64,000 nucleotides of DNA from Phycisphaerae bacterium (GTDB taxonomy: Bacteria > Planctomycetota > Phycisphaerae > Phycisphaerales > UBA1924): NCBI GenBank assembly GCA_030429705.1, contig JAUIES010000001.1, positions 1,488,001-1,552,000 of the forward strand, given 5' to 3'. Made by a program: the position numbers and the translations under genes. Positions within the stretch are counted from its first letter, which is position 1; each line of letters starts with the position of its first letter. Positions 1 through 64,000 of the stretch are shown here, piece after piece. The notes below the pieces were generated by a model. It was given only the letters and a program-made list of their open reading frames with translations. It ran no database searches and was not told the origin of the DNA.

Positions 1-3000
1 GTGACGGTGCCGTTCGACATCCACACTTGTCCCGCGCGGAATGTCGGCGCATCAACAACCATCTCGAACTCGGGTGTTCCAAGTGTCGGGTCCGTGTGTG
101 CAACGAAGTCAACCGTTGCAGTCACGCGATCGAGTTCGATGCCGGCGTTCATTGATCCATCCTGCACCATGAGCCTGCCCAATATGTCGAGTCGTGAACC
201 GGCAACTGATTGTGCATAGAGCAGGTGGCCGCCCTCCAGTTGCAAAGGGCCGTTGACTGTGACCGAGAGTTGATCGAGGACCGACGAGATGGATGATGGC
301 AACAGTGCCTGCAATTCTGGTGTGAGACTTGTCGCGTCGAGCGAGAACGCAAGATCGGCTTGTTTCTGCTGGTCCGCCGAGGCGAGGTCGCCGACTTCAA
401 ACCGACCGTCCAGCCGCCCGGACCAGTTCGAGGCATCAAAAGCAAGTTGCTGAATCTTGGCCTGTCCATCTTGAAACGCGATCGAACCTTCGGTGAAGCC
501 GAGGTTGACGCGTTGCTCGTTGTATGTAAATTCGATGCGGTGTGGATTGATGTACAGCGATGTCAAGTCAAATTGCCGACCAGGCGTGACCGATACAGCA
601 GCAGTGAGATCGAGCGTGCCCGCCGGGTCGGCATCCGCAAGGAATCGACCAATGGAGTCGGCATCGGCGGGGAGAAATCGGCCGATGACACGACTGTCAT
701 AGTTCACACCGGTCAAGGTTGCTGATAACACGCTCGCAGCCGCGGCATCACCCGAGTCGACAATCTCTGTGCTCGTCAGGTTGCTCAGCGGTAGCGTGCC
801 TTGCAGTTCCGCCCGGGCGAATGGCTCGCGATCGATCAGTACACGACCTCCGAACTGTTCAATGTAAACAGCCGACCGTTGCCCTTTGGATATCCGAATG
901 CTGCCTGTTGATTCGACGATGGTCATATCGAGATCGCGAGCGCGAATCGTCAGGTCCCGCGCTTGATCGATCGTGAGCACCGTTTCCGGCAGTGACTCAT
1001 TGATAGTCTGATGGTTGAGATTGACCGCAATGGTGCCGGTTGGTCTGAATCGCTCTCGCAGATCATGCAGTTGCTGTGCAGCTGGCTGGTCAACCCAGGC
1101 GATTAACTGTTCAACCGGGTGTGTGAGAACAAGGCTTGGCAGGGACGCAGACAGCGATTGGATCTGCATGACATTCTGCGCTGCGTCGCCGTACGCGATG
1201 TTGGCTTGAAGCGAGGCTGCAGCGGGATGATTGTCGTGACCACTGACAAGATCAGCGCCAAGATCAAGTCGCAGTGATGACGGATCGGCGTAAATCGCAC
1301 CCTGAATGTTGGCAAGTTGGAGAGCATCAACAACACCGCCTTGCGAGGGGGTCCATCCATCAATGGTCGCTGTGATCGATTGTGGCGTGACATCGACAAC
1401 ATATGGCGGTCGGTTTGGCTGACCAATCTGCGCGATGCAATCGATGGTTCCACGCAAGCCAAGACTGCCCAACAGTTCGCGTGCGTTCATGGTGCCAGGT
1501 GCCGCGTCCGGGTCGCCCGGAATGGCGTTAATAAGTAGTGGCGTGATCGGTATGTCGGTCGCAGTGATAGTGATCTTCGGGAGGGCATCTTCATTCGTCA
1601 GCCCGGCAAGGGCTTCGACCTGGGCAGAACCACCTGCGAGCGTGTAGAAGTGCCCCTCGCTACTCGAAATTGACGCGGTGTTCTCCTGAATGCGTATCGT
1701 GACATCTTCAGCGACAATCGGAAGCGGGAACTGCTCGGGCACAAACCCGGCGCGCGGCACATGAACAGTGACATCGATGTCCCAGATATTCTCTTCACCA
1801 AGATGACGGAAGATGTCAATATCGACCGATGACCGGCCGCCGAGCGCAAATGGCGGAACTTCAACAAGCGATGTGAGTTCGGCAAGACGATCACGCTGTT
1901 CATCTGAGAGCGTGTTCGCTGAAGATCGGAGCGACTCGAGTTCAGACGCGCGATCGCGCGCCTCCCTCGGCGTTTGAATGAGGTTCTGCTCGCGCAGCGT
2001 TCGGTACCGCTCTCGATTGAGCAGTGCGTCGTAGAGATCCTGATGTTGCACTCCCAACGCGGTGCGCAGCCTTGAATCAAGCGGCACATCCGTCACACTG
2101 ATGTCGATCTTGGCTTGAGCGATCGGTCCGAGAGGGCCGATTTCACCGGTCGCCTGTAAGCGGGCTCCGGATGCCGATTCACCGGTTATATCTCGAAGAA
2201 ACAGCGTGTTGTCAGCGATTTCGAGGATGCCGGTGAGATTGGTGAACGCATAAGGGAACTCGCGGTACGAGGCAACGCCGTCGAATAAATGGATGAGTCC
2301 TTCGGCGGCAGGTTCATCCGCAGGCTCCGACCGCGCGACCGTCAGATCGAGCGCAACTTCGGCGGTCGGGCTGGAGAAGATCTCAAGCTGTTCGCGCACA
2401 AACTCGGGGACATACCCGAGGCGTTCAAGATTCTCGGCAAGTCGCACGCGGCCCACATGAATATCACACGAAAACGGTGAATCGATTGAGAGCGATTCTG
2501 CTGTGAAAGTTGCTGTTGCGGGAACACCATCAATGAACCCGGCAACATCCGCAAACACACCATTCGCGTTGATGTGAATTGTGCCGTTGACATCGGCCAT
2601 GTGTCCTCTGGCGAGCGGTGTCTGTTCAACCGGGAGATCCAACTGAACGGACTCAAGTGTCGCGCGAAGATCGATGCCACCATCCTTGAAAATGGTAAGA
2701 TCGGTTGGCAGCACGCGTCCCTGCAATGCGAGTGATTGGTGCAGGGCGCGTAGGTGAGACGGGATGGCTTCGTTTGGCCAATCGGCGATATCGAGTTCAT
2801 CCAGCGTGACATCTGTTCGATCCGGTCGAATCGTGGCGATGATCTGAAATGGCGATTGTTCCGGCATGTGCTGAACAAGCGTGAGGATGTGCGTTTGTGG
2901 TTCGGTCGTGGGCGCAAGCGTCGCCTCGATCGGAATTCGGCGCAGCAGGCTGTAGTCAGACTGGGTGTGTTCACCGAGTTCAAGAACACCGCCAGTGACC

Positions 3001-3476
3001 TTGACAATTGGTAGATCGCTTGCGCCGCGAGGCGATTGCTTTTTGAATTGGATGGAGGCGATACTCCACGCACCAGATTCCATGTCTCGGCTCGCCCGGA
3101 GCACAGGTTCAACGATGTCGATCGAAGTAATGCTCGGGCTGCCCGACCGCAAACCTGAAACTGAAACCACAGCCGAAGTCGCCTGTAAGATCTGCGCCTG
3201 TGGGCCTTTGAGATCGCTCGCTGCGATTGACAGCCCTTCGATCGCGATCGTGCCGTTGGGGTTGATTGTGGCGCGGCGAATGTCCACCTGTGCGTCTGAA
3301 AGCGATCGCAGTTGCGTGAGAACGATGGAACGGGCAAGTGGGCCGCGCGTGAGCGTGATAAAAGCGACAGTCAGCACGAGCCCGAGCAGCAGAACGAGCA
3401 TGATGCAGCGACGACCCCATCGACGCGGTTTCCGGGCGTTCGGAGCATCGTTGTGTTTGGAAGGTTGCTCGTTCAT
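1..3476 (-). CDS. AsmA/TamB-like giant envelope protein, 3' end outside window
   Basis: The minus-strand frame starts at ATG 3476 and stays open for 1158 codons to the window edge, so its C-terminus is missing. Residues 1-23 are polar and basic, residues about 24-42 form one hydrophobic segment (IMLVLLLGLVLTVAFITL), and all the rest is extracytoplasmic. The long beta-rich body has recurring phrases such as 'ATINPNGTIAIEGLSI', 'LQATGEIGPLGPIAQAKI' and 'GRFEVGDLASADQQ', the pattern of AsmA, YhdP and TamB repeats. Those families are single-pass proteins spanning the periplasm and are linked to lipid transport or outer-membrane assembly. No catalytic motif was seen. It is divergent from radA across 56 bases. 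The superfamily assignment is by pattern only, and a generic DUF-type AsmA relative is equally possible. Confidence 0.7.
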   Translation of the reverse strand, partial: MNEQPSKHNDAPNARKPRRWGRRCIMLVLLLGLVLTVAFITLTRGPLARSIVLTQLRSLSDAQVDIRRATINPNGTIAIEGLSIAASDLKGPQAQILQATSAVVSVSGLRSGSPSITSIDIVEPVLRASRDMESGAWSIASIQFKKQSPRGASDLPIVKVTGGVLELGEHTQSDYSLLRRIPIEATLAPTTEPQTHILTLVQHMPEQSPFQIIATIRPDRTDVTLDELDIADWPNEAIPSHLRALHQSLALQGRVLPTDLTIFKDGGIDLRATLESVQLDLPVEQTPLARGHMADVNGTIHINANGVFADVAGFIDGVPATATFTAESLSIDSPFSCDIHVGRVRLAENLERLGYVPEFVREQLEIFSSPTAEVALDLTVARSEPADEPAAEGLIHLFDGVASYREFPYAFTNLTGILEIADNTLFLRDITGESASGARLQATGEIGPLGPIAQAKIDISVTDVPLDSRLRTALGVQHQDLYDALLNRERYRTLREQNLIQTPREARDRASELESLRSSANTLSDEQRDRLAELTSLVEVPPFALGGRSSVDIDIFRHLGEENIWDIDVTVHVPRAGFVPEQFPLPIVAEDVTIRIQENTASISSSEGHFYTLAGGSAQVEALAGLTNEDALPKITITATDIPITPLLINAIPGDPDAAPGTMNARELLGSLGLRGTIDCIAQIGQPNRPPYVVDVTPQSITATIDGWTPSQGGVVDALQLANIQGAIYADPSSLRLDLGADLVSGHDNHPAAASLQANIAYGDAAQNVMQIQSLSASLPSLVLTHPVEQLIAWVDQPAAQQLHDLRERFRPTGTIAVNLNHQTINESLPETVLTIDQARDLTIRARDLDMTIVESTGSIRISKGQRSAVYIEQFGGRVLIDREPFARAELQGTLPLSNLTSTEIVDSGDAAAASVLSATLTGVNYDSRVIGRFLPADADSIGRFLADADPAGTLDLTAAVSVTPGRQFDLTSLYINPHRIEFTYNEQRVNLGFTEGSIAFQDGQAKIQQLAFDASNWSGRLDGRFEVGDLASADQQKQADLAFSLDATSLTPELQALLPSSISSVLDQLSVTVNGPLQLEGGHLLYAQSVAGSRLDILGRLMVQDGSMNAGIELDRVTATVDFVAHTDPTLGTPEFEMVVDAPTFRAGQVWMSNGTV

Positions 3477-3520
3477 GGGGGAAGCACAATTTCTCCCGGG
3501 ATGGTAGTCCGTGGAGCGCG

Positions 3521-3526
3521 TATGCT
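3521..3526 (+). promoter_or_regulatory. -10 element of radA (leaderless type)
   Basis: TATGCT lies 6 bases before the radA ATG and no Shine-Dalgarno sequence is present. The transcript would start at or next to the start codon. Confidence 0.6.
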
Positions 3527-3532
3527 CGCGGA

Positions 3533-4900
3533 ATGGCGAAGTCCAAGCAGAACTATGCGTGCCGATCGTGCGGATCCCTTTTTACGAAGTGGCTCGGTCG
3601 ATGTCCTGATTGTGGGGGGTGGGATACCCTCGAAGAAATACAGGAATCGGGTACCGGAGCGCGTGCAGGGTGGGCAACACCACCGAGTGAAGCCCGCTCA
3701 ATCGCCGAGGTCGGGACCGATCCGAATGTCGCTCGTTGTGCGACCGGGATGAATGAATTTGACCGGGTCCTCGGCGTTTCGCCTGATGGCGGCATCGGCA
3801 TCGTACCCGGTTCAGTGCTGCTCGTGGGCGGTGAACCGGGCGTGGGCAAATCGACGCTGTTACTCCAGGCGGCGGGCGGCTGGGCGAATCGCGGTACGCG
3901 GGTGCTGTATGTCTCGAGCGAAGAATCAGCAGAGCAGGTTCGGCTCCGCGCCCAGCGCCTTGGTGTGGGAACCCCGGCGGAGCTGTTTTTGCTCGCAGAG
4001 ACCAATCTGGAGAAGATCAGCGAGCAGGCACGCAAGGTGAAACCAGCGATTGTGCTGATCGACTCCATTCAAATGACATTCAGTCATGAAATCGAATCTG
4101 CACCAGGGAGTGTCGCACAATTGCGGCGGTGTGGGTCAGATCTGGTCATGCTCGCCAAAGCAACGGGTACAGCGGTCGTGCTCGTCGGACATGTCACGAA
4201 GGATGGACAGCTCGCAGGCCCGAGGCTGCTCGAACATCTCGTCGATGCAGTGCTGTACTTTGAAGGTGATCGACTGGGCGCGACGCGGATCGTGCGTGCC
4301 GTCAAAAACCGCTACGGCGCCACATTGGAACTGGGTATTTTTACCATGACCGGTCGCGGGCTCGAACAGTTGCCCGGGGGGGCGAGTATTTCTGCTGAGC
4401 GCGTCGATGCCGGGCCCGGCGCTGTGGTGTGTCCGGTCGTGCATGGTTCACGGTGTGTGCTGGCAGAAGTGCAGGCGCTCACCGCGACGGGCTTTCTGGG
4501 GTCCGCCAAACGGAAGAGTTCGGGTCTCGACACCAGCCGACTTGCGATGATCATCGCGGTCCTCGAACAGCACGGCGGCTTGCGCCTTGCCGACCGCGAT
4601 GTGTTCGCACAGACCGTCGGCGGCATGCGCATCGTTGAGCCGGCAGCCGATCTGGCGCTGCTCTTGGCGATTGCGGGCGCTGAACGCGGCAAGGGCCTCG
4701 AACAAGGGGTGTGTGTTGTTGGTGAGGTCAGCCTATCAGGACGAATAGGTCCGGTAGGTCAGGCGGACATGCGGCTCACTGAGGCTGTTCGACTGGGCTA
4801 TCGCCGCATACTCGGGCCTGAGATGGGCAGTGAGGTAAACAGCGCGATCGACTTTGTACCAGTTCGGTCCGTCGCAGCGGCTCTGGAGCACCTCGGGTAA
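3533..4900 (+). CDS. radA: DNA repair protein RadA/Sms
   Basis: RadA is a RecA-like, DnaB-like ATPase that drives branch migration in recombinational repair. The 455 residues match the usual length. The N-terminal zinc finger is C10-x2-C13...C24-x2-C27. Walker A GEPGVGKST starts near residue 100, and the RadA-specific KNRxG motif is KNRYG at 258-262. The C-terminal part is Lon-protease-like without a catalytic serine (motifs GGMRIVEPAADLALLLAI and GEVSLSGRIGPV). The ATG start follows the leaderless -10 at 3521-3526. It is monocistronic and divergent from the AsmA-like gene. The assignment is secure. Confidence 0.96.
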   Translation: MAKSKQNYACRSCGSLFTKWLGRCPDCGGWDTLEEIQESGTGARAGWATPPSEARSIAEVGTDPNVARCATGMNEFDRVLGVSPDGGIGIVPGSVLLVGGEPGVGKSTLLLQAAGGWANRGTRVLYVSSEESAEQVRLRAQRLGVGTPAELFLLAETNLEKISEQARKVKPAIVLIDSIQMTFSHEIESAPGSVAQLRRCGSDLVMLAKATGTAVVLVGHVTKDGQLAGPRLLEHLVDAVLYFEGDRLGATRIVRAVKNRYGATLELGIFTMTGRGLEQLPGGASISAERVDAGPGAVVCPVVHGSRCVLAEVQALTATGFLGSAKRKSSGLDTSRLAMIIAVLEQHGGLRLADRDVFAQTVGGMRIVEPAADLALLLAIAGAERGKGLEQGVCVVGEVSLSGRIGPVGQADMRLTEAVRLGYRRILGPEMGSEVNSAIDFVPVRSVAAALEHLG

Positions 4901-5019
4901 GCCGAACGCGTGTTTATTTCTTCTGTAATCGTGACTTGGGCGTGACTTGGTCTTGACACGGCGCTCGATTTACGGGAGCATCGGATGGTGGTCCGATTCC
5001 AGTGTGGTTCGGGTCGTCC

Positions 5020-5044
5020 TATAACGCAAATAGTTAGAGGGGAA
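5020..5044 (+). promoter_or_regulatory. Possible -10 and Shine-Dalgarno site of the subtilase gene
   Basis: TATAAC at 5020-5025 could be a -10 box, followed by a short leader containing AGAGGGG at 5036-5042, 7 bases before ATG 5050. This gene therefore looks conventionally led, unlike radA. The -35 region is not convincing. Confidence 0.4.
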
Positions 5045-5049
5045 TATCC

Positions 5050-8000
5050 ATGGCATCATCCGCTGGCGGCCGATTTGGGTCGCGGAACCATCGTGCAACT
5101 TCACTCGTCCTCGGGTGCGGACTTGCGATCGCTGCTTGTCAAACCGCGAGCGCTCAGATCGCGTGGAAGTCATCGCCACAGGTCCATGCGATCTCGATGA
5201 CCGGGCTTGACATTCAGCGCACGCTCAACGGTTTTGCCAATACAGGCGAAGTTCGTCATGGTGTCATGCAACTGTCACGCATCACCACGATTGCTGAACG
5301 CGAGTATCTCGCGTCACTCGGTGTCGACCTGCTCCGTTCGCTCGGCGGAACCGCGTACCTTGTTGCCATTCAACCCAATGTCAACGCACAGCGGGTTTCG
5401 ACGAGCGGGCTCATTGCGCAGGTCGGCGAAATCGAGTTGCAGCACAAGATGCACCCCGATCTGAACGCCGGGCTGACCCACGACTGGATGATCGTGGATC
5501 GCGCCCAAGGCATCGATGGTCAACTCGAAGGCTCACGGTCGACCAACCTGGATGATAAAGACGCTGTCAGCCCGCGCGTGGCTGTCTATGTGATGATGCA
5601 CCGTGATGTTGACGCACTTGGTGCCGGTTTTGAAGCCGTCCTTCGCCATGGAGGCGAAGTGATGTCCATGGTCGAATCAGTCAACGCACTTGTTGTACAC
5701 ATGTCGCGAGACGCGGTCGGCGCGCTTGCCGGTGAAGATGTGGTGATGTGGGTCGAGCCGCCTCTACCCAAGTTCAGCACGACCAATGCATCCGCTCGCG
5801 CAATCATGGATGTCGAGACCGTCAACTCAGCTCCTTACGGGCTCGATGGCAGCGGCGTGGGCGTGCTCGTCTACGACGCGGGTCGCGTGTTCAACCACAG
5901 CGACTTCGGCAGCCGAATGACCGCAGGCGATACCGACGGCATCTCAGGTCACGCGACGCATGTCGCAGGCACCGTCGGGGGGGCTGGCACCTTGAACAGC
6001 ACCCACCGTGGTATGGCTCCTGGTGTAGACATTATTTCATACGGATTCGAAGTGGTCGGCGGTCTGCAACCAGGCTTCCTGTATACAGAACCCGGCGACT
6101 TTGAAGCCGACTACGACGAGGCCATGAACACGCATGGTGCGGACATCTCCAACAACTCCATTGGTTCCAATGTCGAATCGAACGGGTACGACTGCACCTG
6201 GCATGGCGATTATGGCCTGATGGCATCGTTGATCGACGAAGTCGTCGGTGGCAGCCTTGGCAACCCGTTCCGCATTGTCTGGGCGGCAGGCAACGAGCGA
6301 CAGGGCAGCCGGTGTGATATCGAAGGGTTTGGCGACTATTATTCCGTCGCCCCCCCCGGTAACGCCAAGAATCAGATTTCGGTTGGCGCGCTCAACTCCA
6401 ACAATGACTCCATGACCAGTTTTTCGAGTTGGGGTCCGACGGACGACGGTCGCCTCAAGCCGGATATCGCCGGCCCTGGTTGCCAGTCAGATGCTGACTT
6501 CGGTGTCACCAGTACCTCGAGTTCAAATGGGTACACCACCCTGTGCGGCACATCGATGGCGAGTCCGGCAGTCGCTGGTGTCAGTGCATTGATCCTTCAG
6601 CAGTGGCGTGCATCAAACCCGGGTGCTGACGACATGCGCAACGGTACACTCAAAGCCATCCTCGCCAACTCAGCGGTTGATCTGGGCAACACCGGTCCTG
6701 ACTATCAGTACGGGCACGGCTCGGTGCGTGCACCAGCAGCAGTTGACACTGTGCTCGAAGGGCGTGTGCTCGAAACCACCGTCGACCAGGGACAAACACA
6801 GTTTTATATTGCAGTTGTTGAACCGGGCGATGCCGAACTCAAGGTGACCATGTCGTGGGATGACCCGGCAGCGACACCCATGACGACCAGCGCGCTCGTC
6901 AACGATCTCGACATGCGGATCGTGGGCCCGAGTGGCACCGTGTACATGCCCTGGACGCTGGACCCGTCCAACCCCGGCGCACCTGCTGTTCAATCGACAG
7001 TCGATCGTCGAAACAATATTGAACAGGTCGCGATCACCGGCCCGACCCCGGGCGCCTATCGCGTCGAGATTACCGGATTCAACATTGCTGAAGGTCCGTC
7101 GCAGGTTGTCGGGGTTGCTTCAACCACCGAACTGTTCACCTGCTCTTCAGCCGGCATCGTCGGCATGAGTGGCAACCGACAGGCATGTTCAGCCACCATC
7201 GCAATCGATGTGGTTGACTGTGATCTGAATCTCGATGACGGTGTCATCGACACCGCGATGGTGTTGGTCACGAGCGACTCTGATCCGACCGGCGAAATGA
7301 TCACAGTCACCGAAATCGGTGCTGAGGTCTCGGTCTTCAGTGGGTCAATCGACATCAGTGAATCCGGCGGTGCTGGTGTGTTGCAGGTCGCTGAAGGTGA
7401 CACGATCACCGTCACATACATCGATGCAGACGATGGCAATGGCGGAACCAATGTCTCAGTCACAGCATCTGCCACGGTCGATTGTTCAGGACCGATGCTT
7501 GTGTCGACGAGCACGCCTTCCGTCGAAGCCCGCAGTGCGGTCATCGATGTCACTGTCAATGAAGACGCAGCGGTGACTGTTCGTTACGGCACGAGTTGCG
7601 GCGCTTTGACCAACTCGGTCAGTTCCGCGCAGTTGACAACGGGTCACTCGCTCGCGATCGGTGGGTTGGTCGATGACACGACTTACTACTACGCGATCGA
7701 CATGGTCGATTCTGCTGGCAACATGAGTTCGAGCGACAACAGTGGTGCGTGCTATTCGTTCACCACGCCCGGTATCCCCGACTTCATGACTGAGCAGTTC
7801 TCGTCCGGAAATGATCTGGTTGGCAAGATGGTGACATTCCATACGGACGGCAGTGAGGAAGATTTCTATCGCAGCTGCGCCGAAGATCTTGAAAGCGGGC
7901 TGCCTACCGATCCAACCGGGGGGACAACCATCTTCCTGTCGGACGATGACAGTGAACTGATCAATGTCAGTGGTGGCAACTCGGTGAGTCTCTATGGCAC

Positions 8001-8547
8001 TTCGTGGACCTCGTTCTATGTTGGGTCGAACGGCTATATCACCTTTGGTGGTAGCGACACCGACTACACCGAAGATCCATTCGATCACTTCTCGCAGCCT
8101 CGCATCTCCGGGTGGTTCGATGACCTGAATCCGAACAGCGGCGGGACAGTCAGTTACAAGCAGCTGAGTGATCGTGTCGCCGTGACCTACCAGAATCTCC
8201 CTGAGTACTTCTCGACCGGAGCCAACACATTCCAGATCGAGATGTTCTTTGACGGCACGATTCGCCTCAGTTATCTGAGCATGTCTTCAAGCGACGGCAT
8301 CGTGGGTCTGTCCGAAGGTGACGGCCTTGATCCGGCGTTCTTTGAGTCCGATCTTTCAAGCGAAGCCGGATGTAGCACATGTGTGCCCGACTTCACCGGC
8401 GATGGCGAACTGGACTTCTTCGACGCTCAGGACTTCCTGAATGCGTTCGCAGCGAACGATCCGCGTGCGGATCTCAACGCCGACACGCTGTTCGACTTCT
8501 TTGATGTGCAGCTGTATCTGAATCTGTTCAGCGCCGGTTGCCCGTAA
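5050..8547 (+). CDS. Secreted S8 subtilisin-like protease with dockerin-like C-terminus
   Basis: A 1165-residue exported serine protease. The signal peptide (TSLVLGCGLAIAACQTASAQ) probably ends near residue 36. A propeptide-like region follows, then the S8 domain with the catalytic triad Asp276 (LVYDAGR), His301 (GHATHVAGT) and Ser502 (GTSMASPAVAG). Downstream are a beta-sandwich region near 580-700, a second repeat-like region (GDTITVTYIDADDGNGGT), a fibronectin-III-like segment (DDTTYYYAIDMVDSAGN) and a WxG-type beta domain. The last 55 residues carry two EF-hand-like units, DFTGDGELDFFDAQDF and DLNADTLFDFFDVQLY, and end AGCP. The same tail ends two other secreted proteins here (25924-27309 and 56136-57440), so it is probably a sorting or anchoring module. 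A strong terminator follows. Confidence 0.9.
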   Translation: MASSAGGRFGSRNHRATSLVLGCGLAIAACQTASAQIAWKSSPQVHAISMTGLDIQRTLNGFANTGEVRHGVMQLSRITTIAEREYLASLGVDLLRSLGGTAYLVAIQPNVNAQRVSTSGLIAQVGEIELQHKMHPDLNAGLTHDWMIVDRAQGIDGQLEGSRSTNLDDKDAVSPRVAVYVMMHRDVDALGAGFEAVLRHGGEVMSMVESVNALVVHMSRDAVGALAGEDVVMWVEPPLPKFSTTNASARAIMDVETVNSAPYGLDGSGVGVLVYDAGRVFNHSDFGSRMTAGDTDGISGHATHVAGTVGGAGTLNSTHRGMAPGVDIISYGFEVVGGLQPGFLYTEPGDFEADYDEAMNTHGADISNNSIGSNVESNGYDCTWHGDYGLMASLIDEVVGGSLGNPFRIVWAAGNERQGSRCDIEGFGDYYSVAPPGNAKNQISVGALNSNNDSMTSFSSWGPTDDGRLKPDIAGPGCQSDADFGVTSTSSSNGYTTLCGTSMASPAVAGVSALILQQWRASNPGADDMRNGTLKAILANSAVDLGNTGPDYQYGHGSVRAPAAVDTVLEGRVLETTVDQGQTQFYIAVVEPGDAELKVTMSWDDPAATPMTTSALVNDLDMRIVGPSGTVYMPWTLDPSNPGAPAVQSTVDRRNNIEQVAITGPTPGAYRVEITGFNIAEGPSQVVGVASTTELFTCSSAGIVGMSGNRQACSATIAIDVVDCDLNLDDGVIDTAMVLVTSDSDPTGEMITVTEIGAEVSVFSGSIDISESGGAGVLQVAEGDTITVTYIDADDGNGGTNVSVTASATVDCSGPMLVSTSTPSVEARSAVIDVTVNEDAAVTVRYGTSCGALTNSVSSAQLTTGHSLAIGGLVDDTTYYYAIDMVDSAGNMSSSDNSGACYSFTTPGIPDFMTEQFSSGNDLVGKMVTFHTDGSEEDFYRSCAEDLESGLPTDPTGGTTIFLSDDDSELINVSGGNSVSLYGTSWTSFYVGSNGYITFGGSDTDYTEDPFDHFSQPRISGWFDDLNPNSGGTVSYKQLSDRVAVTYQNLPEYFSTGANTFQIEMFFDGTIRLSYLSMSSSDGIVGLSEGDGLDPAFFESDLSSEAGCSTCVPDFTGDGELDFFDAQDFLNAFAANDPRADLNADTLFDFFDVQLYLNLFSAGCP

Positions 8548-8575
8548 AGGCTTGCAAGTCAGTTGATTGCAGAAT

Positions 8576-8610
8576 CGGGCCCGGATTTTCACAATCCGGG
8601 CCCGTTTTTT
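8576..8610 (+). terminator. Rho-independent terminator of the subtilase gene
   Basis: A perfect 12-bp GC-rich stem (CGGGCCCGGATT, 8576-8587, pairing with 8593-8604) has a 5-base loop and is followed directly by six T residues. It lies 29 bases after the stop codon. Confidence 0.93.
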
Positions 8611-8649
8611 GTCAAGCGTGAGCGTTGGAGACAGAGTTTCGCTAGGGTG

Positions 8650-8655
8650 TATGCT
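8650..8655 (+). promoter_or_regulatory. -10 element of the FHA-phosphatase gene (leaderless type)
   Basis: TATGCT is 5 bases before the GTG start at 8661, with no Shine-Dalgarno sequence. Confidence 0.55.
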
Positions 8656-8660
8656 GCACT

Positions 8661-10298
8661 GTGAAAGAAGTAACCGCGACAACTTTGAGACTAGAACCCA
8701 TCGCCGGGCCTCCGATGGATCCGACGACGCTGCGCCCGCCAGGACCATATCGAATCGGGCGCGGGAGTGACTCTGACATCGTGTTGCCGTATGGCACAGT
8801 CTCGCGTCGGCATGCATTGCTTTCCGATCAAGGCGGGATCTGGCATCTGACCGATCGAGGTAGTCGGCACGGCTCGTTCGTCAACGGCGTGCAACTGGAA
8901 GAGGGCGACCCGACACCGATCACGCCGGGTGATCTCGTCCGACTTGGGCCTTGGACATTTCGTGTCCGTGATCCTGGTTCGGCCATGGCAAGTGTGCCCA
9001 CCACCAACGATTTCCATCAGTCTGGTCATCGCATTGAAACCGTCCAACGAGCCGATCGGCAGGAGTTCGCGCAGCATCGGCTCGAGCTGTTGATCGACTG
9101 GGCGGGAACCGCGACGACCGCTGACACGATGGAAGAACTTTCCACGCTGATGTTGCAGGCAGCGCTCGACGGGACAGGGTTGTCACGCGGAGCGGTGGTT
9201 CGACAGGTGTCGGCTTCAGGTGAGGTCGAGACCATCGCGGAAATCGGTCACGGCGACGGTGCCCGCACCAAGATTGACATGAGCCGCTCATTGTTGGCTG
9301 CAGCATCGGCTGGCGAAGTCGTTCGTCTCACCAACGAAGCCACGCCAAACTACGGCGAGAGCATCATGCAGCTGGGTATCCACTCGGCGGTCTGTGCCCC
9401 GTTGATGCTCGAGCGATCGGTCGAGGCATATTTGTATGTCGATGCACGCGAAGGCGAGCGAGTGGTGGCTGAAGAAGCGGCAGCCTTTTGTGCAGCCGTC
9501 GCTCGGGTGGGGGAAATGGCGCTCGGCAATCTGCGTCGCCACGCGCTCGAGAGGCTCCGCCAGACAGCCGAGTCTGACCTGCGGGCTGCCCGTGATGCCC
9601 AAGACCTCATCATGCCGCCATCGTCCGGGCAGTTTGGCTCGGTGAAGTACGCGGTCATGCGACAGCCCGGCCGTATGGTGGCGGGTGACCTCTTTGATGT
9701 TGTGCCGCGCCGCGAGGGCGGGCAGGTTGGCGTATTCCTCGGTGATGTCTCTGGCAAGGGTGTCGGTGCCGGGTTGCTGATGGCCGTCGCTCAGACCAAC
9801 CTGCGTCTGGGTCTCAGGCACACGGCCGATCCGGGGCTTTTGTTGACCGATCTGAACGAGTACCTGCTCGCTCGCAGCACCACCGAAAAATTTATCACGC
9901 TCTGGCTTGGGCTGTTTGATCCCGTCGCAGGCACGGTGCAGTTCAGTGATGCAGGGCATGGCCACTGGTTGGTGTGTCCGCCCGAGGGCGACCCGCACCT
10001 CGTCCAGTGCGAAGGAAAGTTCCCGATCGGGATTGATACGGGATTTGCGTATCCAACCGAGTCCTTCTCGATCGAGCCCGGCTCGCGCGTGGTGCTGTTC
10101 TCTGACGGCCTCGTCGAGCAGGCAGACCTCGATGGCGATCAGTTTCAGGTCGCCCGAGCAATCGACATCTTGCGGGAGTGTGGCTCGTGTGAAGAGGATG
10201 TCGCGGCGCTCCACAAAGCGGTGGTCTCGCACGCCGGAACAGATTCTTTGCAAGATGACTTGACGATCGCTTCCATCGAGATCGCTCGGTCGAGTTGA
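8661..10298 (+). CDS. FHA-GAF-PP2C (SpoIIE/RsbU-type) serine phosphatase
   Basis: A 545-residue cytoplasmic signalling protein. An FHA domain occupies about residues 25-100, with the phosphothreonine-binding pattern GRGSDSD...SRRHA...RGSRHGSFVNG. A GAF-like sensor region spans about 125-290. The C-terminal PP2C/SpoIIE phosphatase (about 310-545) shows the metal-site motifs GDLFDVV, GDVSGKGVGAG near 360 and FSDGLVEQ near 480. Such proteins usually dephosphorylate an anti-sigma-factor antagonist or report on Ser/Thr kinase signalling through FHA. No anti-sigma factor, antagonist or kinase gene is adjacent, so the partner is unknown. The start is GTG 8661, supported by the -10 hexamer just upstream. 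Confidence 0.88.
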   Translation: MKEVTATTLRLEPIAGPPMDPTTLRPPGPYRIGRGSDSDIVLPYGTVSRRHALLSDQGGIWHLTDRGSRHGSFVNGVQLEEGDPTPITPGDLVRLGPWTFRVRDPGSAMASVPTTNDFHQSGHRIETVQRADRQEFAQHRLELLIDWAGTATTADTMEELSTLMLQAALDGTGLSRGAVVRQVSASGEVETIAEIGHGDGARTKIDMSRSLLAAASAGEVVRLTNEATPNYGESIMQLGIHSAVCAPLMLERSVEAYLYVDAREGERVVAEEAAAFCAAVARVGEMALGNLRRHALERLRQTAESDLRAARDAQDLIMPPSSGQFGSVKYAVMRQPGRMVAGDLFDVVPRREGGQVGVFLGDVSGKGVGAGLLMAVAQTNLRLGLRHTADPGLLLTDLNEYLLARSTTEKFITLWLGLFDPVAGTVQFSDAGHGHWLVCPPEGDPHLVQCEGKFPIGIDTGFAYPTESFSIEPGSRVVLFSDGLVEQADLDGDQFQVARAIDILRECGSCEEDVAALHKAVVSHAGTDSLQDDLTIASIEIARSS

Positions 10299-10340
10299 AT
10301 CCTGACAGCGTCCGATGAAGCAGCGTGATGAACCAGGGCG

Positions 10341-10988
10341 TCAGTCTTTCCAGAACTCGCGCCAGATATCACCCGGCCCGATGTTGGCGATGTCGTTCTT
10401 GAGTTGCTGATTTAGTTCGTCGAATGTGCCAAGAGCCGGAGGCGACTCGAGGCTGACGACCGGACCAAGCGCGGGCCCGAGCCCGAGACTGCCATCGCCA
10501 CTGACCACCACAACCCAGCGACCTTCCTCGAGACTGCGATACACCGCCTTGCCAAATGTGGCGCGGTGCCCGTCCCAATCGATACCTGCGAGTTCGGGTT
10601 CGATGATGAGCCCTTGTGATGGCGGGGTGAGAGCGTCAAACACACGCCGAATCCAGAGTCGGCCATCGATGATGGCGTAGTCAATGTAGATCTCGTGACG
10701 CGGGTCGTAATCGGTCGGTATCTCACGGATCACGCCCGCAGCGTTGCGAATGCGGACGGTCAGGTGATTCTGCTCGACCACCAGTTCAGTGATCGCGGTG
10801 CGGCGTACCGCGTCGTTGTACTGCGTCCGCAGCGATTCATATCGACCGGCAACATCTTCAAGGCGGGAACGGTAGACCGACTCGGTGATCCCGGCGCGGG
10901 TCAGGTGATACGCAAGCAATGCGGCAGCGATACCGAATCCGGCGGCTGCGGTCAACGAGAGCAAGGTTGTCACCTTGGGGCGCGGCAT
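10341..10988 (-). CDS. Membrane-anchored protein of unknown function
   Basis: A 215-residue protein not recognised as a named family. The N-terminus (TTLLSLTAAAGFGIAAALLAY) is one membrane anchor, followed by a short helical stretch that may form a coiled coil (ESVYRSRLEDVAGRYESLRT) and a globular beta-rich domain of about 140 residues outside the membrane. No enzyme motif was seen. It ends in WREFWKD. It is convergent with the FHA-phosphatase gene. TACAAC lies 6 bases before the ATG, at the same spacing as the leaderless promoters, but is a weaker match. Confidence 0.6.
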   Translation of the reverse strand: MPRPKVTTLLSLTAAAGFGIAAALLAYHLTRAGITESVYRSRLEDVAGRYESLRTQYNDAVRRTAITELVVEQNHLTVRIRNAAGVIREIPTDYDPRHEIYIDYAIIDGRLWIRRVFDALTPPSQGLIIEPELAGIDWDGHRATFGKAVYRSLEEGRWVVVVSGDGSLGLGPALGPVVSLESPPALGTFDELNQQLKNDIANIGPGDIWREFWKD

Positions 10989-11040
10989 ATGCGTGTTGTA
11001 GTGTCTATCGGCACAAAGAGTTCGGTGGCTTCAGCGTCTG

Positions 11041-11976
11041 TTACAGCCAGCCGAGGCTCTTCAGGTCGTCAATCGGCTCTTCGAATGAGCAACTGCCGTA
11101 CGACAGTGCAAACCGCTCTCGGGCCCGGGCGAGCCCGACCAGATCCAGCGACCGATCACGCCAACTGACTGCTTGTTCTGTGAACGCGAACGCATTCGCA
11201 TCCGTTTCGTTGAGCAAGTCGGGCAGATCACTATCTGCGATGACGCGCTCGGACAGCATCGCGGCCGCCAGAAACACATTGATAAACCCGTGCATCGTGC
11301 TGCGCGGCGGAGACGCTTCGTAGGACAGGGCATATTCAGCCCGCAACGGGTGGTGAAGCCCTGCGGTCGCTTTGAAGGGGACATGGGCCGCGTGACAGGC
11401 AGCGATGAATGCGGCGACAAACTCGACCGAAGGGATGGCATCCGGGGTCACGCCGCCGCATCTGATTTTGGCAGCCGCATCTTCGCCCGCGATCGCCGCG
11501 ATGAAGCCGCGCGGGTCCGTTGTGCCCGGGAACTCGAAGAACGGCATGATGTCGTTGGGAATCATCTCGATCGCTTCATCGACATCGCCGGGCTCGGTCA
11601 GACGCATTTCAAGAGCATCGATCTTCGCAAGTCCGGCATCTTCTTTCGCATGATGGTCGTTGAATGCATCGATTCGTGTCAAGCACTCGTCGAGGTGACC
11701 ATCAATCAAAGCACTGACGCGCCAGGGCTCGCGCGTGTCTGCCATCTCGCGATACCCGCTGGTCGCAAAGGTGCCCGGCATGAGCAGCGCACCGCGTTGT
11801 GTGAACTCATCGAGGCGTGAAACCGGACAGATGAATCGGCCGAGCGCATGGGCGTGTTCATCCGTCGTGTAGCGATGAAAGTTCTCCACAGCGGGTTGCA
11901 TATCAAGTTTCGCAGGTGGAAAGAGACCTGCGTAGTCAACAAGGCCGTCGATCAAGGTGCGGAGTATCTGCGTCAT
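11041..11976 (-). CDS. Conserved hypothetical protein, distal gene of the propeller-esterase operon
   Basis: A 311-residue soluble protein beginning MTQILRTLIDGLVDYAGLFPPA. I recall the VDYAGLFPPA opening from uncharacterised bacterial proteins but know no function for it. The body has several acidic and His-containing stretches (FKATAGLHHPLRAEY, RCGGVTPDAIPSVEFV) that resemble an alpha/beta barrel, but no diagnostic active site is visible. Its ATG overlaps the stop codon of the upstream esterase gene by four bases (ATGA), so the two are translationally coupled. Confidence 0.6.
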   Translation of the reverse strand: MTQILRTLIDGLVDYAGLFPPAKLDMQPAVENFHRYTTDEHAHALGRFICPVSRLDEFTQRGALLMPGTFATSGYREMADTREPWRVSALIDGHLDECLTRIDAFNDHHAKEDAGLAKIDALEMRLTEPGDVDEAIEMIPNDIMPFFEFPGTTDPRGFIAAIAGEDAAAKIRCGGVTPDAIPSVEFVAAFIAACHAAHVPFKATAGLHHPLRAEYALSYEASPPRSTMHGFINVFLAAAMLSERVIADSDLPDLLNETDANAFAFTEQAVSWRDRSLDLVGLARARERFALSYGSCSFEEPIDDLKSLGWL

Positions 11977-13100
11977 GCGTTTGGTTCATCCGATTTGTTC
12001 GAGAAGTTGAGACGGTCGTGCCACGGTCGCATGGTCTGATTGGGAGCCAAGGTCGGGTTGAGAAAGTCTGCAGCGCAATGTTCAAACAGCGCATGGCGGC
12101 GTGCGTTGGCGAGCCCACCGTCGAAATGACCGTAGGGTGTGATGAACCGCCAGCGCCGACCGGGGTCAGAGCCGAGCGCGTTGAATGCCGCTGCTGCCGC
12201 GGGCGCTGGTGCAATGTCGTCACGCTGGGCGAGTTTGGCGAGCACCGGGATGCGGACCTGCGGTGCGTGTGTGACAGGGTCGATCAGGCGAAGTCGGTCG
12301 AGAATCATCTGCCGACGATTCTCGGGCATGCGCTCGAGCAACGACTCGATCTCCGCGCCGGTGCCAGATCTCGGGGCAGGATGCACCGCCCGCCAAGGCC
12401 AATCAGAAAGAGTCGGAAGTCCAATGACAAGTCGGTCAACGACAGTTTCGTGAGGCAATCGGCCGTTGAGGGCTGCGACCGCATTGATCGCAAGCGATGC
12501 GCCCAGTGACGAGCCTTTCAAGGCGATCATCGCATCATCAAGATTGCGATCGATGAGCCAGTTGCGGGCAGCCCGGCACGCGTCGATGACATCGGCAACG
12601 GCGAGGGGGGCGACCCAGACCTCCGCGCCCGCGAGCCCCTCCTCCGGTGCATCGAGCCCTTGCGTAATCCAGCCTGATCCGGGCGAGCCACCCAGTGGCA
12701 AACCATCCTGTGTCTGCCGAGGCGATCCGGGAAACCCGCGAACTCGAATCGCGAGCAACGCCAGTCCATGATCCAGGAGTGATCTTTCTGAGTCGGTTTG
12801 TGCTTCAAGTGTCGGGACCTGCTCGTAGCCATGGAGGAGAACGACAATTCCTTGAACTGGGGAATCAGGCTCGACGAGTCGGCAGCCAATCTTCGTATGA
12901 CGAAGGCTCGAAAACTCGTGCGTCGCGGTGGGGTCGGTCGCTTCTGGTTCAACGCGCGGCGAAAGCACCGGGCGGTCTGATTCAATGACGGCGGACCATT
13001 GGCGATTCCAGAACGCTTTGTGATCGCGGGCGCGGGTTGGGTCACCAACGCGAGCAAGCGTTTCCTCAGGGCTCAGACCATAGTCATCGGGTTCGATCAT
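11973..13100 (-). CDS. Alpha/beta hydrolase, acetyl-xylan-esterase-like
   Basis: A 375-residue alpha/beta hydrolase. The oxyanion-side motif is LLHGYEQ near residue 90, RGFPGSPR at 121-128 resembles the family-7 carbohydrate esterase RGQG region, and the nucleophile elbow is GSSLG with Ser198. A candidate catalytic His lies in YGHFDGG near residue 335, and a candidate Asp in AQRDDI. No signal peptide is visible, so it is probably cytoplasmic. Shine-Dalgarno GAGG precedes the ATG. It sits 18 bases downstream of the propeller gene and overlaps the next gene by 4 bases, making a three-gene operon. The substrate is unknown; a deacetylase or general carboxylesterase would fit. Confidence 0.72.
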   Translation of the reverse strand: MIEPDDYGLSPEETLARVGDPTRARDHKAFWNRQWSAVIESDRPVLSPRVEPEATDPTATHEFSSLRHTKIGCRLVEPDSPVQGIVVLLHGYEQVPTLEAQTDSERSLLDHGLALLAIRVRGFPGSPRQTQDGLPLGGSPGSGWITQGLDAPEEGLAGAEVWVAPLAVADVIDACRAARNWLIDRNLDDAMIALKGSSLGASLAINAVAALNGRLPHETVVDRLVIGLPTLSDWPWRAVHPAPRSGTGAEIESLLERMPENRRQMILDRLRLIDPVTHAPQVRIPVLAKLAQRDDIAPAPAAAAAFNALGSDPGRRWRFITPYGHFDGGLANARRHALFEHCAADFLNPTLAPNQTMRPWHDRLNFSNKSDEPNA

Positions 13101-13118
13101 GCAGAGTTGACCTCGTGA

Positions 13119-14321
13119 TCAGGGGTGGGCATCGGTCGAGGCTTCTTCGGTGTCGACCGCCGAAAACTGGGCGATGAACGCTTCGAAATTGAAGCGTGCA
13201 AGCCAGACCTGGCTCGAGGGTCGTTCGTCTGCCGAAAGCGCTGGGCCGCGTTGACTGGTCCACATCATCATCGAGCCATCAGCGTTGAACACCGGCAGAC
13301 CATCAAACCCCTCGGCGTGCGTGAGTCGCAGACGCCTCGGGTTGTCGGTCACCGCCCGAGCATCAATCGCAAAGACCTCATAGTTGTGCGTTTCGGGTGC
13401 AGCCTCATTGGTCGAATAGATGAGGAACGCACCGGATGGGTGCCAGAATGGGCCCCAGTTGACGAAATCGTTGTCGGTCAGTTGGATCTCGCGTTTGATG
13501 CCGTCGGGGCGACCAAGGTCGTCGAACGAGAGTTCAGCGATGAATATCTGCAGCAGGTTGTTGCCTTTGCGGTCCGAGCGGTAGGTGATCCAGTGGCCAT
13601 CCGGGCTGAAGAATGGGCCGCCGTCGTAGCCCTCTGCTTCGACGATGGGCGTGACATAGCCGGTGTCGGGCTGACGGAGATAGATGTCGGCATCGCCGGT
13701 TTCAGGATTGACCCAGGTATAGAGCACGAACTTGCCGTCGGGCGACCATGACCCTTCAGCCGAGTAGCCCGGCTCGATGAAGAGGGGGGCGGTGATGGGT
13801 TGCTGCTCGAACGAATCAGTATTCGGTTGATTGTTCTTGCCAAGGTTGATCGATCCTGCGACGATTTCAGTCTCTGCAGGGAATTGCCAGCGATATCGAC
13901 CCGAATCGCGCTGATATCCCGCGCGGTCCGGGGCCATGGGGGGGAGAATTGTTGAACCGAAAAGGACAATATCGGAATCCAGCGGATGAAACCACCCGCA
14001 TGTATTTGCTGAGCCGGGCTGGCTGACCTGAATGATCCTTGAAGTCAGGCCGGTGAGAGTTTCTGGGTTGTCCGGAAAATTGCGTCCTATGAATGACACG
14101 AACATTTCGTAATGGGGTGTGGGTTCCTGTCCGAGCGGCGGCACAGGTGTCGCTTGAAAGACGATCCGCGAGCCATCTGGCGCAAAGTATGCTTCGCCCG
14201 CCTTGATGAACAGGTCCGGCTTGGTCAGTTGGACATGGTCGGTGAGGATTGGCGCTTCGAGTGCTTGCCATTCAGGTTGGGCAAGAGCGGCGGAAGCGAT
14301 GGCAGCGAGGACGAATGACAT
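13119..14321 (-). CDS. Exported TolB/PD40-type beta-propeller protein
   Basis: A 400-residue protein with a short, uncharged export signal (MSFVLAAIASAALAQ). It is followed by PD40/WD40-like propeller blades, each with a variant of 'SPDGKFVLYTWVN', 'SPDGHWITYRSDRKGN', 'HPSGAFLIYSTNEA' or 'NADGSMMMWTSQRG'. These motifs are typical of TolB C-terminal and peptidase-associated propellers. No peptidase domain follows, so it is more likely a periplasmic binding protein or scaffold than an enzyme. No alternative start exists upstream because an in-frame TAG lies 33 bases before the ATG; GGAG sits 8 bases before it. It is the first gene of the esterase operon. Confidence 0.8.
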   Translation of the reverse strand: MSFVLAAIASAALAQPEWQALEAPILTDHVQLTKPDLFIKAGEAYFAPDGSRIVFQATPVPPLGQEPTPHYEMFVSFIGRNFPDNPETLTGLTSRIIQVSQPGSANTCGWFHPLDSDIVLFGSTILPPMAPDRAGYQRDSGRYRWQFPAETEIVAGSINLGKNNQPNTDSFEQQPITAPLFIEPGYSAEGSWSPDGKFVLYTWVNPETGDADIYLRQPDTGYVTPIVEAEGYDGGPFFSPDGHWITYRSDRKGNNLLQIFIAELSFDDLGRPDGIKREIQLTDNDFVNWGPFWHPSGAFLIYSTNEAAPETHNYEVFAIDARAVTDNPRRLRLTHAEGFDGLPVFNADGSMMMWTSQRGPALSADERPSSQVWLARFNFEAFIAQFSAVDTEEASTDAHP

Positions 14322-14352
14322 GAAATGATCTCCGAAAAGGCGGCCAGGCCGC

Positions 14353-14358
14353 TACTGT
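14353..14358 (+). promoter_or_regulatory. -10 element of the pseudouridine synthase gene (leaderless type)
   Basis: TACTGT lies 6 bases before ATG 14365. It favours that ATG over the GTG at 14359. Confidence 0.45.
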
Positions 14359-14364
14359 GTGCTC

Positions 14365-15054
14365 ATGAACGGTAGCGCCTTGCACGAGGACGGGTTGCGC
14401 GTGCTGGTGGCGACACAGCGTTTCGTTGTGATCGACAAACCCGCCGGCTTATTGTCCGTGCCGGGAATCGGTCAGGACAAGACCGATTGTGCGGCGAGCC
14501 GCGTGCGGGCGATGTTTCCGCACGCGACCGGGCCGCTCGTGTGCCATCGGCTGGACCAGGCGACCAGCGGGCTCCTCATCTTCGGGCTCGATGCCGATGC
14601 CCAGCGGCTGATCTCATTGCAGTTCCAACGCGGACGGGTCGAAAAGCGGTACGAGGCGCTCTTGCGGGGCGAACCGAAAACAGAAAGCGGGCGGGTCACA
14701 CTCCCGTTGATCACGGATTGGCCGAACCGCCCAAAGCAGAAAGTGGACCACGAGACCGGCAAGCGAGCGGAGACGCTGTGGCGTGTGATCGGGCGGACGA
14801 GTTGGCCAGTACATGGGCAGGATCAGCCAGCGACACGCGTCGAGATGACACCGATCACGGGCAAGACGCATCAGTTGCGAGTCCATGCGATGGTCGCGAG
14901 CGAGGCCGGTGGGATCGGGTGCCCAATCTTCGGCGATGAGTTGTACGACCCTGCGTTTCCAGCCGAGCGTTTAATGTTGCACGCAAAGTCGCTTGCGTTC
15001 ACCGACCCTGACTCGCTGCGGCGCGTGCGGGTGGCGAGTGTGGTGCCTTTTTAA
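14365..15054 (+). CDS. RluA-family RNA pseudouridine synthase
   Basis: Converts uridine to pseudouridine in rRNA or tRNA. The sequence has the RluA signatures: substrate-loop motif VIDKPAGLLSVPG, the catalytic motif HRLDQATSG with Asp64, YEALLRGEP and the C-terminal TGKTHQLRVH. At 229 residues with no S4 domain it resembles RluA or YqcB/TruC types rather than RluC/D. The precise target uridine cannot be read from the sequence. It is divergent from the propeller operon, with 43 bases between the two ATGs. Confidence 0.88.
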   Translation: MNGSALHEDGLRVLVATQRFVVIDKPAGLLSVPGIGQDKTDCAASRVRAMFPHATGPLVCHRLDQATSGLLIFGLDADAQRLISLQFQRGRVEKRYEALLRGEPKTESGRVTLPLITDWPNRPKQKVDHETGKRAETLWRVIGRTSWPVHGQDQPATRVEMTPITGKTHQLRVHAMVASEAGGIGCPIFGDELYDPAFPAERLMLHAKSLAFTDPDSLRRVRVASVVPF

Positions 15055-15066
15055 GAACTGCATGAA

Positions 15067-15140
15067 CGAGCCCCGACCGTGAGGGAGGTGGTTGGTGCAA
15101 CCATGCAAATCAAAACCACCTCCCTCACGGTCGGGGTTCG
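15067..15140. repeat. Long inverted repeat carrying a CCCCGACCGT repeat unit
   Basis: Arms 15067-15093 and 15114-15140 pair over 27 positions with one mismatch, around a 20-base loop that itself holds a small GGTTG/CAACC hairpin. The arm begins CGAGCCCCGACCGT. A close copy of this unit occurs after pepA at 51460-51481. There is no T tract on either side. It sits between convergent genes, so it may work as a bidirectional terminator or be a dispersed repeat. Confidence 0.8.
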
Positions 15141-15195
15141 TCGGGGAGGGGTAACTTTTCTCGCGCGCGCCGCGCTCATTGAGGTTTGTGGAAGG

Positions 15196-15651
15196 TCAGA
15201 CTGTCAGGCCGGCGGTGCGCATGATCTTGATCAGTTCGGTTGCGTCTCTTTCGGTAAAAGCATGGGTCTGGTGGCTGTCGAGGTCGAGGACACCCCAGCA
15301 CGAGCCGCCCTCGTCGAAGAGCGGGATGACGACTTCGGCGAGGTCGCGCGGGTCGCAGGCGATGTAGTCTTCGCCGAGTTCGCGGACATCGTTGACGACG
15401 ACGGGTTGGCGGGTTCGCCACGCCTGGCCGCAGGCTCCGTGGAGCCCGATGGGGCTGCACGCGGGCGTATCGCGGCGATGGCTGAGGATCATCTCGGACT
15501 GGTCATCATTAATCACATAAAACCCAGCCCAGGACACGCCGGTGGGGGCGAGGTGTTCCCACAACAGATCGACCACCATGCGCGTGCGATCATCGCGCGA
15601 GCCCGTGATGTCGGACGCTGAGCGCGCAATGGTGGCGTAGTCACGCAGCAT
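15196..15651 (-). CDS. GAF-domain protein resembling free methionine-(R)-sulfoxide reductase
   Basis: A 151-residue single GAF domain. The segment GFYVINDD...ACSPIGLHGACGQAWRT...DYIACD...VVIPLFDEG...VLDLDS follows the fRMsr family (E. coli YebR type), which reduces free methionine-R-sulfoxide using cysteines lining the GAF pocket. Here the three cysteines are Cys65, Cys74 and Cys99. The first spacing is one residue shorter than I recall for the characterised enzymes, so activity is inferred. It starts 9 bases after the rpsR stop codon and is probably cotranscribed with it. The alternative is a non-catalytic GAF sensor. Confidence 0.72.
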   Translation of the reverse strand: MLRDYATIARSASDITGSRDDRTRMVVDLLWEHLAPTGVSWAGFYVINDDQSEMILSHRRDTPACSPIGLHGACGQAWRTRQPVVVNDVRELGEDYIACDPRDLAEVVIPLFDEGGSCWGVLDLDSHQTHAFTERDATELIKIMRTAGLTV

Positions 15652-15660
15652 GGCGTGCGA

Positions 15661-15912
15661 TCAAAGTGTGGCGGAGGTGAAGGGCAAGAGACCCATGAAG
15701 CGGGCCCGCTTAATCGCCTGTGCAACGAGGCGTTGCTCGCGGGCGGTGGTGCCAAGGCGTTTACGGCCATAGATCTTGCCGTTCGGGCTCAGCGTGCGGC
15801 GAAGGGTCTCGACATCTTTCCAGTCGACATAAAGGGTGCCGTTGGCGCTGGTCTTCGAGATTTTGCCTTGCGGTCCGACAGGGCCGGCGGTGAAGCGATT
15901 GAAACGACTCAT
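15661..15912 (-). CDS. rpsR: 30S ribosomal protein bS18
   Basis: An 83-residue protein with the diagnostic bS18 core RKRLGTTAREQRLVAQ followed by IKRARFMGLLPF. bS18 binds bS6 in the platform of the small subunit. GGAG 9 bases before the ATG serves as Shine-Dalgarno sequence. The usual neighbours rpsF, ssb and rplI are absent here, and the gene is instead followed by the methionine-sulfoxide-reductase-like gene. Confidence 0.95.
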   Translation of the reverse strand: MSRFNRFTAGPVGPQGKISKTSANGTLYVDWKDVETLRRTLSPNGKIYGRKRLGTTAREQRLVAQAIKRARFMGLLPFTSATL

Positions 15913-15973
15913 AGTGATGCTCCGTCTTGGGCTGTGTGGTCCGGATCATTCCGAACGACGGTCGAGGGGGAAT

Positions 15974-16474
15974 TTAGGCGGTTTGCGGCTCAGAGTCCAC
16001 AGGCGATCGGTTGCGGCGGAACCAGTCGAGAGCGACCGGGCCTCCGCCACGAAGCGTGATCAAGAGCGAACAAAGCAGCATGATGCTATTGCGAGCGACA
16101 TGGCACATCGAGATATTGCCCGTGCAAGGCCACTCGTACTTTCCAAAGCACCCGCATCGAACATCAATTTCGCGTTGCAAGACCGAGATGATGCCAATCG
16201 TAAAGGCGAGCAGGAGCCCTGCAAGGGCGACACTCGCTGCTCTGGACCATAGTCCGAGAACCAGCAGAACGCCGCAAATCATCTCGACCCAGGGCACGGT
16301 AAATGTCGCCAGCGTGACGAGATGGCTCGCGGTCGCAAGATCGAAAATCTTGAACGCTTTCACAGATTCGGCGAATGCCTGCGGGTCGCTGAGTTTGAGA
16401 TAAGCAGCGAGCATGAACAGTGCACCGAGCCCGATGCGGATCGGTGTGACGACAACAGCTTCGATCGGCTTCAT
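15974..16474 (-). CDS. MauE/DoxX-family membrane protein with cysteine cluster
   Basis: A 166-residue protein with four hydrophobic segments (about 8-25, 52-75, 78-97 and 124-138), the layout of MauE/DoxX proteins. MauE takes part in disulfide formation in methylamine dehydrogenase maturation, and DoxX relatives act in thiol redox. Cys107, Cys109, Cys117 and Cys124 cluster in CGCFGKYEWPC...C between the third and fourth segments, which suggests thiol chemistry. The ATG at 16474 overlaps the rhodanese stop codon (ATGA), so this start is preferred over one 33 bases upstream. It is the last gene of the DUF1573-rhodanese-MauE operon. Confidence 0.78.
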   Translation of the reverse strand: MKPIEAVVVTPIRIGLGALFMLAAYLKLSDPQAFAESVKAFKIFDLATASHLVTLATFTVPWVEMICGVLLVLGLWSRAASVALAGLLLAFTIGIISVLQREIDVRCGCFGKYEWPCTGNISMCHVARNSIMLLCSLLITLRGGGPVALDWFRRNRSPVDSEPQTA

Positions 16475-17067
16475 GGTGTTTCGACCTCGTAACCCGCTTT
16501 GACCCATTCTTCAAACCCGGCGGTCATGATGCGGATGTTGGTGAAACCCAGATCCTGAAGGCGAATCGCGGTGTTCTCAGAGGCATCGCACTGGCCGCCA
16601 TGGCAATAGAGAATGAGGGGGAAGTCGGTACCAAAACCGAGCAGATCGTCGAGAACCGTTCCTGCCGAACCGTCAGCGATGGACTCTGTCGAAAGGTGCA
16701 TCGCGCCCAGAATGTGCGATTCGTCAAACTCAGCCCGGCTGCGTGCGTCGAGAAAGATCGCTTCACCCATCTCGAACAGGGCATATGCCTGCTCAAGGTT
16801 GAGCAAGTGATCGGCCTGCTCGGTGGGGGTGTTGGACGGATTGACCGAGTCATTCGGCTGATCCGGGCTGGTGACGGTGTCATTCGGCGCGTCGTCAACC
16901 GGTTGATCAGGTCGTTGATCCGCAGCCGCGGTATTTTTTGACCAGTCGGCCGACAGACGCACCGGCGTGATCAATGAGTGACCAGCGCCGATGGTGACTG
17001 CGAGACCGACGATCGCAAACGCACCGAGCGTCGCCTGAAAGAGATTATCCGGGATTGACGAAGCCAT
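16471..17067 (-). CDS. Membrane-anchored rhodanese-domain protein
   Basis: A 198-residue protein. Residues 10-30 form an N-terminal membrane anchor, residues 45-85 are a Pro/Asp-rich linker, and residues 88-198 form a rhodanese domain (FLDARSRAEFDESHILGAMH...LILYCHGGQCDAS). The active-loop cysteine is Cys155, with a second at Cys160 in the same loop, so the domain could carry a persulfide or form a disulfide. The domain faces outside the cytoplasm if the N-terminus stays in. The frame is open another 100 codons upstream, but that part only shadows the DUF1573 gene; ATG 17067, overlapping its end by 23 bases, is the likely start. Confidence 0.82.
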   Translation of the reverse strand: MASSIPDNLFQATLGAFAIVGLAVTIGAGHSLITPVRLSADWSKNTAAADQRPDQPVDDAPNDTVTSPDQPNDSVNPSNTPTEQADHLLNLEQAYALFEMGEAIFLDARSRAEFDESHILGAMHLSTESIADGSAGTVLDDLLGFGTDFPLILYCHGGQCDASENTAIRLQDLGFTNIRIMTAGFEEWVKAGYEVETP

Positions 17068-18130
17068 TGAAGCGCACCTCGATCGACTGTTCGCCTCTGA
17101 CTTCTGTCCGCACCAGGATGCGGCCGATGATCCGACGCTGGTCGGCGTTCGCTTTGCCGTGGGCGACAATACGCCAGACAGTCGGGTTTTTCGGGTCTTC
17201 CGGTGCAAACTCGAAGCGCATGTGATTCTGGTTGTTGTCGACGACAACATCCTTGATTTTGAACGGTTCACCCGAGCGGCTTTGGACGCGGAACTCACGG
17301 CTGAACTCGGTGTCGGCCTGCACGCGCCCGAGTGAAAGACGCGGGGGAACGACCGCAAGATCACCAAGTACCTGACTCAATGCCTGTGTGCGCTGAATCG
17401 GGCGACGGGGGTCGGTGGTGCGGATCGAAAGTTCGCCGCGATGTTGACCGACGGTCGCGAACTCTTTAAGCCTGACGATGATCCGCGTGGCGCGCAGTTG
17501 TTCTTTCTCCGGGCCAACCTCGCGGACCTTGGTTTCTTTCACTTCAATCTCGTACACATCAGTGAGGTTGCTTGTCGCGATGGTTGCTTCAAAGTCTGGT
17601 GTGCGGCCCGCGACGAAGATTTCTTTTTCCCGTTTCTCGCTTTTGTCGACCTGACCAAACTGCAACACACTTGGTTCCACGATGACGAGTTGCTTGACGA
17701 ATGACTTGACGACCAACCGCGCTGATGGCTTGCTGGCATCGTTCGAGTTGATCGTGACCGACCGTGCGTCCGAGCCACGCTTGCCGTGCGGGTTGAACAC
17801 GACGGTGATAAACCCGCGTTCGTCCGGCTGGTATACACGCTTGCTGATATCGGGCACCGTGCATCCGCACGACGACTTGATCTCGCCGATGATGAGCGGG
17901 TCAGGACCTGTATTGGTAAACCAGAACTCGAAGGACTGCTCGGCGTCGTCGAAGATCTCCCCGAAGTTGTGCTCAACCTTGTCAAAGGTCAGCCGTGCGG
18001 CACTCAACGAAACGGGGTCATCGGGCGACGGGGGAGGCGGAAGCAATGGCGGAAGGGCAAGTGTCGTAGCTGCGACGCTCGTCATGGCGAACACGGCAGC
18101 GAGGCGTGCGGCGAACTTGGTGATAGACAT
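17045..18130 (-). CDS. DUF1573-domain exported protein
   Basis: A 361-residue protein with a signal peptide (LAAVFAMTSVAATTLA) and a proline-rich linker. It then has an immunoglobulin-like DUF1573 domain with the hallmark FxxGEIFDDAEQSFEFWFTN...LIIGEIKSSCGCTVP, Cys88 and Cys90. Two or three further beta-sandwich repeats follow to the C-terminus (VVPPRLSLGRVQADTEFSREF). DUF1573 proteins are periplasmic and of unknown function. It is the first gene of an operon with the membrane rhodanese and the MauE-like protein. GAGAGGG gives the Shine-Dalgarno site, and a palindrome lies in the leader at 18153-18175. Confidence 0.85.
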   Translation of the reverse strand: MSITKFAARLAAVFAMTSVAATTLALPPLLPPPPSPDDPVSLSAARLTFDKVEHNFGEIFDDAEQSFEFWFTNTGPDPLIIGEIKSSCGCTVPDISKRVYQPDERGFITVVFNPHGKRGSDARSVTINSNDASKPSARLVVKSFVKQLVIVEPSVLQFGQVDKSEKREKEIFVAGRTPDFEATIATSNLTDVYEIEVKETKVREVGPEKEQLRATRIIVRLKEFATVGQHRGELSIRTTDPRRPIQRTQALSQVLGDLAVVPPRLSLGRVQADTEFSREFRVQSRSGEPFKIKDVVVDNNQNHMRFEFAPEDPKNPTVWRIVAHGKANADQRRIIGRILVRTEVRGEQSIEVRFNGFVNPG

Positions 18131-18152
18131 CGTTTCCCTCTCATTGGACCTG

Positions 18153-18175
18153 CCAGTTTGGGTGTAGCAAACTGG
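18153..18175. promoter_or_regulatory. Palindrome in the leader of the DUF1573 operon
   Basis: CCAGTTTG and CAAACTGG form a perfect 8-bp inverted repeat with a 7-base spacer, 22 bases upstream of the DUF1573 ATG. A TATACT hexamer (minus strand, 18207-18202) lies further upstream and could be the -10 box. The palindrome could be an operator or a leader hairpin. Confidence 0.5.
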
Positions 18176-18308
18176 ATTTTCTCAGAAACGCTCGATTCAG
18201 TAGTATAGAGGCTCCCCGGGCGATCGCCCAAGCATGAATCTGTACGCATGAGTGTCGTGTCATGAGGCATCCAACTCGAGGACTGTTGCGCTTCTGTTAC
18301 GGGATCCA

Positions 18309-19706
18309 TCAGAGTGGCTTGTCCAGCCCTCCTGACCGGACCCGAAGTGTGTGTCCGAGAACGAAAAATCCGACCGCACCGACGATCAGGATCACTGTGG
18401 AGACGAGAAACACCATCGGCCCGGAGCCAGGGCGGGCATGCTCAAAGACGCTGTAGAGCAGGATCCCGAGTAGCGGCGCAATCAGACCCCGTAAACCCGT
18501 GAGGGTGACATGCACACCCATGTATTGACTGGATCGGTCCGTGGGTGCGAAATCGAGATGCCCGAGTGTCCACGCGAGCGCTCCACCGCCAAACGCCATG
18601 CTTTTGATGACCGCTGCTGCATATAGGAGCGCCACCATGTCCTGTGTCGCAGCAATGTAGTAGACGATTGCAGCCGCGACGAAGAACCACGAATGAATGG
18701 AACGGAACCAGATGATGTGCACGCGGTCGAGCAGCCTGGCCCATAGCGGGATGAACAACGGCATGATCGATAGCGGGATCGTGTGCGCAATAATCACACC
18801 CATGTATCCCGTGTCAAAGCGGTCTTCGAGGATGACGATCACGATCGGTCCAAGCATCAGATTGCCGGTGCCGATGAGCATCTGACACAGCATGAACGCA
18901 CCAAATCGGCGGTCGTTCGCCAGCACACGCCACAGTGCAACGGGGTTCAGGGAGGGGGCGCCTTCGTCTTCGGTAAACTGCCGCTCGGCCGCAGCCAATG
19001 TCCGCCGTTGACGCAGGCGCATCTTCGAAAGCCGCCAGACACCGATCAGACCGACCGCTGCATACATCGGCAAGATCAGTCGGAACGCCTCTTCGTTCTT
19101 GTCCATTGCCTGTCCGAGCAGGAGCCCGGCCAGCGCGACGAGTTCGACCTGAATCGTCGTGATTTTGCCCGCAACCCGAGCCCGTATGGTCGTCGGGTAG
19201 TTGGCGGTCCAGATGGTCGATCGAAGCGTCACAATGCCTGCGTAGCAAATCCGCGCTGCTATCACCAGCACCATGAACGCATGCAACCCGTTCTCGCTGA
19301 ATGGCACGCTCGCCATCGCGATGACGAGCGTCGCGACGACCAGTTGCAAGCCGACAACAAATCGTACTTTGTCGAGCGCGTGACTCAGCCTGACCCAGAT
19401 AAAGCTGACGATGTTTGCCAGCGCCGGAGCCGCAGCAAGTGTTGCCACGGCAAAATTGAGGCGTGTCTCGGGCACTGCATCTTTAAACGCAACCTTGACG
19501 ATCATGCCGATGACGCTGCCTTCGACCACCGCGAGCATCCACGGCAAAAAGAAAATCGCGGACAGTTCACGGGCGTAGTTATGCCGGGCCATCAGCGGCA
19601 TCGAACGCGGAAAGAACGACCACCACGCCGACGAGATGGGGTTGCGCGGCGGCAAAGGCGATCGGTTTGACGCGGGTAGTATTGGATCGGGTTCCGACGG
19701 GGGCAC
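18309..19706 (-). CDS. MFS-type transporter
   Basis: About 465 residues with roughly eleven or twelve hydrophobic helices in the 6+6 arrangement of the major facilitator superfamily. A basic central loop (KMRLRQRRTLAAAERQFTEDEG) separates the halves. No substrate-specific signature was recognised. The frame begins at TTG 19739, but GTG 19706 has AGGGGG ten bases upstream and is the better start; the next candidate is the ATG of MPLMARH, 39 codons further in. It is divergent from the methyltransferase gene, which starts 57 bases away. Substrate unknown. Confidence 0.75.
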   Translation of the reverse strand: MPPSEPDPILPASNRSPLPPRNPISSAWWSFFPRSMPLMARHNYARELSAIFFLPWMLAVVEGSVIGMIVKVAFKDAVPETRLNFAVATLAAAPALANIVSFIWVRLSHALDKVRFVVGLQLVVATLVIAMASVPFSENGLHAFMVLVIAARICYAGIVTLRSTIWTANYPTTIRARVAGKITTIQVELVALAGLLLGQAMDKNEEAFRLILPMYAAVGLIGVWRLSKMRLRQRRTLAAAERQFTEDEGAPSLNPVALWRVLANDRRFGAFMLCQMLIGTGNLMLGPIVIVILEDRFDTGYMGVIIAHTIPLSIMPLFIPLWARLLDRVHIIWFRSIHSWFFVAAAIVYYIAATQDMVALLYAAAVIKSMAFGGGALAWTLGHLDFAPTDRSSQYMGVHVTLTGLRGLIAPLLGILLYSVFEHARPGSGPMVFLVSTVILIVGAVGFFVLGHTLRVRSGGLDKPL

Positions 19707-19751
19707 TTCGTATATTCCCCCTTTCAACGCGTAAGGCAATGAGCGTCGCCA

Positions 19752-19757
19752 TACGCT
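19752..19757 (+). promoter_or_regulatory. -10 element of the methyltransferase gene (leaderless type)
   Basis: TACGCT lies 6 bases before ATG 19764 and there is no Shine-Dalgarno sequence. Confidence 0.55.
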
Positions 19758-19763
19758 TGGTCC

Positions 19764-20579
19764 ATGAAAGAGTATGTCCTCGGAACAGATGAAGCAGAAT
19801 ATCGCAGGCTCGGATTACAACATCGCCTCTGGGCGTGGCCTGCGCAGAAAGTCTGGGAGATCGCACGCATCGCCCCGGGCGATCGTGTCCTCGATATCGG
19901 CTGCGGCCCGGGTTGGGCGGCGATGGATCTCGCCGGGCTCGTCGGACCGACCGGTGCTGTCGTCGGTGTCGATGCCTCAGAGTCGTATGTCAGCGCGTTT
20001 GAGGCGATCGCTGCTGCCAACGGCGTGACCTGGGCATCTGCTGTTGTGGGTGATGTGCAGGAACTCGCTTCAGCCGTCGCTGGCCACGAGCAATTCGATG
20101 TCGCATGGGCGAGGTGGGTGATGTGCTTCCTGCCAAGCCCGACCCGCGTTGTCGAGCAAGCAGCGAGCATGCTCAAGCCGGGCGGACGACTGGTCGTGCA
20201 GGACTACTTCAACTACGAAGCCATGCGGCTCTCGCCGAGGTCTGCAATATTCGACACCATGGTCAAGGCGGTCGGCAACAGTTGGCGCGACAGCGGCGGC
20301 AATCCGGATGTCATGGGTGAGATCCGCCAGGCCGCTCGCAAAGCGGGGTTGAGGGTGACGCATTTCGCGGTCCACCAGCGATTGGCGATCCCCGGCGAAC
20401 AGATGTGGGCATGGCCGACTGTGTTCTGGAAGTCGTTCCTGCCCCGGATCGTCGCCAGCGGACACATGACCGAAGCCGAGCACGAAGACTTCAAAGCCGA
20501 GTGGGCGCGGGCGACTGCCGATCCAGATGCGTTCATGCAGCTTCCACCCGTGTACGAAATGGTGGCTGAAAAGGCCTGA
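19764..20579 (+). CDS. Class I SAM-dependent methyltransferase
   Basis: A 271-residue cytoplasmic enzyme. Motif I is VLDIGCGPGW near residues 40-49, the acidic SAM-ribose residue is in VVGVDASESY, and motif post-II/IV is EQFDVAWARWVMCFLP followed by LKPGGRLVVQDYF. This is the Methyltransf_11/25 fold used for small-molecule or quinone methylation. The C-terminal 100 residues (substrate lid) contain no signature I recognise, so the substrate is unknown. It lies 114 bases before hppD on the same strand, but hppD appears to have its own leader. Confidence 0.85.
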   Translation: MKEYVLGTDEAEYRRLGLQHRLWAWPAQKVWEIARIAPGDRVLDIGCGPGWAAMDLAGLVGPTGAVVGVDASESYVSAFEAIAAANGVTWASAVVGDVQELASAVAGHEQFDVAWARWVMCFLPSPTRVVEQAASMLKPGGRLVVQDYFNYEAMRLSPRSAIFDTMVKAVGNSWRDSGGNPDVMGEIRQAARKAGLRVTHFAVHQRLAIPGEQMWAWPTVFWKSFLPRIVASGHMTEAEHEDFKAEWARATADPDAFMQLPPVYEMVAEKA

Positions 20580-20619
20580 CATCGCGACGATCAGACTGAG
20601 TGCGTCGTTTTCAGTGCGC

Positions 20620-20690
20620 TAAGATGATGCAGGGACCTGGGCTCCCGCGGGATCGGACCCGCATTAGGCCGCCCAAGCGATGGAGATGAC
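20620..20690 (+). promoter_or_regulatory. Possible promoter and structured leader of hppD
   Basis: TAAGAT at 20620-20625 may be the -10 box. The following leader of about 60 bases can form GCGGG/CCCGC (20647-20651 with 20658-20662) and GGGA/TCCC hairpins, and a GGGC in the first hairpin can also pair with a later GCCC. GGAG precedes the ATG by 8 bases. It does not match a riboswitch class I know. Confidence 0.3.
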
Positions 20691-20693
20691 ATC

Positions 20694-21884
20694 ATGACGA
20701 CCGCCCCAACATCCTCGGCTGCGACCGCGGCCGATCCGCTTGCGCTCAACGATGTGGACCATGTTCGGTTCTATGTCGGTAACGCCAAGCAGGCAGCGTT
20801 CTTCTATGCCAACACTTTTGGCTTTTGCATCGATCAGGTCGCTGACCTGACAACAGGTAGCCGCGAGGAAGCCGACTATCTGCTCACGCAAGGCAACATC
20901 CGGCTGCTGCTCACCACACCACTCAATGCCGACCATCCTGCAGCCGAAGAGATCAAACTCTATGGCGACGGGGTCAAAGACATCGCACTGACGGTTGACG
21001 ACGCGATCGTGTCGTATGAAGCCGCCCTTCGCAACGGCGGCGAGTCCGCGGGCGAGCCGCGCGTGCTCAAAGACGAGCATGGCACAGTCACCGTGGCTTC
21101 GATCAAGACCTACGGGCGTGTGGTGCACACCTTTGTGAGCCGAACGGGCAAGTATGACCTCGACTCGGTCAAGAAGGGGGGGCCATTCATGCCGACCTTC
21201 AGAAAGATCGACAGTCCGGTCAACGACTACAACCGGAAGAACCCGTGCGGGCTGATGTTCGTCGACCATTGCGTGGGCAATGTCGAAGAGGGCAAGATGA
21301 ACTACTGGGTGCAGTGGTACGAAGATGTCATGGGCTTCAAGATGTTCAAGCACTTTGACGATGCCGACATCTCGACCGAGTACTCAGCCCTGATGAGCAA
21401 GGTGATGGCCAGCGGCAACCACCTGATCAAAATGCCCATCAATGAACCCGCAGAAGGCAAGAAGAAGAGCCAGATTCAGGAATACCTCGAATGGCACAAC
21501 ATGACGCCCGGTTGCCAGCACTTGGCGCTGCGCACCGATGACGAACTGGCAAGCGTGGCGGCCCTGCGGGCGCGCGGCGTCGACTTCCTCAGCCTGCCCG
21601 ATTCCTACTACGAACTCGTCTGGGGGCGGGTGAACAAGATTCTGACCGACAATGGCCACGAGGCTGTGAAGGAAGACCACAAGAAGATCCGCGATCTCGG
21701 CATTCTGGTCGATGCCGACGACGAGGGGTATTTGCTGCAGCTCTTTACCAAGCCGCTGCAGGACAGGCCGACGCTGTTCTTCGAAATCATCAGCCGCCAC
21801 GGCAGCCAAAGTTTCGGGAAGGGGAACTTCAAGGCGCTGTTTGAGGCGCTGGAACTTGAACAGGAGCGGCGGGGGAATCTGTAA
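20694..21884 (+). CDS. hppD: 4-hydroxyphenylpyruvate dioxygenase
   Basis: Converts 4-hydroxyphenylpyruvate to homogentisate, the second step of tyrosine catabolism and an entry to tocopherol/plastoquinone-type compounds. The 396 residues fit the family. The vicinal-oxygen-chelate fold is seen as two halves, and the Fe(II) ligands are His192 (FVDHCVG), His276 (CQHLAL) and Glu364 (FFEIISR). The C-terminal gate SQSFGKGNFKALFEALE is complete. No homogentisate dioxygenase or fumarylacetoacetase gene is nearby, so the rest of the pathway must lie elsewhere. The assignment is secure. Confidence 0.96.
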   Translation: MTTAPTSSAATAADPLALNDVDHVRFYVGNAKQAAFFYANTFGFCIDQVADLTTGSREEADYLLTQGNIRLLLTTPLNADHPAAEEIKLYGDGVKDIALTVDDAIVSYEAALRNGGESAGEPRVLKDEHGTVTVASIKTYGRVVHTFVSRTGKYDLDSVKKGGPFMPTFRKIDSPVNDYNRKNPCGLMFVDHCVGNVEEGKMNYWVQWYEDVMGFKMFKHFDDADISTEYSALMSKVMASGNHLIKMPINEPAEGKKKSQIQEYLEWHNMTPGCQHLALRTDDELASVAALRARGVDFLSLPDSYYELVWGRVNKILTDNGHEAVKEDHKKIRDLGILVDADDEGYLLQLFTKPLQDRPTLFFEIISRHGSQSFGKGNFKALFEALELEQERRGNL

Positions 21885-21887
21885 ATT
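21882..21887 (+). promoter_or_regulatory. Candidate -10 element of the HEPN-motif gene
   Basis: TAAATT overlaps the hppD stop codon and lies 5 bases before ATG 21893, the same geometry as other leaderless starts here. It is weaker because the stop codon supplies the TAA. Confidence 0.35.
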
Positions 21888-21892
21888 TTTCG

Positions 21893-22846
21893 ATGCCAAA
21901 AAGCATAGCATATTTGAAGCTGAAGATATCATTGGAGAACGAGTATCGATGCTATTGGCACGCTGCGTCGGCCCTCGAATACTCCGAACGATGGTGGTCA
22001 AGTATCTCAGAAAAGGACATGCCAGATTTTGTCTCTGACTATCCTGGAGATCGGAGGCCGCCGTTTCGGCATGTAAATCTCTCGCCTGCAGACTATCTGA
22101 AACGCGACAAGGAAGTGTTGAATCATCTGCTCAGAAACACTATTCTGCGAATGGTAGTGCTATTCGAAGCGTTTCTCGGCGATGTGGTATTTCAGTCGGT
22201 GTATTTACAGCCTGGACTTCTTTCAGAATCACAGATCTCATTTTTCGCGAAGGAACTCGATCCAGCTAGCGTGCGCGGCAATTTTCGGCTTTGGTTCGCA
22301 CTGAGAGTGGCCTCGAAGATAATGCGAAACACAACACAAGATAAATTGCTCAAACGAGTCGGGAGTCTAGTCAAATGGACGGCAAGTGATGTGGATGCCC
22401 CACGAGTTCAAAAGTGGCGGCGTTGGGTGCAGGTCCGCAACTGCCTGGCACATTCTGCGGGCGAGATCTCGGCGGAGTTGGTCAGCGAGTGGCCGGATCG
22501 ATTTTCAACCATCGGAAAACCAATCATGCTCGATTCAAGTGATGCAAATGAGTTGTTGATTGCAGTGCTGAAACTAGCAAAGTCGCTTGACCAACGCTTT
22601 TGCGAACGGGTGATCTTGGACTCGGACGCTCGGCTTTTGGTGAGAGAGATCTATATTCAATCCGGTCTCGAGGATTCATCCCGACTTTCAAAGGCCGTGT
22701 CTGCGGCGTTTGGAATGAAGGCAGATCGAAGCTGCGTCCAGTCAGCAATTTCGGCTCAGAAGCGAAAAGAGTTCAAAGATATTGACCGCGTTGTACCTGA
22801 TGTGGTCTACGAATATGTGATGAATAAATTTGTGTCTAAGATATGA
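21893..22846 (+). CDS. HEPN-motif protein, probably horizontally acquired
   Basis: A 317-residue, mostly helical soluble protein that I cannot assign to a named family. It contains WVQVRNCLAHSAGEIS, an R-x4-H motif (Arg182...His187) with a preceding helix, as in HEPN ribonuclease domains of toxin and abortive-infection systems. Helical stretches rich in Leu and Phe (LRMVVLFEAFLGDVVF) precede it, as in MAE_28990-type HEPN proteins. The gene is visibly AT-richer and uses more A/T-ending codons than its neighbours. It starts 8 bases after hppD. No nucleotidyltransferase or antitoxin partner is adjacent. The RNase role is inference from one short motif. Confidence 0.55.
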   Translation: MPKSIAYLKLKISLENEYRCYWHAASALEYSERWWSSISEKDMPDFVSDYPGDRRPPFRHVNLSPADYLKRDKEVLNHLLRNTILRMVVLFEAFLGDVVFQSVYLQPGLLSESQISFFAKELDPASVRGNFRLWFALRVASKIMRNTTQDKLLKRVGSLVKWTASDVDAPRVQKWRRWVQVRNCLAHSAGEISAELVSEWPDRFSTIGKPIMLDSSDANELLIAVLKLAKSLDQRFCERVILDSDARLLVREIYIQSGLEDSSRLSKAVSAAFGMKADRSCVQSAISAQKRKEFKDIDRVVPDVVYEYVMNKFVSKI

Positions 22847-22893
22847 CCGCCTGCGTCATGTGGCCCGTGTGGCCCAATTCTGTGTGGCACGCA

Positions 22894-23014
22894 CAGCGAG
22901 TCTTCGAGTCGTGCGTGTTTGACCGTCGGACTGTTGTGAAACCGAGAGGTTCTCAGTGGTTCGCGAGCATCGTGGCTGTTCGCACGGCCGACTCGAAGAC
23001 TCGAAGACTCGCTG
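22894..23014. repeat. Inverted repeat with tandem GACTCGAA units
   Basis: The 17-base sequence CAGCGAGTCTTCGAGTC (22894-22910) recurs exactly inverted at 22998-23014. The right side has an extra tandem copy of ACTCGAAG. Flanks are also partly complementary (GTGCGTG with CGCAC, and GTGTGGCAC with GTGGCACAC). It may be a remnant of a small mobile element next to the AT-richer gene. No transposase is present. Confidence 0.6.
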
Positions 23015-23073
23015 GCCGTGGCACACGCCTGGAAACTTTCTCGGGTCACCCGCCGAATCGGGACCGGACTTGG

Positions 23074-23079
23074 TACGCT
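23074..23079 (+). promoter_or_regulatory. -10 element of the zinc-ribbon gene (leaderless type)
   Basis: TACGCT lies 5 bases before ATG 23085. It supports that ATG as the real start of the now interrupted gene. Confidence 0.5.
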
Positions 23080-23084
23080 CAAGC

Positions 23085-23414
23085 ATGTCCGCAACCAACC
23101 GAATTGCGAAGCCGACTCTTTGTTACGCCTGTGGATATGACCTTTGTGGTCTGACCGTGGCGGACTGATGCCCGGAATGCGGGCTCAAGGCCAGTTTTAC
23201 GCTCGATCAACGGCACACCGACTCATATTTTGATCGTCAAATGACCGAGCAGGATGAGCAAAACGATCGTTGGATAAAGCACATGGATCGCGTTGATGCA
23301 TTGCTGGATCGAGACTTTGCTCAGCGTGATCGACTTGATGTGACGATTGACAGTTGGCGAGTGCTTGGCGAGCGCATGGCTAGGTTTTTGGATCGGCTCG
23401 AAGAGCTGGGCTGA
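23085..23414 (+). pseudogene. Zinc-ribbon protein gene interrupted by an in-frame TGA
   Basis: From ATG 23085 the frame reads MSATNRIAKPTLCYACGYDL, continues to residue 27 (CGLTVAD), then meets TGA (23166-23168). It runs on as CPECGLKASFTLDQRHTDSY to a normal stop at 23412-23414. CxxCGYDLxGL...CPECG is a common planctomycete zinc ribbon, so the stop falls between its two zinc knuckles, where the family has an ordinary residue (often Arg). CGA to TGA is one transition. The second half is charged and helical (WIKHMDRVDALLDRDF...ERMARFLDRLEELG), without membrane segments. It is either a recent pseudogene, a sequencing error or a recoded gene. A restart at the ATG of MTEQDEQ would lose both knuckles. 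Confidence 0.65.
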
Positions 23415-23604
23415 CGCGGAATTCAAAGGGTGGCATGCTCGCGTGGACTTCAGTCGGGCGAGAGACCGAGGGCTTGCGCCGCTCGGCTCGTGGGGTGGGG
23501 CGTTTCCGGGCTTTTTGGGCTTGATTAAATTGAGATGGAGGACTTTGGCCGGGTGGTGAATCTGCGGGGGCAGAGTCCGCGAAGTCGCTTCTGGAGACCG
23601 ACTG

Positions 23605-24249
23605 ATGAAACGGATTCGGAGCGCGCGCATGTTGAAGATACTGGGACTCGCAGCCATGGCATTGATCACGACGGGGTTCTTTGGGTGTGTCCACCGATCG
23701 GGCGGAACCTGGATGATGAAGTCGGCGCCGATACCTGAGGGGTGGCCGGAACTGACGCCGATTGGAGAGGTGCGGGTGCAGGACTATCCGGTCTATCGGG
23801 CAGCGACGGTTGAGCAGGCGGATCTTGCGGGCGACGGGATGCGGCCGATGTTCATGGAGTTGTTTAATCACATCAAGCGGAACGAGATTGCGATGACGGC
23901 TCCCGTTGAGATGGAGTACACGCCGCGCGAAGGGCAAGCGCCAGCGATGGCGAGTATGGCGTTTCTGTATCGGTCGCCGACGCTCGGGGCGACGGGTGAG
24001 GATGGCGAGGTGCGGGTGGAGGATCTGCCGGCTGCGTCGTTTGCGAGTGTGGGGATGCGCGGTGCGTACAAGGCTTCGCGGTATGAACGCGGGCTGGCAA
24101 TGTTGGAAGAGTGGGCCGGTTCACAGGACGAGTGGCGGGTCGTGGGGCCGGCGCGGTACCTGGGGTACAACAGCCCGTTTGTGCTGCCATTCTTGCGGTA
24201 TGGCGAGGTGCAGGTGCCGGTGGAGCGGACGAGCGGGTCGAACGATTGA
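23605..24249 (+). CDS. SOUL-family haem-binding-like lipoprotein
   Basis: A 214-residue protein. The N-terminus (MLKILGLAAMALITTGFFGC) is a probable lipoprotein signal with Cys28, although the lipobox GFFGC is imperfect. The mature part follows the SOUL/HBP family: an opening EVRVQDYPVYRAATVE, the motif NEIAMTAPVEMEY (compare the family's I-x-MTxPV) and a closing YLGYNSPFVLPFLRYGEVQVPV. Eukaryotic members bind haem; bacterial members are uncharacterised. GGAG eight bases before the ATG serves as Shine-Dalgarno sequence. A function in haem handling is inference. Confidence 0.82.
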   Translation: MKRIRSARMLKILGLAAMALITTGFFGCVHRSGGTWMMKSAPIPEGWPELTPIGEVRVQDYPVYRAATVEQADLAGDGMRPMFMELFNHIKRNEIAMTAPVEMEYTPREGQAPAMASMAFLYRSPTLGATGEDGEVRVEDLPAASFASVGMRGAYKASRYERGLAMLEEWAGSQDEWRVVGPARYLGYNSPFVLPFLRYGEVQVPVERTSGSND

Positions 24250-24283
24250 GCGTAAACCTGGTTTGAACTGCATACATCTCGAC

Positions 24284-24289
24284 TACGCT
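24284..24289 (+). promoter_or_regulatory. -10 element of the HAD hydrolase gene (leaderless type)
   Basis: TACGCT lies 5 bases before ATG 24295. A TTGAAC at 24263-24268 could be the -35 box with a short 15-base spacer. Confidence 0.5.
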
Positions 24290-24294
24290 CTGGC

Positions 24295-24975
24295 ATGAGT
24301 TCTATTGATCTTGTGATTCTTGACTGCGATGGCGTGCTCGTGGACAGCGAGCGGATTACGACTCGGCTGTTGGCAGAGGTCGTCACCGAACTCGGCTGGC
24401 CGATGACGAGCGATGACGCGACGACGCGATTCAAGGGGCGGGATCTGCACGAGATTCAGGCTGAGGTCGAGACACAGATCGGGCGGGTGCTGGGTGATGG
24501 GTTTATCCCCGGATACCGCGAGCGGATGGCTGAAGTTTTTGTACGCGACGGCGTTCCGCCCATCGAGGGCGCGGATGCACTGCTTGCGTGGCTTGAATCA
24601 AGTGATACCAAGCACGCGGTGGCCAGCAATGCGCCACATGAAAAAATGAAACTGACACTCGGGCGAACCGGGGGGGACGACAGCGATTGGTACACACGGT
24701 TTGAGGGGCGGCGGTTTAGTGCGTACGACATCCAGAAATGGAAACCGGACCCGGCGTTGTTTCTCCACGCTGCCCAAATCATGGGCGCGACACCGGATTC
24801 GTGCATTGTTGTGGAAGATTCGCGCAGCGGCATCAGCGCAGCGTCAGCCGCCGGGATGCGTTCAATCGGCTTTGCCGACCTTACACCCGCCCGCGAACTC
24901 GCCGGTGCTGGCGCGACACATGTCGTTGAAACGATTGCCGATGTTGTGAAGACACTGCGTGCATGGATGGTTTGA
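24295..24975 (+). CDS. HAD-superfamily phosphatase, phosphoglucomutase/phosphatase type
   Basis: A 226-residue haloacid-dehalogenase enzyme of subfamily IA. Motif I is DCDGVLVDSE (nucleophile Asp9, acid/base Asp11), motif II is HAVASNAPHEKM, motif III uses the lysine in KWKPDPALF and motif IV is VVEDSRSGISAA. A helical cap follows motif I (residues 17-85). This pattern is shared by beta-phosphoglucomutases, phosphoglycolate phosphatases and sugar phosphatases, and the sequence alone does not separate them. No pathway partner is adjacent. Confidence 0.87.
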   Translation: MSSIDLVILDCDGVLVDSERITTRLLAEVVTELGWPMTSDDATTRFKGRDLHEIQAEVETQIGRVLGDGFIPGYRERMAEVFVRDGVPPIEGADALLAWLESSDTKHAVASNAPHEKMKLTLGRTGGDDSDWYTRFEGRRFSAYDIQKWKPDPALFLHAAQIMGATPDSCIVVEDSRSGISAASAAGMRSIGFADLTPARELAGAGATHVVETIADVVKTLRAWMV

Positions 24976-25075
24976 TTCTTGAGCCAGTGCGTTTCCTGTT
25001 TCGCGTGCGTCAATTTTTGGTAGCATGGAGCATCAGATTTGTTGGGGGTCAACCGATCAGCCTCAAGGAGTTGAT

Positions 25076-25897
25076 ATGACACATGATCCGAATACGCGCA
25101 GTCTTTCTCGCCGGCAGGTACTCGCTGGGAGTGCAGCACTCTTTGCTGCACCCGGTATTGCTTCGGGGGCTCGGCGTCCTCGATTGGGTATGGATGAAGT
25201 CTCCGATGTGTTTCCCAGGCAGGAGCGCGAACCGGTGTTGGAGGTGGTCGGTCGATCACACTTTGATTTTGATCGTGTCAAGGAGTTGGTCGAGGCGCGC
25301 CCAGCGCTCGCCAAATCATCCATCGACTGGGGATTTGGCGACTGGGAATCTGCGCTCGGCGCAGCGAGCCACACCGGGCGGCGCGAAATCGCCGAGTTTC
25401 TCATGAAGCACGGTGCGAGGCCGAATCTGTTCACGCACGCCATGCTCGGGCATGTGGATGTCGTGCGAGCGATCGTTGAGTCTTCACCCGGTATTGACCA
25501 GTTGATGGGGCCGCACAGCATTTCATTGCTTCGGCACGCCCGATCGGGCGGCGAAGACGCAGCCTCCGTCGTTGAATACCTGCTGTCGCTGCCAGGTGGG
25601 GGCGAAGTCGAACCGATCATCACTTTGACTGAAGATGATTTGCGGATCTATCTCGGTGAGTATGTGTTCGGAGCCGGTTTCAATGATCGATTCATGGTGA
25701 CCATCCGGCGCGGCGCGCTCAGTCTGCAACGAAAGAACGGCGTCGCGCGCATTTTAACCCCGGTTGCGTCACACACCTTCCACCCGGCGGGTGCTGAGGC
25801 GGTGCGAATCGTCTTCCATATCGTCGGCGACAATGCGCGCTCTGTGACAGTTCATGATCCCGACCCGATCGTGGTCGGCAAGCGAATCGGTGCCTGA
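25076..25897 (+). CDS. Tat-exported ankyrin-repeat-like protein
   Basis: A 273-residue protein beginning MTHDPNTRSLSRRQVLAGSA, a twin-arginine signal (SRRQVLAG) followed by a hydrophobic stretch and AxA-type site, so it is exported folded. Residues about 60-180 contain ankyrin-like units (LVEARPALAKSSIDWGFGDW, ALGAASHTGRREIAEFLMKH, AMLGHVDVVRAIVESSPGID). The C-terminal 90 residues are a beta domain (YVFGAGFNDRFMVTIRRGAL). AAGGAG 6 bases before ATG 25076 makes this start better than the upstream ATG at 25025. The function is unknown; ankyrin units suggest protein binding. Confidence 0.8.
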   Translation: MTHDPNTRSLSRRQVLAGSAALFAAPGIASGARRPRLGMDEVSDVFPRQEREPVLEVVGRSHFDFDRVKELVEARPALAKSSIDWGFGDWESALGAASHTGRREIAEFLMKHGARPNLFTHAMLGHVDVVRAIVESSPGIDQLMGPHSISLLRHARSGGEDAASVVEYLLSLPGGGEVEPIITLTEDDLRIYLGEYVFGAGFNDRFMVTIRRGALSLQRKNGVARILTPVASHTFHPAGAEAVRIVFHIVGDNARSVTVHDPDPIVVGKRIGA

Positions 25898-25923
25898 ACC
25901 ACAATCGTCTGGCTGGTCGCGGG

Positions 25924-27309
25924 CTATGGACATCCGGCTGCGAAATCAGCGAGGTATGCCTGAATATCGAAGAAATCGAACAAGGTGTCGTCATTCCAGT
26001 CCGCGATTGTGTCTTGCACAGCAAACGCGTTGAGAAACATCTGAACATCGAAGAAATCGAGCAGGTCGTCTTCGACAAGATCGACGGCACAGTTGCCTGC
26101 ACACGATGACAACACCGCGATGCCTCGCGTGGCGATCGCATCGGGCCCGAGTTCTGTGAAGTTGCCACACACGACAAGGTCGTCGCTCAAATAGCCGAGG
26201 CCGAAGACAGATGGGAAATTGCCTGAAGTTGGCGGCCCGCCCACGCCGCCCTGGAGGGGGGACCAGGTTGATCCGTCGAACGATGCGACATAGTTGATCC
26301 CCGGCATGGCGGTGCCCGATGCGATGAGTCGTTCACCGGATCCGTCATCCCAGACGGCGAGGTCGGTGATGCGCCCCGTGCCGATGGTCCCGCCGACACC
26401 GAACCACTCTGTGCCGTCCCATTTGAGGACATTGAAGATGCCGGACTTGCCAACGATGCGCATCTGTCCTCCGCCGACGAACAAGGCTTCGCCCGAGCCA
26501 TCGTCAAAGATCGTGGTACATTCGAGTCCACCGAGGCTACTTGTTGAGAGAATCCCGGCTCCCAGTGCGGACCAGGTTGTGCCATCAAATTGCGCGACAT
26601 GATTGGCTGGAATGCCATCGACGGTGTTGAATCGACCGATCAGATAGAGTCGATCACCCGAGCCCGGGTCCCATGATTGAACAGCAAACCCGGTTGGCGC
26701 GAACACACCATCAATACCGATGCCGTTTCCGACTTTCGCAAATGATGAGCCGTCCCATGATGCGATCCCCCCAGCCGACACGCCGCCGATCGCCGGGAAT
26801 CCGCCAGTGAGATATAACCGATACCCATCGCCGATGTCGGTCGCCGTCATACCCCAGATCGAGTTGGGTGCAACAAAATCAGCGCCGATGGACGACCAAG
26901 TTGTGCCGTCCCACGCGGCGACACTCTGTGTGCCGGGGATGCCAATCGCACCGGCGAAGAATCCGCCGACAATGAGTCGCGTCGTTGATCCATCATCAAA
27001 GGGAGCAATCGCTGCGACAAAACCATTTGTGTTTCCCGTCGTCAGCCCGTTACCCATTCGTGCCCAGGTTTCGGAAACGAGGTCATAACGCCCGACGATC
27101 TTGGCGTTTGTGCCTCCGATTGCGCCGAAACTGCCGCCGACGAATAAGGCTTCACCCATGCCATCATCATGGACGATAACCGGGGCGGCGTAGCCGGTGG
27201 TGAGTCCGGGCACGCCAAGCGAACCGTCCCATTCAGGTGTGCACTGGGCATAGGCGATCGAACCTGAAACACACAACAACAGCGTAGTGAAGACACATGA
27301 GCGACGCAT
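25924..27309 (-). CDS. Secreted repeat protein with dockerin-like C-terminus
   Basis: A 461-residue exported protein with signal peptide CVFTTLLLCVSGSIAYAQ. The body repeats a propeller-like unit of about 45-60 residues: 'VAAWDGTTWSSIGADF', 'IASWDGSSFAKVGNGI', 'VAQFDGTTWSALGAGI', 'VLKWDGTEWFGVGGTI', 'VASFDGSTWSPLQGGV', each paired with 'DDGSGEALFVGG' or similar. The final 57 residues form two EF-hand-like units (DLVEDDLLDFFDVQMF and DWNDDTLFDFFDIQAY) ending AGCP, like the subtilase. AGGAGGGG upstream of the ATG is a strong Shine-Dalgarno site. It is convergent with the ankyrin-like gene. Function beyond secretion is unknown. Confidence 0.82.
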   Translation of the reverse strand: MRRSCVFTTLLLCVSGSIAYAQCTPEWDGSLGVPGLTTGYAAPVIVHDDGMGEALFVGGSFGAIGGTNAKIVGRYDLVSETWARMGNGLTTGNTNGFVAAIAPFDDGSTTRLIVGGFFAGAIGIPGTQSVAAWDGTTWSSIGADFVAPNSIWGMTATDIGDGYRLYLTGGFPAIGGVSAGGIASWDGSSFAKVGNGIGIDGVFAPTGFAVQSWDPGSGDRLYLIGRFNTVDGIPANHVAQFDGTTWSALGAGILSTSSLGGLECTTIFDDGSGEALFVGGGQMRIVGKSGIFNVLKWDGTEWFGVGGTIGTGRITDLAVWDDGSGERLIASGTAMPGINYVASFDGSTWSPLQGGVGGPPTSGNFPSVFGLGYLSDDLVVCGNFTELGPDAIATRGIAVLSSCAGNCAVDLVEDDLLDFFDVQMFLNAFAVQDTIADWNDDTLFDFFDIQAYLADFAAGCP

Positions 27310-27430
27310 GGATACCCCTCCTGAACAAATTGAACCCGATGAGCCTACCAGATTCGTCGTTGTTCTCCAAGTCAGTTTGCTGTGTGCGTTGCGTGGTCGG
27401 CATGCGTTGTCTCGCCGGTTGATTCGGTGT

Positions 27431-27436
27431 TACACT
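27431..27436 (+). promoter_or_regulatory. -10 element of the ICMT-like gene (leaderless type)
   Basis: TACACT lies 6 bases before GTG 27443. TTGTCT at 27407-27412 gives a possible -35 box with an 18-base spacer. Confidence 0.6.
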
Positions 27437-27442
27437 CCGTGC

Positions 27443-28357
27443 GTGTACGCACCCGGACGCAGGCTGGTGTCGATCTATCTTGCGGTGCAAGGGATGCTCG
27501 GCCTGGCCTGGTGGCTGGCGCTCTGGCTTGTGCCGTCGTGGCGCAGCCAATTCGCACCCGAGGGCTTCGATCACGATTTCATAATGCTCTTTGCATTGCC
27601 CGATGCTGTCTTGTTCGTCGGCTGCGCACTGTTCGGTTCGGTTCTGTTTGCGGTCAACCACCGAGCAGCCAGGCCTTTGCTTTGGCTCACAACCGGCGCA
27701 ACGCTCTACGCGACGCTGATCTGCCTCGGGCTTGCAATCACAACAACGGGATACTGGGCTGCGACGATCATGATGTTGGCAGCGTCATTCTGTGTGAGCA
27801 TTTTTGCATTGACGGTCCGACGCAACGAGCCGTTACTGCCGACGGTCCCATTTGCGACAGCGAAACAATCGCCACGGGTGCCGGTCGCTGTGCGTACAGC
27901 CATACAGATCTTCGTGTTCTGGTCTGTCTTGTTGATCATGCTTCCGTTGATGATTGCGTGGTGTGAACGCGAACTCAGCATACCCGCAGGGCCATCAAAC
28001 AATTGGGTGGGGGCCGCGATTTTTGCTGTCGGCGGCGGCCTGGGGATCTGGTCGAGCCGGTGGATGACGCGTCACGGACGCGGGACCCCGCTTCCGATCG
28101 ACTCGGCGTTGCAACTGGTGACGGGCGGTCCATACGCAGTGGTACGCAACCCAATGGCGGTCGGCGGATTGATGCAAGGGCTGGGTGTTGCGATCATGCT
28201 CGGGTCATGGATGACGCTCGGGTATGTCTTGCTCGGCGGGCTGATCTGGAATGCGTGCATTCGACCTATTGAAGAACAGGAACTGTGCGATCGCTTCGGC
28301 GACGAATACATTGAATACGCGAATCGCGTGCGATGCTGGTGGCCCAGATTCGGTTGA
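27443..28357 (+). CDS. Isoprenylcysteine-methyltransferase-like integral membrane protein
   Basis: A 304-residue polytopic protein. The first half has about five membrane segments of no clear family. The second half follows the ICMT/phospholipid-methyltransferase fold: TGGPYAVVRNPMAVGG (compare the family's TGPYxxxRHPMY) and EEQELCDRFGDEYIEYANRV near the end. His in the RHP motif is replaced by Asn, which may affect catalysis. The frame is open 52 codons further upstream, but that part shadows the divergent secreted-protein gene; GTG 27443 fits the -10 hexamer. The substrate is unknown. Confidence 0.72.
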   Translation: MYAPGRRLVSIYLAVQGMLGLAWWLALWLVPSWRSQFAPEGFDHDFIMLFALPDAVLFVGCALFGSVLFAVNHRAARPLLWLTTGATLYATLICLGLAITTTGYWAATIMMLAASFCVSIFALTVRRNEPLLPTVPFATAKQSPRVPVAVRTAIQIFVFWSVLLIMLPLMIAWCERELSIPAGPSNNWVGAAIFAVGGGLGIWSSRWMTRHGRGTPLPIDSALQLVTGGPYAVVRNPMAVGGLMQGLGVAIMLGSWMTLGYVLLGGLIWNACIRPIEEQELCDRFGDEYIEYANRVRCWWPRFG

Positions 28358-28386
28358 CTGGGCGACACATCCAGCCCTGACCAGTG

Positions 28387-29310
28387 TCACGCAGAATCGG
28401 TGATGTGATGCCATACATCGCGGACAACCCAACCCATACGCTCTTTGGCGGCCCGCGTCGCTGCAGCCACATGCGGATACAGCCTCGCATTCTGCAGATG
28501 AAGCAATGGATGATCCGCTGAGATCGGCTCATGTTCATGAACATCGAGCAGAGCCGTGGCGTCTGTGTGAATTTTGAGCCATCCAGCCAGTGCAGATTCA
28601 TCAATGACCAGTCCACGGCTTGTGTTGATGATGGTCCCGCCAGACTTGAGTTGATCGAGTTGGTCGATCGAAATGAAATGCCGGTTGGCTGGTCGACCAT
28701 CGATATGAAGTGATAGCACATCGGCTTGGGCGAGCACGCGGTCAAGTGGTACCTGTTGACACCCTGTAGGGGGGGCAATGGTGAGCAGATCGTGATACAA
28801 AACAGTCATGCCGATCGCTGCCGCGATGCGACCAACTCGAGAGCCGATCCGCCCAAACCCGATGATACCGAGCGTCAGGTCGTTCAACTCGCGTGGCGCT
28901 TGCGCCGCATCGCGGCGTTGTTCCCACGCGGGCAACAGACAGGGCTCGGTGATGGACGGTTGCAGCGGGCGAAAGCGGTGAAAGATCAGCGAGAATACAT
29001 ATTCTGCGACCGCCGAAGTGTTGGCATCGGGCGTGTTCAAGATTGCAATGCTGCGTGCATGACAGGCACCTTGGTCGATGTTGTCGAGCCCGACACCCGC
29101 TCGTCCGACCACGCGCAGGCGAGGCGCACGATCGAGCAAGCCGCCATCGACGATGGTGTAGGTCCGCACAATCAGCGCATCTGCTCGTTCGATCGCCGAC
29201 TCGAACACCGGTTCGCCGGGTGCGCCAATGACGACCTCCGCTCGCTCGGCAAGCCACGACAAGGGCCCATCCGGGAGTGACTCGGTCACGATGACGACAG
29301 GGCGCAGCAC
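28387..29310 (-). CDS. D-2-hydroxyacid dehydrogenase family protein
   Basis: A 307-residue NAD-dependent oxidoreductase. The Rossmann dinucleotide motif is LGIIGFGRIGSRVG near residues 148-161. The catalytic-domain motif VGRAGVGLDNID and the arginine-containing INTSRGLVIDE are intact, as is the acidic residue in LLDVHEHEP. The expected catalytic His is in YPHVAAATRAA. It is most like the SerA/phosphoglycerate-dehydrogenase branch without the ACT or intervening domains. It begins 6 bases after the Fur-like gene and is probably cotranscribed with it. The substrate is not determined. Confidence 0.85.
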   Translation of the reverse strand: MLRPVVIVTESLPDGPLSWLAERAEVVIGAPGEPVFESAIERADALIVRTYTIVDGGLLDRAPRLRVVGRAGVGLDNIDQGACHARSIAILNTPDANTSAVAEYVFSLIFHRFRPLQPSITEPCLLPAWEQRRDAAQAPRELNDLTLGIIGFGRIGSRVGRIAAAIGMTVLYHDLLTIAPPTGCQQVPLDRVLAQADVLSLHIDGRPANRHFISIDQLDQLKSGGTIINTSRGLVIDESALAGWLKIHTDATALLDVHEHEPISADHPLLHLQNARLYPHVAAATRAAKERMGWVVRDVWHHITDSA

Positions 29311-29316
29311 AGGCGG

Positions 29317-29781
29317 TCAGTTCTGGTTCGGCGCCGATTTCGCATAGATCTGCAGCCGATGTCCTTCGGGCACGAGCCCCCGCTCGCGGCAGATGCGATC
29401 ACGCAGTTCGAGCAACTCAGGTACATCAATCGCTTCGATCTCACCCGTATCGACACGCACAACAATGGTCCGCGGTGCCCGGCCATAGACCAGTTGATAA
29501 TGCGATTGCTCACGGTCGAAAAGCACAGCCTGAATGATGTTGGCATCCGCGAGGAGCTTGAGCGTTCGATAAACCGTGGCTTTCGACACTTCGTGCCCCT
29601 GCTCGTCGAGGCGAGCAAGAAGTGAATCGGCATCAAAAATGCCGTCTTCTTCAATGATCGCATCGAGGATCTGGGCTCGCTCAGGCGTGTACTTCGCGCC
29701 TTCGGCTTTCAGTTTGCGACGAAAAACAGCACACAAAGGCTCAATGATCTCGATCGGGGACGGTGTGGAATCCGGTGTCAT
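29317..29781 (-). CDS. Fur-family regulator lacking the usual metal motifs
   Basis: A 154-residue protein with the Fur winged helix: YTPERAQILDAIIEEDGIF, then VSKATVYRTLKLLADANII as recognition helix and wing. The dimerisation part keeps the ending GHRLQIYAKS, as in Fur's HRLEIYG. But the usual HHDH segment reads RAPRTIV and no CxxC pair exists, so the structural zinc and classic regulatory sites are missing. It may sense something else or be metal-independent. The gene is divergent from the GT-C gene and heads a two-gene operon with the dehydrogenase. Confidence 0.82.
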   Translation of the reverse strand: MTPDSTPSPIEIIEPLCAVFRRKLKAEGAKYTPERAQILDAIIEEDGIFDADSLLARLDEQGHEVSKATVYRTLKLLADANIIQAVLFDREQSHYQLVYGRAPRTIVVRVDTGEIEAIDVPELLELRDRICRERGLVPEGHRLQIYAKSAPNQN

Positions 29782-29786
29782 ACAGA

Positions 29787-29792
29787 ACTCTA
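29787..29792 (-). promoter_or_regulatory. -10 element of the Fur-like gene (leaderless type)
   Basis: Minus-strand TAGAGT lies 5 bases before ATG 29781. It faces the divergent TACACT at 29830-29835, leaving 37 bases between the two hexamers. Confidence 0.5.
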
Positions 29793-29829
29793 CGGCCCTC
29801 GATCGTGCAGGGTCGGGCTCACAGGGCGA

Positions 29830-29835
29830 TACACT
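29830..29835 (+). promoter_or_regulatory. -10 element of the GT-C gene (leaderless type)
   Basis: TACACT lies 6 bases before ATG 29842, with no Shine-Dalgarno sequence. Confidence 0.6.
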
Positions 29836-29841
29836 GCGTTC

Positions 29842-31983
29842 ATGCCTACGCAGGGTTCACGAACCCCGGTCATTTTGGCAGCCCTGATGGGGCTGGTATT
29901 GTCCCTCCTGCTCGTCCTCTGGATGGGCGGGGGGACCGATCCGATCGACGGGCTCGGCTGGATTCTCACAACCACCGTCTTTGCGGGTGGACCGGCGGTT
30001 ATCTATCTGCTCGCGGCTCTCGGCTTTGGCGATCTGATCGGACGCGCGGTTCTGCGAGATATGCAACCCGGGTCCGGACGATCCGCAATCGAAGGCGGAA
30101 TCGGGCTGGGATGCATGCTCACTGTCTCACATGCACTCGGTGTATTGGGCATACTCACGCCGATTGTCGCTATTGTGGTGTGCGCCATCGGCGTCGCTGT
30201 ATTTGCTCGGCGTCTTGCCAGAACACAAGCAGCAGGCCTGCAACCCACCCTCGCTTGGATCGCGATTCCGACGGCTGCAGTTCTCATCGTGGCTGCTTCG
30301 TGTGCTCCCGGACAGTTGTGGGATTCAGAGTTCGGCGGGTACGACGCACTCAGTTATCACCTGCCCGAAGTCCAGGCGTGGATTGAGTCCGGGCAGATTG
30401 AACCCCTTCAACACAATGTGTATTCGTTCTTGCCGAGTTATGTCGAGTCGGCATTTTTTCATCTGGCAATGCTGACCGATGCGCCCGGTCCGACTGGGAC
30501 CGGGGCATCATGGGGCTTGATCGCTGGCGACGGTTGGCGCGTGTTGAGCACTCAGTGGCTGCACGCCGGGCTTGCTGTGTACGCTGCGTGGATCGTCGCA
30601 GCAGCAACCGGCGCGATCGGTGAACGAACCGGGCTGAGCGCAGGCCAACGGCGCATCGCATCAGGAATCGCGGGAGGACTGACTCTGGCGACGCCATGGG
30701 TGGTTGTGGTCGGGTCACTCGCGTACAACGAGATGGCGGTGATTGCACTCGGCGCCAGCGCACTTGCAACAGCCGTCGTCGCAGATCTCGGTCCATGGAA
30801 AAAGGGCGCACTCGTTGGCGCTCTCGTGGGTATCGCGTGCGGTGCCAAGCCGACAGCGATCTTTATGCTCAGTCCCGCAATCGGTGTCGGCATGCTCGCA
30901 GCGGCCCCGCGAAGGATGTGGTTTGCGATGATCGTTGGTGGTGTCGCTGCCGGCAGCGTCATGCTCTCGCCATGGATGGTGCGCAACGCAATCCACGGCG
31001 GAAACCCAGTGTTTCCTTACGCCACCACACTCTTCGGTACCGCGCACTGGTCAGCCGAGCAAGCCGAACGATTTGCGACAGCGCATCACTTCGATGGTTC
31101 GGTCCTCGATCGCATTCAAACCGGGTTCTGGATCAACCCCGCAGCCGACGCACAGGCTCGTGCAGTCATTCGCTGGCGAGGCGTCTCCAACCCACAATGG
31201 GGCGTTCTGTTCTATGCTGCATTTGTTGCGATCGGTGCAGGGCTTGTATGTCGTCAAAAAGAAAAAACGGACGGGTTGCGATCGCAGTCCATCGTTGTGT
31301 TGCTCGCAGCCGGGCTCGGTCTGCAACTCCTCGCGTGGCTCACATTGACACACATCCAGAGCCGATTCCTGCTTCCATGCGTGGTCATCATCGCTCCGCT
31401 CATCGGCTTGGTCTGCGCGCGTATTGGGCGCGCTCGTGTTGCATCGATCGTCGGCGGCACGCTGGTCGCGACGCAGATGGTGTGGACTGTCATCCTGTGG
31501 GGCGGGCAAGCGGGCGGCTTTCCAACCGGTGGCATGATCGCCGGCGTGCGATTCTGGAAAGGTGAGCCGTTCACCGTTGATGAACAACAGGATTTCCCGA
31601 TCGCATCGACCAATGTCATCGCAGACGGCTCGTTGGTCTACTTGCTCGGCAGTTCGACGCCGTTGTACTTTCGCACGCCTGTCTTGTACCACACCACCTG
31701 GGACCGCTCACCACTTGGTCACGCGATGCGCACTCACCCCGGTGAACCAGCGCTGTGGGCGCGTTCGCTGCAAGACGCCGGCGTGCAGTACATTCTGGCA
31801 GATTTCGCCGAACTCGATCGACTGACGCGATCGGGGTGGTACGACCCATTGATCACTTCAGGCGGGGCGATGGCGTGGCTCGATGCACACGCCGAACCAG
31901 TCGCTGGTTGGCCGAACGCCGGACAACTGCTCTATCGTCTCAAACCAACCCCTGACACACAGCAACAGGGGGGGTTGCCTTGA
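29842..31983 (+). CDS. GT-C-type integral membrane glycosyltransferase
   Basis: A 713-residue protein with about eleven to thirteen membrane helices and a C-terminal extracytoplasmic domain (residues about 575-713). The first large loop holds the acidic motif FGGYDALSYHLPEVQAW after a helix pair, matching the D/E-containing loop that binds a polyprenyl-phosphate sugar in PMT/ArnT-like (GT39/GT83) enzymes. It would transfer a sugar or mannosyl-type residue outside the membrane. The stop codon overlaps the TTG start of the flippase-like gene, so the two form an operon. Donor and acceptor are unknown. Confidence 0.75.
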   Translation: MPTQGSRTPVILAALMGLVLSLLLVLWMGGGTDPIDGLGWILTTTVFAGGPAVIYLLAALGFGDLIGRAVLRDMQPGSGRSAIEGGIGLGCMLTVSHALGVLGILTPIVAIVVCAIGVAVFARRLARTQAAGLQPTLAWIAIPTAAVLIVAASCAPGQLWDSEFGGYDALSYHLPEVQAWIESGQIEPLQHNVYSFLPSYVESAFFHLAMLTDAPGPTGTGASWGLIAGDGWRVLSTQWLHAGLAVYAAWIVAAATGAIGERTGLSAGQRRIASGIAGGLTLATPWVVVVGSLAYNEMAVIALGASALATAVVADLGPWKKGALVGALVGIACGAKPTAIFMLSPAIGVGMLAAAPRRMWFAMIVGGVAAGSVMLSPWMVRNAIHGGNPVFPYATTLFGTAHWSAEQAERFATAHHFDGSVLDRIQTGFWINPAADAQARAVIRWRGVSNPQWGVLFYAAFVAIGAGLVCRQKEKTDGLRSQSIVVLLAAGLGLQLLAWLTLTHIQSRFLLPCVVIIAPLIGLVCARIGRARVASIVGGTLVATQMVWTVILWGGQAGGFPTGGMIAGVRFWKGEPFTVDEQQDFPIASTNVIADGSLVYLLGSSTPLYFRTPVLYHTTWDRSPLGHAMRTHPGEPALWARSLQDAGVQYILADFAELDRLTRSGWYDPLITSGGAMAWLDAHAEPVAGWPNAGQLLYRLKPTPDTQQQGGLP

Positions 31984-33017
31984 AGACGAGTACCGGCTGG
32001 CGTCGGGTCGCACAGGGTGTCGGGTTCATCATCGGACTCGGGCTGCTCGTGTGGTGTATTTCAGTCGCTCTCAGCGAGAAAAACCGTGAGCAACTGCTGC
32101 AGTTGCTCGATGCCTCCGTCTGGCAGGTGTCGCTCCTGCTTGCCTGCTCCGCCGGGACGATGATGTTCAACGGCCTGATCTTCTGGGTCGTCCTTTACCC
32201 CGTCAAACGAACCAGCGTGTTGCACATGTCTGCGGTCAACGGGGCGGCAACCTTGCTGTCGTATACGCCGTTCAAACTGGCACTGGCGTTTCGAGTGCTC
32301 GTCCATCAACGCATCGACAAAGTCCCGGTCTTGACGATCGGAGCCTGGTTCGCTGCGATCGGCGTGCTCGCTGTCGCGGTTGTTGCACCGGCTGTGGTCG
32401 CGAGCCTCGCATTCGGTGGTGGCACACCGGCCTGGTGGGGTGCATGGGTCGGTGGAGCGGTCGTTTGTACCGCGCTGTGCATCGGCCTGGCAGCGATTTT
32501 CTCGGGTGATACGGGCTGGGTCAGGCTGAAGCGCATGCTCACCGCAACCAGACTCGGACTCATCGTGCGGTGGCTCGACACCGAGCACGGGCGGCGCGTG
32601 CATGCCGGTGTCGACATGATTGCGCACGCTCGCGCATCGTCAGCAGCCGGCGGGTTTCGCATCGCAGACATCCTGGTGCAGGCGGTGCGCGTGCGCGTGG
32701 CTGCAGAGATTCTCGGGCTCGAGATGGACTGGGGCGCGGCCATGGTCATCGCGAGCAGCTACTTCGTCATCGGTATTCTCAGCCCGATCGGCATGCTCGG
32801 CCCGCGCGAAGCCGGTGCAGCCGGTGTCGCGAGTATCGCAGGCATGTCAGGCGCCGAAGGTGCCGAGTCCATCATGCTTGTCAGCGTGCTTGTCAGTGCG
32901 ACCGAAGCAATCGTCAACCTCGCGGGCGGCGGATTGGGAGCAGCCTATCTGCGAATCGACCGATGGTTGTTCAATCGATCAACCGACACCGAATCTGAAT
33001 CGTTGCAGGCTGATTGA
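31980..33017 (+). CDS. LPG-synthase/flippase-like (YbhN, UPF0104-type) membrane protein
   Basis: A 345-residue protein with about eight membrane segments, including GFIIGLGLLVWCISVAL, SLLLACSAGTMMFNGLIFW and FVIGILSPIGMLGPREAG. The last is the conserved PxGxG...RE region of the lysylphosphatidylglycerol synthase transmembrane family. Members without the synthase domain often accompany glycan or lipid genes. The start is TTG, which overlaps the GT-C stop codon in TTGA and is preceded by a G-rich Shine-Dalgarno stretch. It probably acts with the preceding glycosyltransferase, for instance in lipid-linked sugar movement; this is inference. Confidence 0.72.
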   Translation: MKTSTGWRRVAQGVGFIIGLGLLVWCISVALSEKNREQLLQLLDASVWQVSLLLACSAGTMMFNGLIFWVVLYPVKRTSVLHMSAVNGAATLLSYTPFKLALAFRVLVHQRIDKVPVLTIGAWFAAIGVLAVAVVAPAVVASLAFGGGTPAWWGAWVGGAVVCTALCIGLAAIFSGDTGWVRLKRMLTATRLGLIVRWLDTEHGRRVHAGVDMIAHARASSAAGGFRIADILVQAVRVRVAAEILGLEMDWGAAMVIASSYFVIGILSPIGMLGPREAGAAGVASIAGMSGAEGAESIMLVSVLVSATEAIVNLAGGGLGAAYLRIDRWLFNRSTDTESESLQAD

Positions 33018-33039
33018 CGGTCGGCGTTACACCGGGTTC

Positions 33040-33045
33040 TATGAT
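33040..33045 (+). promoter_or_regulatory. -10 element of nadE (leaderless type)
   Basis: TATGAT, close to the consensus TATAAT, lies 5 bases before GTG 33051. TTGACG at 33014-33019 is a possible -35 box, but the spacer is 20 bases. Confidence 0.6.
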
Positions 33046-33050
33046 GCCTC

Positions 33051-34754
33051 GTGAAGATCGGTCTCGCTCAAATCAATCCGACTGTTGGTGATGTTGCGGG
33101 CAACGGTGCGCTGATTGCTGATGCGATCGCACAAGCACGCGAGGCTGGCGCTGATCTTGTGGTCACGCCAGAGTTGTGTGTGAGCGGCTACCCGCCAAAG
33201 GATCTGCTGCTTCGGCCAGATTTCGTCGATGCGTGCGCCCGTGAAGCCAAGCGACTCGGTGAGTCCATAACCACCGGCGTGACAGCGATCATCGGTACGC
33301 CGCTGCCACTTGCTCGTGGAGGTGTGGCGAACAGTCTGGTCGTGTACCGCGACAACACACTGGTCGACTACTACGACAAACGCCTGCTCCCGACTTATGA
33401 TGTCTTTGACGAAGATCGGTATTTTGTCGCCGGCTCGCGGTCGGTGGTGATCGATCTCGCAGGCCAGCGCATCGGGCTGGCAATCTGCGAGGATTTGTGG
33501 CACGGCGAAGACGCTGGTTTTGTGTCACGCTATACAAACAAACCAGATCCGGTCGAGGCAACGGTCAAGGCTGGCGCAAACATCATCGTCGCGGCTTCTG
33601 CGAGCCCCTATGTCCTCGGCAAACACGATCGACATGTCAAGATACTGCGCGACCACGCCAGAAAACATGGCGTGTTCATCTGTTCTGTCAATCAAGTGGG
33701 GGCGAACGACGATCTGATCTTCGACGGACGCGCTTGTGTGGTTGATCCAACCGGCAAGCAGGTTGTTCAGGCGCAGTCGTTCAGGCAAGACTTGATGGTC
33801 TATGACACGACCGCCATCGCACCAGACAAGGTGCAGGTCTGCGAACTCGGCCCGGAAGGAAACGCGATCGAGGCACTCACGCTCGGCGTGCGGGACTATT
33901 TTTGCAAGACCGGTTTTCGCAAAGCGATCATCGGTCTCTCGGGTGGGATCGATTCCGCCATCACCGCAGCAATTGCGGTGCGGGCCCTGGGCTCTGACGC
34001 AGTGCTCGGCGTTGCCATGCCCGGGCCGTTTTCGTCAGAGCATGCCCTGGCAGACGCAGCCGATCTCGCCGAACGACTCCGCATCACCATGCTGACAATC
34101 CCGATCGGGTCGATGTGCGACACCGCCCGCGAAACGATAGATACTGGGTTTGATGTCCTTGACGAACGCCGCCTCGGTGCATCGCTCCCCGATCTTGCCG
34201 ATCAGAATTTGCAAGCCCGCGCGCGCGGCGTTGTGTTGATGACCCTTTCGAACAGAACCGGAGCGCTTGTCCTCACGACAGGTAACAAGAGTGAGATCGC
34301 AGTCGGTTATTGCACACTCTATGGCGATATGAACGGCGCACTTGCTGTCCTGAGCGATGTGCCCAAAACCATGGTGTTTCGTCTGGCGCGATACATGAAT
34401 GAACGCGCGACGATGCTCGGGTTCGAACGCTCACCTATTCCGGAAAACACCATCACCAAACCGCCCAGCGCCGAACTCGCACCCGGGCAAGTCGATCAAG
34501 ATTCACTCCCGCCGTACGAAGTGCTCGACGAGATCATCGAACGATTCGTCGAACATCGTCAGAGCGTACAGGCAATCATCGAACAGTCGGGTATCGATGC
34601 ATCTGTGGTGCAACGGATCACGAGGCTGATCGATCTCAATGAGTACAAACGCAAACAACTCGCGATCGGGCTGAAAGTCACGACGGTTGCCTTTGGTTTC
34701 GGCCGCAGACTGCCCATCGCGCGCGGTTGGTGGCATACCGACTCGATCCGGTAG
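33051..34754 (+). CDS. nadE: Glutamine-dependent NAD+ synthase
   Basis: The last step of NAD biosynthesis: amidation of deamido-NAD with glutamine. The 567 residues hold an N-terminal nitrilase-type glutaminase with triad Glu41 (VVTPEL), Lys110 (YYDKRLLP) and Cys146 (LAICED). The C-terminal synthetase has the ATP pyrophosphatase P-loop SGGIDS at 297-302 and the conserved NRTGALVLTTGNKSE...GYCTLYGDM. The GTG start sits just behind a TATGAT -10 hexamer. It is convergent with the DinB-like gene, the two stop codons being 2 bases apart. The assignment is secure. Confidence 0.96.
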   Translation: MKIGLAQINPTVGDVAGNGALIADAIAQAREAGADLVVTPELCVSGYPPKDLLLRPDFVDACAREAKRLGESITTGVTAIIGTPLPLARGGVANSLVVYRDNTLVDYYDKRLLPTYDVFDEDRYFVAGSRSVVIDLAGQRIGLAICEDLWHGEDAGFVSRYTNKPDPVEATVKAGANIIVAASASPYVLGKHDRHVKILRDHARKHGVFICSVNQVGANDDLIFDGRACVVDPTGKQVVQAQSFRQDLMVYDTTAIAPDKVQVCELGPEGNAIEALTLGVRDYFCKTGFRKAIIGLSGGIDSAITAAIAVRALGSDAVLGVAMPGPFSSEHALADAADLAERLRITMLTIPIGSMCDTARETIDTGFDVLDERRLGASLPDLADQNLQARARGVVLMTLSNRTGALVLTTGNKSEIAVGYCTLYGDMNGALAVLSDVPKTMVFRLARYMNERATMLGFERSPIPENTITKPPSAELAPGQVDQDSLPPYEVLDEIIERFVEHRQSVQAIIEQSGIDASVVQRITRLIDLNEYKRKQLAIGLKVTTVAFGFGRRLPIARGWWHTDSIR

Positions 34755-34756
34755 GC

Positions 34757-35272
34757 CTACCAGTCGCCCGCATACTTCGTGTCAAATGACCCGGCGTCAC
34801 GCACAGCCAGTTCGTACATGCGTTTGGCAATCTGACGCAAGTGCAGCGCATCGTGCGCCAGCCAACTGGCAAACAGCGTGCCCGCGTGCATCGTTCCCAA
34901 TTTCGGGTGTTCGTGGGCGCGGTTCCAATCGGGCGTGCCGATGCTCTTGATCCACGCGAGCGATTGTTCTCGTTGCGTCGCAAAACGGGCAAGTGTTTCA
35001 GCTGGCGACTGTCTGTTGTAGTCGTGCGTGATTGCCCACCCTTCCGGGTCAATCGGTTCCCATGCCTCGCCCTTCAGCGTGCGTTCGAGCCGAGGTTTGA
35101 AGTCGCGATCTTCCTCATCAGCGAGATGGCAGAGTACCTCCAGAATCGACCAGTCTCCAGATGCGGGTTGGTGCCGCAGGTCCGCGTCAGAAATGCCTGC
35201 GACCAGTGCTGCAAGCGAACGCGGGAAACTGGCGAGCCGGTCAAGGCAGGCTGGGTAATTTTGGATGGACAT
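34757..35272 (-). CDS. DinB-like four-helix metal protein
   Basis: A 171-residue helical protein of the DinB/DfsB-like superfamily, known for a metal site made of three histidines and for mycothiol- or bacillithiol-dependent transferases. His49 in LEVLCHLADEE and the pair in AHDALHLRQIAK fit the three-His pattern. The opening DLRHQPASGDWSILEVLCH is typical of the DinB_2 branch. No thiol-cofactor genes are nearby, so activity is unknown. It is divergent from the ThrE-like gene; a perfect palindrome lies in its promoter region at 35287-35309. Confidence 0.8.
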   Translation of the reverse strand: MSIQNYPACLDRLASFPRSLAALVAGISDADLRHQPASGDWSILEVLCHLADEEDRDFKPRLERTLKGEAWEPIDPEGWAITHDYNRQSPAETLARFATQREQSLAWIKSIGTPDWNRAHEHPKLGTMHAGTLFASWLAHDALHLRQIAKRMYELAVRDAGSFDTKYAGDW

Positions 35273-35280
35273 GATTGAAC

Positions 35281-35286
35281 AGTGTA
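35281..35286 (-). promoter_or_regulatory. -10 element of the DinB-like gene (leaderless type)
   Basis: Minus-strand TACACT lies 8 bases before ATG 35272. It directly abuts the palindrome at 35287-35309. Confidence 0.5.
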
Positions 35287-35309
35287 CTGCCGCATTTTCC
35301 GTGCGGCAG
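35287..35309. promoter_or_regulatory. Operator-like palindrome between divergent promoters
   Basis: CTGCCGCA and TGCGGCAG form a perfect 8-bp inverted repeat separated by TTTTCCG. It fills the -10/-35 spacer of the DinB-like gene and lies 21 bases upstream of the -10 hexamer of the ThrE-like gene, so a bound protein could affect both. Confidence 0.5.
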
Positions 35310-35330
35310 CGCGTTTCCCATTGCCCGGTC

Positions 35331-35336
35331 TACACT
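35331..35336 (+). promoter_or_regulatory. -10 element of the ThrE-like gene (leaderless type)
   Basis: TACACT lies 5 bases before ATG 35342, with no Shine-Dalgarno sequence. Confidence 0.6.
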
Positions 35337-35341
35337 CGGCC

Positions 35342-36562
35342 ATGGACCGGTTCGAATCGCCAATCCCGGAAGACACGACCCATCGGCTGCTCATAGAAAT
35401 GCCGCGGGCGTTGTCCATGTATGGCACGCCGGCGCATCGGCTGGAAGAAGCCATGGGGCTCTGCGCCGAGCGCCTCGGTGTACCCGCGGGATTCTTCGCA
35501 TTGCCAACCGCCGTCTTGTGCACAATCGGTGAGGGCGAAAACTCGCGGACACAGGTCGTTCGAATCACGCCGGGTGAAGTCAACCTCAAGAAACTTGACG
35601 AAGTCGACGCCGTCATGGGGCGGTTGCTACGCATGGAGATCGGAGCTGAGGAAGCACTCGAGCAGATCGACGCAGTTCGAGCGCAAGCCAATGACTATTC
35701 CCTGCCACTGACCTTGGCTTGTTTCAGTGTCGCTGCGGGTGGGGCGAGTCAGTTCTTCGGCGGCTCATGGGTCGACATGCTCGTGGGATCAGTCTTTGGA
35801 TTGCTCGTGGGTATCGGGGTGGTGGCGGCATCCGGTCGGCGCGATCTGGCCCGACTGTCCGATTTTGTGGCGGGTGTATGTGTGGCCGCAATGGCGATGC
35901 TGATCGGTGGCCGAATCGAGGGCGTTTCACCAACGATTCTGACGATCGCAGGTCTGATTGCACTCTTTCCGGGTTTGACGCTGACCGTGGCGATCAACGA
36001 ATTGGCAACCAAAAATCTCGTCGCCGGCACGGCACGCCTGATGGGTGCCGTCATGATCTTGCTTTCAATCGGGTTCGGTGTCGCCGTCGGGCAGGCGATT
36101 GTCACAGAATGGACGATTGAAGCAGTCCCGGGTGTACCAGCCCCCTCTGCGACACAGTTCCTCACCGTTGTATTGGTGCCTTTGGCATTGGTCGTGTTGC
36201 TCAAAGCCCGAGCCCGAGATGCGTGGATCATCGTCCTTGTTTCGGCTGCGGGGTATTTCGCAGCGCGATCAGGGGCGCAGTTGTACGGGCCTGAACTTGG
36301 TGCCGGTTTCGGCGCATTCGTCGTTGGGGTCTTGGGCAATGGGTACGCCAGGCGAAGTCACCGTCCCACCGCGATGACGCTCGTTCCCGGCATTATTCTG
36401 CTCGTTCCTGGCGCGATTGGTTTTCGCAGCGTGTCGAGTTTTCTCGCGCATGATGCGGTGACCGGCATCGAGACCGCCTTCAGCATGGTGATCGTTGCGA
36501 CGGGCATCGTCATCGGACTGTTGATGGCCAATGTCCTCGTGCCGTCCAAGCAGAGTCTCTGA
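35342..36562 (+). CDS. ThrE-family threonine/serine exporter-like protein
   Basis: A 406-residue protein uniting both ThrE domains in one chain, as in Corynebacterium ThrE. The N-terminal cytoplasmic part is residues 1-115 (PRALSMYGTPAHRLEEAM, where the family has an S-x-x-R pattern, and PTAVLCTIGEG). About ten membrane helices follow, with ISPTI-like (VSPTILTIAGLIALFPGL) and the second-half motif VPGIILLVPGAIGFRSVSSF. It would export small amino acids by antiport. ATG 35342 has the -10 hexamer 5 bases upstream and is preferred over the ATG at 35282. Confidence 0.85.
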   Translation: MDRFESPIPEDTTHRLLIEMPRALSMYGTPAHRLEEAMGLCAERLGVPAGFFALPTAVLCTIGEGENSRTQVVRITPGEVNLKKLDEVDAVMGRLLRMEIGAEEALEQIDAVRAQANDYSLPLTLACFSVAAGGASQFFGGSWVDMLVGSVFGLLVGIGVVAASGRRDLARLSDFVAGVCVAAMAMLIGGRIEGVSPTILTIAGLIALFPGLTLTVAINELATKNLVAGTARLMGAVMILLSIGFGVAVGQAIVTEWTIEAVPGVPAPSATQFLTVVLVPLALVVLLKARARDAWIIVLVSAAGYFAARSGAQLYGPELGAGFGAFVVGVLGNGYARRSHRPTAMTLVPGIILLVPGAIGFRSVSSFLAHDAVTGIETAFSMVIVATGIVIGLLMANVLVPSKQSL

Positions 36563-36689
36563 ATGAAGACCCTTCGAAAGAAGTGCTGGAGTCGGCATCA
36601 GTACTGCAGACTCGTCGGTGAATCGTGACGACATCAGGAATCTGATTTCTGGTGCTTTCATCTCGCCGATCGATAGAGCGAACAGCCCC

Positions 36690-36695
36690 TACACT
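36690..36695 (+). promoter_or_regulatory. -10 element of trpS
   Basis: TACACT lies 9 bases before ATG 36705, slightly further than in the other leaderless starts. No Shine-Dalgarno sequence intervenes. Confidence 0.5.
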
Positions 36696-36704
36696 TGCCG
36701 CACT

Positions 36705-37775
36705 ATGAGGAACGACCGACCACGCATTTTGACCGGCGACACACCCACAGGCCGATTGCACCTCGGCCATTGGGTCGGGAGCCTCGAGAACCGGGTCGCT
36801 TTGCAGGACGAGTACGAGTGCTTCTTTCTTATCGCCAACATGCATGCGTTTACCACGCGAGCCGACAAGCCGGACGATATTCGTGAGAGCACGCTCGAAA
36901 TCGTCAAAGACTGGCTTGCCTGCGGGATTGATCCCGAGCGGTCGACCTTTGTGTTGCAGACCGAGATTCCCGCAATTGCGGAGTTGTCGTGGTTTCTCGC
37001 CATGTTGCTGCCATTCAACCGTGTCATGCGGAATCCGACACTCAAGCACGAACTTGAAACCAAAGGGCTCGGCGACAACTACTCGTTTGGGTTTCCCATG
37101 TACACCGTTGGGCAATGCGCCGATATCCTCGTGTTTCGACCCGAATTGGTCCCGGTGGGGGAAGATCAACTGGCTCACATCGAACCATGCCGTGAAGTAG
37201 CGCGTCGGTTTAATCAGATGTACTGCGGCATCGACCCGCAAACCGACGATGCCGATTATGTCGAACAGGGCGGCGTGTTCCCCATCCCCGAAGGCAAGGT
37301 CGGGCGAGTCGCACGGCTCATCGGCACCGATGGCGTCAACAAGATGTCCAAAAGCCTGAACAACGCCATTTTCCTCTCTGATTCATTCAAAAAGATCAAG
37401 AAGAAAATGGGCGGGCTCTATACCGGTCGCAGCGCCATGGATGAACCAGGTGATATCAACAACGCACTCTTTGACTATGTGCGAGCGTTTATTCACGACA
37501 AGGAACGCGTCGCAGAACTCGAACGCAAGTACGCCGACGGCGACAATATCGGTGACGGACACATCAAGGTTGAAGTCGCCGAGGCGATCGATCAGATGCT
37601 TGCGCCGATGCGAGAGCGCCGTGCAGCCTACGAAGGTAAGGACGGCGACGACAAGATTCTGGCGCTCTTGCGCGAACACACACAGAAAGCCAACGACGCA
37701 GCCGAGGAAACGCTGTCGATGGCGAAAAAGGCGATGAAACTCGACTTCGGATCGCGAGCGTTGTCATTCAATTAG
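36705..37775 (+). CDS. trpS: Tryptophan-tRNA ligase
   Basis: Charges tRNA-Trp. A class I synthetase of 356 residues with GDTPTGRLHLGHWVG (HIGH-type HLGH at 19-22) and KMSKS at 213-217. The tryptophan-specific opening (TGDxPTGRLHLGHxxG) and the VGEDQLAHIEPCREVARRF motif are present. A start at 36705 gives the family's normal length; the frame is open 29 codons upstream but that part has no family similarity. The stop codon directly abuts that of the convergent propeller-like gene with no gap. Confidence 0.95.
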   Translation: MRNDRPRILTGDTPTGRLHLGHWVGSLENRVALQDEYECFFLIANMHAFTTRADKPDDIRESTLEIVKDWLACGIDPERSTFVLQTEIPAIAELSWFLAMLLPFNRVMRNPTLKHELETKGLGDNYSFGFPMYTVGQCADILVFRPELVPVGEDQLAHIEPCREVARRFNQMYCGIDPQTDDADYVEQGGVFPIPEGKVGRVARLIGTDGVNKMSKSLNNAIFLSDSFKKIKKKMGGLYTGRSAMDEPGDINNALFDYVRAFIHDKERVAELERKYADGDNIGDGHIKVEVAEAIDQMLAPMRERRAAYEGKDGDDKILALLREHTQKANDAAEETLSMAKKAMKLDFGSRALSFN

Positions 37776-39032
37776 TCAACACGAAGTCAACGAACTGACA
37801 TCCACGACATACATTGCACGCGAGCCATCCATCGCTGAATCGATACAGACTTTGGTCGCGTCGTGGTTGAAGCGCGGATGGAGATCGACTCGGATCGGGC
37901 CGTCAAGTGTGCGGGGTGTGGCATATCGGCCGATCTCAAAGCCCTGATTCACGCGGCAATCCCAAAGAAACAACGGCTGGCGGCTCTTCAAATCGGGGTA
38001 CCCATCAGTCAACACCCATCGACCCGGCTCAAGGCCGCCTCTGTTAAAAGTGCAGTGCCCGTCGCAGGTCAGTTCGCCCTTGGCAAATGGTGTTGGCGAT
38101 GGCGCATTTGCGTCTCGCACATCTATATCACGAACCAGCAGGTACGAGTCCTTCATGATCTTGTTCATGAGAAAGCGTGGCTTGCCAAGGGCGTAGTACA
38201 CGGGCTTGAGGCCGCGCCTCGCGATCGTCATCATCTGTTGGGTGGGGGTTTTCTTGGTGTTTGCAGAGCCAAGCAACGCTCGCTTGCCAGCCCACGCGAG
38301 GATGGTGTCATCGTCGCGCCAGTCGTAGTGGCTGCACATGCCCTCGAACAACAGGCGAATATCCGAACCATCGCGCGCAGCGGTGAACAGGCGTGATTGC
38401 AGAATGCCATCGGCCCGCTCGAATCGGTGCATGAAGCAAAAACGCGTGCCAGATGGGTTGAACATCAGGTGGTTGACATGCTGGTGTAGCGATCCGCCTG
38501 CGCGGTCAGAGCCGTCAGCGGTGATTCGGTCGAGTTGGTCGATCGAAATGATGAGCGAAGGCTGTCCGTCTTCGATCCTGTCGATGCCATCATTGGTGGG
38601 GGATGGGTCGGCAGGATTCGGATCAACAATCGCCGGGTACCCATACTCCGGGCGCAGCCTTGAGAGTCGACCAAAGCCAACCGCAAGTTGTCCGCCGTCG
38701 TTGTGCTCGGTGTACACCAGAGGCTGTTGGTCAAGACGGTTCCATGCCGGCGAGTCGCTGAGGGCGATCCACCGGAGCATCGCTCCTTGTTGCCAGTTCC
38801 AGGCATCAGACTCGCCAATTGTCACGAAACTGGGGCTTTCAGTGTCCCACCCCTCGATGAATCCGATTTCGGCCACATCATCCGTCGTTGGGAAACGATC
38901 GCAAAACTTCGCGCGATGGGCGAGGAGTTTGGTGCCATCCGGCGACCACGGGCACTTGTCGTAGTATCCGAACCAGTAGTGCCAGCCGTCGTTTGGCGAA
39001 GCGCGACGGATTGGCAAGTGGTTCACTTTCAC
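37776..39032 (-). CDS. Beta-propeller-like protein at the end of the polysaccharide operon
   Basis: A 418-residue protein with no signal peptide. Repeated strands with 'WSPDGTKLLAHRAKFC', 'FNPSGTRFCFMHRFER', 'DWRDDDTILAWAGKR' and 'HPRFNHDATKVCIDSAMDG' suggest a six- or seven-bladed propeller, recalling oligogalacturonate-lyase-type folds. It contains His-rich spots (GGSLHQHVNH, GMCSHYDW, CDGHCTF) that could hold a metal. Its ATG overlaps the stop of the acetyltransferase gene (ATGA). It may act on or sense the glycan made by the operon; this is not shown. It is the most 3' gene of a nine-gene run. Confidence 0.68.
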   Translation of the reverse strand: MKVNHLPIRRASPNDGWHYWFGYYDKCPWSPDGTKLLAHRAKFCDRFPTTDDVAEIGFIEGWDTESPSFVTIGESDAWNWQQGAMLRWIALSDSPAWNRLDQQPLVYTEHNDGGQLAVGFGRLSRLRPEYGYPAIVDPNPADPSPTNDGIDRIEDGQPSLIISIDQLDRITADGSDRAGGSLHQHVNHLMFNPSGTRFCFMHRFERADGILQSRLFTAARDGSDIRLLFEGMCSHYDWRDDDTILAWAGKRALLGSANTKKTPTQQMMTIARRGLKPVYYALGKPRFLMNKIMKDSYLLVRDIDVRDANAPSPTPFAKGELTCDGHCTFNRGGLEPGRWVLTDGYPDLKSRQPLFLWDCRVNQGFEIGRYATPRTLDGPIRVDLHPRFNHDATKVCIDSAMDGSRAMYVVDVSSLTSC

Positions 39033-39592
39033 AGCGTATCGTCTTTGAGCACTCGATCACCGATCGGTTTGGCAGGTGTCCCGACGCAGACCTTCCAGGT
39101 GGGCAAATCGTTGAACACGCTCGAGCGCGCGCCGACGACAGTGCCCTCTGCAATCGTCACGCCCGGCCCGACAAAGCAATCCGCAGCCACCCAGCAGTTC
39201 TCGCCAATCGTGATCGGGCTCGGCTCAAGCGGGAAGTTGCGATGTTCGTGATCGTGCGTCGCACCGCATAAATAGGTGTACTGACTGATGGTCGTGTTGG
39301 CACCAATGCTGATCGGCGCGACGCAGTAGCAGTCAACATCATCGGCAAGCGTCGCATAGTCGCCCATGGTCAGGTTCCACGGTGCCCAGATGCGCACGCG
39401 TGGGCAGACGCGTGCTTTGAGTGAGACCTGGCCGCCGAACAGCCTGAGGATGCGAGCCCGGATGCTGTGAAACGGGCGAGGCACAAGCCGAAACACCGTG
39501 GCCTGCACCAGGTTCCAGACGATTCGGCCGAGTTTGTTGCGCGTCGAATGCGGACTCGGTTTGTCAGCGATATCGACACCGTCTGTCGTCAC
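39029..39592 (-). CDS. WcaF-like hexapeptide-repeat O-acetyltransferase (copy 1)
   Basis: A 187-residue left-handed beta-helix acetyltransferase related to the colanic-acid WcaF group. An amphipathic N-terminus (RIVWNLVQATVFRLVPRPFH) is followed by hexapeptide turns: APWNLTMGDYATLADDVDCY, VAPISIGANTTISQYTYLCG, then the catalytic-His region THDHEHRNFPLEPSPITIGE and GPGVTIAEGTVVGARSSVFN. It would transfer acetyl from acetyl-CoA to a sugar hydroxyl. GTG 39592, with GAAGGG 6 bases upstream and a GTGA overlap with the previous stop, is preferred over TTG 39607. It is one of three adjacent paralogues. Confidence 0.86.
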   Translation of the reverse strand: MTTDGVDIADKPSPHSTRNKLGRIVWNLVQATVFRLVPRPFHSIRARILRLFGGQVSLKARVCPRVRIWAPWNLTMGDYATLADDVDCYCVAPISIGANTTISQYTYLCGATHDHEHRNFPLEPSPITIGENCWVAADCFVGPGVTIAEGTVVGARSSVFNDLPTWKVCVGTPAKPIGDRVLKDDTL

Positions 39593-40203
39593 ATTGCACC
39601 CTTCCAACGCGGCGCTTCGTCCTTACCGGTTCGGTCCAGAATCGGGCGGTCGCGCCGTGGCTTGGCGGGTTCGCCCGTACAGATGGTCCATGCGGGTAAC
39701 TCACGGTCAACCAGGCCGCGAGCGCCGACAACCACGCCTTCCTGAATCGTGACGCCCGGCAGGACCGTGACATCCGCCGCCAGCCAGGCATCCTTTTGAA
39801 TACGAATTGGGGCTGTGTAAATGCGGCGCTGCGGATCAAGTGGGTCCTCAGCCTGCGAAAAGACCTTGTTGTACTGGCTGATTGTGCAGTACGGCCCGAC
39901 TTCGACTCGGCTACGACAGATCAAATGAGCGTGGTCGCCCACCGCCGACAACTTGCCCATCGTCAAATTCCAAGGCCGATCGATGCGAGCACTTGCACGA
40001 ATCTTGACCGTGGGGTGGAGCTTGGCGCCGCACAGCCGAAGTGTCGTACAACGGAGCGCGTACCAGTTGTGGAAACTGTACTTGCACACCCATCGCCCAA
40101 GCCCGTGCCAGAGCAACGCCCGCCAGAACGGATCACCCGGTCGGTGGCTCGGCAGTTCAGCCCGCGGATGACGCAGCGGTGCATTGGGGCTTTGAATATT
40201 CAT
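39589..40203 (-). CDS. WcaF-like hexapeptide-repeat O-acetyltransferase (copy 2)
   Basis: A 204-residue paralogue of its two neighbours. It shares the basic N-terminal helix (VCKYSFHNWYALRCTTLRL), DRPWNLTMGKLSAVGDHAHL and the turns VEVGPYCTISQYNKVFSQAE and LPGVTIQEGVVVGARGLVDR. The catalytic-His region is altered: the THDHEH of copy 1 reads AEDPLDPQRR here, so the equivalent histidine is absent and activity on the same kind of substrate is doubtful. ATG 40203 overlaps the preceding stop by four bases. It could be a diverged or structural partner of the other two. Confidence 0.84.
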   Translation of the reverse strand: MNIQSPNAPLRHPRAELPSHRPGDPFWRALLWHGLGRWVCKYSFHNWYALRCTTLRLCGAKLHPTVKIRASARIDRPWNLTMGKLSAVGDHAHLICRSRVEVGPYCTISQYNKVFSQAEDPLDPQRRIYTAPIRIQKDAWLAADVTVLPGVTIQEGVVVGARGLVDRELPAWTICTGEPAKPRRDRPILDRTGKDEAPRWKGAM

Positions 40204-40865
40204 GACGAAGACTCGGCAGCTTGGTTCAGTCTTGCCTGGCGATGCTGTTCGATCTCATGATTGACCGCTTCGATTTCATCGGCCTCGGCTTCAGCCGGAT
40301 CAAACGGCCGGGCGGGGTTACCGCGCAGCGAGATTCTGTCAGGGAAGTTCTTATACACGCTCGCCCTCGGCCACACCAGGCAATCATCGCCCAGTTCAAT
40401 GCCGGGTGCGATGTATGAATCAGTCCCGATGAGACACCGGTCACCAATCGTGATCGGGCGACGCACCAAGGGGAAAGATGGGTCTGACATGTCGTGTGTG
40501 CCGGCGCAGAGATGGGCTCGTGAATCGAGCACACAGTCATCGCCGATGGAGATCTGGCCGAGCGAATAGATCACAGCACCCGATCGCACACGCACATTGT
40601 CGCCGATATCGACATGCCACGGTATCGTGACCTCAACGCCCGTTGCAAAGGTGCAGTTCTTGCCGACCCGTCCACCGAACAGCCGAATCAACCGTGGACG
40701 CAATCGGGGGAAGGGCACCCACGCCATACGGCCAAAGGTCATCCAGATGGTGCGCGCGATGTTCTGTTTGAGCGTCCACGGCGTCTTTCGCGTCAGCGCC
40801 GTATCGGCAGCAAACTCTTCAGGCATCGGCGACGCATCGTGGGTGGGTTCTGTGGTCACAGTCAT
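40200..40865 (-). CDS. WcaF-like hexapeptide-repeat O-acetyltransferase (copy 3)
   Basis: A 221-residue paralogue and the most upstream of the three. Hexapeptide turns include GRVGKNCTFATGVEVTIPWH, YSLGQISIGDDCVLDSRAHL and APGIELGDDCLVWPRASVYK. The active-site histidine region CAGTHDMSDPSFPLVRRPIT is intact, and a GNPARPFDP end follows, as in WcaF. A 25-residue polar C-terminal helix (ADEIEAVNHEIEQHRQARLN) is extra. It lies 18 bases after the sulfotransferase gene and overlaps the next gene by 4 bases. Confidence 0.86.
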   Translation of the reverse strand: MTVTTEPTHDASPMPEEFAADTALTRKTPWTLKQNIARTIWMTFGRMAWVPFPRLRPRLIRLFGGRVGKNCTFATGVEVTIPWHVDIGDNVRVRSGAVIYSLGQISIGDDCVLDSRAHLCAGTHDMSDPSFPLVRRPITIGDRCLIGTDSYIAPGIELGDDCLVWPRASVYKNFPDRISLRGNPARPFDPAEAEADEIEAVNHEIEQHRQARLNQAAESSS

Positions 40866-40883
40866 GAATCCTATCCGGCGAAA

Positions 40884-41738
40884 TTACCAGTCGTACCCGA
40901 GCCGTTCGAGCGTGGGCAGCATGTGCTCTTTGACAAGGTCGAGTGTGCTCTGATCAACTGCGTCACGCCACTTGTCTGCGCGCGTCGGGTCAGCGGTCTT
41001 TTCTGCAAACTTGATCACGGGTTCAGGGTCCGCCAACTCTGCAAATGTACAAACTTCGGTCATGACTTCACGAGGTCTGACCATGAGATCTTCATATTTG
41101 AATCGAAACACACCGGCACCAGCCGCATCAAGTGCGTCAGCATCATCCAGAGCGCATCCGATGGTGCCTGCCCATTGCTTGGCGAGAATGACTTCGGTTG
41201 GATCGTTCTTGACCCAGTCACGCCAGCCCGGCGGCCGCGGGCCCCAGAAGTTCAACTTCTTGCCGGTCATGCGCCGGTAGACCGTACCAACAGTTTGCCT
41301 CGCATACGCCGGCCATTCGGTCACCGGCGTCTCTCTCGCTCGCATCATGACCCGTTTGAATGGCACGCCCGAAGTCATGATCTCGTCGGTCGAGCGGAAA
41401 ACAGACCGACCATCACGAATGACAAGCAGAATACGAGCGTTTGGATACACCGCACGGATAAAGGGCAACCGCAGACAGTTACTCGGTGTTTTCTCCGCGA
41501 GCCGTTCTTTCCCTTCACGAGCGACAAACGCCGCGAAGGTGCTCCGGATGTGTTGTTTGACACGGTCGGTGGCTTCTCGCGTGCCGAGGACATCATCGGG
41601 TGTGTAACTGTTCTTCCAGGTCCAGACATGGCGAGGCTCGACCCAGTACGCCAGCCTCGGATGCTGACTCAACACTTCGCCCAGCCAGGTGGTGCCCGAG
41701 CGATGCGTACCAACAAGGATGATCGGGTCCGTAGTCAA
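40884..41738 (-). CDS. Sulfotransferase (PAPS-dependent)
   Basis: A 284-residue cytoplasmic enzyme of the Sulfotransfer family. The 5'-phosphosulfate loop is VGTHRSGTTWLGEVLSQHPR near residues 9-28, and the 3'-phosphate-binding part is ILLVIRDGRSVFRSTDEIM near residue 100. It would move sulfate from PAPS to a sugar hydroxyl or amine. Its ATG overlaps the stop of the deacetylase by four bases. Two sulfotransferases in the same run and a third just beyond it imply several sulfation positions on one product. Confidence 0.86.
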   Translation of the reverse strand: MTTDPIILVGTHRSGTTWLGEVLSQHPRLAYWVEPRHVWTWKNSYTPDDVLGTREATDRVKQHIRSTFAAFVAREGKERLAEKTPSNCLRLPFIRAVYPNARILLVIRDGRSVFRSTDEIMTSGVPFKRVMMRARETPVTEWPAYARQTVGTVYRRMTGKKLNFWGPRPPGWRDWVKNDPTEVILAKQWAGTIGCALDDADALDAAGAGVFRFKYEDLMVRPREVMTEVCTFAELADPEPVIKFAEKTADPTRADKWRDAVDQSTLDLVKEHMLPTLERLGYDW

Positions 41739-42649
41739 GCGACTTGTTCCTTGTCGGTTCCTGCAAGAGCGCCGATCTCATTCTCGAGGACGGCCCGGCA
41801 AGTATCAAAACGGTGAGCAGCAAGAAGCCGGTCTAACTTGTTGGCGGTGCTGGCTGTGCCCACATAGCATTTGAAGTACCGGTGGGGGGGCATCCGCACT
41901 TTCGGGCAGTCTGGTGCGAAGTCTCGCGGATGCAAATACACGACCGTCGGCCGACCCGCAGCAAGTTCGGCTTGCAACCCTTGCTCGATCAATGCGTACG
42001 GCAGCAGACGCATGTAGCCACCACCCGAGTAGCACATCGCTTTCTTGACAGGTCCTATCCCGACCGGCGCAACCGACATGGGCAACTCTGGCAACTGTCG
42101 GCCCGACGGGGTTGTGATCATATGAATGCCCGGCGGACACGCATACCCCCCGTGCCCGCGCTTGGCTGGGAACAGGCTCGCGTCATAAAGCAATCCGAGG
42201 TCCGCGAGGACATCGAACGCCCACTCGGTCCCGTGCGTGATGCTGAACGAAGGCGCGCGGAACCCCGCGACCTTGTGTCCGGAAGCCTGTTCGATGATGT
42301 CAATCGCCTGCCGCATGTCGGCATGAAACTCGTCGGGTGAAAGTTCATAGACCTTGCGATGCCAGTACGAATGCACACCGATTTCATGCCCAGCATCGGC
42401 GATGCGTCGCACCATGTCGGGGTGGCGATCTGCAACCCATCCGAGCAGGAAAAAGGTCGCGTGTGTCGAACGGCGCGCACAAATCTCGAGTATCAGATCT
42501 GTGTACCGTTCGACGAGTGAACTCTCTTCATGCAACCCTGGCCAGAGTTCCGGATCTTCGACAGCCTTGATCTCGACAATGTGAAACCAGTCTTCGATAT
42601 CGAAGGAAAGCGCATGGGTCACAGACTGGTTGACAGTGTCTTTGGACAT
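41735..42649 (-). CDS. Polysaccharide deacetylase with DUF3473 tail (XrtA/PEP-CTERM-associated type)
   Basis: A 304-residue NodB-type deacetylase. The metal-binding Asp17 and Asp20 are in SFDIEDWFH, and His93 and His97 are in IGVHSYWHRKVY; the RAPSFSI region is also present. The C-terminal part YLHPRDFAPDCPKVRMPPHR is the DUF3473 block found with exosortase-linked exopolysaccharide loci. No exosortase gene is in the window. It would remove N-acetyl groups from a polysaccharide, freeing amines for sulfation or other changes. Its start codon shares one base with the stop of the formyltransferase gene. Confidence 0.9.
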   Translation of the reverse strand: MSKDTVNQSVTHALSFDIEDWFHIVEIKAVEDPELWPGLHEESSLVERYTDLILEICARRSTHATFFLLGWVADRHPDMVRRIADAGHEIGVHSYWHRKVYELSPDEFHADMRQAIDIIEQASGHKVAGFRAPSFSITHGTEWAFDVLADLGLLYDASLFPAKRGHGGYACPPGIHMITTPSGRQLPELPMSVAPVGIGPVKKAMCYSGGGYMRLLPYALIEQGLQAELAAGRPTVVYLHPRDFAPDCPKVRMPPHRYFKCYVGTASTANKLDRLLAAHRFDTCRAVLENEIGALAGTDKEQVA

Positions 42650-43542
42650 CAGAAAAATTTATGGCCCGCAGCCTTGAACCGCTGTACATCCTGCTTAGTC
42701 GGCATGGAAAAATGCGACATGTTCTCGATCGGGTTTGGGATCAACGCCGGATTGCCCGCCTCGACCGCGCGAACGGTCTCGATAATCGCTTCGGCGGCAA
42801 GGTCTTTGGACCGTGCCATGACATCTTCAAGCGTGTCATGAGGGTGCACCCGGTACCGCCGCTGAATAACAATCGGGCCGTTGTCCAGTTTCTTGTCAAC
42901 ATAGTGGACACTGACCCCCCCCTCAGTCTCGTTGTTGGCAAGGGTCCAGAAACTCGGCATCAGCCCACGATAGTGTGGCAAGAGTGCCCCGTGACAGTTG
43001 ACGATGCCCCATGGTGTCTGTTCGCGCAACTTGCGCTTGTAGAGCTGCGTGCCCGAGATCGACACAATGAAATCAACTTCGTTCTCGCGCAGCATGTCGA
43101 GAAACGGCTCAGCGTTCACATCGGGCATGTCGTGCACAGGAACACCATACTTTTTCGCGACAGCCCGCACCGAATGGCAACGACGGGTCGATCCCATGAT
43201 GTCGTTGACGACCTTGGCCTGCAGTTTCTTCCAGATGTAGTTGCGGAACTTCCATTGGAAATACCACGGGCCGTACATGTTGAGCAGGTCCATCGCGGTC
43301 TGCACGATGGTTCGTTTGCCCTGCGCGACTGACTGGATGTTGATCCCGACCGTCGAGTCCGCATACTCGCGCAGATACTTGTCGAGCACCTTGGGCAGAT
43401 AGAACGGGTCGTTCTGGATGAACACATACTTCTTGAGCGGGCGACCGGCGGGGTCCATGCGTGGCACCGGATCCAGGTTCCCGTCAATCGTCGGATGTTG
43501 CGTCGCCGCTGCAGTCTCGGGTTGTGTCAGTGTCTCGCTCAA
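42649..43542 (-). CDS. Formyltransferase-family enzyme of the polysaccharide operon
   Basis: A 297-residue enzyme of the Fmt/PurN-type formyltransferase fold. The signature NCHGALLPHYRGLMPSFW supplies the catalytic Asn and His of the family's N...H motif, and DNGPIVIQRRYRV the catalytic Asp. The N-terminal 60 residues are an extra lead with no known motif. In polysaccharide clusters such enzymes N-formylate amino sugars using formyl-tetrahydrofolate, as in Vi- and O-antigen sugars. It lies between a deacetylase, which could supply the free amine, and a sulfotransferase. Confidence 0.82.
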   Translation of the reverse strand: MSETLTQPETAAATQHPTIDGNLDPVPRMDPAGRPLKKYVFIQNDPFYLPKVLDKYLREYADSTVGINIQSVAQGKRTIVQTAMDLLNMYGPWYFQWKFRNYIWKKLQAKVVNDIMGSTRRCHSVRAVAKKYGVPVHDMPDVNAEPFLDMLRENEVDFIVSISGTQLYKRKLREQTPWGIVNCHGALLPHYRGLMPSFWTLANNETEGGVSVHYVDKKLDNGPIVIQRRYRVHPHDTLEDVMARSKDLAAEAIIETVRAVEAGNPALIPNPIENMSHFSMPTKQDVQRFKAAGHKFF

Positions 43543-44411
43543 GCGCGATCTCCCTGCGGGTCATTGTGAACCCAATCGTGTGTCGTTTCGTAACCCAGTT
43601 CGATCAACAGGTCGCCCGCTTCCTGATCGAAGAACTGGCAATCGTCTTCAGAAAATGCAGTGCGCCATTTCACAGGTTCCAACCCGTTGCCTCGGCCGGA
43701 TATGTTCGTGCTCTCGTCACGCCCTGTCAGTCGCGCGACCCAATGTTCAAACCGCGTCTTCGTCGGCGCTGGCAAGAGTGGTTCAGTCCAGAGCGGCTTG
43801 TGACCCAGCGCTTCGCCGATCTGTTCGATCTGCTGGCGCGTGTTCTTCACAGTGTCTTCGAATCGAATCGCATGCACGCCTGCGTGCCCGACCCACGCCC
43901 GGACATGATCAGCCCATGCACGCACACGCGATCGGCCGTCGCCGTGGTCTTCTCGAATGAAATCGGAGATCGTCGACGAGGCACTCGAATCAAACGACTG
44001 CCGAAATCGCTGCAGGCTACACAGCACACTTCGACCGTCGCGATAGCAGTAAAACACCGTCGATCGAGCTATCAGATCGTCGATATACGCACGGTGCTGC
44101 GGAGCGGTGCGATGCATGTCGGGGGTGTTGTGTGTCTTCAAGCACGGCCGCTTGATCGCACGCAACACGCGATCACATTCGCCCGGTTGACCAGGCCGAT
44201 GATGCTCAGCGTTCAGTCGATCGATTGAAAAGTACAGCGAATCATGCGGATTGACAAACCGTCCTGCGCGCCCCTGACACTGTTTGAACTGTCGTCGAAG
44301 CAGATCCATGAACAGGTGCGTGCCGCTTCGTTCATGGCTCGCTACAACGATCGGCCCTGCGCCGACAATTGATGTCCCTTTGTGTTCAGTTTGTGCAGGA
44401 GCAGCATGCAT
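43539..44411 (-). CDS. Sulfotransferase (PAPS-dependent), second copy
   Basis: A 290-residue Sulfotransfer-type protein. The phosphosulfate-binding loop is VVASHERSGTHLFMDLLRRQ near residue 23, and the 3'-phosphate region is STVFYCYRDGRSVLCSLQRF near residue 115. RFEDTVKNTRQQIEQIGEAL further on is usual for the family. It shares little detailed similarity with the copy at 40884, so the two probably act at different positions. Its start follows the GT4 gene by 6 bases and its end overlaps the formyltransferase start by 4. Confidence 0.83.
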   Translation of the reverse strand: MHAAPAQTEHKGTSIVGAGPIVVASHERSGTHLFMDLLRRQFKQCQGRAGRFVNPHDSLYFSIDRLNAEHHRPGQPGECDRVLRAIKRPCLKTHNTPDMHRTAPQHRAYIDDLIARSTVFYCYRDGRSVLCSLQRFRQSFDSSASSTISDFIREDHGDGRSRVRAWADHVRAWVGHAGVHAIRFEDTVKNTRQQIEQIGEALGHKPLWTEPLLPAPTKTRFEHWVARLTGRDESTNISGRGNGLEPVKWRTAFSEDDCQFFDQEAGDLLIELGYETTHDWVHNDPQGDRA

Positions 44412-44417
44412 GAACAG

Positions 44418-45725
44418 TTACTCCGGTTGAACGCGAGAAGCAGGTGTACGCAACGGGATCGCCCGTTCAACCACATCACAGAAACGACCTCGCAGTGCGA
44501 CCATCCCCAGTTCGTCGTCAATCACTTTCTTCGCACGCTCGCCCATCGCGACAAGGTCGGCTTTGGGTGTCGCTGCTATCTCATTGATCACAGCGATCGC
44601 ACCATCCACATCGCCATGCTTGATATGCCAACCGATATGGTGATCGCGAATGAGATCTGACACATGGCATGGGTCCGGGCCGAGCAACAAGATCGGCCTC
44701 GCAACCGCCATCGCGCCATAGATCTTACAGGGATGAACCACGCCCACCACATCATCGCCGACGCTCACCAGGTGAACATCCGCAGCCGACAGCGAATACT
44801 TGATCCTGTCGAAAGGCTGATAGGGCAGATCGGTAATGTTGGTCGGATTGTGCGTTTCGATGGTGTGCCGCACATCTTTCTTGCCGACACCGCCGCCGAT
44901 GAAAAAGAACTTGAGGTTCTCTTGGTCCTGCATGCGAACAGCCGCATCGAGGACGGTCACCACCGGCGTTGAAAAACCGTGGTTGCCCGAGTACATGATG
45001 CAGAACTTGCCATCGTCACCCGAGCCAAGCCCATGCTCCTCACGAAAGGGGTTGCTCTCGTGTGGTACAACCTCAAGCGCCGAATCGTGCGGCCAGGGCG
45101 GCATGATGTCCATCTTGTCGCTGACATCCCGCTTCTTATTCACACGATCGGCCATAAAACGATCGAGCGCGACCACAGCGGTGGCGCGTTTGAGGATGTA
45201 CCGATTGAACGCGTCGAACGCTTTGGCAATCGGTGAGGTTGCCTTGAGTTTGCCCAACTCGACCATCTGATCGGGGTTCAGATCCATGACCCAGTACACG
45301 AGAGGCACACGCCTGACGAATCGAACGATCAAGGCTGCGACCGAAGCCATCGGGGGAGAGGTGCTCACCAGCACGCCGCGCAACTTCGATGTAAACACAC
45401 CCCGCATCGCACACTGCACGAGGAAAATCAATTGCGCAAGAACACGCAACGGAATCGACTTCTTGCCAAAACTCGACAGCGGCATGCGTCGAATCTCGAC
45501 ACCATCACGGGTCTCGCGCAGCGGATACTTGATCGTCGGGTCGTCATACCCGCGGGCAGACGCATACACGATGACTTTGTATCCGCGCCGTGCAAGTTCG
45601 GCAGCCGCATCATGCATGTGCTGTCCGACACTCGCAGGGTCAGGCACATAGACCTGACTGATCACCAGCAGGGTGTCATCGCTTTTGCCACCCGATTCGG
45701 CATTGCTTGCGCTGTGCTCGCTCAT
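44418..45725 (-). CDS. GT4-family (WbuB/WcaL-like) glycosyltransferase
   Basis: A 435-residue GT-B fold enzyme. The N-terminal domain has VISQVYVPDPASVGQHMHDA, whose open Gly-rich loop binds the acceptor lipid side. The C-terminal domain has CIMYSGNHGFSTPVVTVLDA and the nucleotide-sugar region GDDVVGVVHPCKIYGAMAVA, with the Glu-x7-Glu of GT4 replaced at its first position. SD-like GAAGGGA precedes the ATG by 8 bases, so it is conventionally led. It heads the nine-gene operon and is its only glycosyltransferase. The sugar donor is unknown. Confidence 0.84.
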   Translation of the reverse strand: MSEHSASNAESGGKSDDTLLVISQVYVPDPASVGQHMHDAAAELARRGYKVIVYASARGYDDPTIKYPLRETRDGVEIRRMPLSSFGKKSIPLRVLAQLIFLVQCAMRGVFTSKLRGVLVSTSPPMASVAALIVRFVRRVPLVYWVMDLNPDQMVELGKLKATSPIAKAFDAFNRYILKRATAVVALDRFMADRVNKKRDVSDKMDIMPPWPHDSALEVVPHESNPFREEHGLGSGDDGKFCIMYSGNHGFSTPVVTVLDAAVRMQDQENLKFFFIGGGVGKKDVRHTIETHNPTNITDLPYQPFDRIKYSLSAADVHLVSVGDDVVGVVHPCKIYGAMAVARPILLLGPDPCHVSDLIRDHHIGWHIKHGDVDGAIAVINEIAATPKADLVAMGERAKKVIDDELGMVALRGRFCDVVERAIPLRTPASRVQPE

Positions 45726-45824
45726 CGCACGCTTCCCTTCATTCGTGAGTCATGAACGGTCGATACGAGCCTTTTCGGATAGACTCTTCGGCCTCTGGCA
45801 AGCGTATTCGAACCAAATCGACCT

Positions 45825-45830
45825 GAAGGA
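45825..45830 (+). promoter_or_regulatory. Shine-Dalgarno site deciding the start of the divergent sulfotransferase gene
   Basis: AAGGAG lies 8 bases before GTG 45839, making this GTG the start although the conserved protein begins right after it. Confidence 0.6.
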
Positions 45831-45838
45831 GTTCCTTC

Positions 45839-46675
45839 GTGTTTCCGAACTATCTTGGCATCGGTGTTTTTCGCAGCGGCTCGACCTGGCTGCATGAACT
45901 GCTCGACACGCACCCGGACGCATTCGTCCCATCGAAGCGGAAGGAAGTGTTCTGGTTCTCCAACAACTACGACAAGGGTCGAGACTGGTACGAGTCGTTC
46001 TTCCCCGATAGCGAGACCGAAGGCAAGATCGCCGTCGGCGAGGTCACCCCAGGCTATTTCTACTCGGCTGACGCCGCCCAGCGCATTCGCGATGAACCAA
46101 CGATCAAACGCTTGATTCTGATCTTGCGTGATCCGGCCAATCGCGCGTTTTCCAACTACACACGCCGAATCAAGATCGACAATTACCAGGGAGATTTCCG
46201 TTCGTTCCTGCAAGACTACCCCGACGGCGGCATGAATCTCAGTCGGTACGCCGACCACCTCGAACGGTACCGATCCATGTTCTCGCAAGAGGAACTGCTC
46301 ACCCTCATCTACGAGGATCTGTTCGCGGATGTCGTTGCCTCGCGTGAGCGGATCGCTGCCCACCTCGGCCTTGATCCCGCGCGATTCCCCGAAGACGCGG
46401 GCAAAAAGCGTGTGAACGCCGTCGTGGTGCCCAAGTACGGGGGGGCGTACAAAATCATGTCGAAGATCGGACGCAAGTTGCGCAAAGCCGATCTTGACTT
46501 TCTGCCCAACCTCATCGGCCGAAAACTCGGCATGAAGCGCATGTTCGGTACACGCGCCGCACCCATGCCCAAACTCGGCGCGGCAGACCGCGCGTGGTTC
46601 ATCGAGCAGGTCGCGGACGATATCGACCGGGTGGAGGCGCAACTGGATGTTGACCTTTCTTCCTGGCGGACCTGA
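45839..46675 (+). CDS. Sulfotransferase, heparan-sulfate N-sulfotransferase-like type
   Basis: A 278-residue protein. The opening LGIGVFRSGSTWLHELLDTH is the phosphosulfate loop. RKEVFWFSNNYDKGRDWYESFF follows, which is the KE...F...G..WY pattern of NDST-type sulfotransferases. The 3'-phosphate part is LILILRDPANRAFSNYTRRI near residue 100. It would sulfate an amino group or hydroxyl of a glycan. It is on the opposite strand to the operon and divergent from the GT4 gene, and convergent with the epimerase gene, whose stop lies 15 bases away. The GTG start has AAGGAG. Confidence 0.87.
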   Translation: MFPNYLGIGVFRSGSTWLHELLDTHPDAFVPSKRKEVFWFSNNYDKGRDWYESFFPDSETEGKIAVGEVTPGYFYSADAAQRIRDEPTIKRLILILRDPANRAFSNYTRRIKIDNYQGDFRSFLQDYPDGGMNLSRYADHLERYRSMFSQEELLTLIYEDLFADVVASRERIAAHLGLDPARFPEDAGKKRVNAVVVPKYGGAYKIMSKIGRKLRKADLDFLPNLIGRKLGMKRMFGTRAAPMPKLGAADRAWFIEQVADDIDRVEAQLDVDLSSWRT

Positions 46676-46690
46676 CGGACGCTCGCCCGC

Positions 46691-47692
46691 TCAGGCCGAA
46701 ACCACCGCGGGCTTGTTGCCGTACTTGGCTTGATACTCACCCAAAATCCAGTCGTAGGTCTTCCGCATGCCGTCGAGCAGCGTGATGGAAGGCTCCCACC
46801 CGAGGTATTGCTGGATGAGGGTGTTGTCGCTATTGCGCCCGCGCACGCCCTTCGGCGCGTCAAGCTTGTAGTTACGGTTCAACTTGATATCCGCAAACCC
46901 TTCGACGATGTCGACCAACTGGTTGATACTCACCAGTTCGCTCGAACCGAGGTTCAGTGGCTCGAGAATGTCTGAGTGCGTGATCTTGTTGATGCCGTTG
47001 AGGCAGTCGTCAATGTACATGAACGAGCGGGTCTGCTCGCCATCACCCCAGATTTCAATGTTGTGATCGCCGGTGAGTTTCGCCTGGATAACCTTACGAC
47101 AGATCGCAGCCGGCGCTTTCTCGCGTCCACCCTCCCAGGTGCCTTCCGGACCATACACATTGTGGAATCGTGCAATACGGGTGTGCAGCCCGAAGTCTTC
47201 ACGGAAGTGGCGGCACATGCGCTCGCTGAACAGTTTTTCCCAGCCATAGCCGTCCTCCGGCATCGCGGGATACGCATCCGCTTCGACAAGCGCCGTCACC
47301 GCAGCATCGGTCTGCTTGTCCGCGTTGTACACACAGGCGGATGATGAGTAGAAGAACTTGTCGACACCCTTCTCTTTCGCGGCCATGAGCATGTGCGTCG
47401 TCGTCAGCACGCTCAACATGCAGAGTGCCTTGTTGTTTTCGATGAACCCCATGCCGCCCATGTCAGCAGCGAGCTGGTAGACCTCGTCAACGCCGTCGCA
47501 TGCTTCGAGACAAGTCTGTTTGTCCTTCAGGTCGCCGACGACATTCTCAGCGTCCGCGTGCACCTGATACCACTGGTCCTGAGACTTGATATCCACACAA
47601 CGAACTCGGAACCCTTCTGAGAGGAGTTTGGCGACCAGATGACCACCGATGAATCCTCCGCCTCCGCCAACGACTGCCAGTTTACCGCTCAT
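46691..47692 (-). CDS. GDP-mannose 3,5-epimerase-like SDR enzyme
   Basis: A 333-residue extended short-chain dehydrogenase. The NAD site is VVGGGGGFIGGHLVAKLL and the catalytic Tyr149-x3-Lys153 is in GYGWEKLFSE. Cys120 (SSACVY) and the lysine of GGREKAPAAICRK match the acid/base pair of plant GDP-mannose 3,5-epimerase, as do DGEQTRSFMYIDD and GVRGRNSDNTLI. That enzyme makes GDP-L-galactose and GDP-L-gulose. Start 47692 has GGGAGAAG upstream; the TTG at 47707 does not. It would supply an L-sugar to the surface glycan, which is inference. Confidence 0.84.
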   Translation of the reverse strand: MSGKLAVVGGGGGFIGGHLVAKLLSEGFRVRCVDIKSQDQWYQVHADAENVVGDLKDKQTCLEACDGVDEVYQLAADMGGMGFIENNKALCMLSVLTTTHMLMAAKEKGVDKFFYSSSACVYNADKQTDAAVTALVEADAYPAMPEDGYGWEKLFSERMCRHFREDFGLHTRIARFHNVYGPEGTWEGGREKAPAAICRKVIQAKLTGDHNIEIWGDGEQTRSFMYIDDCLNGINKITHSDILEPLNLGSSELVSINQLVDIVEGFADIKLNRNYKLDAPKGVRGRNSDNTLIQQYLGWEPSITLLDGMRKTYDWILGEYQAKYGNKPAVVSA

Positions 47693-47732
47693 ACAAACTT
47701 CTCCCAAAAGACTGAGGCCTTGAATCTCGCGA

Positions 47733-49823
47733 TCAGGCCGAGTTGTCGCCGTTCCGTGGCGCGAAAATGCACCGAGTGAGATCCGGATGAACCCCTGATC
47801 GGACTTCTACAGGCACCGGGATGACGCCTCCCAATCCCCCTCCAATAGAGGGGCTACGAACCATAGGTGACGCGGGTTCGTCGAACCAGATGGACGACGC
47901 ACTTGCTTCACGCAGGTGTGATCGGCTTGGAAGGTGCGTCTCTTGACTCGCACCCGTGTTGTTTGGGTTGAACGGGAATGCCAGCGGTGCCAATACGACA
48001 CACAGCGTTCCCGCTATCAGCGTCAACGGAAGACCAAGCCGAAGAAAGTCCGAGAACCGATACCCGCCCGGACCGGCAACCATCAAGTTGGTCACGAATC
48101 CCACCGGCGTGATAAAACTGCACGCCGAAGCAACCATCAGCGTCACAATGAATGGCTCCGGGCTCAGCTCCATGTCGGCAGCCACTGCGATCGTGATCGG
48201 GAACATCAAAATCGCCGCACCCTTGTTCGTGATCAACTGACTCATGACATTGGTCACAATGAACAGTCCGGCGATCGCAGCGTAACCGCCCATCGGACCG
48301 ACCACCGAGAAAATCACCGAAGCGATGCCGTTGGCAGCTCCGGATTGATCCATCGCCCGACCGATCCCGATTGCAGCTCCGATGATCAGCAGGACCTGCC
48401 AATTCACGCTCTTTCGAGCGATCGTACCGGTCACGCATCGCGTGACGACCATGCCCATCGCCGCCGCAAATCCTGCAGCGACCGGCGGGATCGCGTGCCC
48501 GAAGAGCTTCTCGGTCGGGATGGTCAAAAGCACCACAAGTCCGGCCATGATCCCGATTGAAAGCCACGCGCGTTCATGTCGAACTTCGCGAGCGCCATCC
48601 ACACCAGAAACGAGGTAGAAGTGATCGCTGTTGCGATACGCCTCGAGAAATCCCTGATGCGTGGTCAACAAGAGCGTGTCGCCCGGCTGTAGGACGATGT
48701 CGCCAATCTTGCCGGTCACACGCTGCCCGCCGCGATGCACAGCGATGATCGCTGCGTTGTAACGCGTCCGGAACTGCGACTGACGAACCGTCCGCCGAAC
48801 CAATGGCGAGTTATGACTCACAACCGCTTCGACGATCGTCCGTTGTGTCCGGTGGGCTTCGATCTTCCTCGCTTGATCTGTCGCTGGCGTCAGACCGCGG
48901 ATTTTAAGCAGATCGACCACAGACTCAATCACGCCAACGAACACGAGCCGGTCGTCAGATTCGAGCAATTCCTCCGGCCCGACCGCCTGGCGGACCGTCC
49001 CTTCGCGCTCGATCTCTGTCAGAAACAACCCCGGCAAATGCCGCAGACCTGCTTCTTCAATACCTTTGCCAATCAACGGCGAGCCTGGCTCAACCATGAC
49101 CTCAACCGTGTACCGACGATTCTCAACTTCATTCGAAGCAGCCGTTCGGCGTTCCGGCAAGATGCGCCCTGCGAACAGCGTGATAAACGCCAGCCCGAGC
49201 ACCGCAATCGGAACCCCAGCTGCACCAACCCACCAAAACTGCTTGCCGAGACTCGGCTCCACCACACCAAACGCTGCCTTCAGTTCGGCAGCGTGATTCT
49301 GGACATACTCGACATACAACCCGTTGATGGCAAGGTTGGTGCTTGTCCCGATGATCGTGCACCCGCCGCCAAGGATCGCTGCAAAACTGAGTGGCATGAA
49401 CAACTTGCTCGGGCTGATCCGTAACTTGCGGGCCCAATCGTCGACGATCGGGAGATAGATCGCAACGATTGCGGTGTTGTTCATGAACGCCGACATGCAA
49501 CTCACCGGAACAGTCAGCCGAAACAACGCTCCACGAAGTGACTGTGGACGACCCAGCATCCGGCGGCTGAGCACGATGGTCGCGCCCGTCTCGCTGAGAC
49601 CCGCAGCCACCACGAAGAGTGCAGCAAGCATCAGCACCGATGGGTGCCCGAATCCGGACACAGCCGAAGTGATATCGACAACGCCCGCGATCATGAGGAG
49701 CGTCAGCGCGCCGAGCATGGCTGTGTCCGCGGCCATACGACCTGACATCAGGGCAGCGACCAGCAGTCCAACAACACCAAGGGTGTACCAAGCAGCAAAG
49801 TCCAACCACGAGCTCCTTCTCAC
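47733..49823 (-). CDS. SLC13/DASS-type anion permease with two RCK-C domains
   Basis: A 696-residue permease. The N-terminal transport half has the family hairpins with SFAAILGGGCTIIGTSTNLA (the SNT motif); the second half carries the matching motif in CSFITPVGFVTNLMV. A cytoplasmic region of about residues 205-385 contains two TrkA-C/RCK-C units (VMVEPGSPLIGKGIEEAGLR, VVSHNSPLVRRTVRQSQFRT). This layout is common among bacterial sulfate permeases. With three sulfotransferases beside it, sulfate uptake for PAPS is a good guess. GTG 49823 is taken; TTG 49805 with AAGGAG 8 bases upstream is equally possible. Confidence 0.8.
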   Translation of the reverse strand: MRRSSWLDFAAWYTLGVVGLLVAALMSGRMAADTAMLGALTLLMIAGVVDITSAVSGFGHPSVLMLAALFVVAAGLSETGATIVLSRRMLGRPQSLRGALFRLTVPVSCMSAFMNNTAIVAIYLPIVDDWARKLRISPSKLFMPLSFAAILGGGCTIIGTSTNLAINGLYVEYVQNHAAELKAAFGVVEPSLGKQFWWVGAAGVPIAVLGLAFITLFAGRILPERRTAASNEVENRRYTVEVMVEPGSPLIGKGIEEAGLRHLPGLFLTEIEREGTVRQAVGPEELLESDDRLVFVGVIESVVDLLKIRGLTPATDQARKIEAHRTQRTIVEAVVSHNSPLVRRTVRQSQFRTRYNAAIIAVHRGGQRVTGKIGDIVLQPGDTLLLTTHQGFLEAYRNSDHFYLVSGVDGAREVRHERAWLSIGIMAGLVVLLTIPTEKLFGHAIPPVAAGFAAAMGMVVTRCVTGTIARKSVNWQVLLIIGAAIGIGRAMDQSGAANGIASVIFSVVGPMGGYAAIAGLFIVTNVMSQLITNKGAAILMFPITIAVAADMELSPEPFIVTLMVASACSFITPVGFVTNLMVAGPGGYRFSDFLRLGLPLTLIAGTLCVVLAPLAFPFNPNNTGASQETHLPSRSHLREASASSIWFDEPASPMVRSPSIGGGLGGVIPVPVEVRSGVHPDLTRCIFAPRNGDNSA

Positions 49824-49929
49824 CGGGCGAAGATGGTATTCGGTTCACGCATCGACAAACGGCTATCCTCTGTTCTCTACCGGGGCACGCCCGGTTCATT
49901 TCGATCGGTGATTCGTCAGGGAGGTCTTC

Positions 49930-51432
49930 ATGTTTGATGCTGTACGCGTGAGTTCGAGTGGAAAACCAGACACGCTGGTTTTGGGTCAGTTTGCTGGCGA
50001 AAAACTGGACCGAGCGAGCAGCAAAAGAGATCCCGATGGATCGGTCAAATCGGCCTGCGCTCGCACCGAAGCCACCGGGTCGGTCGGATCGATCGTCGAA
50101 GCCCACCCTGATGCCGACTTTGATCGCGTGATCGTGGTCGGGTTGGGGTCAAAATCGGCATTCGGACCGGATGCGCTGCGTTCGGCTACTGCCGCGGTTG
50201 CTCGGCGACTGTCCGCTGTGAAATCCAGCAACGCCGAATTTGACCTGTCAGACCCACTCAAAAAAGGCAAAATACGCCCGGAAGAGGGTGGTTCGATTGT
50301 GGGTGAAACAATCGGTATTGCTTCGTGGGTGTGTGATTCATTTCGCGGAAAAGCGACCACCAATCCGAGTCGCGTGAAACTTGCGCTTCGGAGCAGTGAT
50401 GCCGGATTCACCAAGGGCATGAAGCGAGGTCTGGGAATCGCTGAAGGCGTGAATACCGCGCGAACACTCAGTCAGACACCCCCAAATGTGGCGACCCCAA
50501 CATGGATGGCATCGCAAGCCAAAGCCATGGGCCGCAAGACCGGGCTCAAAGTCACCGTCATCCAGGGCAAACGACTGGAAGACGAACGACTCGAAGGTCT
50601 CATCAATGTTGGCAAAGCAAGCGAGAACAAACCTTGTCTGATCCGTATCGAATATCGCCCCACCCGCGTCAAGAAGGGTGTCAAGCCCGCGGTCCTCATC
50701 GGTAAAACAATGACCTATGACTCCGGCGGGCTCAGTATCAAGGTGGGGGGCGGCATGCGCGGCATGAAACGCGACAAGGATGGCGGATGTGCTGTTTTTG
50801 GTGCGATGCAGGTCATCGCCAATGTCATCAAGCCAGACCGCCCGGTGATCGCATTGCTTGCTGCAGCCGAGAACTCGATCTCAGATGAAGCCTACCGCCC
50901 GGATGATGTGCTCACCTTCCGCAACGGCGTGACCGTCGAAGTCACCAATACCGACGCCGAAGGACGACTCGTTATGGCAGATGCACTGTGCTGGGCGCTC
51001 GACAAGGAAAACCCAGCATTCATGGTCGATATGGCAACGCTGACCGGGGGCGTGGTTGTCGCGCTTGGGAAGCCTTTTGCCGGCATGTGGTGTGACGACG
51101 ACAATCTGCGAGCTCGGGTCGAACAGGCCGGTCAGGCAACGGGAGATCGGGTCTGGCGTCTGCCTCACGACACGCAGTATCAAGACATGATGAAGTCGCC
51201 GATCGCCGACATCGTCAACTCGGCTCCGGTCCGCGAAGCCCATCCGATCCAGGGCGCTGCGTTCCTGCGTTACTTTGTCGATTATCCCATGAAAGACGGT
51301 GACAAGGCTTTCCCGTGGTGCCACATCGACATCGCCGGCACCCACGCCACCGACAGCGATCGGGGTCCATACATCCCTGGGCCGACTGGCTTCGGCGTTC
51401 GTCTCTTGGCTGAGTTGCTCGCAGCCGAATAA
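49930..51432 (+). CDS. pepA: Leucyl aminopeptidase (M17, cytosol aminopeptidase)
   Basis: A 500-residue two-metal aminopeptidase that trims N-terminal residues and, in E. coli, also acts as a DNA-binding accessory protein. The M17 signature NTDAEGRL is at 340-347. The metal and catalytic lysine region is VLIGKTMTYDSGGLSIK with Lys259 (the family has Lys in GKGxTxDSGG; here GKTMTYDSGG). The C-terminal domain holds GTHATDSDRGPYIPGPTGFG. GGGAGG serves as Shine-Dalgarno sequence. A repeat-containing terminator follows. Confidence 0.93.
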   Translation: MFDAVRVSSSGKPDTLVLGQFAGEKLDRASSKRDPDGSVKSACARTEATGSVGSIVEAHPDADFDRVIVVGLGSKSAFGPDALRSATAAVARRLSAVKSSNAEFDLSDPLKKGKIRPEEGGSIVGETIGIASWVCDSFRGKATTNPSRVKLALRSSDAGFTKGMKRGLGIAEGVNTARTLSQTPPNVATPTWMASQAKAMGRKTGLKVTVIQGKRLEDERLEGLINVGKASENKPCLIRIEYRPTRVKKGVKPAVLIGKTMTYDSGGLSIKVGGGMRGMKRDKDGGCAVFGAMQVIANVIKPDRPVIALLAAAENSISDEAYRPDDVLTFRNGVTVEVTNTDAEGRLVMADALCWALDKENPAFMVDMATLTGGVVVALGKPFAGMWCDDDNLRARVEQAGQATGDRVWRLPHDTQYQDMMKSPIADIVNSAPVREAHPIQGAAFLRYFVDYPMKDGDKAFPWCHIDIAGTHATDSDRGPYIPGPTGFGVRLLAELLAAE

Positions 51433-51460
51433 CGCACGATTGAAAGCACACAGTTCTTAC

Positions 51461-51489
51461 GAGCCCCGACCGTCAGGAAGGGGTTTTTT
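51461..51489 (+). terminator. Terminator-like copy of the CCCCGACCGT repeat after pepA
   Basis: CCCC and GGGG can pair around GACCGTCAGGAA, followed directly by six T residues, 28 bases after the pepA stop. The sequence differs at only 2 of 22 positions from the arm of the inverted repeat at 15067, so it belongs to the same repeat family. Confidence 0.6.
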
Positions 51490-51496
51490 CGAGTCT

Positions 51497-52690
51497 TCAA
51501 TGCGAACAGCAGTCCGACTTCGGCGGTTCCGTTTCGCACGCTCCACGCGCACACGCAGCGGTTTCTCGGCTGAACAGTTCGATGACCTTGATCGTCAATG
51601 ACCAACCCAGCAGAACAGAGAACGCGATCGCGCCGCCTGCAAACAACCACCCGACTTGTTCATGCTCAGCCATCGCTCCGGCTTCTGACAGGTGAACGAA
51701 CGAACTGAGAAACGCATCAAATGCCCAGCCCGCGAGCACCGCGACGACGGCAATGACAATCAGGTAGATCACGGTGGCGCGCACCCCAAGGTCCTTGATC
51801 GCCCAGGTGATCGTCGCAAGATTCGTCGCCGGCCCCGCCAGAAGCAGCACCAGCGCCGCGCCGGGGCTTAAACCTGCGAGGACCAACGTGTACGCCAATG
51901 GCGTCGAACTCGTCGCGCAGATATACAGAGGAATGCCCACGAGCAACATCAACAGCATGGGAACAAGCCCTGTGCCGATGTTCGATTCAATCCAACCTGT
52001 CGGAACGATCGCGGTAATCAACGCTGCCAGTACAAATCCAATCGTCAGCCAGACCGCAAGGTCGAGCGGCATTGTGACAAACCCGTGTCGCAAGCCCGCG
52101 CGAATGCGTTCGCCCCAGGTGCGCGGAGCAGCCGCGGATGTGGACGAACAGCATGACGATGTGACCGGTTCTTCCTTCGGCGTTGCACAGCCACACGACG
52201 GCGCTTCAGGTTGACTTGAGCAGCAACCCGCGATCGGGAGGGCCGTATCAGGTTTGGAAGCCTCGGCGACTCGGTCCCGCGAGCTTGTCAACTCGATGAG
52301 CATGCCCGCAATGAACGCAGTGAGGACAGCCACGACCGGGCGCACGAACGCGTACACCGGTCCGAACAAAGCCCATGTGAGCGGGATTGATTCTTCGCCG
52401 GTCTGAGGCGTCGAGATCGCAAATGCAGCCGAGGCCCCCCGACTCGCCCCGCCCCGCCGAAGTCCGGCCGCCACGGGAATCACGCTACACGAACACAACG
52501 GGAGCGGAATCCCGAGGAGACTGGCTTTGAAAATAGGCCAAGGCCCACGACCCGCCAGATGTCGCTCGAGAAATCCGCGCGGGACAATCGCATGCATTGC
52601 TCCGGCCATGGCAAACCCGATCATGAGCCACAGCCCGGACTCAAAGATCAACCCCCAGAACGCTGCCCACCATGCCTGCAAAAATGCCAT
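51497..52690 (-). CDS. SO_0444/YraQ-type metal efflux permease
   Basis: A 397-residue permease of the DUF318/ArsP superfamily with two inverted halves of about four or five helices each. The first half has PLPLCSCSVIPVAAGLRRGG followed by SAAFAISTPQTGEES, and the second has ICATSSTPLAYTLVLAGLSPGAA. Cys residues in the CSC motif probably handle a soft metal. The central loop has many cysteines (GCCSSQPEAPSCGCATP, VTSSCCSS), and the C-terminus ends ETEPPKSDCCSH, so it probably binds copper or zinc. The SO_0444 group is annotated as Cu/Zn efflux. Confidence 0.82.
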   Translation of the reverse strand: MAFLQAWWAAFWGLIFESGLWLMIGFAMAGAMHAIVPRGFLERHLAGRGPWPIFKASLLGIPLPLCSCSVIPVAAGLRRGGASRGASAAFAISTPQTGEESIPLTWALFGPVYAFVRPVVAVLTAFIAGMLIELTSSRDRVAEASKPDTALPIAGCCSSQPEAPSCGCATPKEEPVTSSCCSSTSAAAPRTWGERIRAGLRHGFVTMPLDLAVWLTIGFVLAALITAIVPTGWIESNIGTGLVPMLLMLLVGIPLYICATSSTPLAYTLVLAGLSPGAALVLLLAGPATNLATITWAIKDLGVRATVIYLIVIAVVAVLAGWAFDAFLSSFVHLSEAGAMAEHEQVGWLFAGGAIAFSVLLGWSLTIKVIELFSRETAACARGACETEPPKSDCCSH

Positions 52691-52782
52691 GGTTTACTGT
52701 ATGGGCATCAGGTGACGGCCGCAGCGTGCCCGGGCACGGTCGGCGTTCTACCATGATCTCCACAGCCGGAGGACCGCGACGC

Positions 52783-54072
52783 ATGCCTTTCACGCTCAAG
52801 CCAGAAGATGGACTCACGGTTGATGCCGACACCATCGACTACATCAAGGAACATGTTGATACCGGCGATCGGTGGGTGCTCAACTTCGGCCCCCAGCACC
52901 CCGCGACCCACACCACGCTGCGGCTCGTCCTCGAACTCGACGGCGAACGCGTTGCCCGGTGTACACCTCACATCGGGTACCTCCATTCCGGATTCGAAAA
53001 ACTCGGTGAACACCTCGACTACAACCAGTATGTCGCCATCGTCAGCCGAATGAACTATCTGTCGCCGATCTCCAACGACATCTGCTGGCATCACGCGGTC
53101 GAAACACTCTTCGGCATCGAGATTACACCACGATGCAAGGTGCTCCGCACAATCATGGCAGAACTCGGGCGAATCCAGGATCACCTGCTCTGTTGCGGGG
53201 CGGCCGCCCTCGACCTGGGCGCGTTCACCGGTTTCCTCTATGTGTTTAACCCGCGCGAAAAAATCTACGACATCTGCGATTTCATCTCCGGCCAGCGATT
53301 CCACCCCGACTGGACCCGTGTCGGCGGCGCGATGCAGGACCTGCCTGATGAAGAAACCTTCAAGCGGCTGGTGAAAAACTTCATTCATGATGACCTGCCG
53401 ACGGCGATCAAAGATCTTGAAACGCTTGTCAATCGCAACCGCATCTTCCTCGACCGCACTCAGGGCGTGGGCGTGCTGACCCATGACGAAGCGATTGCGT
53501 GGAGTGCGACCGGCCCGATCGCCCGTGCCTCTGGCGTGCGGCGTGACCTCCGCAAGGATGAGCCTTACCTGTGCTATGCCGACAACTGGGACGGTCAGGG
53601 GGCGGAGGCTGTCAAGTTCAGCGTGCCTATTGCTTCTGACGGCGATGTCTATGCCCGATTCCTCGTGCGTCTCGAAGAGATCAAGCAGGCGATCAAAATC
53701 ATCGACCAGTTGATCGACAACATTCCATCCGGTCCGATTGATGTGTTCAGTGATTCGAAGATGGTCAAGCCACCCAAGAGCGATGTCTATGGCTCAATCG
53801 AAGGGCTGATTCAACACTTTGAACTCATCATGTCCAATCGAGGCTGGGAGCCACCAGTCGCAGAGGCCTATGGCGCCAACGAAACCGCCAACGGCGAACT
53901 CGGGTACTTTGTCGTCTCCGACGGCGGCCCGCGCGCCTGGCGCGTCAAGACCCGCCCGCCGAGTTTCATCAACTACCAACTCATGCCGAAACTCATCGAA
54001 GGGCACATGCTCGCCGACATCGTCGCGGTGTTGGGTTCGCTCAACATCGTGGCGGCGGAACTGGACCGGTAG
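52783..54072 (+). CDS. nuoD: NADH-quinone oxidoreductase subunit D (49 kDa)
   Basis: A 429-residue core subunit of respiratory complex I that forms part of the quinone pocket. The opening NFGPQHPATHTTLRLVLELD is the NuoD signature, and the family's HIGYLHSGFEKLGEHLDYNQ and the C-terminal DIVAVLGSLNIVAAELDR are intact. No other nuo gene is in the window, so the complex must be assembled from another locus. Start 52783 has GGAGG with a 10-base spacing and gives the normal length; ATG 52753 and ATG 52672 are upstream in-frame alternatives. It is divergent from the metal permease. Confidence 0.93.
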   Translation: MPFTLKPEDGLTVDADTIDYIKEHVDTGDRWVLNFGPQHPATHTTLRLVLELDGERVARCTPHIGYLHSGFEKLGEHLDYNQYVAIVSRMNYLSPISNDICWHHAVETLFGIEITPRCKVLRTIMAELGRIQDHLLCCGAAALDLGAFTGFLYVFNPREKIYDICDFISGQRFHPDWTRVGGAMQDLPDEETFKRLVKNFIHDDLPTAIKDLETLVNRNRIFLDRTQGVGVLTHDEAIAWSATGPIARASGVRRDLRKDEPYLCYADNWDGQGAEAVKFSVPIASDGDVYARFLVRLEEIKQAIKIIDQLIDNIPSGPIDVFSDSKMVKPPKSDVYGSIEGLIQHFELIMSNRGWEPPVAEAYGANETANGELGYFVVSDGGPRAWRVKTRPPSFINYQLMPKLIEGHMLADIVAVLGSLNIVAAELDR

Positions 54073-54118
54073 TCTGACAGGCTGAGCGGTCGCACTCGTC
54101 GATCGGCTGCGGCTCGTG

Positions 54119-54124
54119 TACACT
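54119..54124 (+). promoter_or_regulatory. -10 element of the small lipoprotein gene (leaderless type)
   Basis: TACACT lies 6 bases before ATG 54131. It rules against the in-frame GTG at 54116, which lies upstream of the hexamer. Confidence 0.6.
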
Positions 54125-54130
54125 CGGTGC

Positions 54131-54505
54131 ATGCAACGAATTGCCACTGTCCTGTTACTCTTCTCCCTGCTCATCCTTCCCGCCTGCGGCAAGCGATCGG
54201 TGACCGTCCGCAACGGCCTCGACCGACCGATTGTGGTTCGACTGTCGCACGATGCATTCCTCTCAGGTGACCGCACGCTCGACCAGGCACAGATTGCGCC
54301 ATACGAGTCTCAGTCCTTCGGCCCGTTTGAAGATGTGCCAGCGCTCGAACCGATCGATGTCGAAATCAGCCTGGTCCGTAGTATGGGCGACCTGCCTCAG
54401 AAACATCGGGTCGATAAGAAGAATGTCAGCCTCGTGGTCGAGCCGTCCGTTCTTGAATCGTGGACGGGATTCGTCGTTCGGCGTGACGACCGACGATTCA
54501 AGTAG
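54131..54505 (+). CDS. Small lipoprotein of unknown function
   Basis: A 124-residue exported protein. The N-terminus MQRIATVLLLFSLLILPACG is a clear lipoprotein signal with lipobox LPAC and Cys19. The mature domain is a short beta-rich unit (VTVRNGLDRPIVVRLSHDAF) of about 100 residues with no cysteines. I do not recognise a family. The last 8 bases overlap the end of the convergent gene. Confidence 0.72.
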   Translation: MQRIATVLLLFSLLILPACGKRSVTVRNGLDRPIVVRLSHDAFLSGDRTLDQAQIAPYESQSFGPFEDVPALEPIDVEISLVRSMGDLPQKHRVDKKNVSLVVEPSVLESWTGFVVRRDDRRFK

Positions 54506-55223
54506 CCCGAGACCCAGCCGCATGACCACCGGGTGGGGGAGCAAGATCGACAAATAGTTCCTGCGGCACCATGTCGAGCAACCGACCCGGAGCCAGAAGA
54601 TGGTCGCGGATGAACTGTGGCCTCGTCGCCTTGCCGCGCACGCTCAACCGAACCCACCCGCCTCCGATGGCCCATGACTCCCCCTTCGGGGCTTGTTCGA
54701 GCATCGCCTGTATCTCAGGAGTCAGTAGAAGCAACCCATGATCGGCGTGGTTCGTCGTGACACGCCATCGACGATTGAACACCGGCGATTCGAGTTCGAG
54801 GTCGTTTTTGCCCAATGCCTCGGCGATGCGGTGAAACACATTCTCGGGTTTTAACTCCACCAAGGGCCAATGCAATGGACAACGGCATGCAAAACACAGG
54901 TGCACGATGGTCGCTGTCGATTGACCAGTGCTCACCGTGTACGAGTGCTTGATGGCGATGACTGATCGGCCTTCGAGTTCACCCGTGGCGATCCATGCAA
55001 TCTTTTTCGAGCCGTACTTGAGTTGACTGAACGCTGCAAATGCTGGCCACACCGCGTCTTTTTGTAACTGATCCGGGTCGCGATCAAGGTGTAGTCCCGA
55101 GTCGATAAACTGAGCATCGACCACAGCCTTCTTCTTCTTGGTTGACGCGATCGCAGCCAGAATGATCGAGCCGATGACCAGGACCGCCACCAGCGCGAGT
55201 CCAAAGATGCCCAACGCCTTCAT
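54498..55223 (-). CDS. Membrane-anchored protein of unknown function, downstream of kdsA
   Basis: A 241-residue protein with one N-terminal membrane helix (GIFGLALVAVLVIGSIILAA) and a 200-residue soluble part. That part has a CxC pair (FACRCPLHWPLVEL) and a mostly mixed alpha/beta pattern, with no recognised motif. ATG 55223 shares one base with the kdsA stop codon and has GGGAG upstream, so the two are coupled. TTG 55226 is the only upstream alternative. Confidence 0.65.
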   Translation of the reverse strand: MKALGIFGLALVAVLVIGSIILAAIASTKKKKAVVDAQFIDSGLHLDRDPDQLQKDAVWPAFAAFSQLKYGSKKIAWIATGELEGRSVIAIKHSYTVSTGQSTATIVHLCFACRCPLHWPLVELKPENVFHRIAEALGKNDLELESPVFNRRWRVTTNHADHGLLLLTPEIQAMLEQAPKGESWAIGGGWVRLSVRGKATRPQFIRDHLLAPGRLLDMVPQELFVDLAPPPGGHAAGSRAT

Positions 55224-56101
55224 CAAGGCCGATCTCCCGTATCAATCTCTGACAATGCTGTCCGAATCGTTGCAACTTCGTCCAAGACGAGCTCGGCGTG
55301 ATCAATCGTCAGTTGCGTCGCCCCGTCGCTCAGTGCTTCCGCCGGATTCGGATGGGCTTCGATGAACAACGCATGGACACCGATCGCTGCAGCCGCACGA
55401 GCAAGCAAAGCAGCACGGTCCGGTCGCCCCCCTGTCTGTTCACCAGAGCCTGGTAACTGCGTTGAGTGCGTCACATCAAAGCACACCGGCGGGCTCCCGG
55501 ATTTTGAGAAAGCCGAGCAATCGAGATCCATCAAATCACCGATGCCGATGAAGTCATTCACCAATCGGTGATACCCGAAAAAAGTACCCCGTTCGGTAAG
55601 CATGGTGTTTTCGCACCCGGCTTCCGCGAGTTTGCGGATCGGCCCGGCCATCTCACGCGGGCTTAAAAACTGCCCTTTCTTGACATTCACACTGCGATGA
55701 GACTGCTTGGCAGCGACCCCGGCGGCTACCAAAAGGTCAGTCTGCCTGCACAGAAACGCCGGAATCTGCAGCATGTCGACGACTTCAGCCACAGATTGCG
55801 CTTGTGAAGCATCATGCAGATCAGTCGTCAATGGAACACCAAGTTCGCGACCAACACGCTCGAGGGTCGCAAGGCCATCCGCCATGCCCGGTCCACGAGC
55901 AGACCGCACGCTCGAACGATTTGCCTTGTCAAACGACGCTTTGAAAACAAACGGCAGCCCGAGCGACCGGCACTTGTCCCGCAGCCTTTCACCGACTTGC
56001 ATCGACAAATCAAACGACTCAAGAGTGCAAGGCCCGGCGATGATTGCGAGCGGCTCGCCTTGACCGATAACAACGGGGCCGACTTGGCAGATTCGGTTCA
56101 T
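55223..56101 (-). CDS. kdsA: 3-deoxy-8-phosphooctulonate synthase
   Basis: Condenses arabinose-5-phosphate and phosphoenolpyruvate to Kdo-8-phosphate for lipopolysaccharide. The 292 residues match the family: LAIIAGPCTLESFDLSMQVG, FKASFDKANRSSVRSARGPG, TDLHDASQAQSVAEVVDMLQ, LCRQTDLLVAAGVAAKQ and TERGTFFGYHRLVND. The Cys in AGPC marks the metal-dependent type, which uses a Cys-His-Glu-Asp site. Other kds or lpx genes are not in the window. TACCCT lies 6 bases before the ATG. Confidence 0.92.
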   Translation of the reverse strand: MNRICQVGPVVIGQGEPLAIIAGPCTLESFDLSMQVGERLRDKCRSLGLPFVFKASFDKANRSSVRSARGPGMADGLATLERVGRELGVPLTTDLHDASQAQSVAEVVDMLQIPAFLCRQTDLLVAAGVAAKQSHRSVNVKKGQFLSPREMAGPIRKLAEAGCENTMLTERGTFFGYHRLVNDFIGIGDLMDLDCSAFSKSGSPPVCFDVTHSTQLPGSGEQTGGRPDRAALLARAAAAIGVHALFIEAHPNPAEALSDGATQLTIDHAELVLDEVATIRTALSEIDTGDRP

Positions 56102-56107
56102 GCATCA

Positions 56108-56113
56108 AGGGTA
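56108..56113 (-). promoter_or_regulatory. -10 element of kdsA (leaderless type)
   Basis: Minus-strand TACCCT lies 6 bases before ATG 56101. It is a weaker hexamer than TACACT but has the same spacing. Confidence 0.4.
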
Positions 56114-56135
56114 GCCTGGCGCAGCGACAAATCGC

Positions 56136-57440
56136 TCAGGGGCAACCGGCTGCAAACTCGGCAAGGAACTGCTGGACATCGAAGAAATCGAGCAAGGTGT
56201 CACCCGTGAAGTCAGCCAACAGGTTCCCCTGAGCGAACAACTGAAGGAATGTCTGGACATCAAAGAAATCGAGCACGCCATCGTCGACGAGATCCGGCGG
56301 ACACGCCAACATCCCGGGGTCCCACACGCGAACAGTCTCGGGCGTGATGCCGGTGGTCTCGACCGGTGTCGGTGTGATTGGCGTGAGCGCACCGGTTTCA
56401 AAGTTGATCGCGAGCGAATACAGCCCTCGCAACCCATCGCCAGAGGTCGATTCATCCGTGACGAACAGATAGTCGCCCCACGCAGCCGAGCCGCCCAGCG
56501 TGCCCTGCGAACCGACATCAAAGTGCTGACCGGTCGATGTCGGCGCTGCCGTCTCGGGGTCAAGAAAGAACGACCAAAGTGTGGCGTCGGTTCCGTGTTC
56601 GACGAACAACAACGAGCCGTTCGGGTGAACAGAAAAACCCTTGGGAGAATTGCCGGGCGATGTGTACGGGTTGTTCGCGTCGCTCGTCATGAAACCGTCA
56701 GCGTCGAGCGAGAACATGTTGACCGCGTGTCGGCCGGAGCTGATCCCGCCCGCTGCATACAACGCCTTTCCACCCGGTTCGACTGCGAGACTCAGCGGAT
56801 ATGAGCCCAGCGAGATTGTCTGGAGTTGGGAAACGCCGCCACTGAGGTCGACAGAAAATGCGTAGATGACATTCGCGGTCAGCGACTCGTTGACATAGAG
56901 GATGCGCTGATTGGGATTGCGAGCGATACTCGTCGCAAACTCGCCGCAGAAAATACGATCCACTTCTGTCAGTGATGCAAGCCCTTCGTCAAATCGAAAA
57001 ATCACGAGTTCATTGGTCGCAAACACTTCGGTCTGCAGCACCGCCAGGTATTCGTCATTAACCCACTCGACCGCAAATGTCGTTTGCGGCAGCACAAGTT
57101 GCGTAACGATGGACATGGTGCCATCGGTGGCGACTTCGAGAACTGACACATAATCGCCGCTGAAACTACCGGTTGCATGTCCTGTCGCCAGGTATCTGCC
57201 GTTGGGTGATACATCGAGCGAGATCGTGTTGGTGCCGGGGTTGTCTTCGCTGGTGCTGCCGCGCGCACCAGTGATAAGTTTGTCGATAAAGACGGGTGTG
57301 CCATCGGTGTCGATGTTGAAACTCGACACGCTTCCTTCGAGGTTGCCGTTGTTGGCAACAAACACAGTCGGACCGGTCGACTGTGCATGAGCAAGCGTTG
57401 AAAGAACGGTCATGACGAACACTGTTGGGACGAAACGCAT
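56136..57440 (-). CDS. Secreted lactonase-like beta-propeller with dockerin-like C-terminus
   Basis: A 434-residue exported protein. Signal peptide VPTVFVMTVLSTLAHAQ. The body is a YVTN/lactonase-like propeller with phrases such as VFVANNGNLEGSVSSFNIDT, LDVSPNGRYLATGHATGSF, LAVEPGGKALYAAGGISSG and FSVHPNGSLLFVEHGTDAT. The last 54 residues are two EF-hand-like units (DLVDDGVLDFFDVQTF and DFTGDTLLDFFDVQQF) ending AGCP, as in the other two dockerin-type proteins. GGAGG lies 6 bases before ATG 57440, deciding the start against a frame open 40 codons upstream. Enzymatic activity is uncertain. Confidence 0.84.
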   Translation of the reverse strand: MRFVPTVFVMTVLSTLAHAQSTGPTVFVANNGNLEGSVSSFNIDTDGTPVFIDKLITGARGSTSEDNPGTNTISLDVSPNGRYLATGHATGSFSGDYVSVLEVATDGTMSIVTQLVLPQTTFAVEWVNDEYLAVLQTEVFATNELVIFRFDEGLASLTEVDRIFCGEFATSIARNPNQRILYVNESLTANVIYAFSVDLSGGVSQLQTISLGSYPLSLAVEPGGKALYAAGGISSGRHAVNMFSLDADGFMTSDANNPYTSPGNSPKGFSVHPNGSLLFVEHGTDATLWSFFLDPETAAPTSTGQHFDVGSQGTLGGSAAWGDYLFVTDESTSGDGLRGLYSLAINFETGALTPITPTPVETTGITPETVRVWDPGMLACPPDLVDDGVLDFFDVQTFLQLFAQGNLLADFTGDTLLDFFDVQQFLAEFAAGCP

Positions 57441-57486
57441 GAGAAATCCTCCGTGTCGTATAGCCTGACAGAATGTCGGTAGAAAA

Positions 57487-59469
57487 TCAAGGGTTGTGGT
57501 CGCAGTTTGAACAGATCGACGCTGCAAGCAGCCCGCCCAACGCTCGATGAGCATCCACACTCAACCCACCGGTGGGTCGGCACACTGATAATCCATCGTC
57601 TGTCAACGCTGCATAGTCACCAGATGGATCAACGAACGAGATTTCCGCCTCAGCCGCCCATGATGAGATGCGGTCGCGGTACGCATCAAGCAGTTTCGCA
57701 TTTGACCAGGCCGGACCGTCGTCCGTCATCACCAGGCGAAGTGAAGCGCCAGATTCGTCAGCCCGCTTAGCGAACTGGCGTATGCATGAACGAACGAATG
57801 CGTCGGCATCAACGCCATCGATCTTTGGGAGCGCTTGAGGCATCATGGATTCGAAGATCGGAAAATCTGCCCGCGGCCATGTTTGCACAGATTTTGGATC
57901 GCGCTGCCGAACCAACCATCCGTCCGATCGCTGCTTCTGTTCTGCGGCTCCATCGGCGGTGGGGACCAAGCAGTCACCAGTGGGATGATTGGCGCTGAGC
58001 CCTGTGAGAGTGCTCCAGATCGATGGCATCGACCACGCCAACTCGCGCGTCCCGATGCCGAGAACAATATCAGTCGGTTTGAAGGCATCGAGCCCCCAGA
58101 GGAACCAACCAAAAAGCCGTGCAAGTCCCATGCCCGGGTGTGCAAGTGTGAGCCAGGCACCTTTTTCATCAGCAGCGTTGCACACGAGTTCGGCAATCGA
58201 TCCTGCCGTTGACTCAGGCGCCATCGCAGGGTCGGCAAGACCGGCACCATCCAACAGGAGCACGCGACGATTCAGGTGCAATCGCCTTGTCGCGAGAGGC
58301 TTCGCCGGAGCAATCATGCCGAGTTCGTTCGCAAAAACGAACTGCTGACGATCGTGCCGAAGATCGTCGTGATCTTCGTGGATCGCCACGAGTGAGCGCG
58401 GCGACCAGGTGTGCCACCCGAGGTCCGCGTTGACGACACGCGTGTTTCGATTGACGCGAAGCGTGGGACCTGCGTCGGATCGGTGCCGCAAGCCGTAGTA
58501 GCAGGGGTGGACCGTCAGCACCACACAGCTTCCCGATTCAAGCTGAGCGATGTCGGCGAGCATCGCTTCCTGCGAACAGAAAGCGAGGGCGCCAGGTGCG
58601 TCTCTGTCGAACCGTCGGTTCCAGCGCCAGCCGTCAAGTGTGCGCGTCGCGCCATACTCGACCTTCGTCTTTTTGTGCCAGAAGATATCGTTGCCTTCAT
58701 ACTCGAGCCCGAGTTCACTTTCGTCCAGCACGCGAGTCCATGCAGACTTGCCGTTGATGCACAGTTCTGCAGGTTCTTGCAGCCCGTCCTTGATTCGAGC
58801 CTTGCCTTTCGCTCGGCCTTTGAATATTTCAAAGTTCTCAGCCCCGTAGACCGCTTTGGATCCATGCCCGACGGTGCCAAAGACATCAATGCCGCTCCCA
58901 CGCATCCACGCAATTTCACACGCAATGGCCTGTGCGCCGTCAACCTTGTAGTCCTCGTAGATCTCAAGCCCATTGGTGTGCAAGCCGACATCATGTCCCA
59001 GCGTCTGAATCTGTCGATACACATGCGCCATGCACGCGTGCCGCCGAAACAACGGCCCTTCAAATCGGCCGTAATAAAAAGCAGTGTGCAGAAAGTAATA
59101 CGAAGTGGGGACACCAAACGCCGCTTCGATTTCGGCGCCGCGTAATGCCGCGACGATATCGCCGTCCACATCGTGACGAATCGCCAATCGAACCGAATCG
59201 TCACGCGTTGGTTGACGACAGAGGTCACGAAGTGTGACACACGCAACGCGTGGCATCGCTGCCAAAGATGCGATTAGCTGGCGATAGGCTGCAAGCGGGT
59301 ACGCGATCGGCCTTGCCGTCTGGCCAGATTTGAGCAGCCCATACCCGGCGTGCATGTCTCGATTGCACTGCGCAAAAATCTCGTCAACAGTCGCGCCAGA
59401 ATCGGTGGCCTCGTAGCACGCGAACCCCGGCATCGGCTCGGTCATGCTGTGTCGAGTTTGGGTCGTCAT
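57487..59469 (-). CDS. Polysaccharide-deacetylase-like / SGNH-like two-domain protein
   Basis: A 660-residue cytoplasmic protein (no signal peptide) with two parts. Residues about 60-380 are NodB-like: RLAIRHDVDGD with Asp100 and Asp102, and GHDVGLHTNGLEIY with two His near 160, closing with VVLTVHPCYYGLRH. Residues about 405-655 look like an SGNH hydrolase: LLLDGAGLAD stands where GDS would be, VLGIGTREL near GxND, and SVCRPTGGLSVDAHRALG as the DxxH block. Typical SGNH residues are partly replaced, so catalysis is doubtful. It ends 3 bases before the next gene on the same strand begins upstream. Acting with the sulfotransferase is inference. Confidence 0.66.
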   Translation of the reverse strand: MTTQTRHSMTEPMPGFACYEATDSGATVDEIFAQCNRDMHAGYGLLKSGQTARPIAYPLAAYRQLIASLAAMPRVACVTLRDLCRQPTRDDSVRLAIRHDVDGDIVAALRGAEIEAAFGVPTSYYFLHTAFYYGRFEGPLFRRHACMAHVYRQIQTLGHDVGLHTNGLEIYEDYKVDGAQAIACEIAWMRGSGIDVFGTVGHGSKAVYGAENFEIFKGRAKGKARIKDGLQEPAELCINGKSAWTRVLDESELGLEYEGNDIFWHKKTKVEYGATRTLDGWRWNRRFDRDAPGALAFCSQEAMLADIAQLESGSCVVLTVHPCYYGLRHRSDAGPTLRVNRNTRVVNADLGWHTWSPRSLVAIHEDHDDLRHDRQQFVFANELGMIAPAKPLATRRLHLNRRVLLLDGAGLADPAMAPESTAGSIAELVCNAADEKGAWLTLAHPGMGLARLFGWFLWGLDAFKPTDIVLGIGTRELAWSMPSIWSTLTGLSANHPTGDCLVPTADGAAEQKQRSDGWLVRQRDPKSVQTWPRADFPIFESMMPQALPKIDGVDADAFVRSCIRQFAKRADESGASLRLVMTDDGPAWSNAKLLDAYRDRISSWAAEAEISFVDPSGDYAALTDDGLSVCRPTGGLSVDAHRALGGLLAASICSNCDHNP

Positions 59470-59472
59470 CGG

Positions 59473-60525
59473 TTACCCCCCTTGTGCCAGCAACCAGACT
59501 ATGAGCCCGGTGACAACCAATGATGCCACCCAAGCGATAACTGCTATGACGGCGAGGCGCAATCGGCGTTTGCCGATCCGCCGCAACAATTCGACGACAG
59601 ATTCGACAAGTTCAGGTGAGCCGTTCGGATCGCTCGATGCAGTTTTGGGGACTTCGCCGCGCACTTCTTGTTCAAACTGTTTGCGCTCACTCGATGTAAA
59701 CCGATCAGGTTCATATCCCCAGGCTGCGTTGCCTGAGCCGCAATATCGATCAAACAGGTACAACTCACGCCTGCCGAGTTCTTCGCGCCAGCGTTGGTCG
59801 TCGAAGGTTTTTTCCCCGGCCTTCATGCGTTCAAACTGTGACTCATAAAACGCCCGGTCCTTGAAGTTGTTGACCGGAAGCCCTTGAAAAAACTTCAATA
59901 GTGCCATGGTGCCCGCATTGCCCGAAGTCATGTGATGGTCAAATGTCCAGAACGCAAGCGCGTTCTCAGGATACTTCAACCCGACAAAAGCGCCGAACCG
60001 GTCAAGAGATGTGCGTTGTTCACGCAGCACATCTTCATATCGAACAGCGAGCAGGTCATCCCGATCCGTATCAAGCGGAAACTGCTTGAACAAGGGCGCG
60101 ACATGATCACGAATCGCATCGTACATGTCGGTCTTGAGATGCCTCGCGTAACTACATGCAAGCGCTCGGCCGTCACGAACAACGCGAATCGGTTTGATCA
60201 TGATGTCTGGATGAGTCAACTCCGCTTTCGTGTGGGCAGGTGTCGGATTGTTGATCACAATAAAGTTGCGACCTGCGTGTTCTGCGAGTTGGATATAAAA
60301 GTTCTTCGATGGGTCATATCGCTTCGCAAACGCATTCCAGAACGCGCAGTCTTTGCCATGAACACGGCAAGCGTCGACGAAACCCTCGTCACGCAACCCC
60401 CAGACTCGATCCGGTGGACCAAGCGTGAACGCATCAGGGTGAGAGCCCAAAAGCAGGCACAGCCAGGTGGTTCCGGTGTACGACGGGCTGGTGATGTTGA
60501 TGATGGTGACCGGGGTCTGTCGCAT
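59473..60525 (-). CDS. Sulfotransferase-like protein with C-terminal membrane tail
   Basis: A 350-residue protein. INITSPSYTGTTWLCLLLGS at residues 9-28 is the PAPS loop (S-x-x-GTTW), and IKPIRVVRDGRALACSYARH near residue 110 is the 3'-phosphate region. Residues about 323-346 (LAVIAVIAWVASLVVTGLIV) form a C-terminal membrane helix, so it is probably tail-anchored with the enzyme domain in the cytoplasm. It lies 3 bases upstream of the deacetylase/SGNH-like gene and heads that pair. Its sequence is far from the three sulfotransferases at 40-46 kb. Confidence 0.8.
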   Translation of the reverse strand: MRQTPVTIINITSPSYTGTTWLCLLLGSHPDAFTLGPPDRVWGLRDEGFVDACRVHGKDCAFWNAFAKRYDPSKNFYIQLAEHAGRNFIVINNPTPAHTKAELTHPDIMIKPIRVVRDGRALACSYARHLKTDMYDAIRDHVAPLFKQFPLDTDRDDLLAVRYEDVLREQRTSLDRFGAFVGLKYPENALAFWTFDHHMTSGNAGTMALLKFFQGLPVNNFKDRAFYESQFERMKAGEKTFDDQRWREELGRRELYLFDRYCGSGNAAWGYEPDRFTSSERKQFEQEVRGEVPKTASSDPNGSPELVESVVELLRRIGKRRLRLAVIAVIAWVASLVVTGLIVWLLAQGG

Positions 60526-60534
60526 GAAGGACAG

Positions 60535-60540
60535 ACTCTA
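60535..60540 (-). promoter_or_regulatory. -10 element of the membrane-tailed sulfotransferase gene
   Basis: Minus-strand TAGAGT lies 9 bases before ATG 60525, with no Shine-Dalgarno sequence. Confidence 0.4.
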
Positions 60541-60598
60541 TGGCCCATGAATCGCACAGGCTTACGCTCGATCGGGCTTCGCACCTGTGAATTGCAAA

Positions 60599-60625
60599 CC
60601 GGGCAAGCACTCTCCTCTTGCCCGG
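60599..60625 (-). terminator. Hairpin after the 71-codon gene
   Basis: CCGGGCAAG (60599-60607) pairs perfectly with CTTGCCCGG (60617-60625) around a 9-base loop. On the minus strand it follows the small gene at 60651 and is succeeded by TTTGC, a weak T run, so it is probably an intrinsic terminator of modest strength. Confidence 0.6.
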
Positions 60626-60650
60626 CTTACGCATTTTCGTTTGCGTCGAA

Positions 60651-60866
60651 TCAGGCGGCGTACGGGCCGTCGTCCGAGGCGCGATAATCTTCGATCGGCA
60701 TCGGATCAATCAACTCGTCCAGCCGATCGAGGCATGCTTGCACACGCTCGATGGCTCGCTCTGCATCGTGCTTGCTGTCCGCATCACGACCGGCAAAGTC
60801 AGTCATCTGGTACACCGGGGGTGCCGGTGTGTCCGATTCGTCACGATGAAGCCTGGGGTACACCAT
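60651..60866 (-). CDS. Small acidic protein, unknown function
   Basis: A 71-residue soluble protein, strongly charged (DESDTPAPPVYQMTDFAGRD, HDAERAIERVQACLDRLDEL), with one helical segment and no recognised motif. It is accepted as a gene because GGGAGGA lies 8 bases before the ATG and a hairpin follows its stop. It has no coding neighbour overlapping it on the other strand. Confidence 0.6.
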   Translation of the reverse strand: MVYPRLHRDESDTPAPPVYQMTDFAGRDADSKHDAERAIERVQACLDRLDELIDPMPIEDYRASDDGPYAA

Positions 60867-60986
60867 CAGAAAAGTCCTCCCGCGAAAAGACCAGAGGTTT
60901 CATCGGCCGAGAGGATGCATCAACTGACCAACCACAGCCCGCAGATCCGTCTGCGCCATTGGTTTGTTCGGTTTGGGGCATCCTTG

Positions 60987-61026
60987 CCCGCCGATTGGCA
61001 ATGTCTTCCGCGTAAATATCGGCGGG
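60987..61026. repeat. Perfect 9-bp inverted repeat downstream of plsY
   Basis: CCCGCCGAT (60987-60995) pairs with ATCGGCGGG (61018-61026) around a 22-base loop in the 195-base spacer between plsY and the 71-codon gene. No T tract follows on the minus strand. It could end plsY transcription or structure the leader of the small gene. Confidence 0.4.
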
Positions 61027-61061
61027 TTGTACCGTCCGATTGAATTCAAAGGACCTTGCGC

Positions 61062-61757
61062 TCAGCCTTCGGCACGATCCGCGCGTCGCTGACGAATCTT
61101 GGGCTCGGTGCCTCGGATCAAGCGTCCGAGATTGCTGCGGTGCTTCACGATCACCAACACAGCGACAACGACCGATACAAGCAAGAACGGCCAACCGGCC
61201 GGCTCCCAGGCATCGATCATCTCCGCATCCTGATAAATACGAAACTCGATATACACCCAAACAGGAATGGAAACTGCAGCCACGCACGAGGCGGCAGAGA
61301 TGAACCGCCACAACCCAAGTACGACAAGAAAGACCACCAACCCGCCCAATGCAGGAATTGTCATGACCGGGAAAACGCCCAACAGCGAACCAACCCCGGT
61401 CGCAACGCCCTTCCCGCCGCGAAATCCGACGAACGGGCTGAACATGTGCCCGATGACCGGTGCAATCATCACCGCAAGCCACCCCAGCGCCACACCATTG
61501 GGGATCTCGAAGGCACCCGCCCAGTTGGTCACCAGCCCAACGCCTAAAGTGGGGATCAAGCCTTTGAGCATATCGAGAAAAAAGACCACGAAGAACCAGC
61601 GTGTACCCAGCAGTCGGCCCACATTGGTCGCGCCGATATTGCCCGATCCGTCGTTACGCACATCGACACCCTTGAGCTTGCCGATGATCAGCCCGAACGG
61701 AATCGAACCCAACACCAGCGCGATCACGATGCCAATGACCCAGATCACGATGGGCAT
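61062..61757 (-). CDS. plsY: Glycerol-3-phosphate acyltransferase PlsY
   Basis: Transfers an acyl group from acyl-phosphate to glycerol-3-phosphate, the first step of phospholipid synthesis. The 231-residue membrane protein has the family motifs: the opening ALVLGSIPFGLIIGKLKGVD, GNIGATNVGRLLG, FRGGKGVATGVGSLLG and the later IVKHRSNLGRLIRGTEPKI. Five or more membrane helices are visible. ATG 61757 lies inside the end of tmk (13-base overlap), so the two are coupled; the frame is open 14 more codons upstream but only as a shadow of tmk. Confidence 0.93.
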   Translation of the reverse strand: MPIVIWVIGIVIALVLGSIPFGLIIGKLKGVDVRNDGSGNIGATNVGRLLGTRWFFVVFFLDMLKGLIPTLGVGLVTNWAGAFEIPNGVALGWLAVMIAPVIGHMFSPFVGFRGGKGVATGVGSLLGVFPVMTIPALGGLVVFLVVLGLWRFISAASCVAAVSIPVWVYIEFRIYQDAEMIDAWEPAGWPFLLVSVVVAVLVIVKHRSNLGRLIRGTEPKIRQRRADRAEG

Positions 61758-62413
61758 CCGATCTGCCGATCGGCGAGCACAGCAAGGAGTTGCATCCACA
61801 CAGCCTCTTCAGACTGGGTGGCATCAATCAGCGCGTATCGGTCCGGCTCTGTCCGAACCTGTTTGAGGTATCCCTCGCGGACCTTCGCGTGAAACGCCCG
61901 TCCTTTGGCTTCCATGCGATCAAGCAGCGGATTGAGTCGAGTTGCTGCGGTCTGTTCATCCACATCAAAGATCACGATCAGATCCGGGTTGATGCCTCCG
62001 GTTGCAATGGATGCTGCCTGACGAATCTCGGACTCAGGCAATCCGCCTGCGTGTCCCTGATACGCAAGTGTGGAACTGACGAATCGGTCCGCCAGGACCG
62101 GGCGACCGGCTTGCATCGCTGGCGCAACGCGCTGTTCGACAAGTTGCGCCCGGCTCGCCATGTAGAGCAGCATCTCACAGCGCAGGCTCATCGGTTCATC
62201 ATCGTGGTCGAGCAAAACAGCCCGAATTTTTTCACCGACGCTTGTGCCTCCAGGCTCGCGTACTTCACAAGGGTCCAACCGCTCGCGGCGAGCAAGAGCG
62301 AGAAGCCTGCGAAACTGCGTCGTCTTTCCCGAGCCATCCGGCCCGTCAAACACGATAAAACGCCCGGGCAGGTAGTTCAGTGCAGCTTGTTCTTTGGAGG
62401 ATGATGCAGACAC
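61745..62413 (-). CDS. tmk: dTMP (thymidylate) kinase
   Basis: Phosphorylates dTMP to dTDP. The 222 residues include the P-loop FDGPDGSGKTT at 22-32, REPGGTSVGEKIR, the DR(F/Y/H) motif as LADRFVSSTLAYQGHAGG and a lid region with arginines (RMEAKGRAFHAKV). GTG 62413 is chosen because minus-strand TACACT lies 6 bases upstream; the longer open frame reaches into the preceding gene and its first 26 residues have no kinase similarity. It is coupled to plsY. Confidence 0.93.
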   Translation of the reverse strand: MSASSSKEQAALNYLPGRFIVFDGPDGSGKTTQFRRLLALARRERLDPCEVREPGGTSVGEKIRAVLLDHDDEPMSLRCEMLLYMASRAQLVEQRVAPAMQAGRPVLADRFVSSTLAYQGHAGGLPESEIRQAASIATGGINPDLIVIFDVDEQTAATRLNPLLDRMEAKGRAFHAKVREGYLKQVRTEPDRYALIDATQSEEAVWMQLLAVLADRQIGCPS

Positions 62414-62419
62414 GATGCC

Positions 62420-62425
62420 AGTGTA
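62420..62425 (-). promoter_or_regulatory. -10 element of tmk (leaderless type)
   Basis: Minus-strand TACACT lies 6 bases before GTG 62413, in the short gap after the stop of the repeat-protein gene. It gives tmk and plsY their own promoter. Confidence 0.55.
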
Positions 62426-62429
62426 GCGG

Positions 62430-64000
62430 TCAGTCGTCCGCCGGTGCGTCGACGAGGCTCGCTTTCGGCTTGTCCCAACGACTTGTTTCAAAACCAGGGT
62501 TCATCAAACGAAGCCGATAGAGGTGGGCTCGAATGATGTCGGCCTGCGATGGATCTTCAGCAAGCACATCCAGAATCATCGACCAGGCCTCCCAGAACTC
62601 CGGGCGGTCAGGTGAAGCTTCACGCGTCAGGGTGTCAAGTGTGCGTAGTGCATCAGCCTGACGACCGGCTGCCAGTTGGGCCTTGGCAAGCAGCAACGCG
62701 TACTTCGGGGACTCAGGATCAAATCGCTGGGCTTCAATCGCTGCAGCAGCAGCGTCGGTGCGGATCAAATGCTCGATCAGCATCGCGTGAGCATCTTGCC
62801 AACGCGTGTCACCAAGCGATTTGAGCATGCGAGCCCCGAGGCGAAGTGCCGACAATGAGGTTGATTCGAGTGACACGATCTCAAAAACGCGATCGGCTGC
62901 GACCGGAGCGAGGGGAGATCGCTCATCAATCTCGCCCAGCAGGACCAGCGATTCATCCGGCCGCGTCAGCATCGCGAGACGCACACGCCACCGATCGGCA
63001 TATTCGTGATCAGGCAGCGTGAGCATCGCCGTTCGCAGCCGCCGCGCAAGGACTTGTTCCTGCTCACTTGGGGTGTACGCGATCGTGGCAACGAGTGCAT
63101 CTGCTGCTCGATGATCGTCCGGCCACGACTGGGCAAACTGCTCGAGAGCGGCCGCAGCCTGGGCGTGATCGAATCGGTCAAAGATGACGGCAGCCTCCCA
63201 CAGTGCTTCACGCGCCGAGGCGCTCTCAGGATGCCTACGCGCCAGGGCCACAAGCATGTCTGCAGCCTGCGCCGGGTCTGAACGAACCATACCGATGGCC
63301 TGCGCGAACTGAACGCGAGGTTCAAGCACAGTGTTCTTCGGCAGTGTCTCGACCAGCGCTGTGATTCTCGACGCGATGAGCGAGAATCGGTCTGCTCGCT
63401 CGCCCGCCCATGTGAACAGCGGGTCAAAAGTCCCGGTGATCGGGCCATTGATATCGAGGAGGCGCCGAACTTCTGCTTCAGCGAAAAGCAGTTGCCAGTC
63501 GGGCTCGACTTCGGAGCGGCCATTCAAGCCGAATCGAGCCCGCAGCACGCCAAGTTCTGAACGAATCGCGTCTGGGAGACCGAGCGGGTCGAGTTCCGCT
63601 TCGAGTTGATCTGCGAGTGTCTGGGCGGTGAACAGGTCACCAGCGAGAGCCGCAGCCGCCGCTTCTGCTATGCGTCGCGCTCCGTCACCCTGCGTGTCCA
63701 TGATGAACATCTCGGCGAGTTGTTCCTGCGCGAGCGCCGCAGCGTGCGGGTCGCCGGTCAGGGCGGCATCGAGCAACTGGGCCCGGGCACGAATCGAGGC
63801 TCCGACCTCGTCATAAGGCCCTAACTTCGGGCCGAGCGCATCCCTGGCGCGATCCACAGCCGTACGGACCTTAGCCCGAGCGGGCGGCAGCGCAAGCCCG
63901 TAGAGAACATCCAATGCTTCGGCATCGGCTTCGAGAAGTGCAACGCGTGCACGCAACACCGTTGCATCGACCACCGGGTCAGCCGGGAGTGAGCCATCGT
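62430..64000 (-). CDS. TPR-like helical-repeat protein, 5' end outside window
   Basis: At least 523 residues. The frame is open to the window edge, so the true start and any signal peptide lie beyond 64000; the GTG at 63974 is not backed by any signal. It is almost wholly helical with repeated A/L/R pairs such as AADMLVALARRHPESASARE, AAAALEQFAQSWPDDHRAAD and KYALLLAKAQLAAGRQADAL, the pattern of tetratricopeptide-type repeats. It ends SRWDKPKASLVDAPADD. The function is unknown; such proteins are usually interaction scaffolds. tmk follows 16 bases downstream but appears to have its own promoter. Confidence 0.72.
   Translation of the reverse strand, partial: DGSLPADPVVDATVLRARVALLEADAEALDVLYGLALPPARAKVRTAVDRARDALGPKLGPYDEVGASIRARAQLLDAALTGDPHAAALAQEQLAEMFIMDTQGDGARRIAEAAAAALAGDLFTAQTLADQLEAELDPLGLPDAIRSELGVLRARFGLNGRSEVEPDWQLLFAEAEVRRLLDINGPITGTFDPLFTWAGERADRFSLIASRITALVETLPKNTVLEPRVQFAQAIGMVRSDPAQAADMLVALARRHPESASAREALWEAAVIFDRFDHAQAAAALEQFAQSWPDDHRAADALVATIAYTPSEQEQVLARRLRTAMLTLPDHEYADRWRVRLAMLTRPDESLVLLGEIDERSPLAPVAADRVFEIVSLESTSLSALRLGARMLKSLGDTRWQDAHAMLIEHLIRTDAAAAAIEAQRFDPESPKYALLLAKAQLAAGRQADALRTLDTLTREASPDRPEFWEAWSMILDVLAEDPSQADIIRAHLYRLRLMNPGFETSRWDKPKASLVDAPADD

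Follow-up and report, generated by a model that had tools for sequence, protein, structure and literature searches.

A minus-strand operon in the window (the whole 64,000-nucleotide stretch of Phycisphaerae DNA analysed here) sets a putative N-formyltransferase (FT) directly beside a DUF3473 deacetylase (DAC), among genes for sulfotransferases, acetyltransferases and a single glycosyltransferase, and this raises the question of what the two enzymes do together. From comparisons of sequence we consider it probable that DAC frees the amine of a sugar and that FT caps it with a formyl group, that the product is a tailored surface glycan, and that the cap is interchangeable in evolution.

Layout and conservation of the operon

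The nine genes run from 45725 down to 37776 (Table 1), and the successive gaps between them in the ORF list are +6, -4, -1, -4, +18, -4, -19 and -4 bases. The preliminary description, in which the genes overlap or lie 18 bases or less apart, is confirmed in this respect, with gaps from -19 to +18. Its family labels also hold for the GT4 glycosyltransferase, the two sulfotransferases, the formyltransferase, the DUF3473 deacetylase and the three WcaF-like hexapeptide proteins; the label of the last gene as propeller-like is without support, as its protein yields zero matches to Pfam or NCBIfam and zero PDB sequence matches below E = 0.3, and its AlphaFold model has a pLDDT of 42. That gene also adjoins AT3 in loci L034, L038 and L200.

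Table 1. Genes of the operon and its two neighbours, with positions in the window
Gene	Position	Strand	Basis
GT4 glycosyltransferase, WcaI-like (chassis gene)	44418..45725	-	PF13579, PF13439, PF00534
ST1, sulfotransferase	43539..44411	-	PF13469 35.6 bits, PF00685 28.7 bits
FT, N-formyltransferase, ArnA/Fmt fold	42649..43542	-	PF00551
DAC, DUF3473 NodB/CE4-type deacetylase	41735..42649	-	PF01522 + PF11959
ST2, sulfotransferase	40884..41738	-	PF13469 83 bits (also PF00685)
AT1, WcaF-like hexapeptide acetyltransferase, THD motif	40200..40865	-	NF007797
AT2, WcaF-like hexapeptide protein, AED replacing THD	39589..40203	-	NF007797
AT3, WcaF-like hexapeptide acetyltransferase, THD motif	39029..39607	-	NF007797
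Conserved protein without family assignment (earlier 'propeller-like')	37776..39032	-	synteny
EPI, GDP-mannose 3,5-epimerase homologue (chassis gene upstream of GT4)	46691..47707	-	PDB 8sg0
ST3, sulfotransferase, adjoining on the opposite strand	45839..46675	+	PF00685 63 bits

The order EPI-GT4-ST1-FT-DAC-ST2-AT1-AT2-AT3-propeller, flanked by pepA and trpS, recurs in four other genomes (L162, L163, L164 and L021), with protein identities of 66-83% across the ten genes. This recurrence indicates that the operon is more than a chance arrangement; the tailoring operon with one glycosyltransferase, which had been described from the window by itself, is thus syntenic in planctomycete relatives. GT4, FT and DAC make up a smaller core, more widespread than the full nine-gene order. 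Genes in the relatives were called with a home-made codon-usage caller and tblastn, as longest-ORF calling proved unsuitable for G+C-rich DNA, where real genes were masked by long shadow ORFs; the codon-usage caller fails on L191, L206, L241 and others, for which tblastn and plain ORFs were used.

GT4 scores 130 bits against the WcaI-family model NF007640, under its cut-off of 276. The gene upstream of this type of GT4 encodes a GDP-mannose 3,5-epimerase at 21 of 80 FT loci and a GDP-fucose-synthase-like protein at none. The neighbour of GT4 in the window, previously noted as GDP-mannose-epimerase-like, proved to be a homologue of the same enzyme (best PDB matches 8sg0 and 2c59, E about 1e-96; next other enzyme 8e-27), and we take the family's product to be the GDP-L-galactose/L-gulose donor. 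Judged from this pairing of donor and glycosyltransferase, EPI would supply GDP-L-galactose and GT4 would probably transfer L-galactose from it. The contig also carries, at a distance of about 200 kb, genes for Poly_export, an exosortase and DUF3485, which makes it plausible that the operon decorates a glycan made elsewhere.

Of the loci seen, only those of the window and its four nearest syntenic relatives have ST1 placed between GT4 and FT. The WcaF-family model NF007797 is the best NCBIfam model for AT1, AT2 and AT3 (189, 136 and 132 bits, all under the cut-off of 192). The histidine of the THD motif, presumably a functional residue of WcaF-type acetyltransferases, is kept in AT1 and AT3 and replaced in AT2, so AT2 is possibly not an acetyltransferase.

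The formyltransferase and the deacetylase

FT belongs to the formyltransferase superfamily of ArnA/Fmt/WbkC fold (PF00551, 83.5 bits against a cut-off of 26.1). Its best PDB sequence match is ArnA (4e-18), which is also the best Foldseek match of its predicted structure (pLDDT 84; 1.7e-16, TM about 0.6), and N182-x-H184...D220, which we take to be the catalytic residues, are invariant in 27 sequences. FT carries an extra helical insert at about residues 79-115, and in most aligned rows residues 88-116 are basic and aromatic. We rejected this insert as an amphipathic membrane helix, its hydrophobic moment being not high (rank 203 of 280 within the protein), and membrane binding by it is only a guess.

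DAC is a NodB/CE4 and DUF3473 protein (PF01522, 77.8 bits, cut-off 23.1; PF11959, 94.7 bits, cut-off 29.6) whose sequence has no evident signal peptide. Residues D17, E19, D20, H93, H97, R131 and H240, presumably metal-binding or catalytic, are invariant in 17 sequences. Against TIGR03006, the model for the XrtA-system deacetylase, DAC scores 237.8 bits, which is below the cut-off of 276.2; the DAC of a kin locus, L036, scores 334.9 bits and lies above the cut-off.

We found that FT and DAC occur together. Across 400 sampled Phycisphaerales genomes, a DAC of at least 50% identity is present in 64 of the 65 that have an FT ortholog and in 32 of the 335 others (1e-48 by Fisher's exact test, kinship ignored). 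Distant FTs (25-33% identity) are accompanied by a DAC in 59 of 61 genomes, and it adjoins FT in 40 of the 41 for which a DAC position is listed; this list leaves out G203, G263 and G219, which gave weak matches over residues 125-285 only. The FT-bearing genomes in which no DAC was found are two with a distant FT and one with an FT ortholog; in G350, FT is a 38-residue fragment and a DAC fragment was counted as present. Of the 77 loci that have room downstream, 64 show DAC adjacent to FT, and where it is not, a DAC was found elsewhere in 14 of 14 genomes tested (13 at 59-71% identity, one at 38%). The adjacency extends to Bacteroidota loci, at FT identities of 34-37%, and the cultured Larkinella rosea and Spirosoma arboris have such an FT-DAC pair. 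These locus counts are not independent, since the 80 public loci overlap in part with the genomes of other loci and L088 and L089 are twin records. Co-occurrence and adjacency thus uphold the idea, drawn earlier from the window, that deacetylase and formyltransferase are functionally linked, and such partner behaviour fits two consecutive steps. Only one of the 80 FT loci, and not that of the window, yielded a DegT aminotransferase (in a search without a positive control, with 10 of the 80 loci under 8 kb), so transamination next to FT is an unlikely source of the amine.

In the mechanism that we propose, the operon would act on a surface glycan that is still cytoplasmic and probably lipid-linked, adding residues to it and tailoring them. 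DAC, to judge from its family and residues, would strip the acetyl group from an N-acetylated sugar in the glycan to which GT4 adds its residue, and FT, to judge from its fold and catalytic triad, would cap the freed amine with a formyl group from 10-formyl-tetrahydrofolate. The WcaF-type transferases and the sulfotransferases may afterwards add O-acetyl and O-sulfate groups, respectively.

Putative cap cassettes in relatives

Among 87 GT4-bearing relatives, the locus contains FT in 32, parts of an FkbH/ACP/GNAT cassette in eight, an E1/lipoyl-hexapeptide cassette (a 2-oxoacid-dehydrogenase E1 with a lipoyl-domain hexapeptide acyltransferase) in five and a SAM methyltransferase in four; the count of five rises to eight when G029, G220 and G253 are assigned by hand, their cassettes lying beyond the counted distance. 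None of these loci has two cap cassettes. The non-formyl cassettes accompany a DUF3473 deacetylase, which in the E1/lipoyl genomes (n = 8) is divergent, with 36-39% identity to the window DAC, and none of the 20 genomes with such a cassette has an FT at E <= 1e-22. Among the 30 cassette-free relatives, one has a DAC of at least 50% identity.

The final table has 82 rows, of which 51 have both cassette and DAC, 29 have neither and two are discordant, one in each direction; it scores the 36-39% DAC of the eight E1/lipoyl rows as present and the 36-43% DAC of seven no-cassette genomes as absent, both of which favour the reading as a swap. When only DACs of at least 50% are counted, there are 43 cassette genomes with and nine without a DAC, against one with and 29 without among no-cassette genomes (P = 3e-13); any DAC at 1e-30 gives 51 and one against eight and 22 (P = 2e-12), and leaving out the E1/lipoyl rows gives 43 and one against one and 29 (P = 3e-18). 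Two rows were dropped before the counts, G387 (a short GT4 piece) and G174 (another GT4 type, second tree), and four were left unlabelled (G008, G244, G247 and G152, whose contigs end close behind GT4). The GT4 tree provides four independent contrasts, as pairs on well-supported branches, and all four agree (sign test, P = 0.125).

Counter-evidence also exists: seven genomes have a DAC of at least 50% identity with no cassette seen adjoining, divergent DAC paralogs are isolated in several genomes, and in G115 the DAC and the FkbH cassette are on different contigs. The sugar N-formyltransferases known to us act on nucleotide sugars, which also counts against the step proposed for FT. Furthermore, the atom modified by the methyltransferase or by the hexapeptide enzyme could be an oxygen instead, and the methyltransferase is possibly an ordinary extra gene. 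Different fates of the amine nevertheless seem to exist between species, as exchanged cassettes: the same chassis and deacetylase would have come to work with FkbH/ACP/GNAT, with an E1/lipoyl-hexapeptide acyltransferase or with a methyltransferase.

Alternatives and known systems

ArnA, ArnC and ArnD belong to the pathway that adds 4-amino-arabinose to lipid A. By the same logic, FT would temporarily block a nucleotide amino sugar, GT4 would transfer it and DAC would deformylate it to leave a free amine. The trio of glycosyltransferase, same-fold formyltransferase and deacetylase-superfamily enzyme is alike in the two systems; in sequence as well as in fold, the closest match to FT is the formyltransferase domain of ArnA, and the ArnD model matches DAC, if weakly (E = 0.0013). 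However, DAC scores only 18 bits against that model and 238 bits against the model of the XrtA-system deacetylase, and as a DUF3473 protein it is retained in relatives with the three non-formyl cassettes where FT is absent, which a deformylase leaves unexplained. With aminotransferases also rare beside FT (by the uncontrolled search above) and none beside the FT of the window, we regard this alternative as unlikely.

The module might otherwise be a factory for a linking sugar, in which an N-capped sugar anchors exosortase-processed proteins as the Wbp/Vim sugar of Porphyromonas gingivalis and Tannerella forsythia does for type IX cargo. There, the CE4-type deacetylase VimE is proposed to free the 2-amine and its partner VimA, a FemAB match that transfers either Ser or Gly, to re-acylate it; vimF, a glycosyltransferase gene, lies downstream of vimE (PMC7468200). 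The same account remarks on PEP-CTERM clusters related to Wbp/Vim, and Veith et al. speculate in it that proteins related to VimA and found near exosortases may have such a role. Both systems pair a deacetylase with a proposed re-capping partner near a glycosyltransferase gene, but the partner is of FemAB type there and a formyltransferase, FkbH/ACP/GNAT, E1/lipoyl-hexapeptide or methyltransferase here, where DegT aminotransferases are nearly absent beside FT. DAC is also kin to the deacetylase of XrtA/PEP-CTERM exopolysaccharide clusters, a family common to both, with L036 above the TIGR03006 cut-off; the window DAC, however, is below it, and the operon has no exosortase, the genome's own being about 200 kb away. 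Although an exosortase was found in 61 of 61 genomes searched, a feature universal in the set has no power to test the link, and 31 of the 61 lack any DAC match. We judge this explanation improbable.

ST3, earlier called NDST-like, is nearer in PDB to 3rnl (3.5e-18) and to heparan sulfate 3-O-sulfotransferase 3A1 (7.6e-17) than to NDST (2e-10); it has no match in the four syntenic relatives and, across the searched loci, none above 40% identity, and probably stands outside the conserved module. The competition between formylation and N-sulfation of the freed amine within one cell, which the preliminary description drew from the deacetylase, formyltransferase and NDST-like genes together and which this distant similarity and three sulfotransferase genes at the locus might favour, is highly improbable, as ST3 is better matched by 3-O-sulfotransferases, lies on the other strand and is missing from the syntenic relatives, and FT and DAC behave as partners.

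Deacetylation followed by capping, as we propose for DAC and FT, has a counterpart in the tailoring of Nod factors by NodB, NodA and NodS, in which the sulfotransferases NodH and NoeE and the acetyltransferase NodL also take part. In one account, NodB deacetylation is followed by N-capping by various enzymes, and N-methylation occurs only after deacetylation (PMC5080398). ST2 weakly matches the NoeE model (29 bits, cut-off 500). The Nod factor, however, is a NodC-made chitin oligomer with a fatty acyl cap, unlike the formyl cap and the chassis of GT4 and GDP-mannose epimerase here. The logic of deacetylating and re-capping is thus already known (Nod factors) or proposed (type IX linking sugar), with one cap each. 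What the present loci add is that, within one bacterial order, the putative caps that appear with a single chassis number at least four, are chemically unrelated and never occur two to a locus. A search of titles and abstract openings in an open-access library listed no paper on the pairing of a DUF3473 deacetylase with a formyltransferase.

In a broader and distinctly more tentative reading, which we consider possible but doubtful, a deacetylase and a swappable cassette N-cap lipid-linked glycans, perhaps yielding a variable sugar to which exosortase-sorted proteins would be attached. The caps would be formyl (from folate), ACP-borne acyl (by FkbH or AMP-ligase), lipoyl-passed acyl and methyl, and in the lipoyl route the acyl group would come straight from the lipoyl domain fused to the hexapeptide transferase, loaded by its own E1. 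This broader reading would include, to our knowledge, the first formyltransferase that acts on an assembled glycan and not on a nucleotide sugar.

The natural cap swaps suggest the role of the deacetylase, and the cap cassettes are ready-made parts for altering sugar amides. Our explanation would assign a partner and a role to the DUF3473 deacetylases that adjoin formyltransferases in Phycisphaerales and Bacteroidota.

The operon and its gene order

The nine minus-strand genes reported in the preliminary description are present as claimed from 45725 to 37776, with spacings of +6, -4, -1, -4, +18, -4, -19 and -4. The families named there also stood: a GT4 glycosyltransferase, two sulfotransferases (ST1, ST2), a formyltransferase (FT), a DUF3473 deacetylase (DAC) and three WcaF-like hexapeptide proteins (AT1-AT3); the exception is the last gene, whose 'propeller' label found no match in family searches and for which structure prediction was unusable. 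One hexapeptide protein, AT2, lacks the THD histidine, which we take to be the catalytic residue of these proteins. In AT2 itself (39589-40203) AED replaces THD; the motif is ADD in L162 and AHD in more-distant orthologs in L048, L176 and L187. The adjoining epimerase is a homologue of GDP-mannose 3,5-epimerase (GME). Among the matches listed, the closest named relatives of this 3.49 Mb genome (G000, window on contig C4) are Phycisphaerales metagenome assemblies. Sixteen PF00685 sulfotransferase matches occur in the genome, some clustered outside the window, and genes for Poly_export, exosortase, DUF3485 and a large, weakly AAA-matching protein stand in a row about 200 kb from the operon (L147, G000:C4:1742800-1753300), a candidate export machine.

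A search of relatives for synteny recovered the full order (epimerase, GT4, ST1, FT, DAC, ST2, AT1, AT2, AT3, propeller, with pepA/trpS flanks) in four other genomes (L162, L163, L164, L021) at 66-83% identity; three of these also have public records (L041, L086, L042). ST3, the adjoining plus-strand sulfotransferase, has no match in any of the four. Three further genomes (L176, L187, L197), two with the locus truncated at a contig end, keep GT4-FT-DAC-ST2-AT1-AT2 with ST1 missing. The AT3 and propeller genes adjoin a distant-type FT trio on the opposite strand in L034 and L038, and occur together without FT in L200; such recurrence away from the full operon suggests that its tailoring half is a movable set of its own.

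The formyltransferase-deacetylase core and a possible inserted element

Among public FT loci from the best 80 of 140 relatives, FT identity is 58-80% in 67 loci (L041-L106, L120), mostly labelled Phycisphaerales, and then falls sharply to 34-37% in 13 (L107-L119), mostly Bacteroidota. Of these 80, 77 loci have 800 bases of room after FT, and 64 of the 77 have a co-directional DAC following at a distance of up to about 640 bases; a query-detected GT4 lies no more than 700 bases before FT at 57 of 75. The 18 GT4 misses comprise the 13 distant loci (other glycosyltransferases upstream of FT in L107, L111 and L118, a GT4 about 1 kb upstream in L114), three full operons in which ST1 separates GT4 from FT (L041, L042, L086), and two loci with GT4 at greater distance (L051, L085). 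Where DAC does not adjoin FT (13 FT loci and L113), it is found elsewhere in the genome in 14 of 14 cases, 13 times at 59-71% identity and for L113 at 38%. Across 60 relatives, DAC at ≥57% identity occurs in 11/11 FT-ortholog genomes versus 1/49 others (G023); across 400 sampled genomes of the order, DAC at ≥50% occurs in 64/65 versus 32/335. The lone FT-ortholog genome without DAC, G278, is an assembly 84% complete with FT on a 3.8 kb contig.

A gene for a TIGR02436 four-helix bundle (S23/IVP-like), searched for with two queries, lies between FT and DAC in 16 of 16 matched loci from about nine independent genomes. Of 12 scanned stretches, 11 have it flanked by inverted repeats of 13-43 nt that are spaced about 380-470 nt and have arms mostly of short tandem units; the remaining stretch, L032, is from the same genome as L103, where the repeats are present. 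Among 18 copies from six genomes, the flanking repeats exceed all 100 shuffles (crude, two-base-block) in eight, three lying between FT and DAC and five at other sites, and the repeat units differ; the remaining 10 fall under the threshold, several having too little flank. Size and layout resemble 23S rRNA intervening sequences, one of which is given as 428 nt in the cited text (PMC4990558), but the present candidate element sits inside a protein-coding operon. Gene and repeats may form an unrecognised element family.

TIGR02436 genes by locus
Feature	Locus	Coordinates	Genomes
FT-DAC gap	L021	10659-11128	
FT-DAC gap	L023	8878-9352	
FT-DAC gap	L026	688-1170	
FT-DAC gap	L030	2163-2663	
FT-DAC gap	L044	10848-11301	
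FT-DAC gap	L046	5587-6100	
FT-DAC gap	L052	10928-11370	
FT-DAC gap	L103	10782-11267	
FT-DAC gap	L106	397-904	
Copies elsewhere whose repeats exceed all 100 shuffles	L260, L268, L271, L273, L275		G025, G032, G018

Exchange of cassettes beside the deacetylase

The sole exception among the 60 relatives, G023 (L151), carries FkbH, ACP and GNAT-like genes exactly between GT4 and DAC, and we therefore examined 87 GT4-bearing relatives. Their loci hold FT (32), FkbH/ACP/GNAT (8), an E1 with a lipoyl-hexapeptide transferase (5), a methyltransferase (4) or no such cassette (38); adding G029, G220 and G253, where the cassette is farther off with DAC adjoining, changes E1/lipoyl to 8 and none to 35. No locus of the 87 has two cassettes, and FT at E ≤ 1e-22 was found in none of 20 genomes with a non-formyl cassette. 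DAC is inside the GT4 locus in six of the eight FkbH-type genomes, about 2.3 kb past the GNAT gene in G191 and on another contig in G115. Pfam matches in scanned representatives were E1_dh, Transket_pyr and Transketolase_C with Biotin_lipoyl and Hexapep for the E1/lipoyl type, and methyltransferase or FkbH_N, PP-binding and GNAT for the others. A one-chain 2-oxoacid dehydrogenase E1 adjoins the lipoyl-hexapeptide acyltransferase fusion, within a glycan locus, in L153 (6593-9587), L154 (10776-14046), L201, L219, L253 and L254; the arrangement suggests that acyl groups pass directly from lipoamide to a sugar. Two further DAC loci (L240, L242) hold AMP-ligase-like, ACP-like, short-chain reductase and GNAT-like proteins, assigned by eye, the last with a tblastn match in L242 only.

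In the final 82-row table, 51 genomes have cassette and DAC, 29 neither, one a cassette only (G278) and one DAC only (G108) (P = 7e-20, Fisher's exact test, kinship ignored), with the divergent E1/lipoyl-type DAC (36-39% to the window's) scored present and seven no-cassette genomes with a 36-43% DAC scored absent. Counts of DAC present/absent with and without a cassette are 43/9 and 1/29 for DAC at ≥50% only (3e-13), 51/1 and 8/22 for any DAC at 1e-30 (2e-12), and 43/1 and 1/29 with E1/lipoyl rows removed (3e-18). Corrected for kinship, four supported independent contrasts are all concordant (P = 0.125). The cassette label changes at least 7-8 times on the GT4 tree; cassette type is stable inside clades and has been swapped several times. 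DAC at ≥50% occurs in 24 of 274 non-FT genomes, with a cassette of FkbH type (8), methyltransferase (4) or ligase type (2), and in one case each with a GNAT-like piece at a contig edge (G404), an FT fragment (G350) or the DAC itself at a contig edge (G310); no cassette was found in seven of the 24, including G134, whose opposite strand gives a weak FT-like match (25%) that was left uncounted.

Probable order of reactions and the sugar donor

FT is closest to ArnA in sequence and predicted fold, differing by an additional helical insert, and its N182, H184 and D220 are invariant in 27 sequences reaching Bacteroidota. Key DAC residues are kept in 17 sequences; D20 is replaced by E in 6 of 19 rows (four E1/lipoyl, two non-planctomycete). 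As no signal peptide is evident on reading the DAC sequence, both enzymes are probably cytoplasmic.

Known sugar formyltransferases get their amines from DegT aminotransferases. With two own-genome DegT proteins as queries, DegT is absent from the window and matched in one of the 80 FT loci (L080; best 80 of 140), in a search without positive control and with 10 loci under 8 kb. This scarcity beside FT, together with the cassette swaps, makes deacetylation followed by capping more likely than a formyl group that blocks the amine temporarily.

Donor genes pair with GT4 type in these 80 loci, 40 of which are uninformative: window-type GT4 occurs with GME in 21 loci and with Fcl in none, and other GT4s with a GDP-L-fucose-synthase-like gene in 19 and with GME in none. 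Seven such synthase-like genes score 259-286 bits to NF047922, short of its cut-off (500), and a tested neighbour in L247 is a GDP-mannose 4,6-dehydratase over its cut-off. The pairing points to L-Gal or L-Fuc as the sugar added by GT4, and to an amino sugar of other origin.

Parallels appear in the literature. Veith et al. propose that VimE takes off a C-2 acetyl and that Ser or Gly is then attached there by VimA; they also describe PEP-CTERM loci pairing a deacetylase with a VimA/FemAB relative (PMC7468200); PF01522 deacetylases are among the correlated families of the 2006 PEP-CTERM paper (PMC1569441). For NodB/NodA/NodS, the cited text has deacetylation preceding N-methylation, with none seen otherwise (PMC5080398). 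For Pontiella (class Kiritimatiellae), another paper reports sulfated glycosaminoglycan-like exopolymers and sulfotransferase genes (PMC7356697). At the level of titles and abstract openings, no description of an FT-deacetylase pairing was found in the open-access papers searched. The operon is real and conserved. What is more general in it is the core, a deacetylase plus a swappable, putative amine-capping cassette; this core most likely follows the known deacetylate-and-cap logic in a new form.
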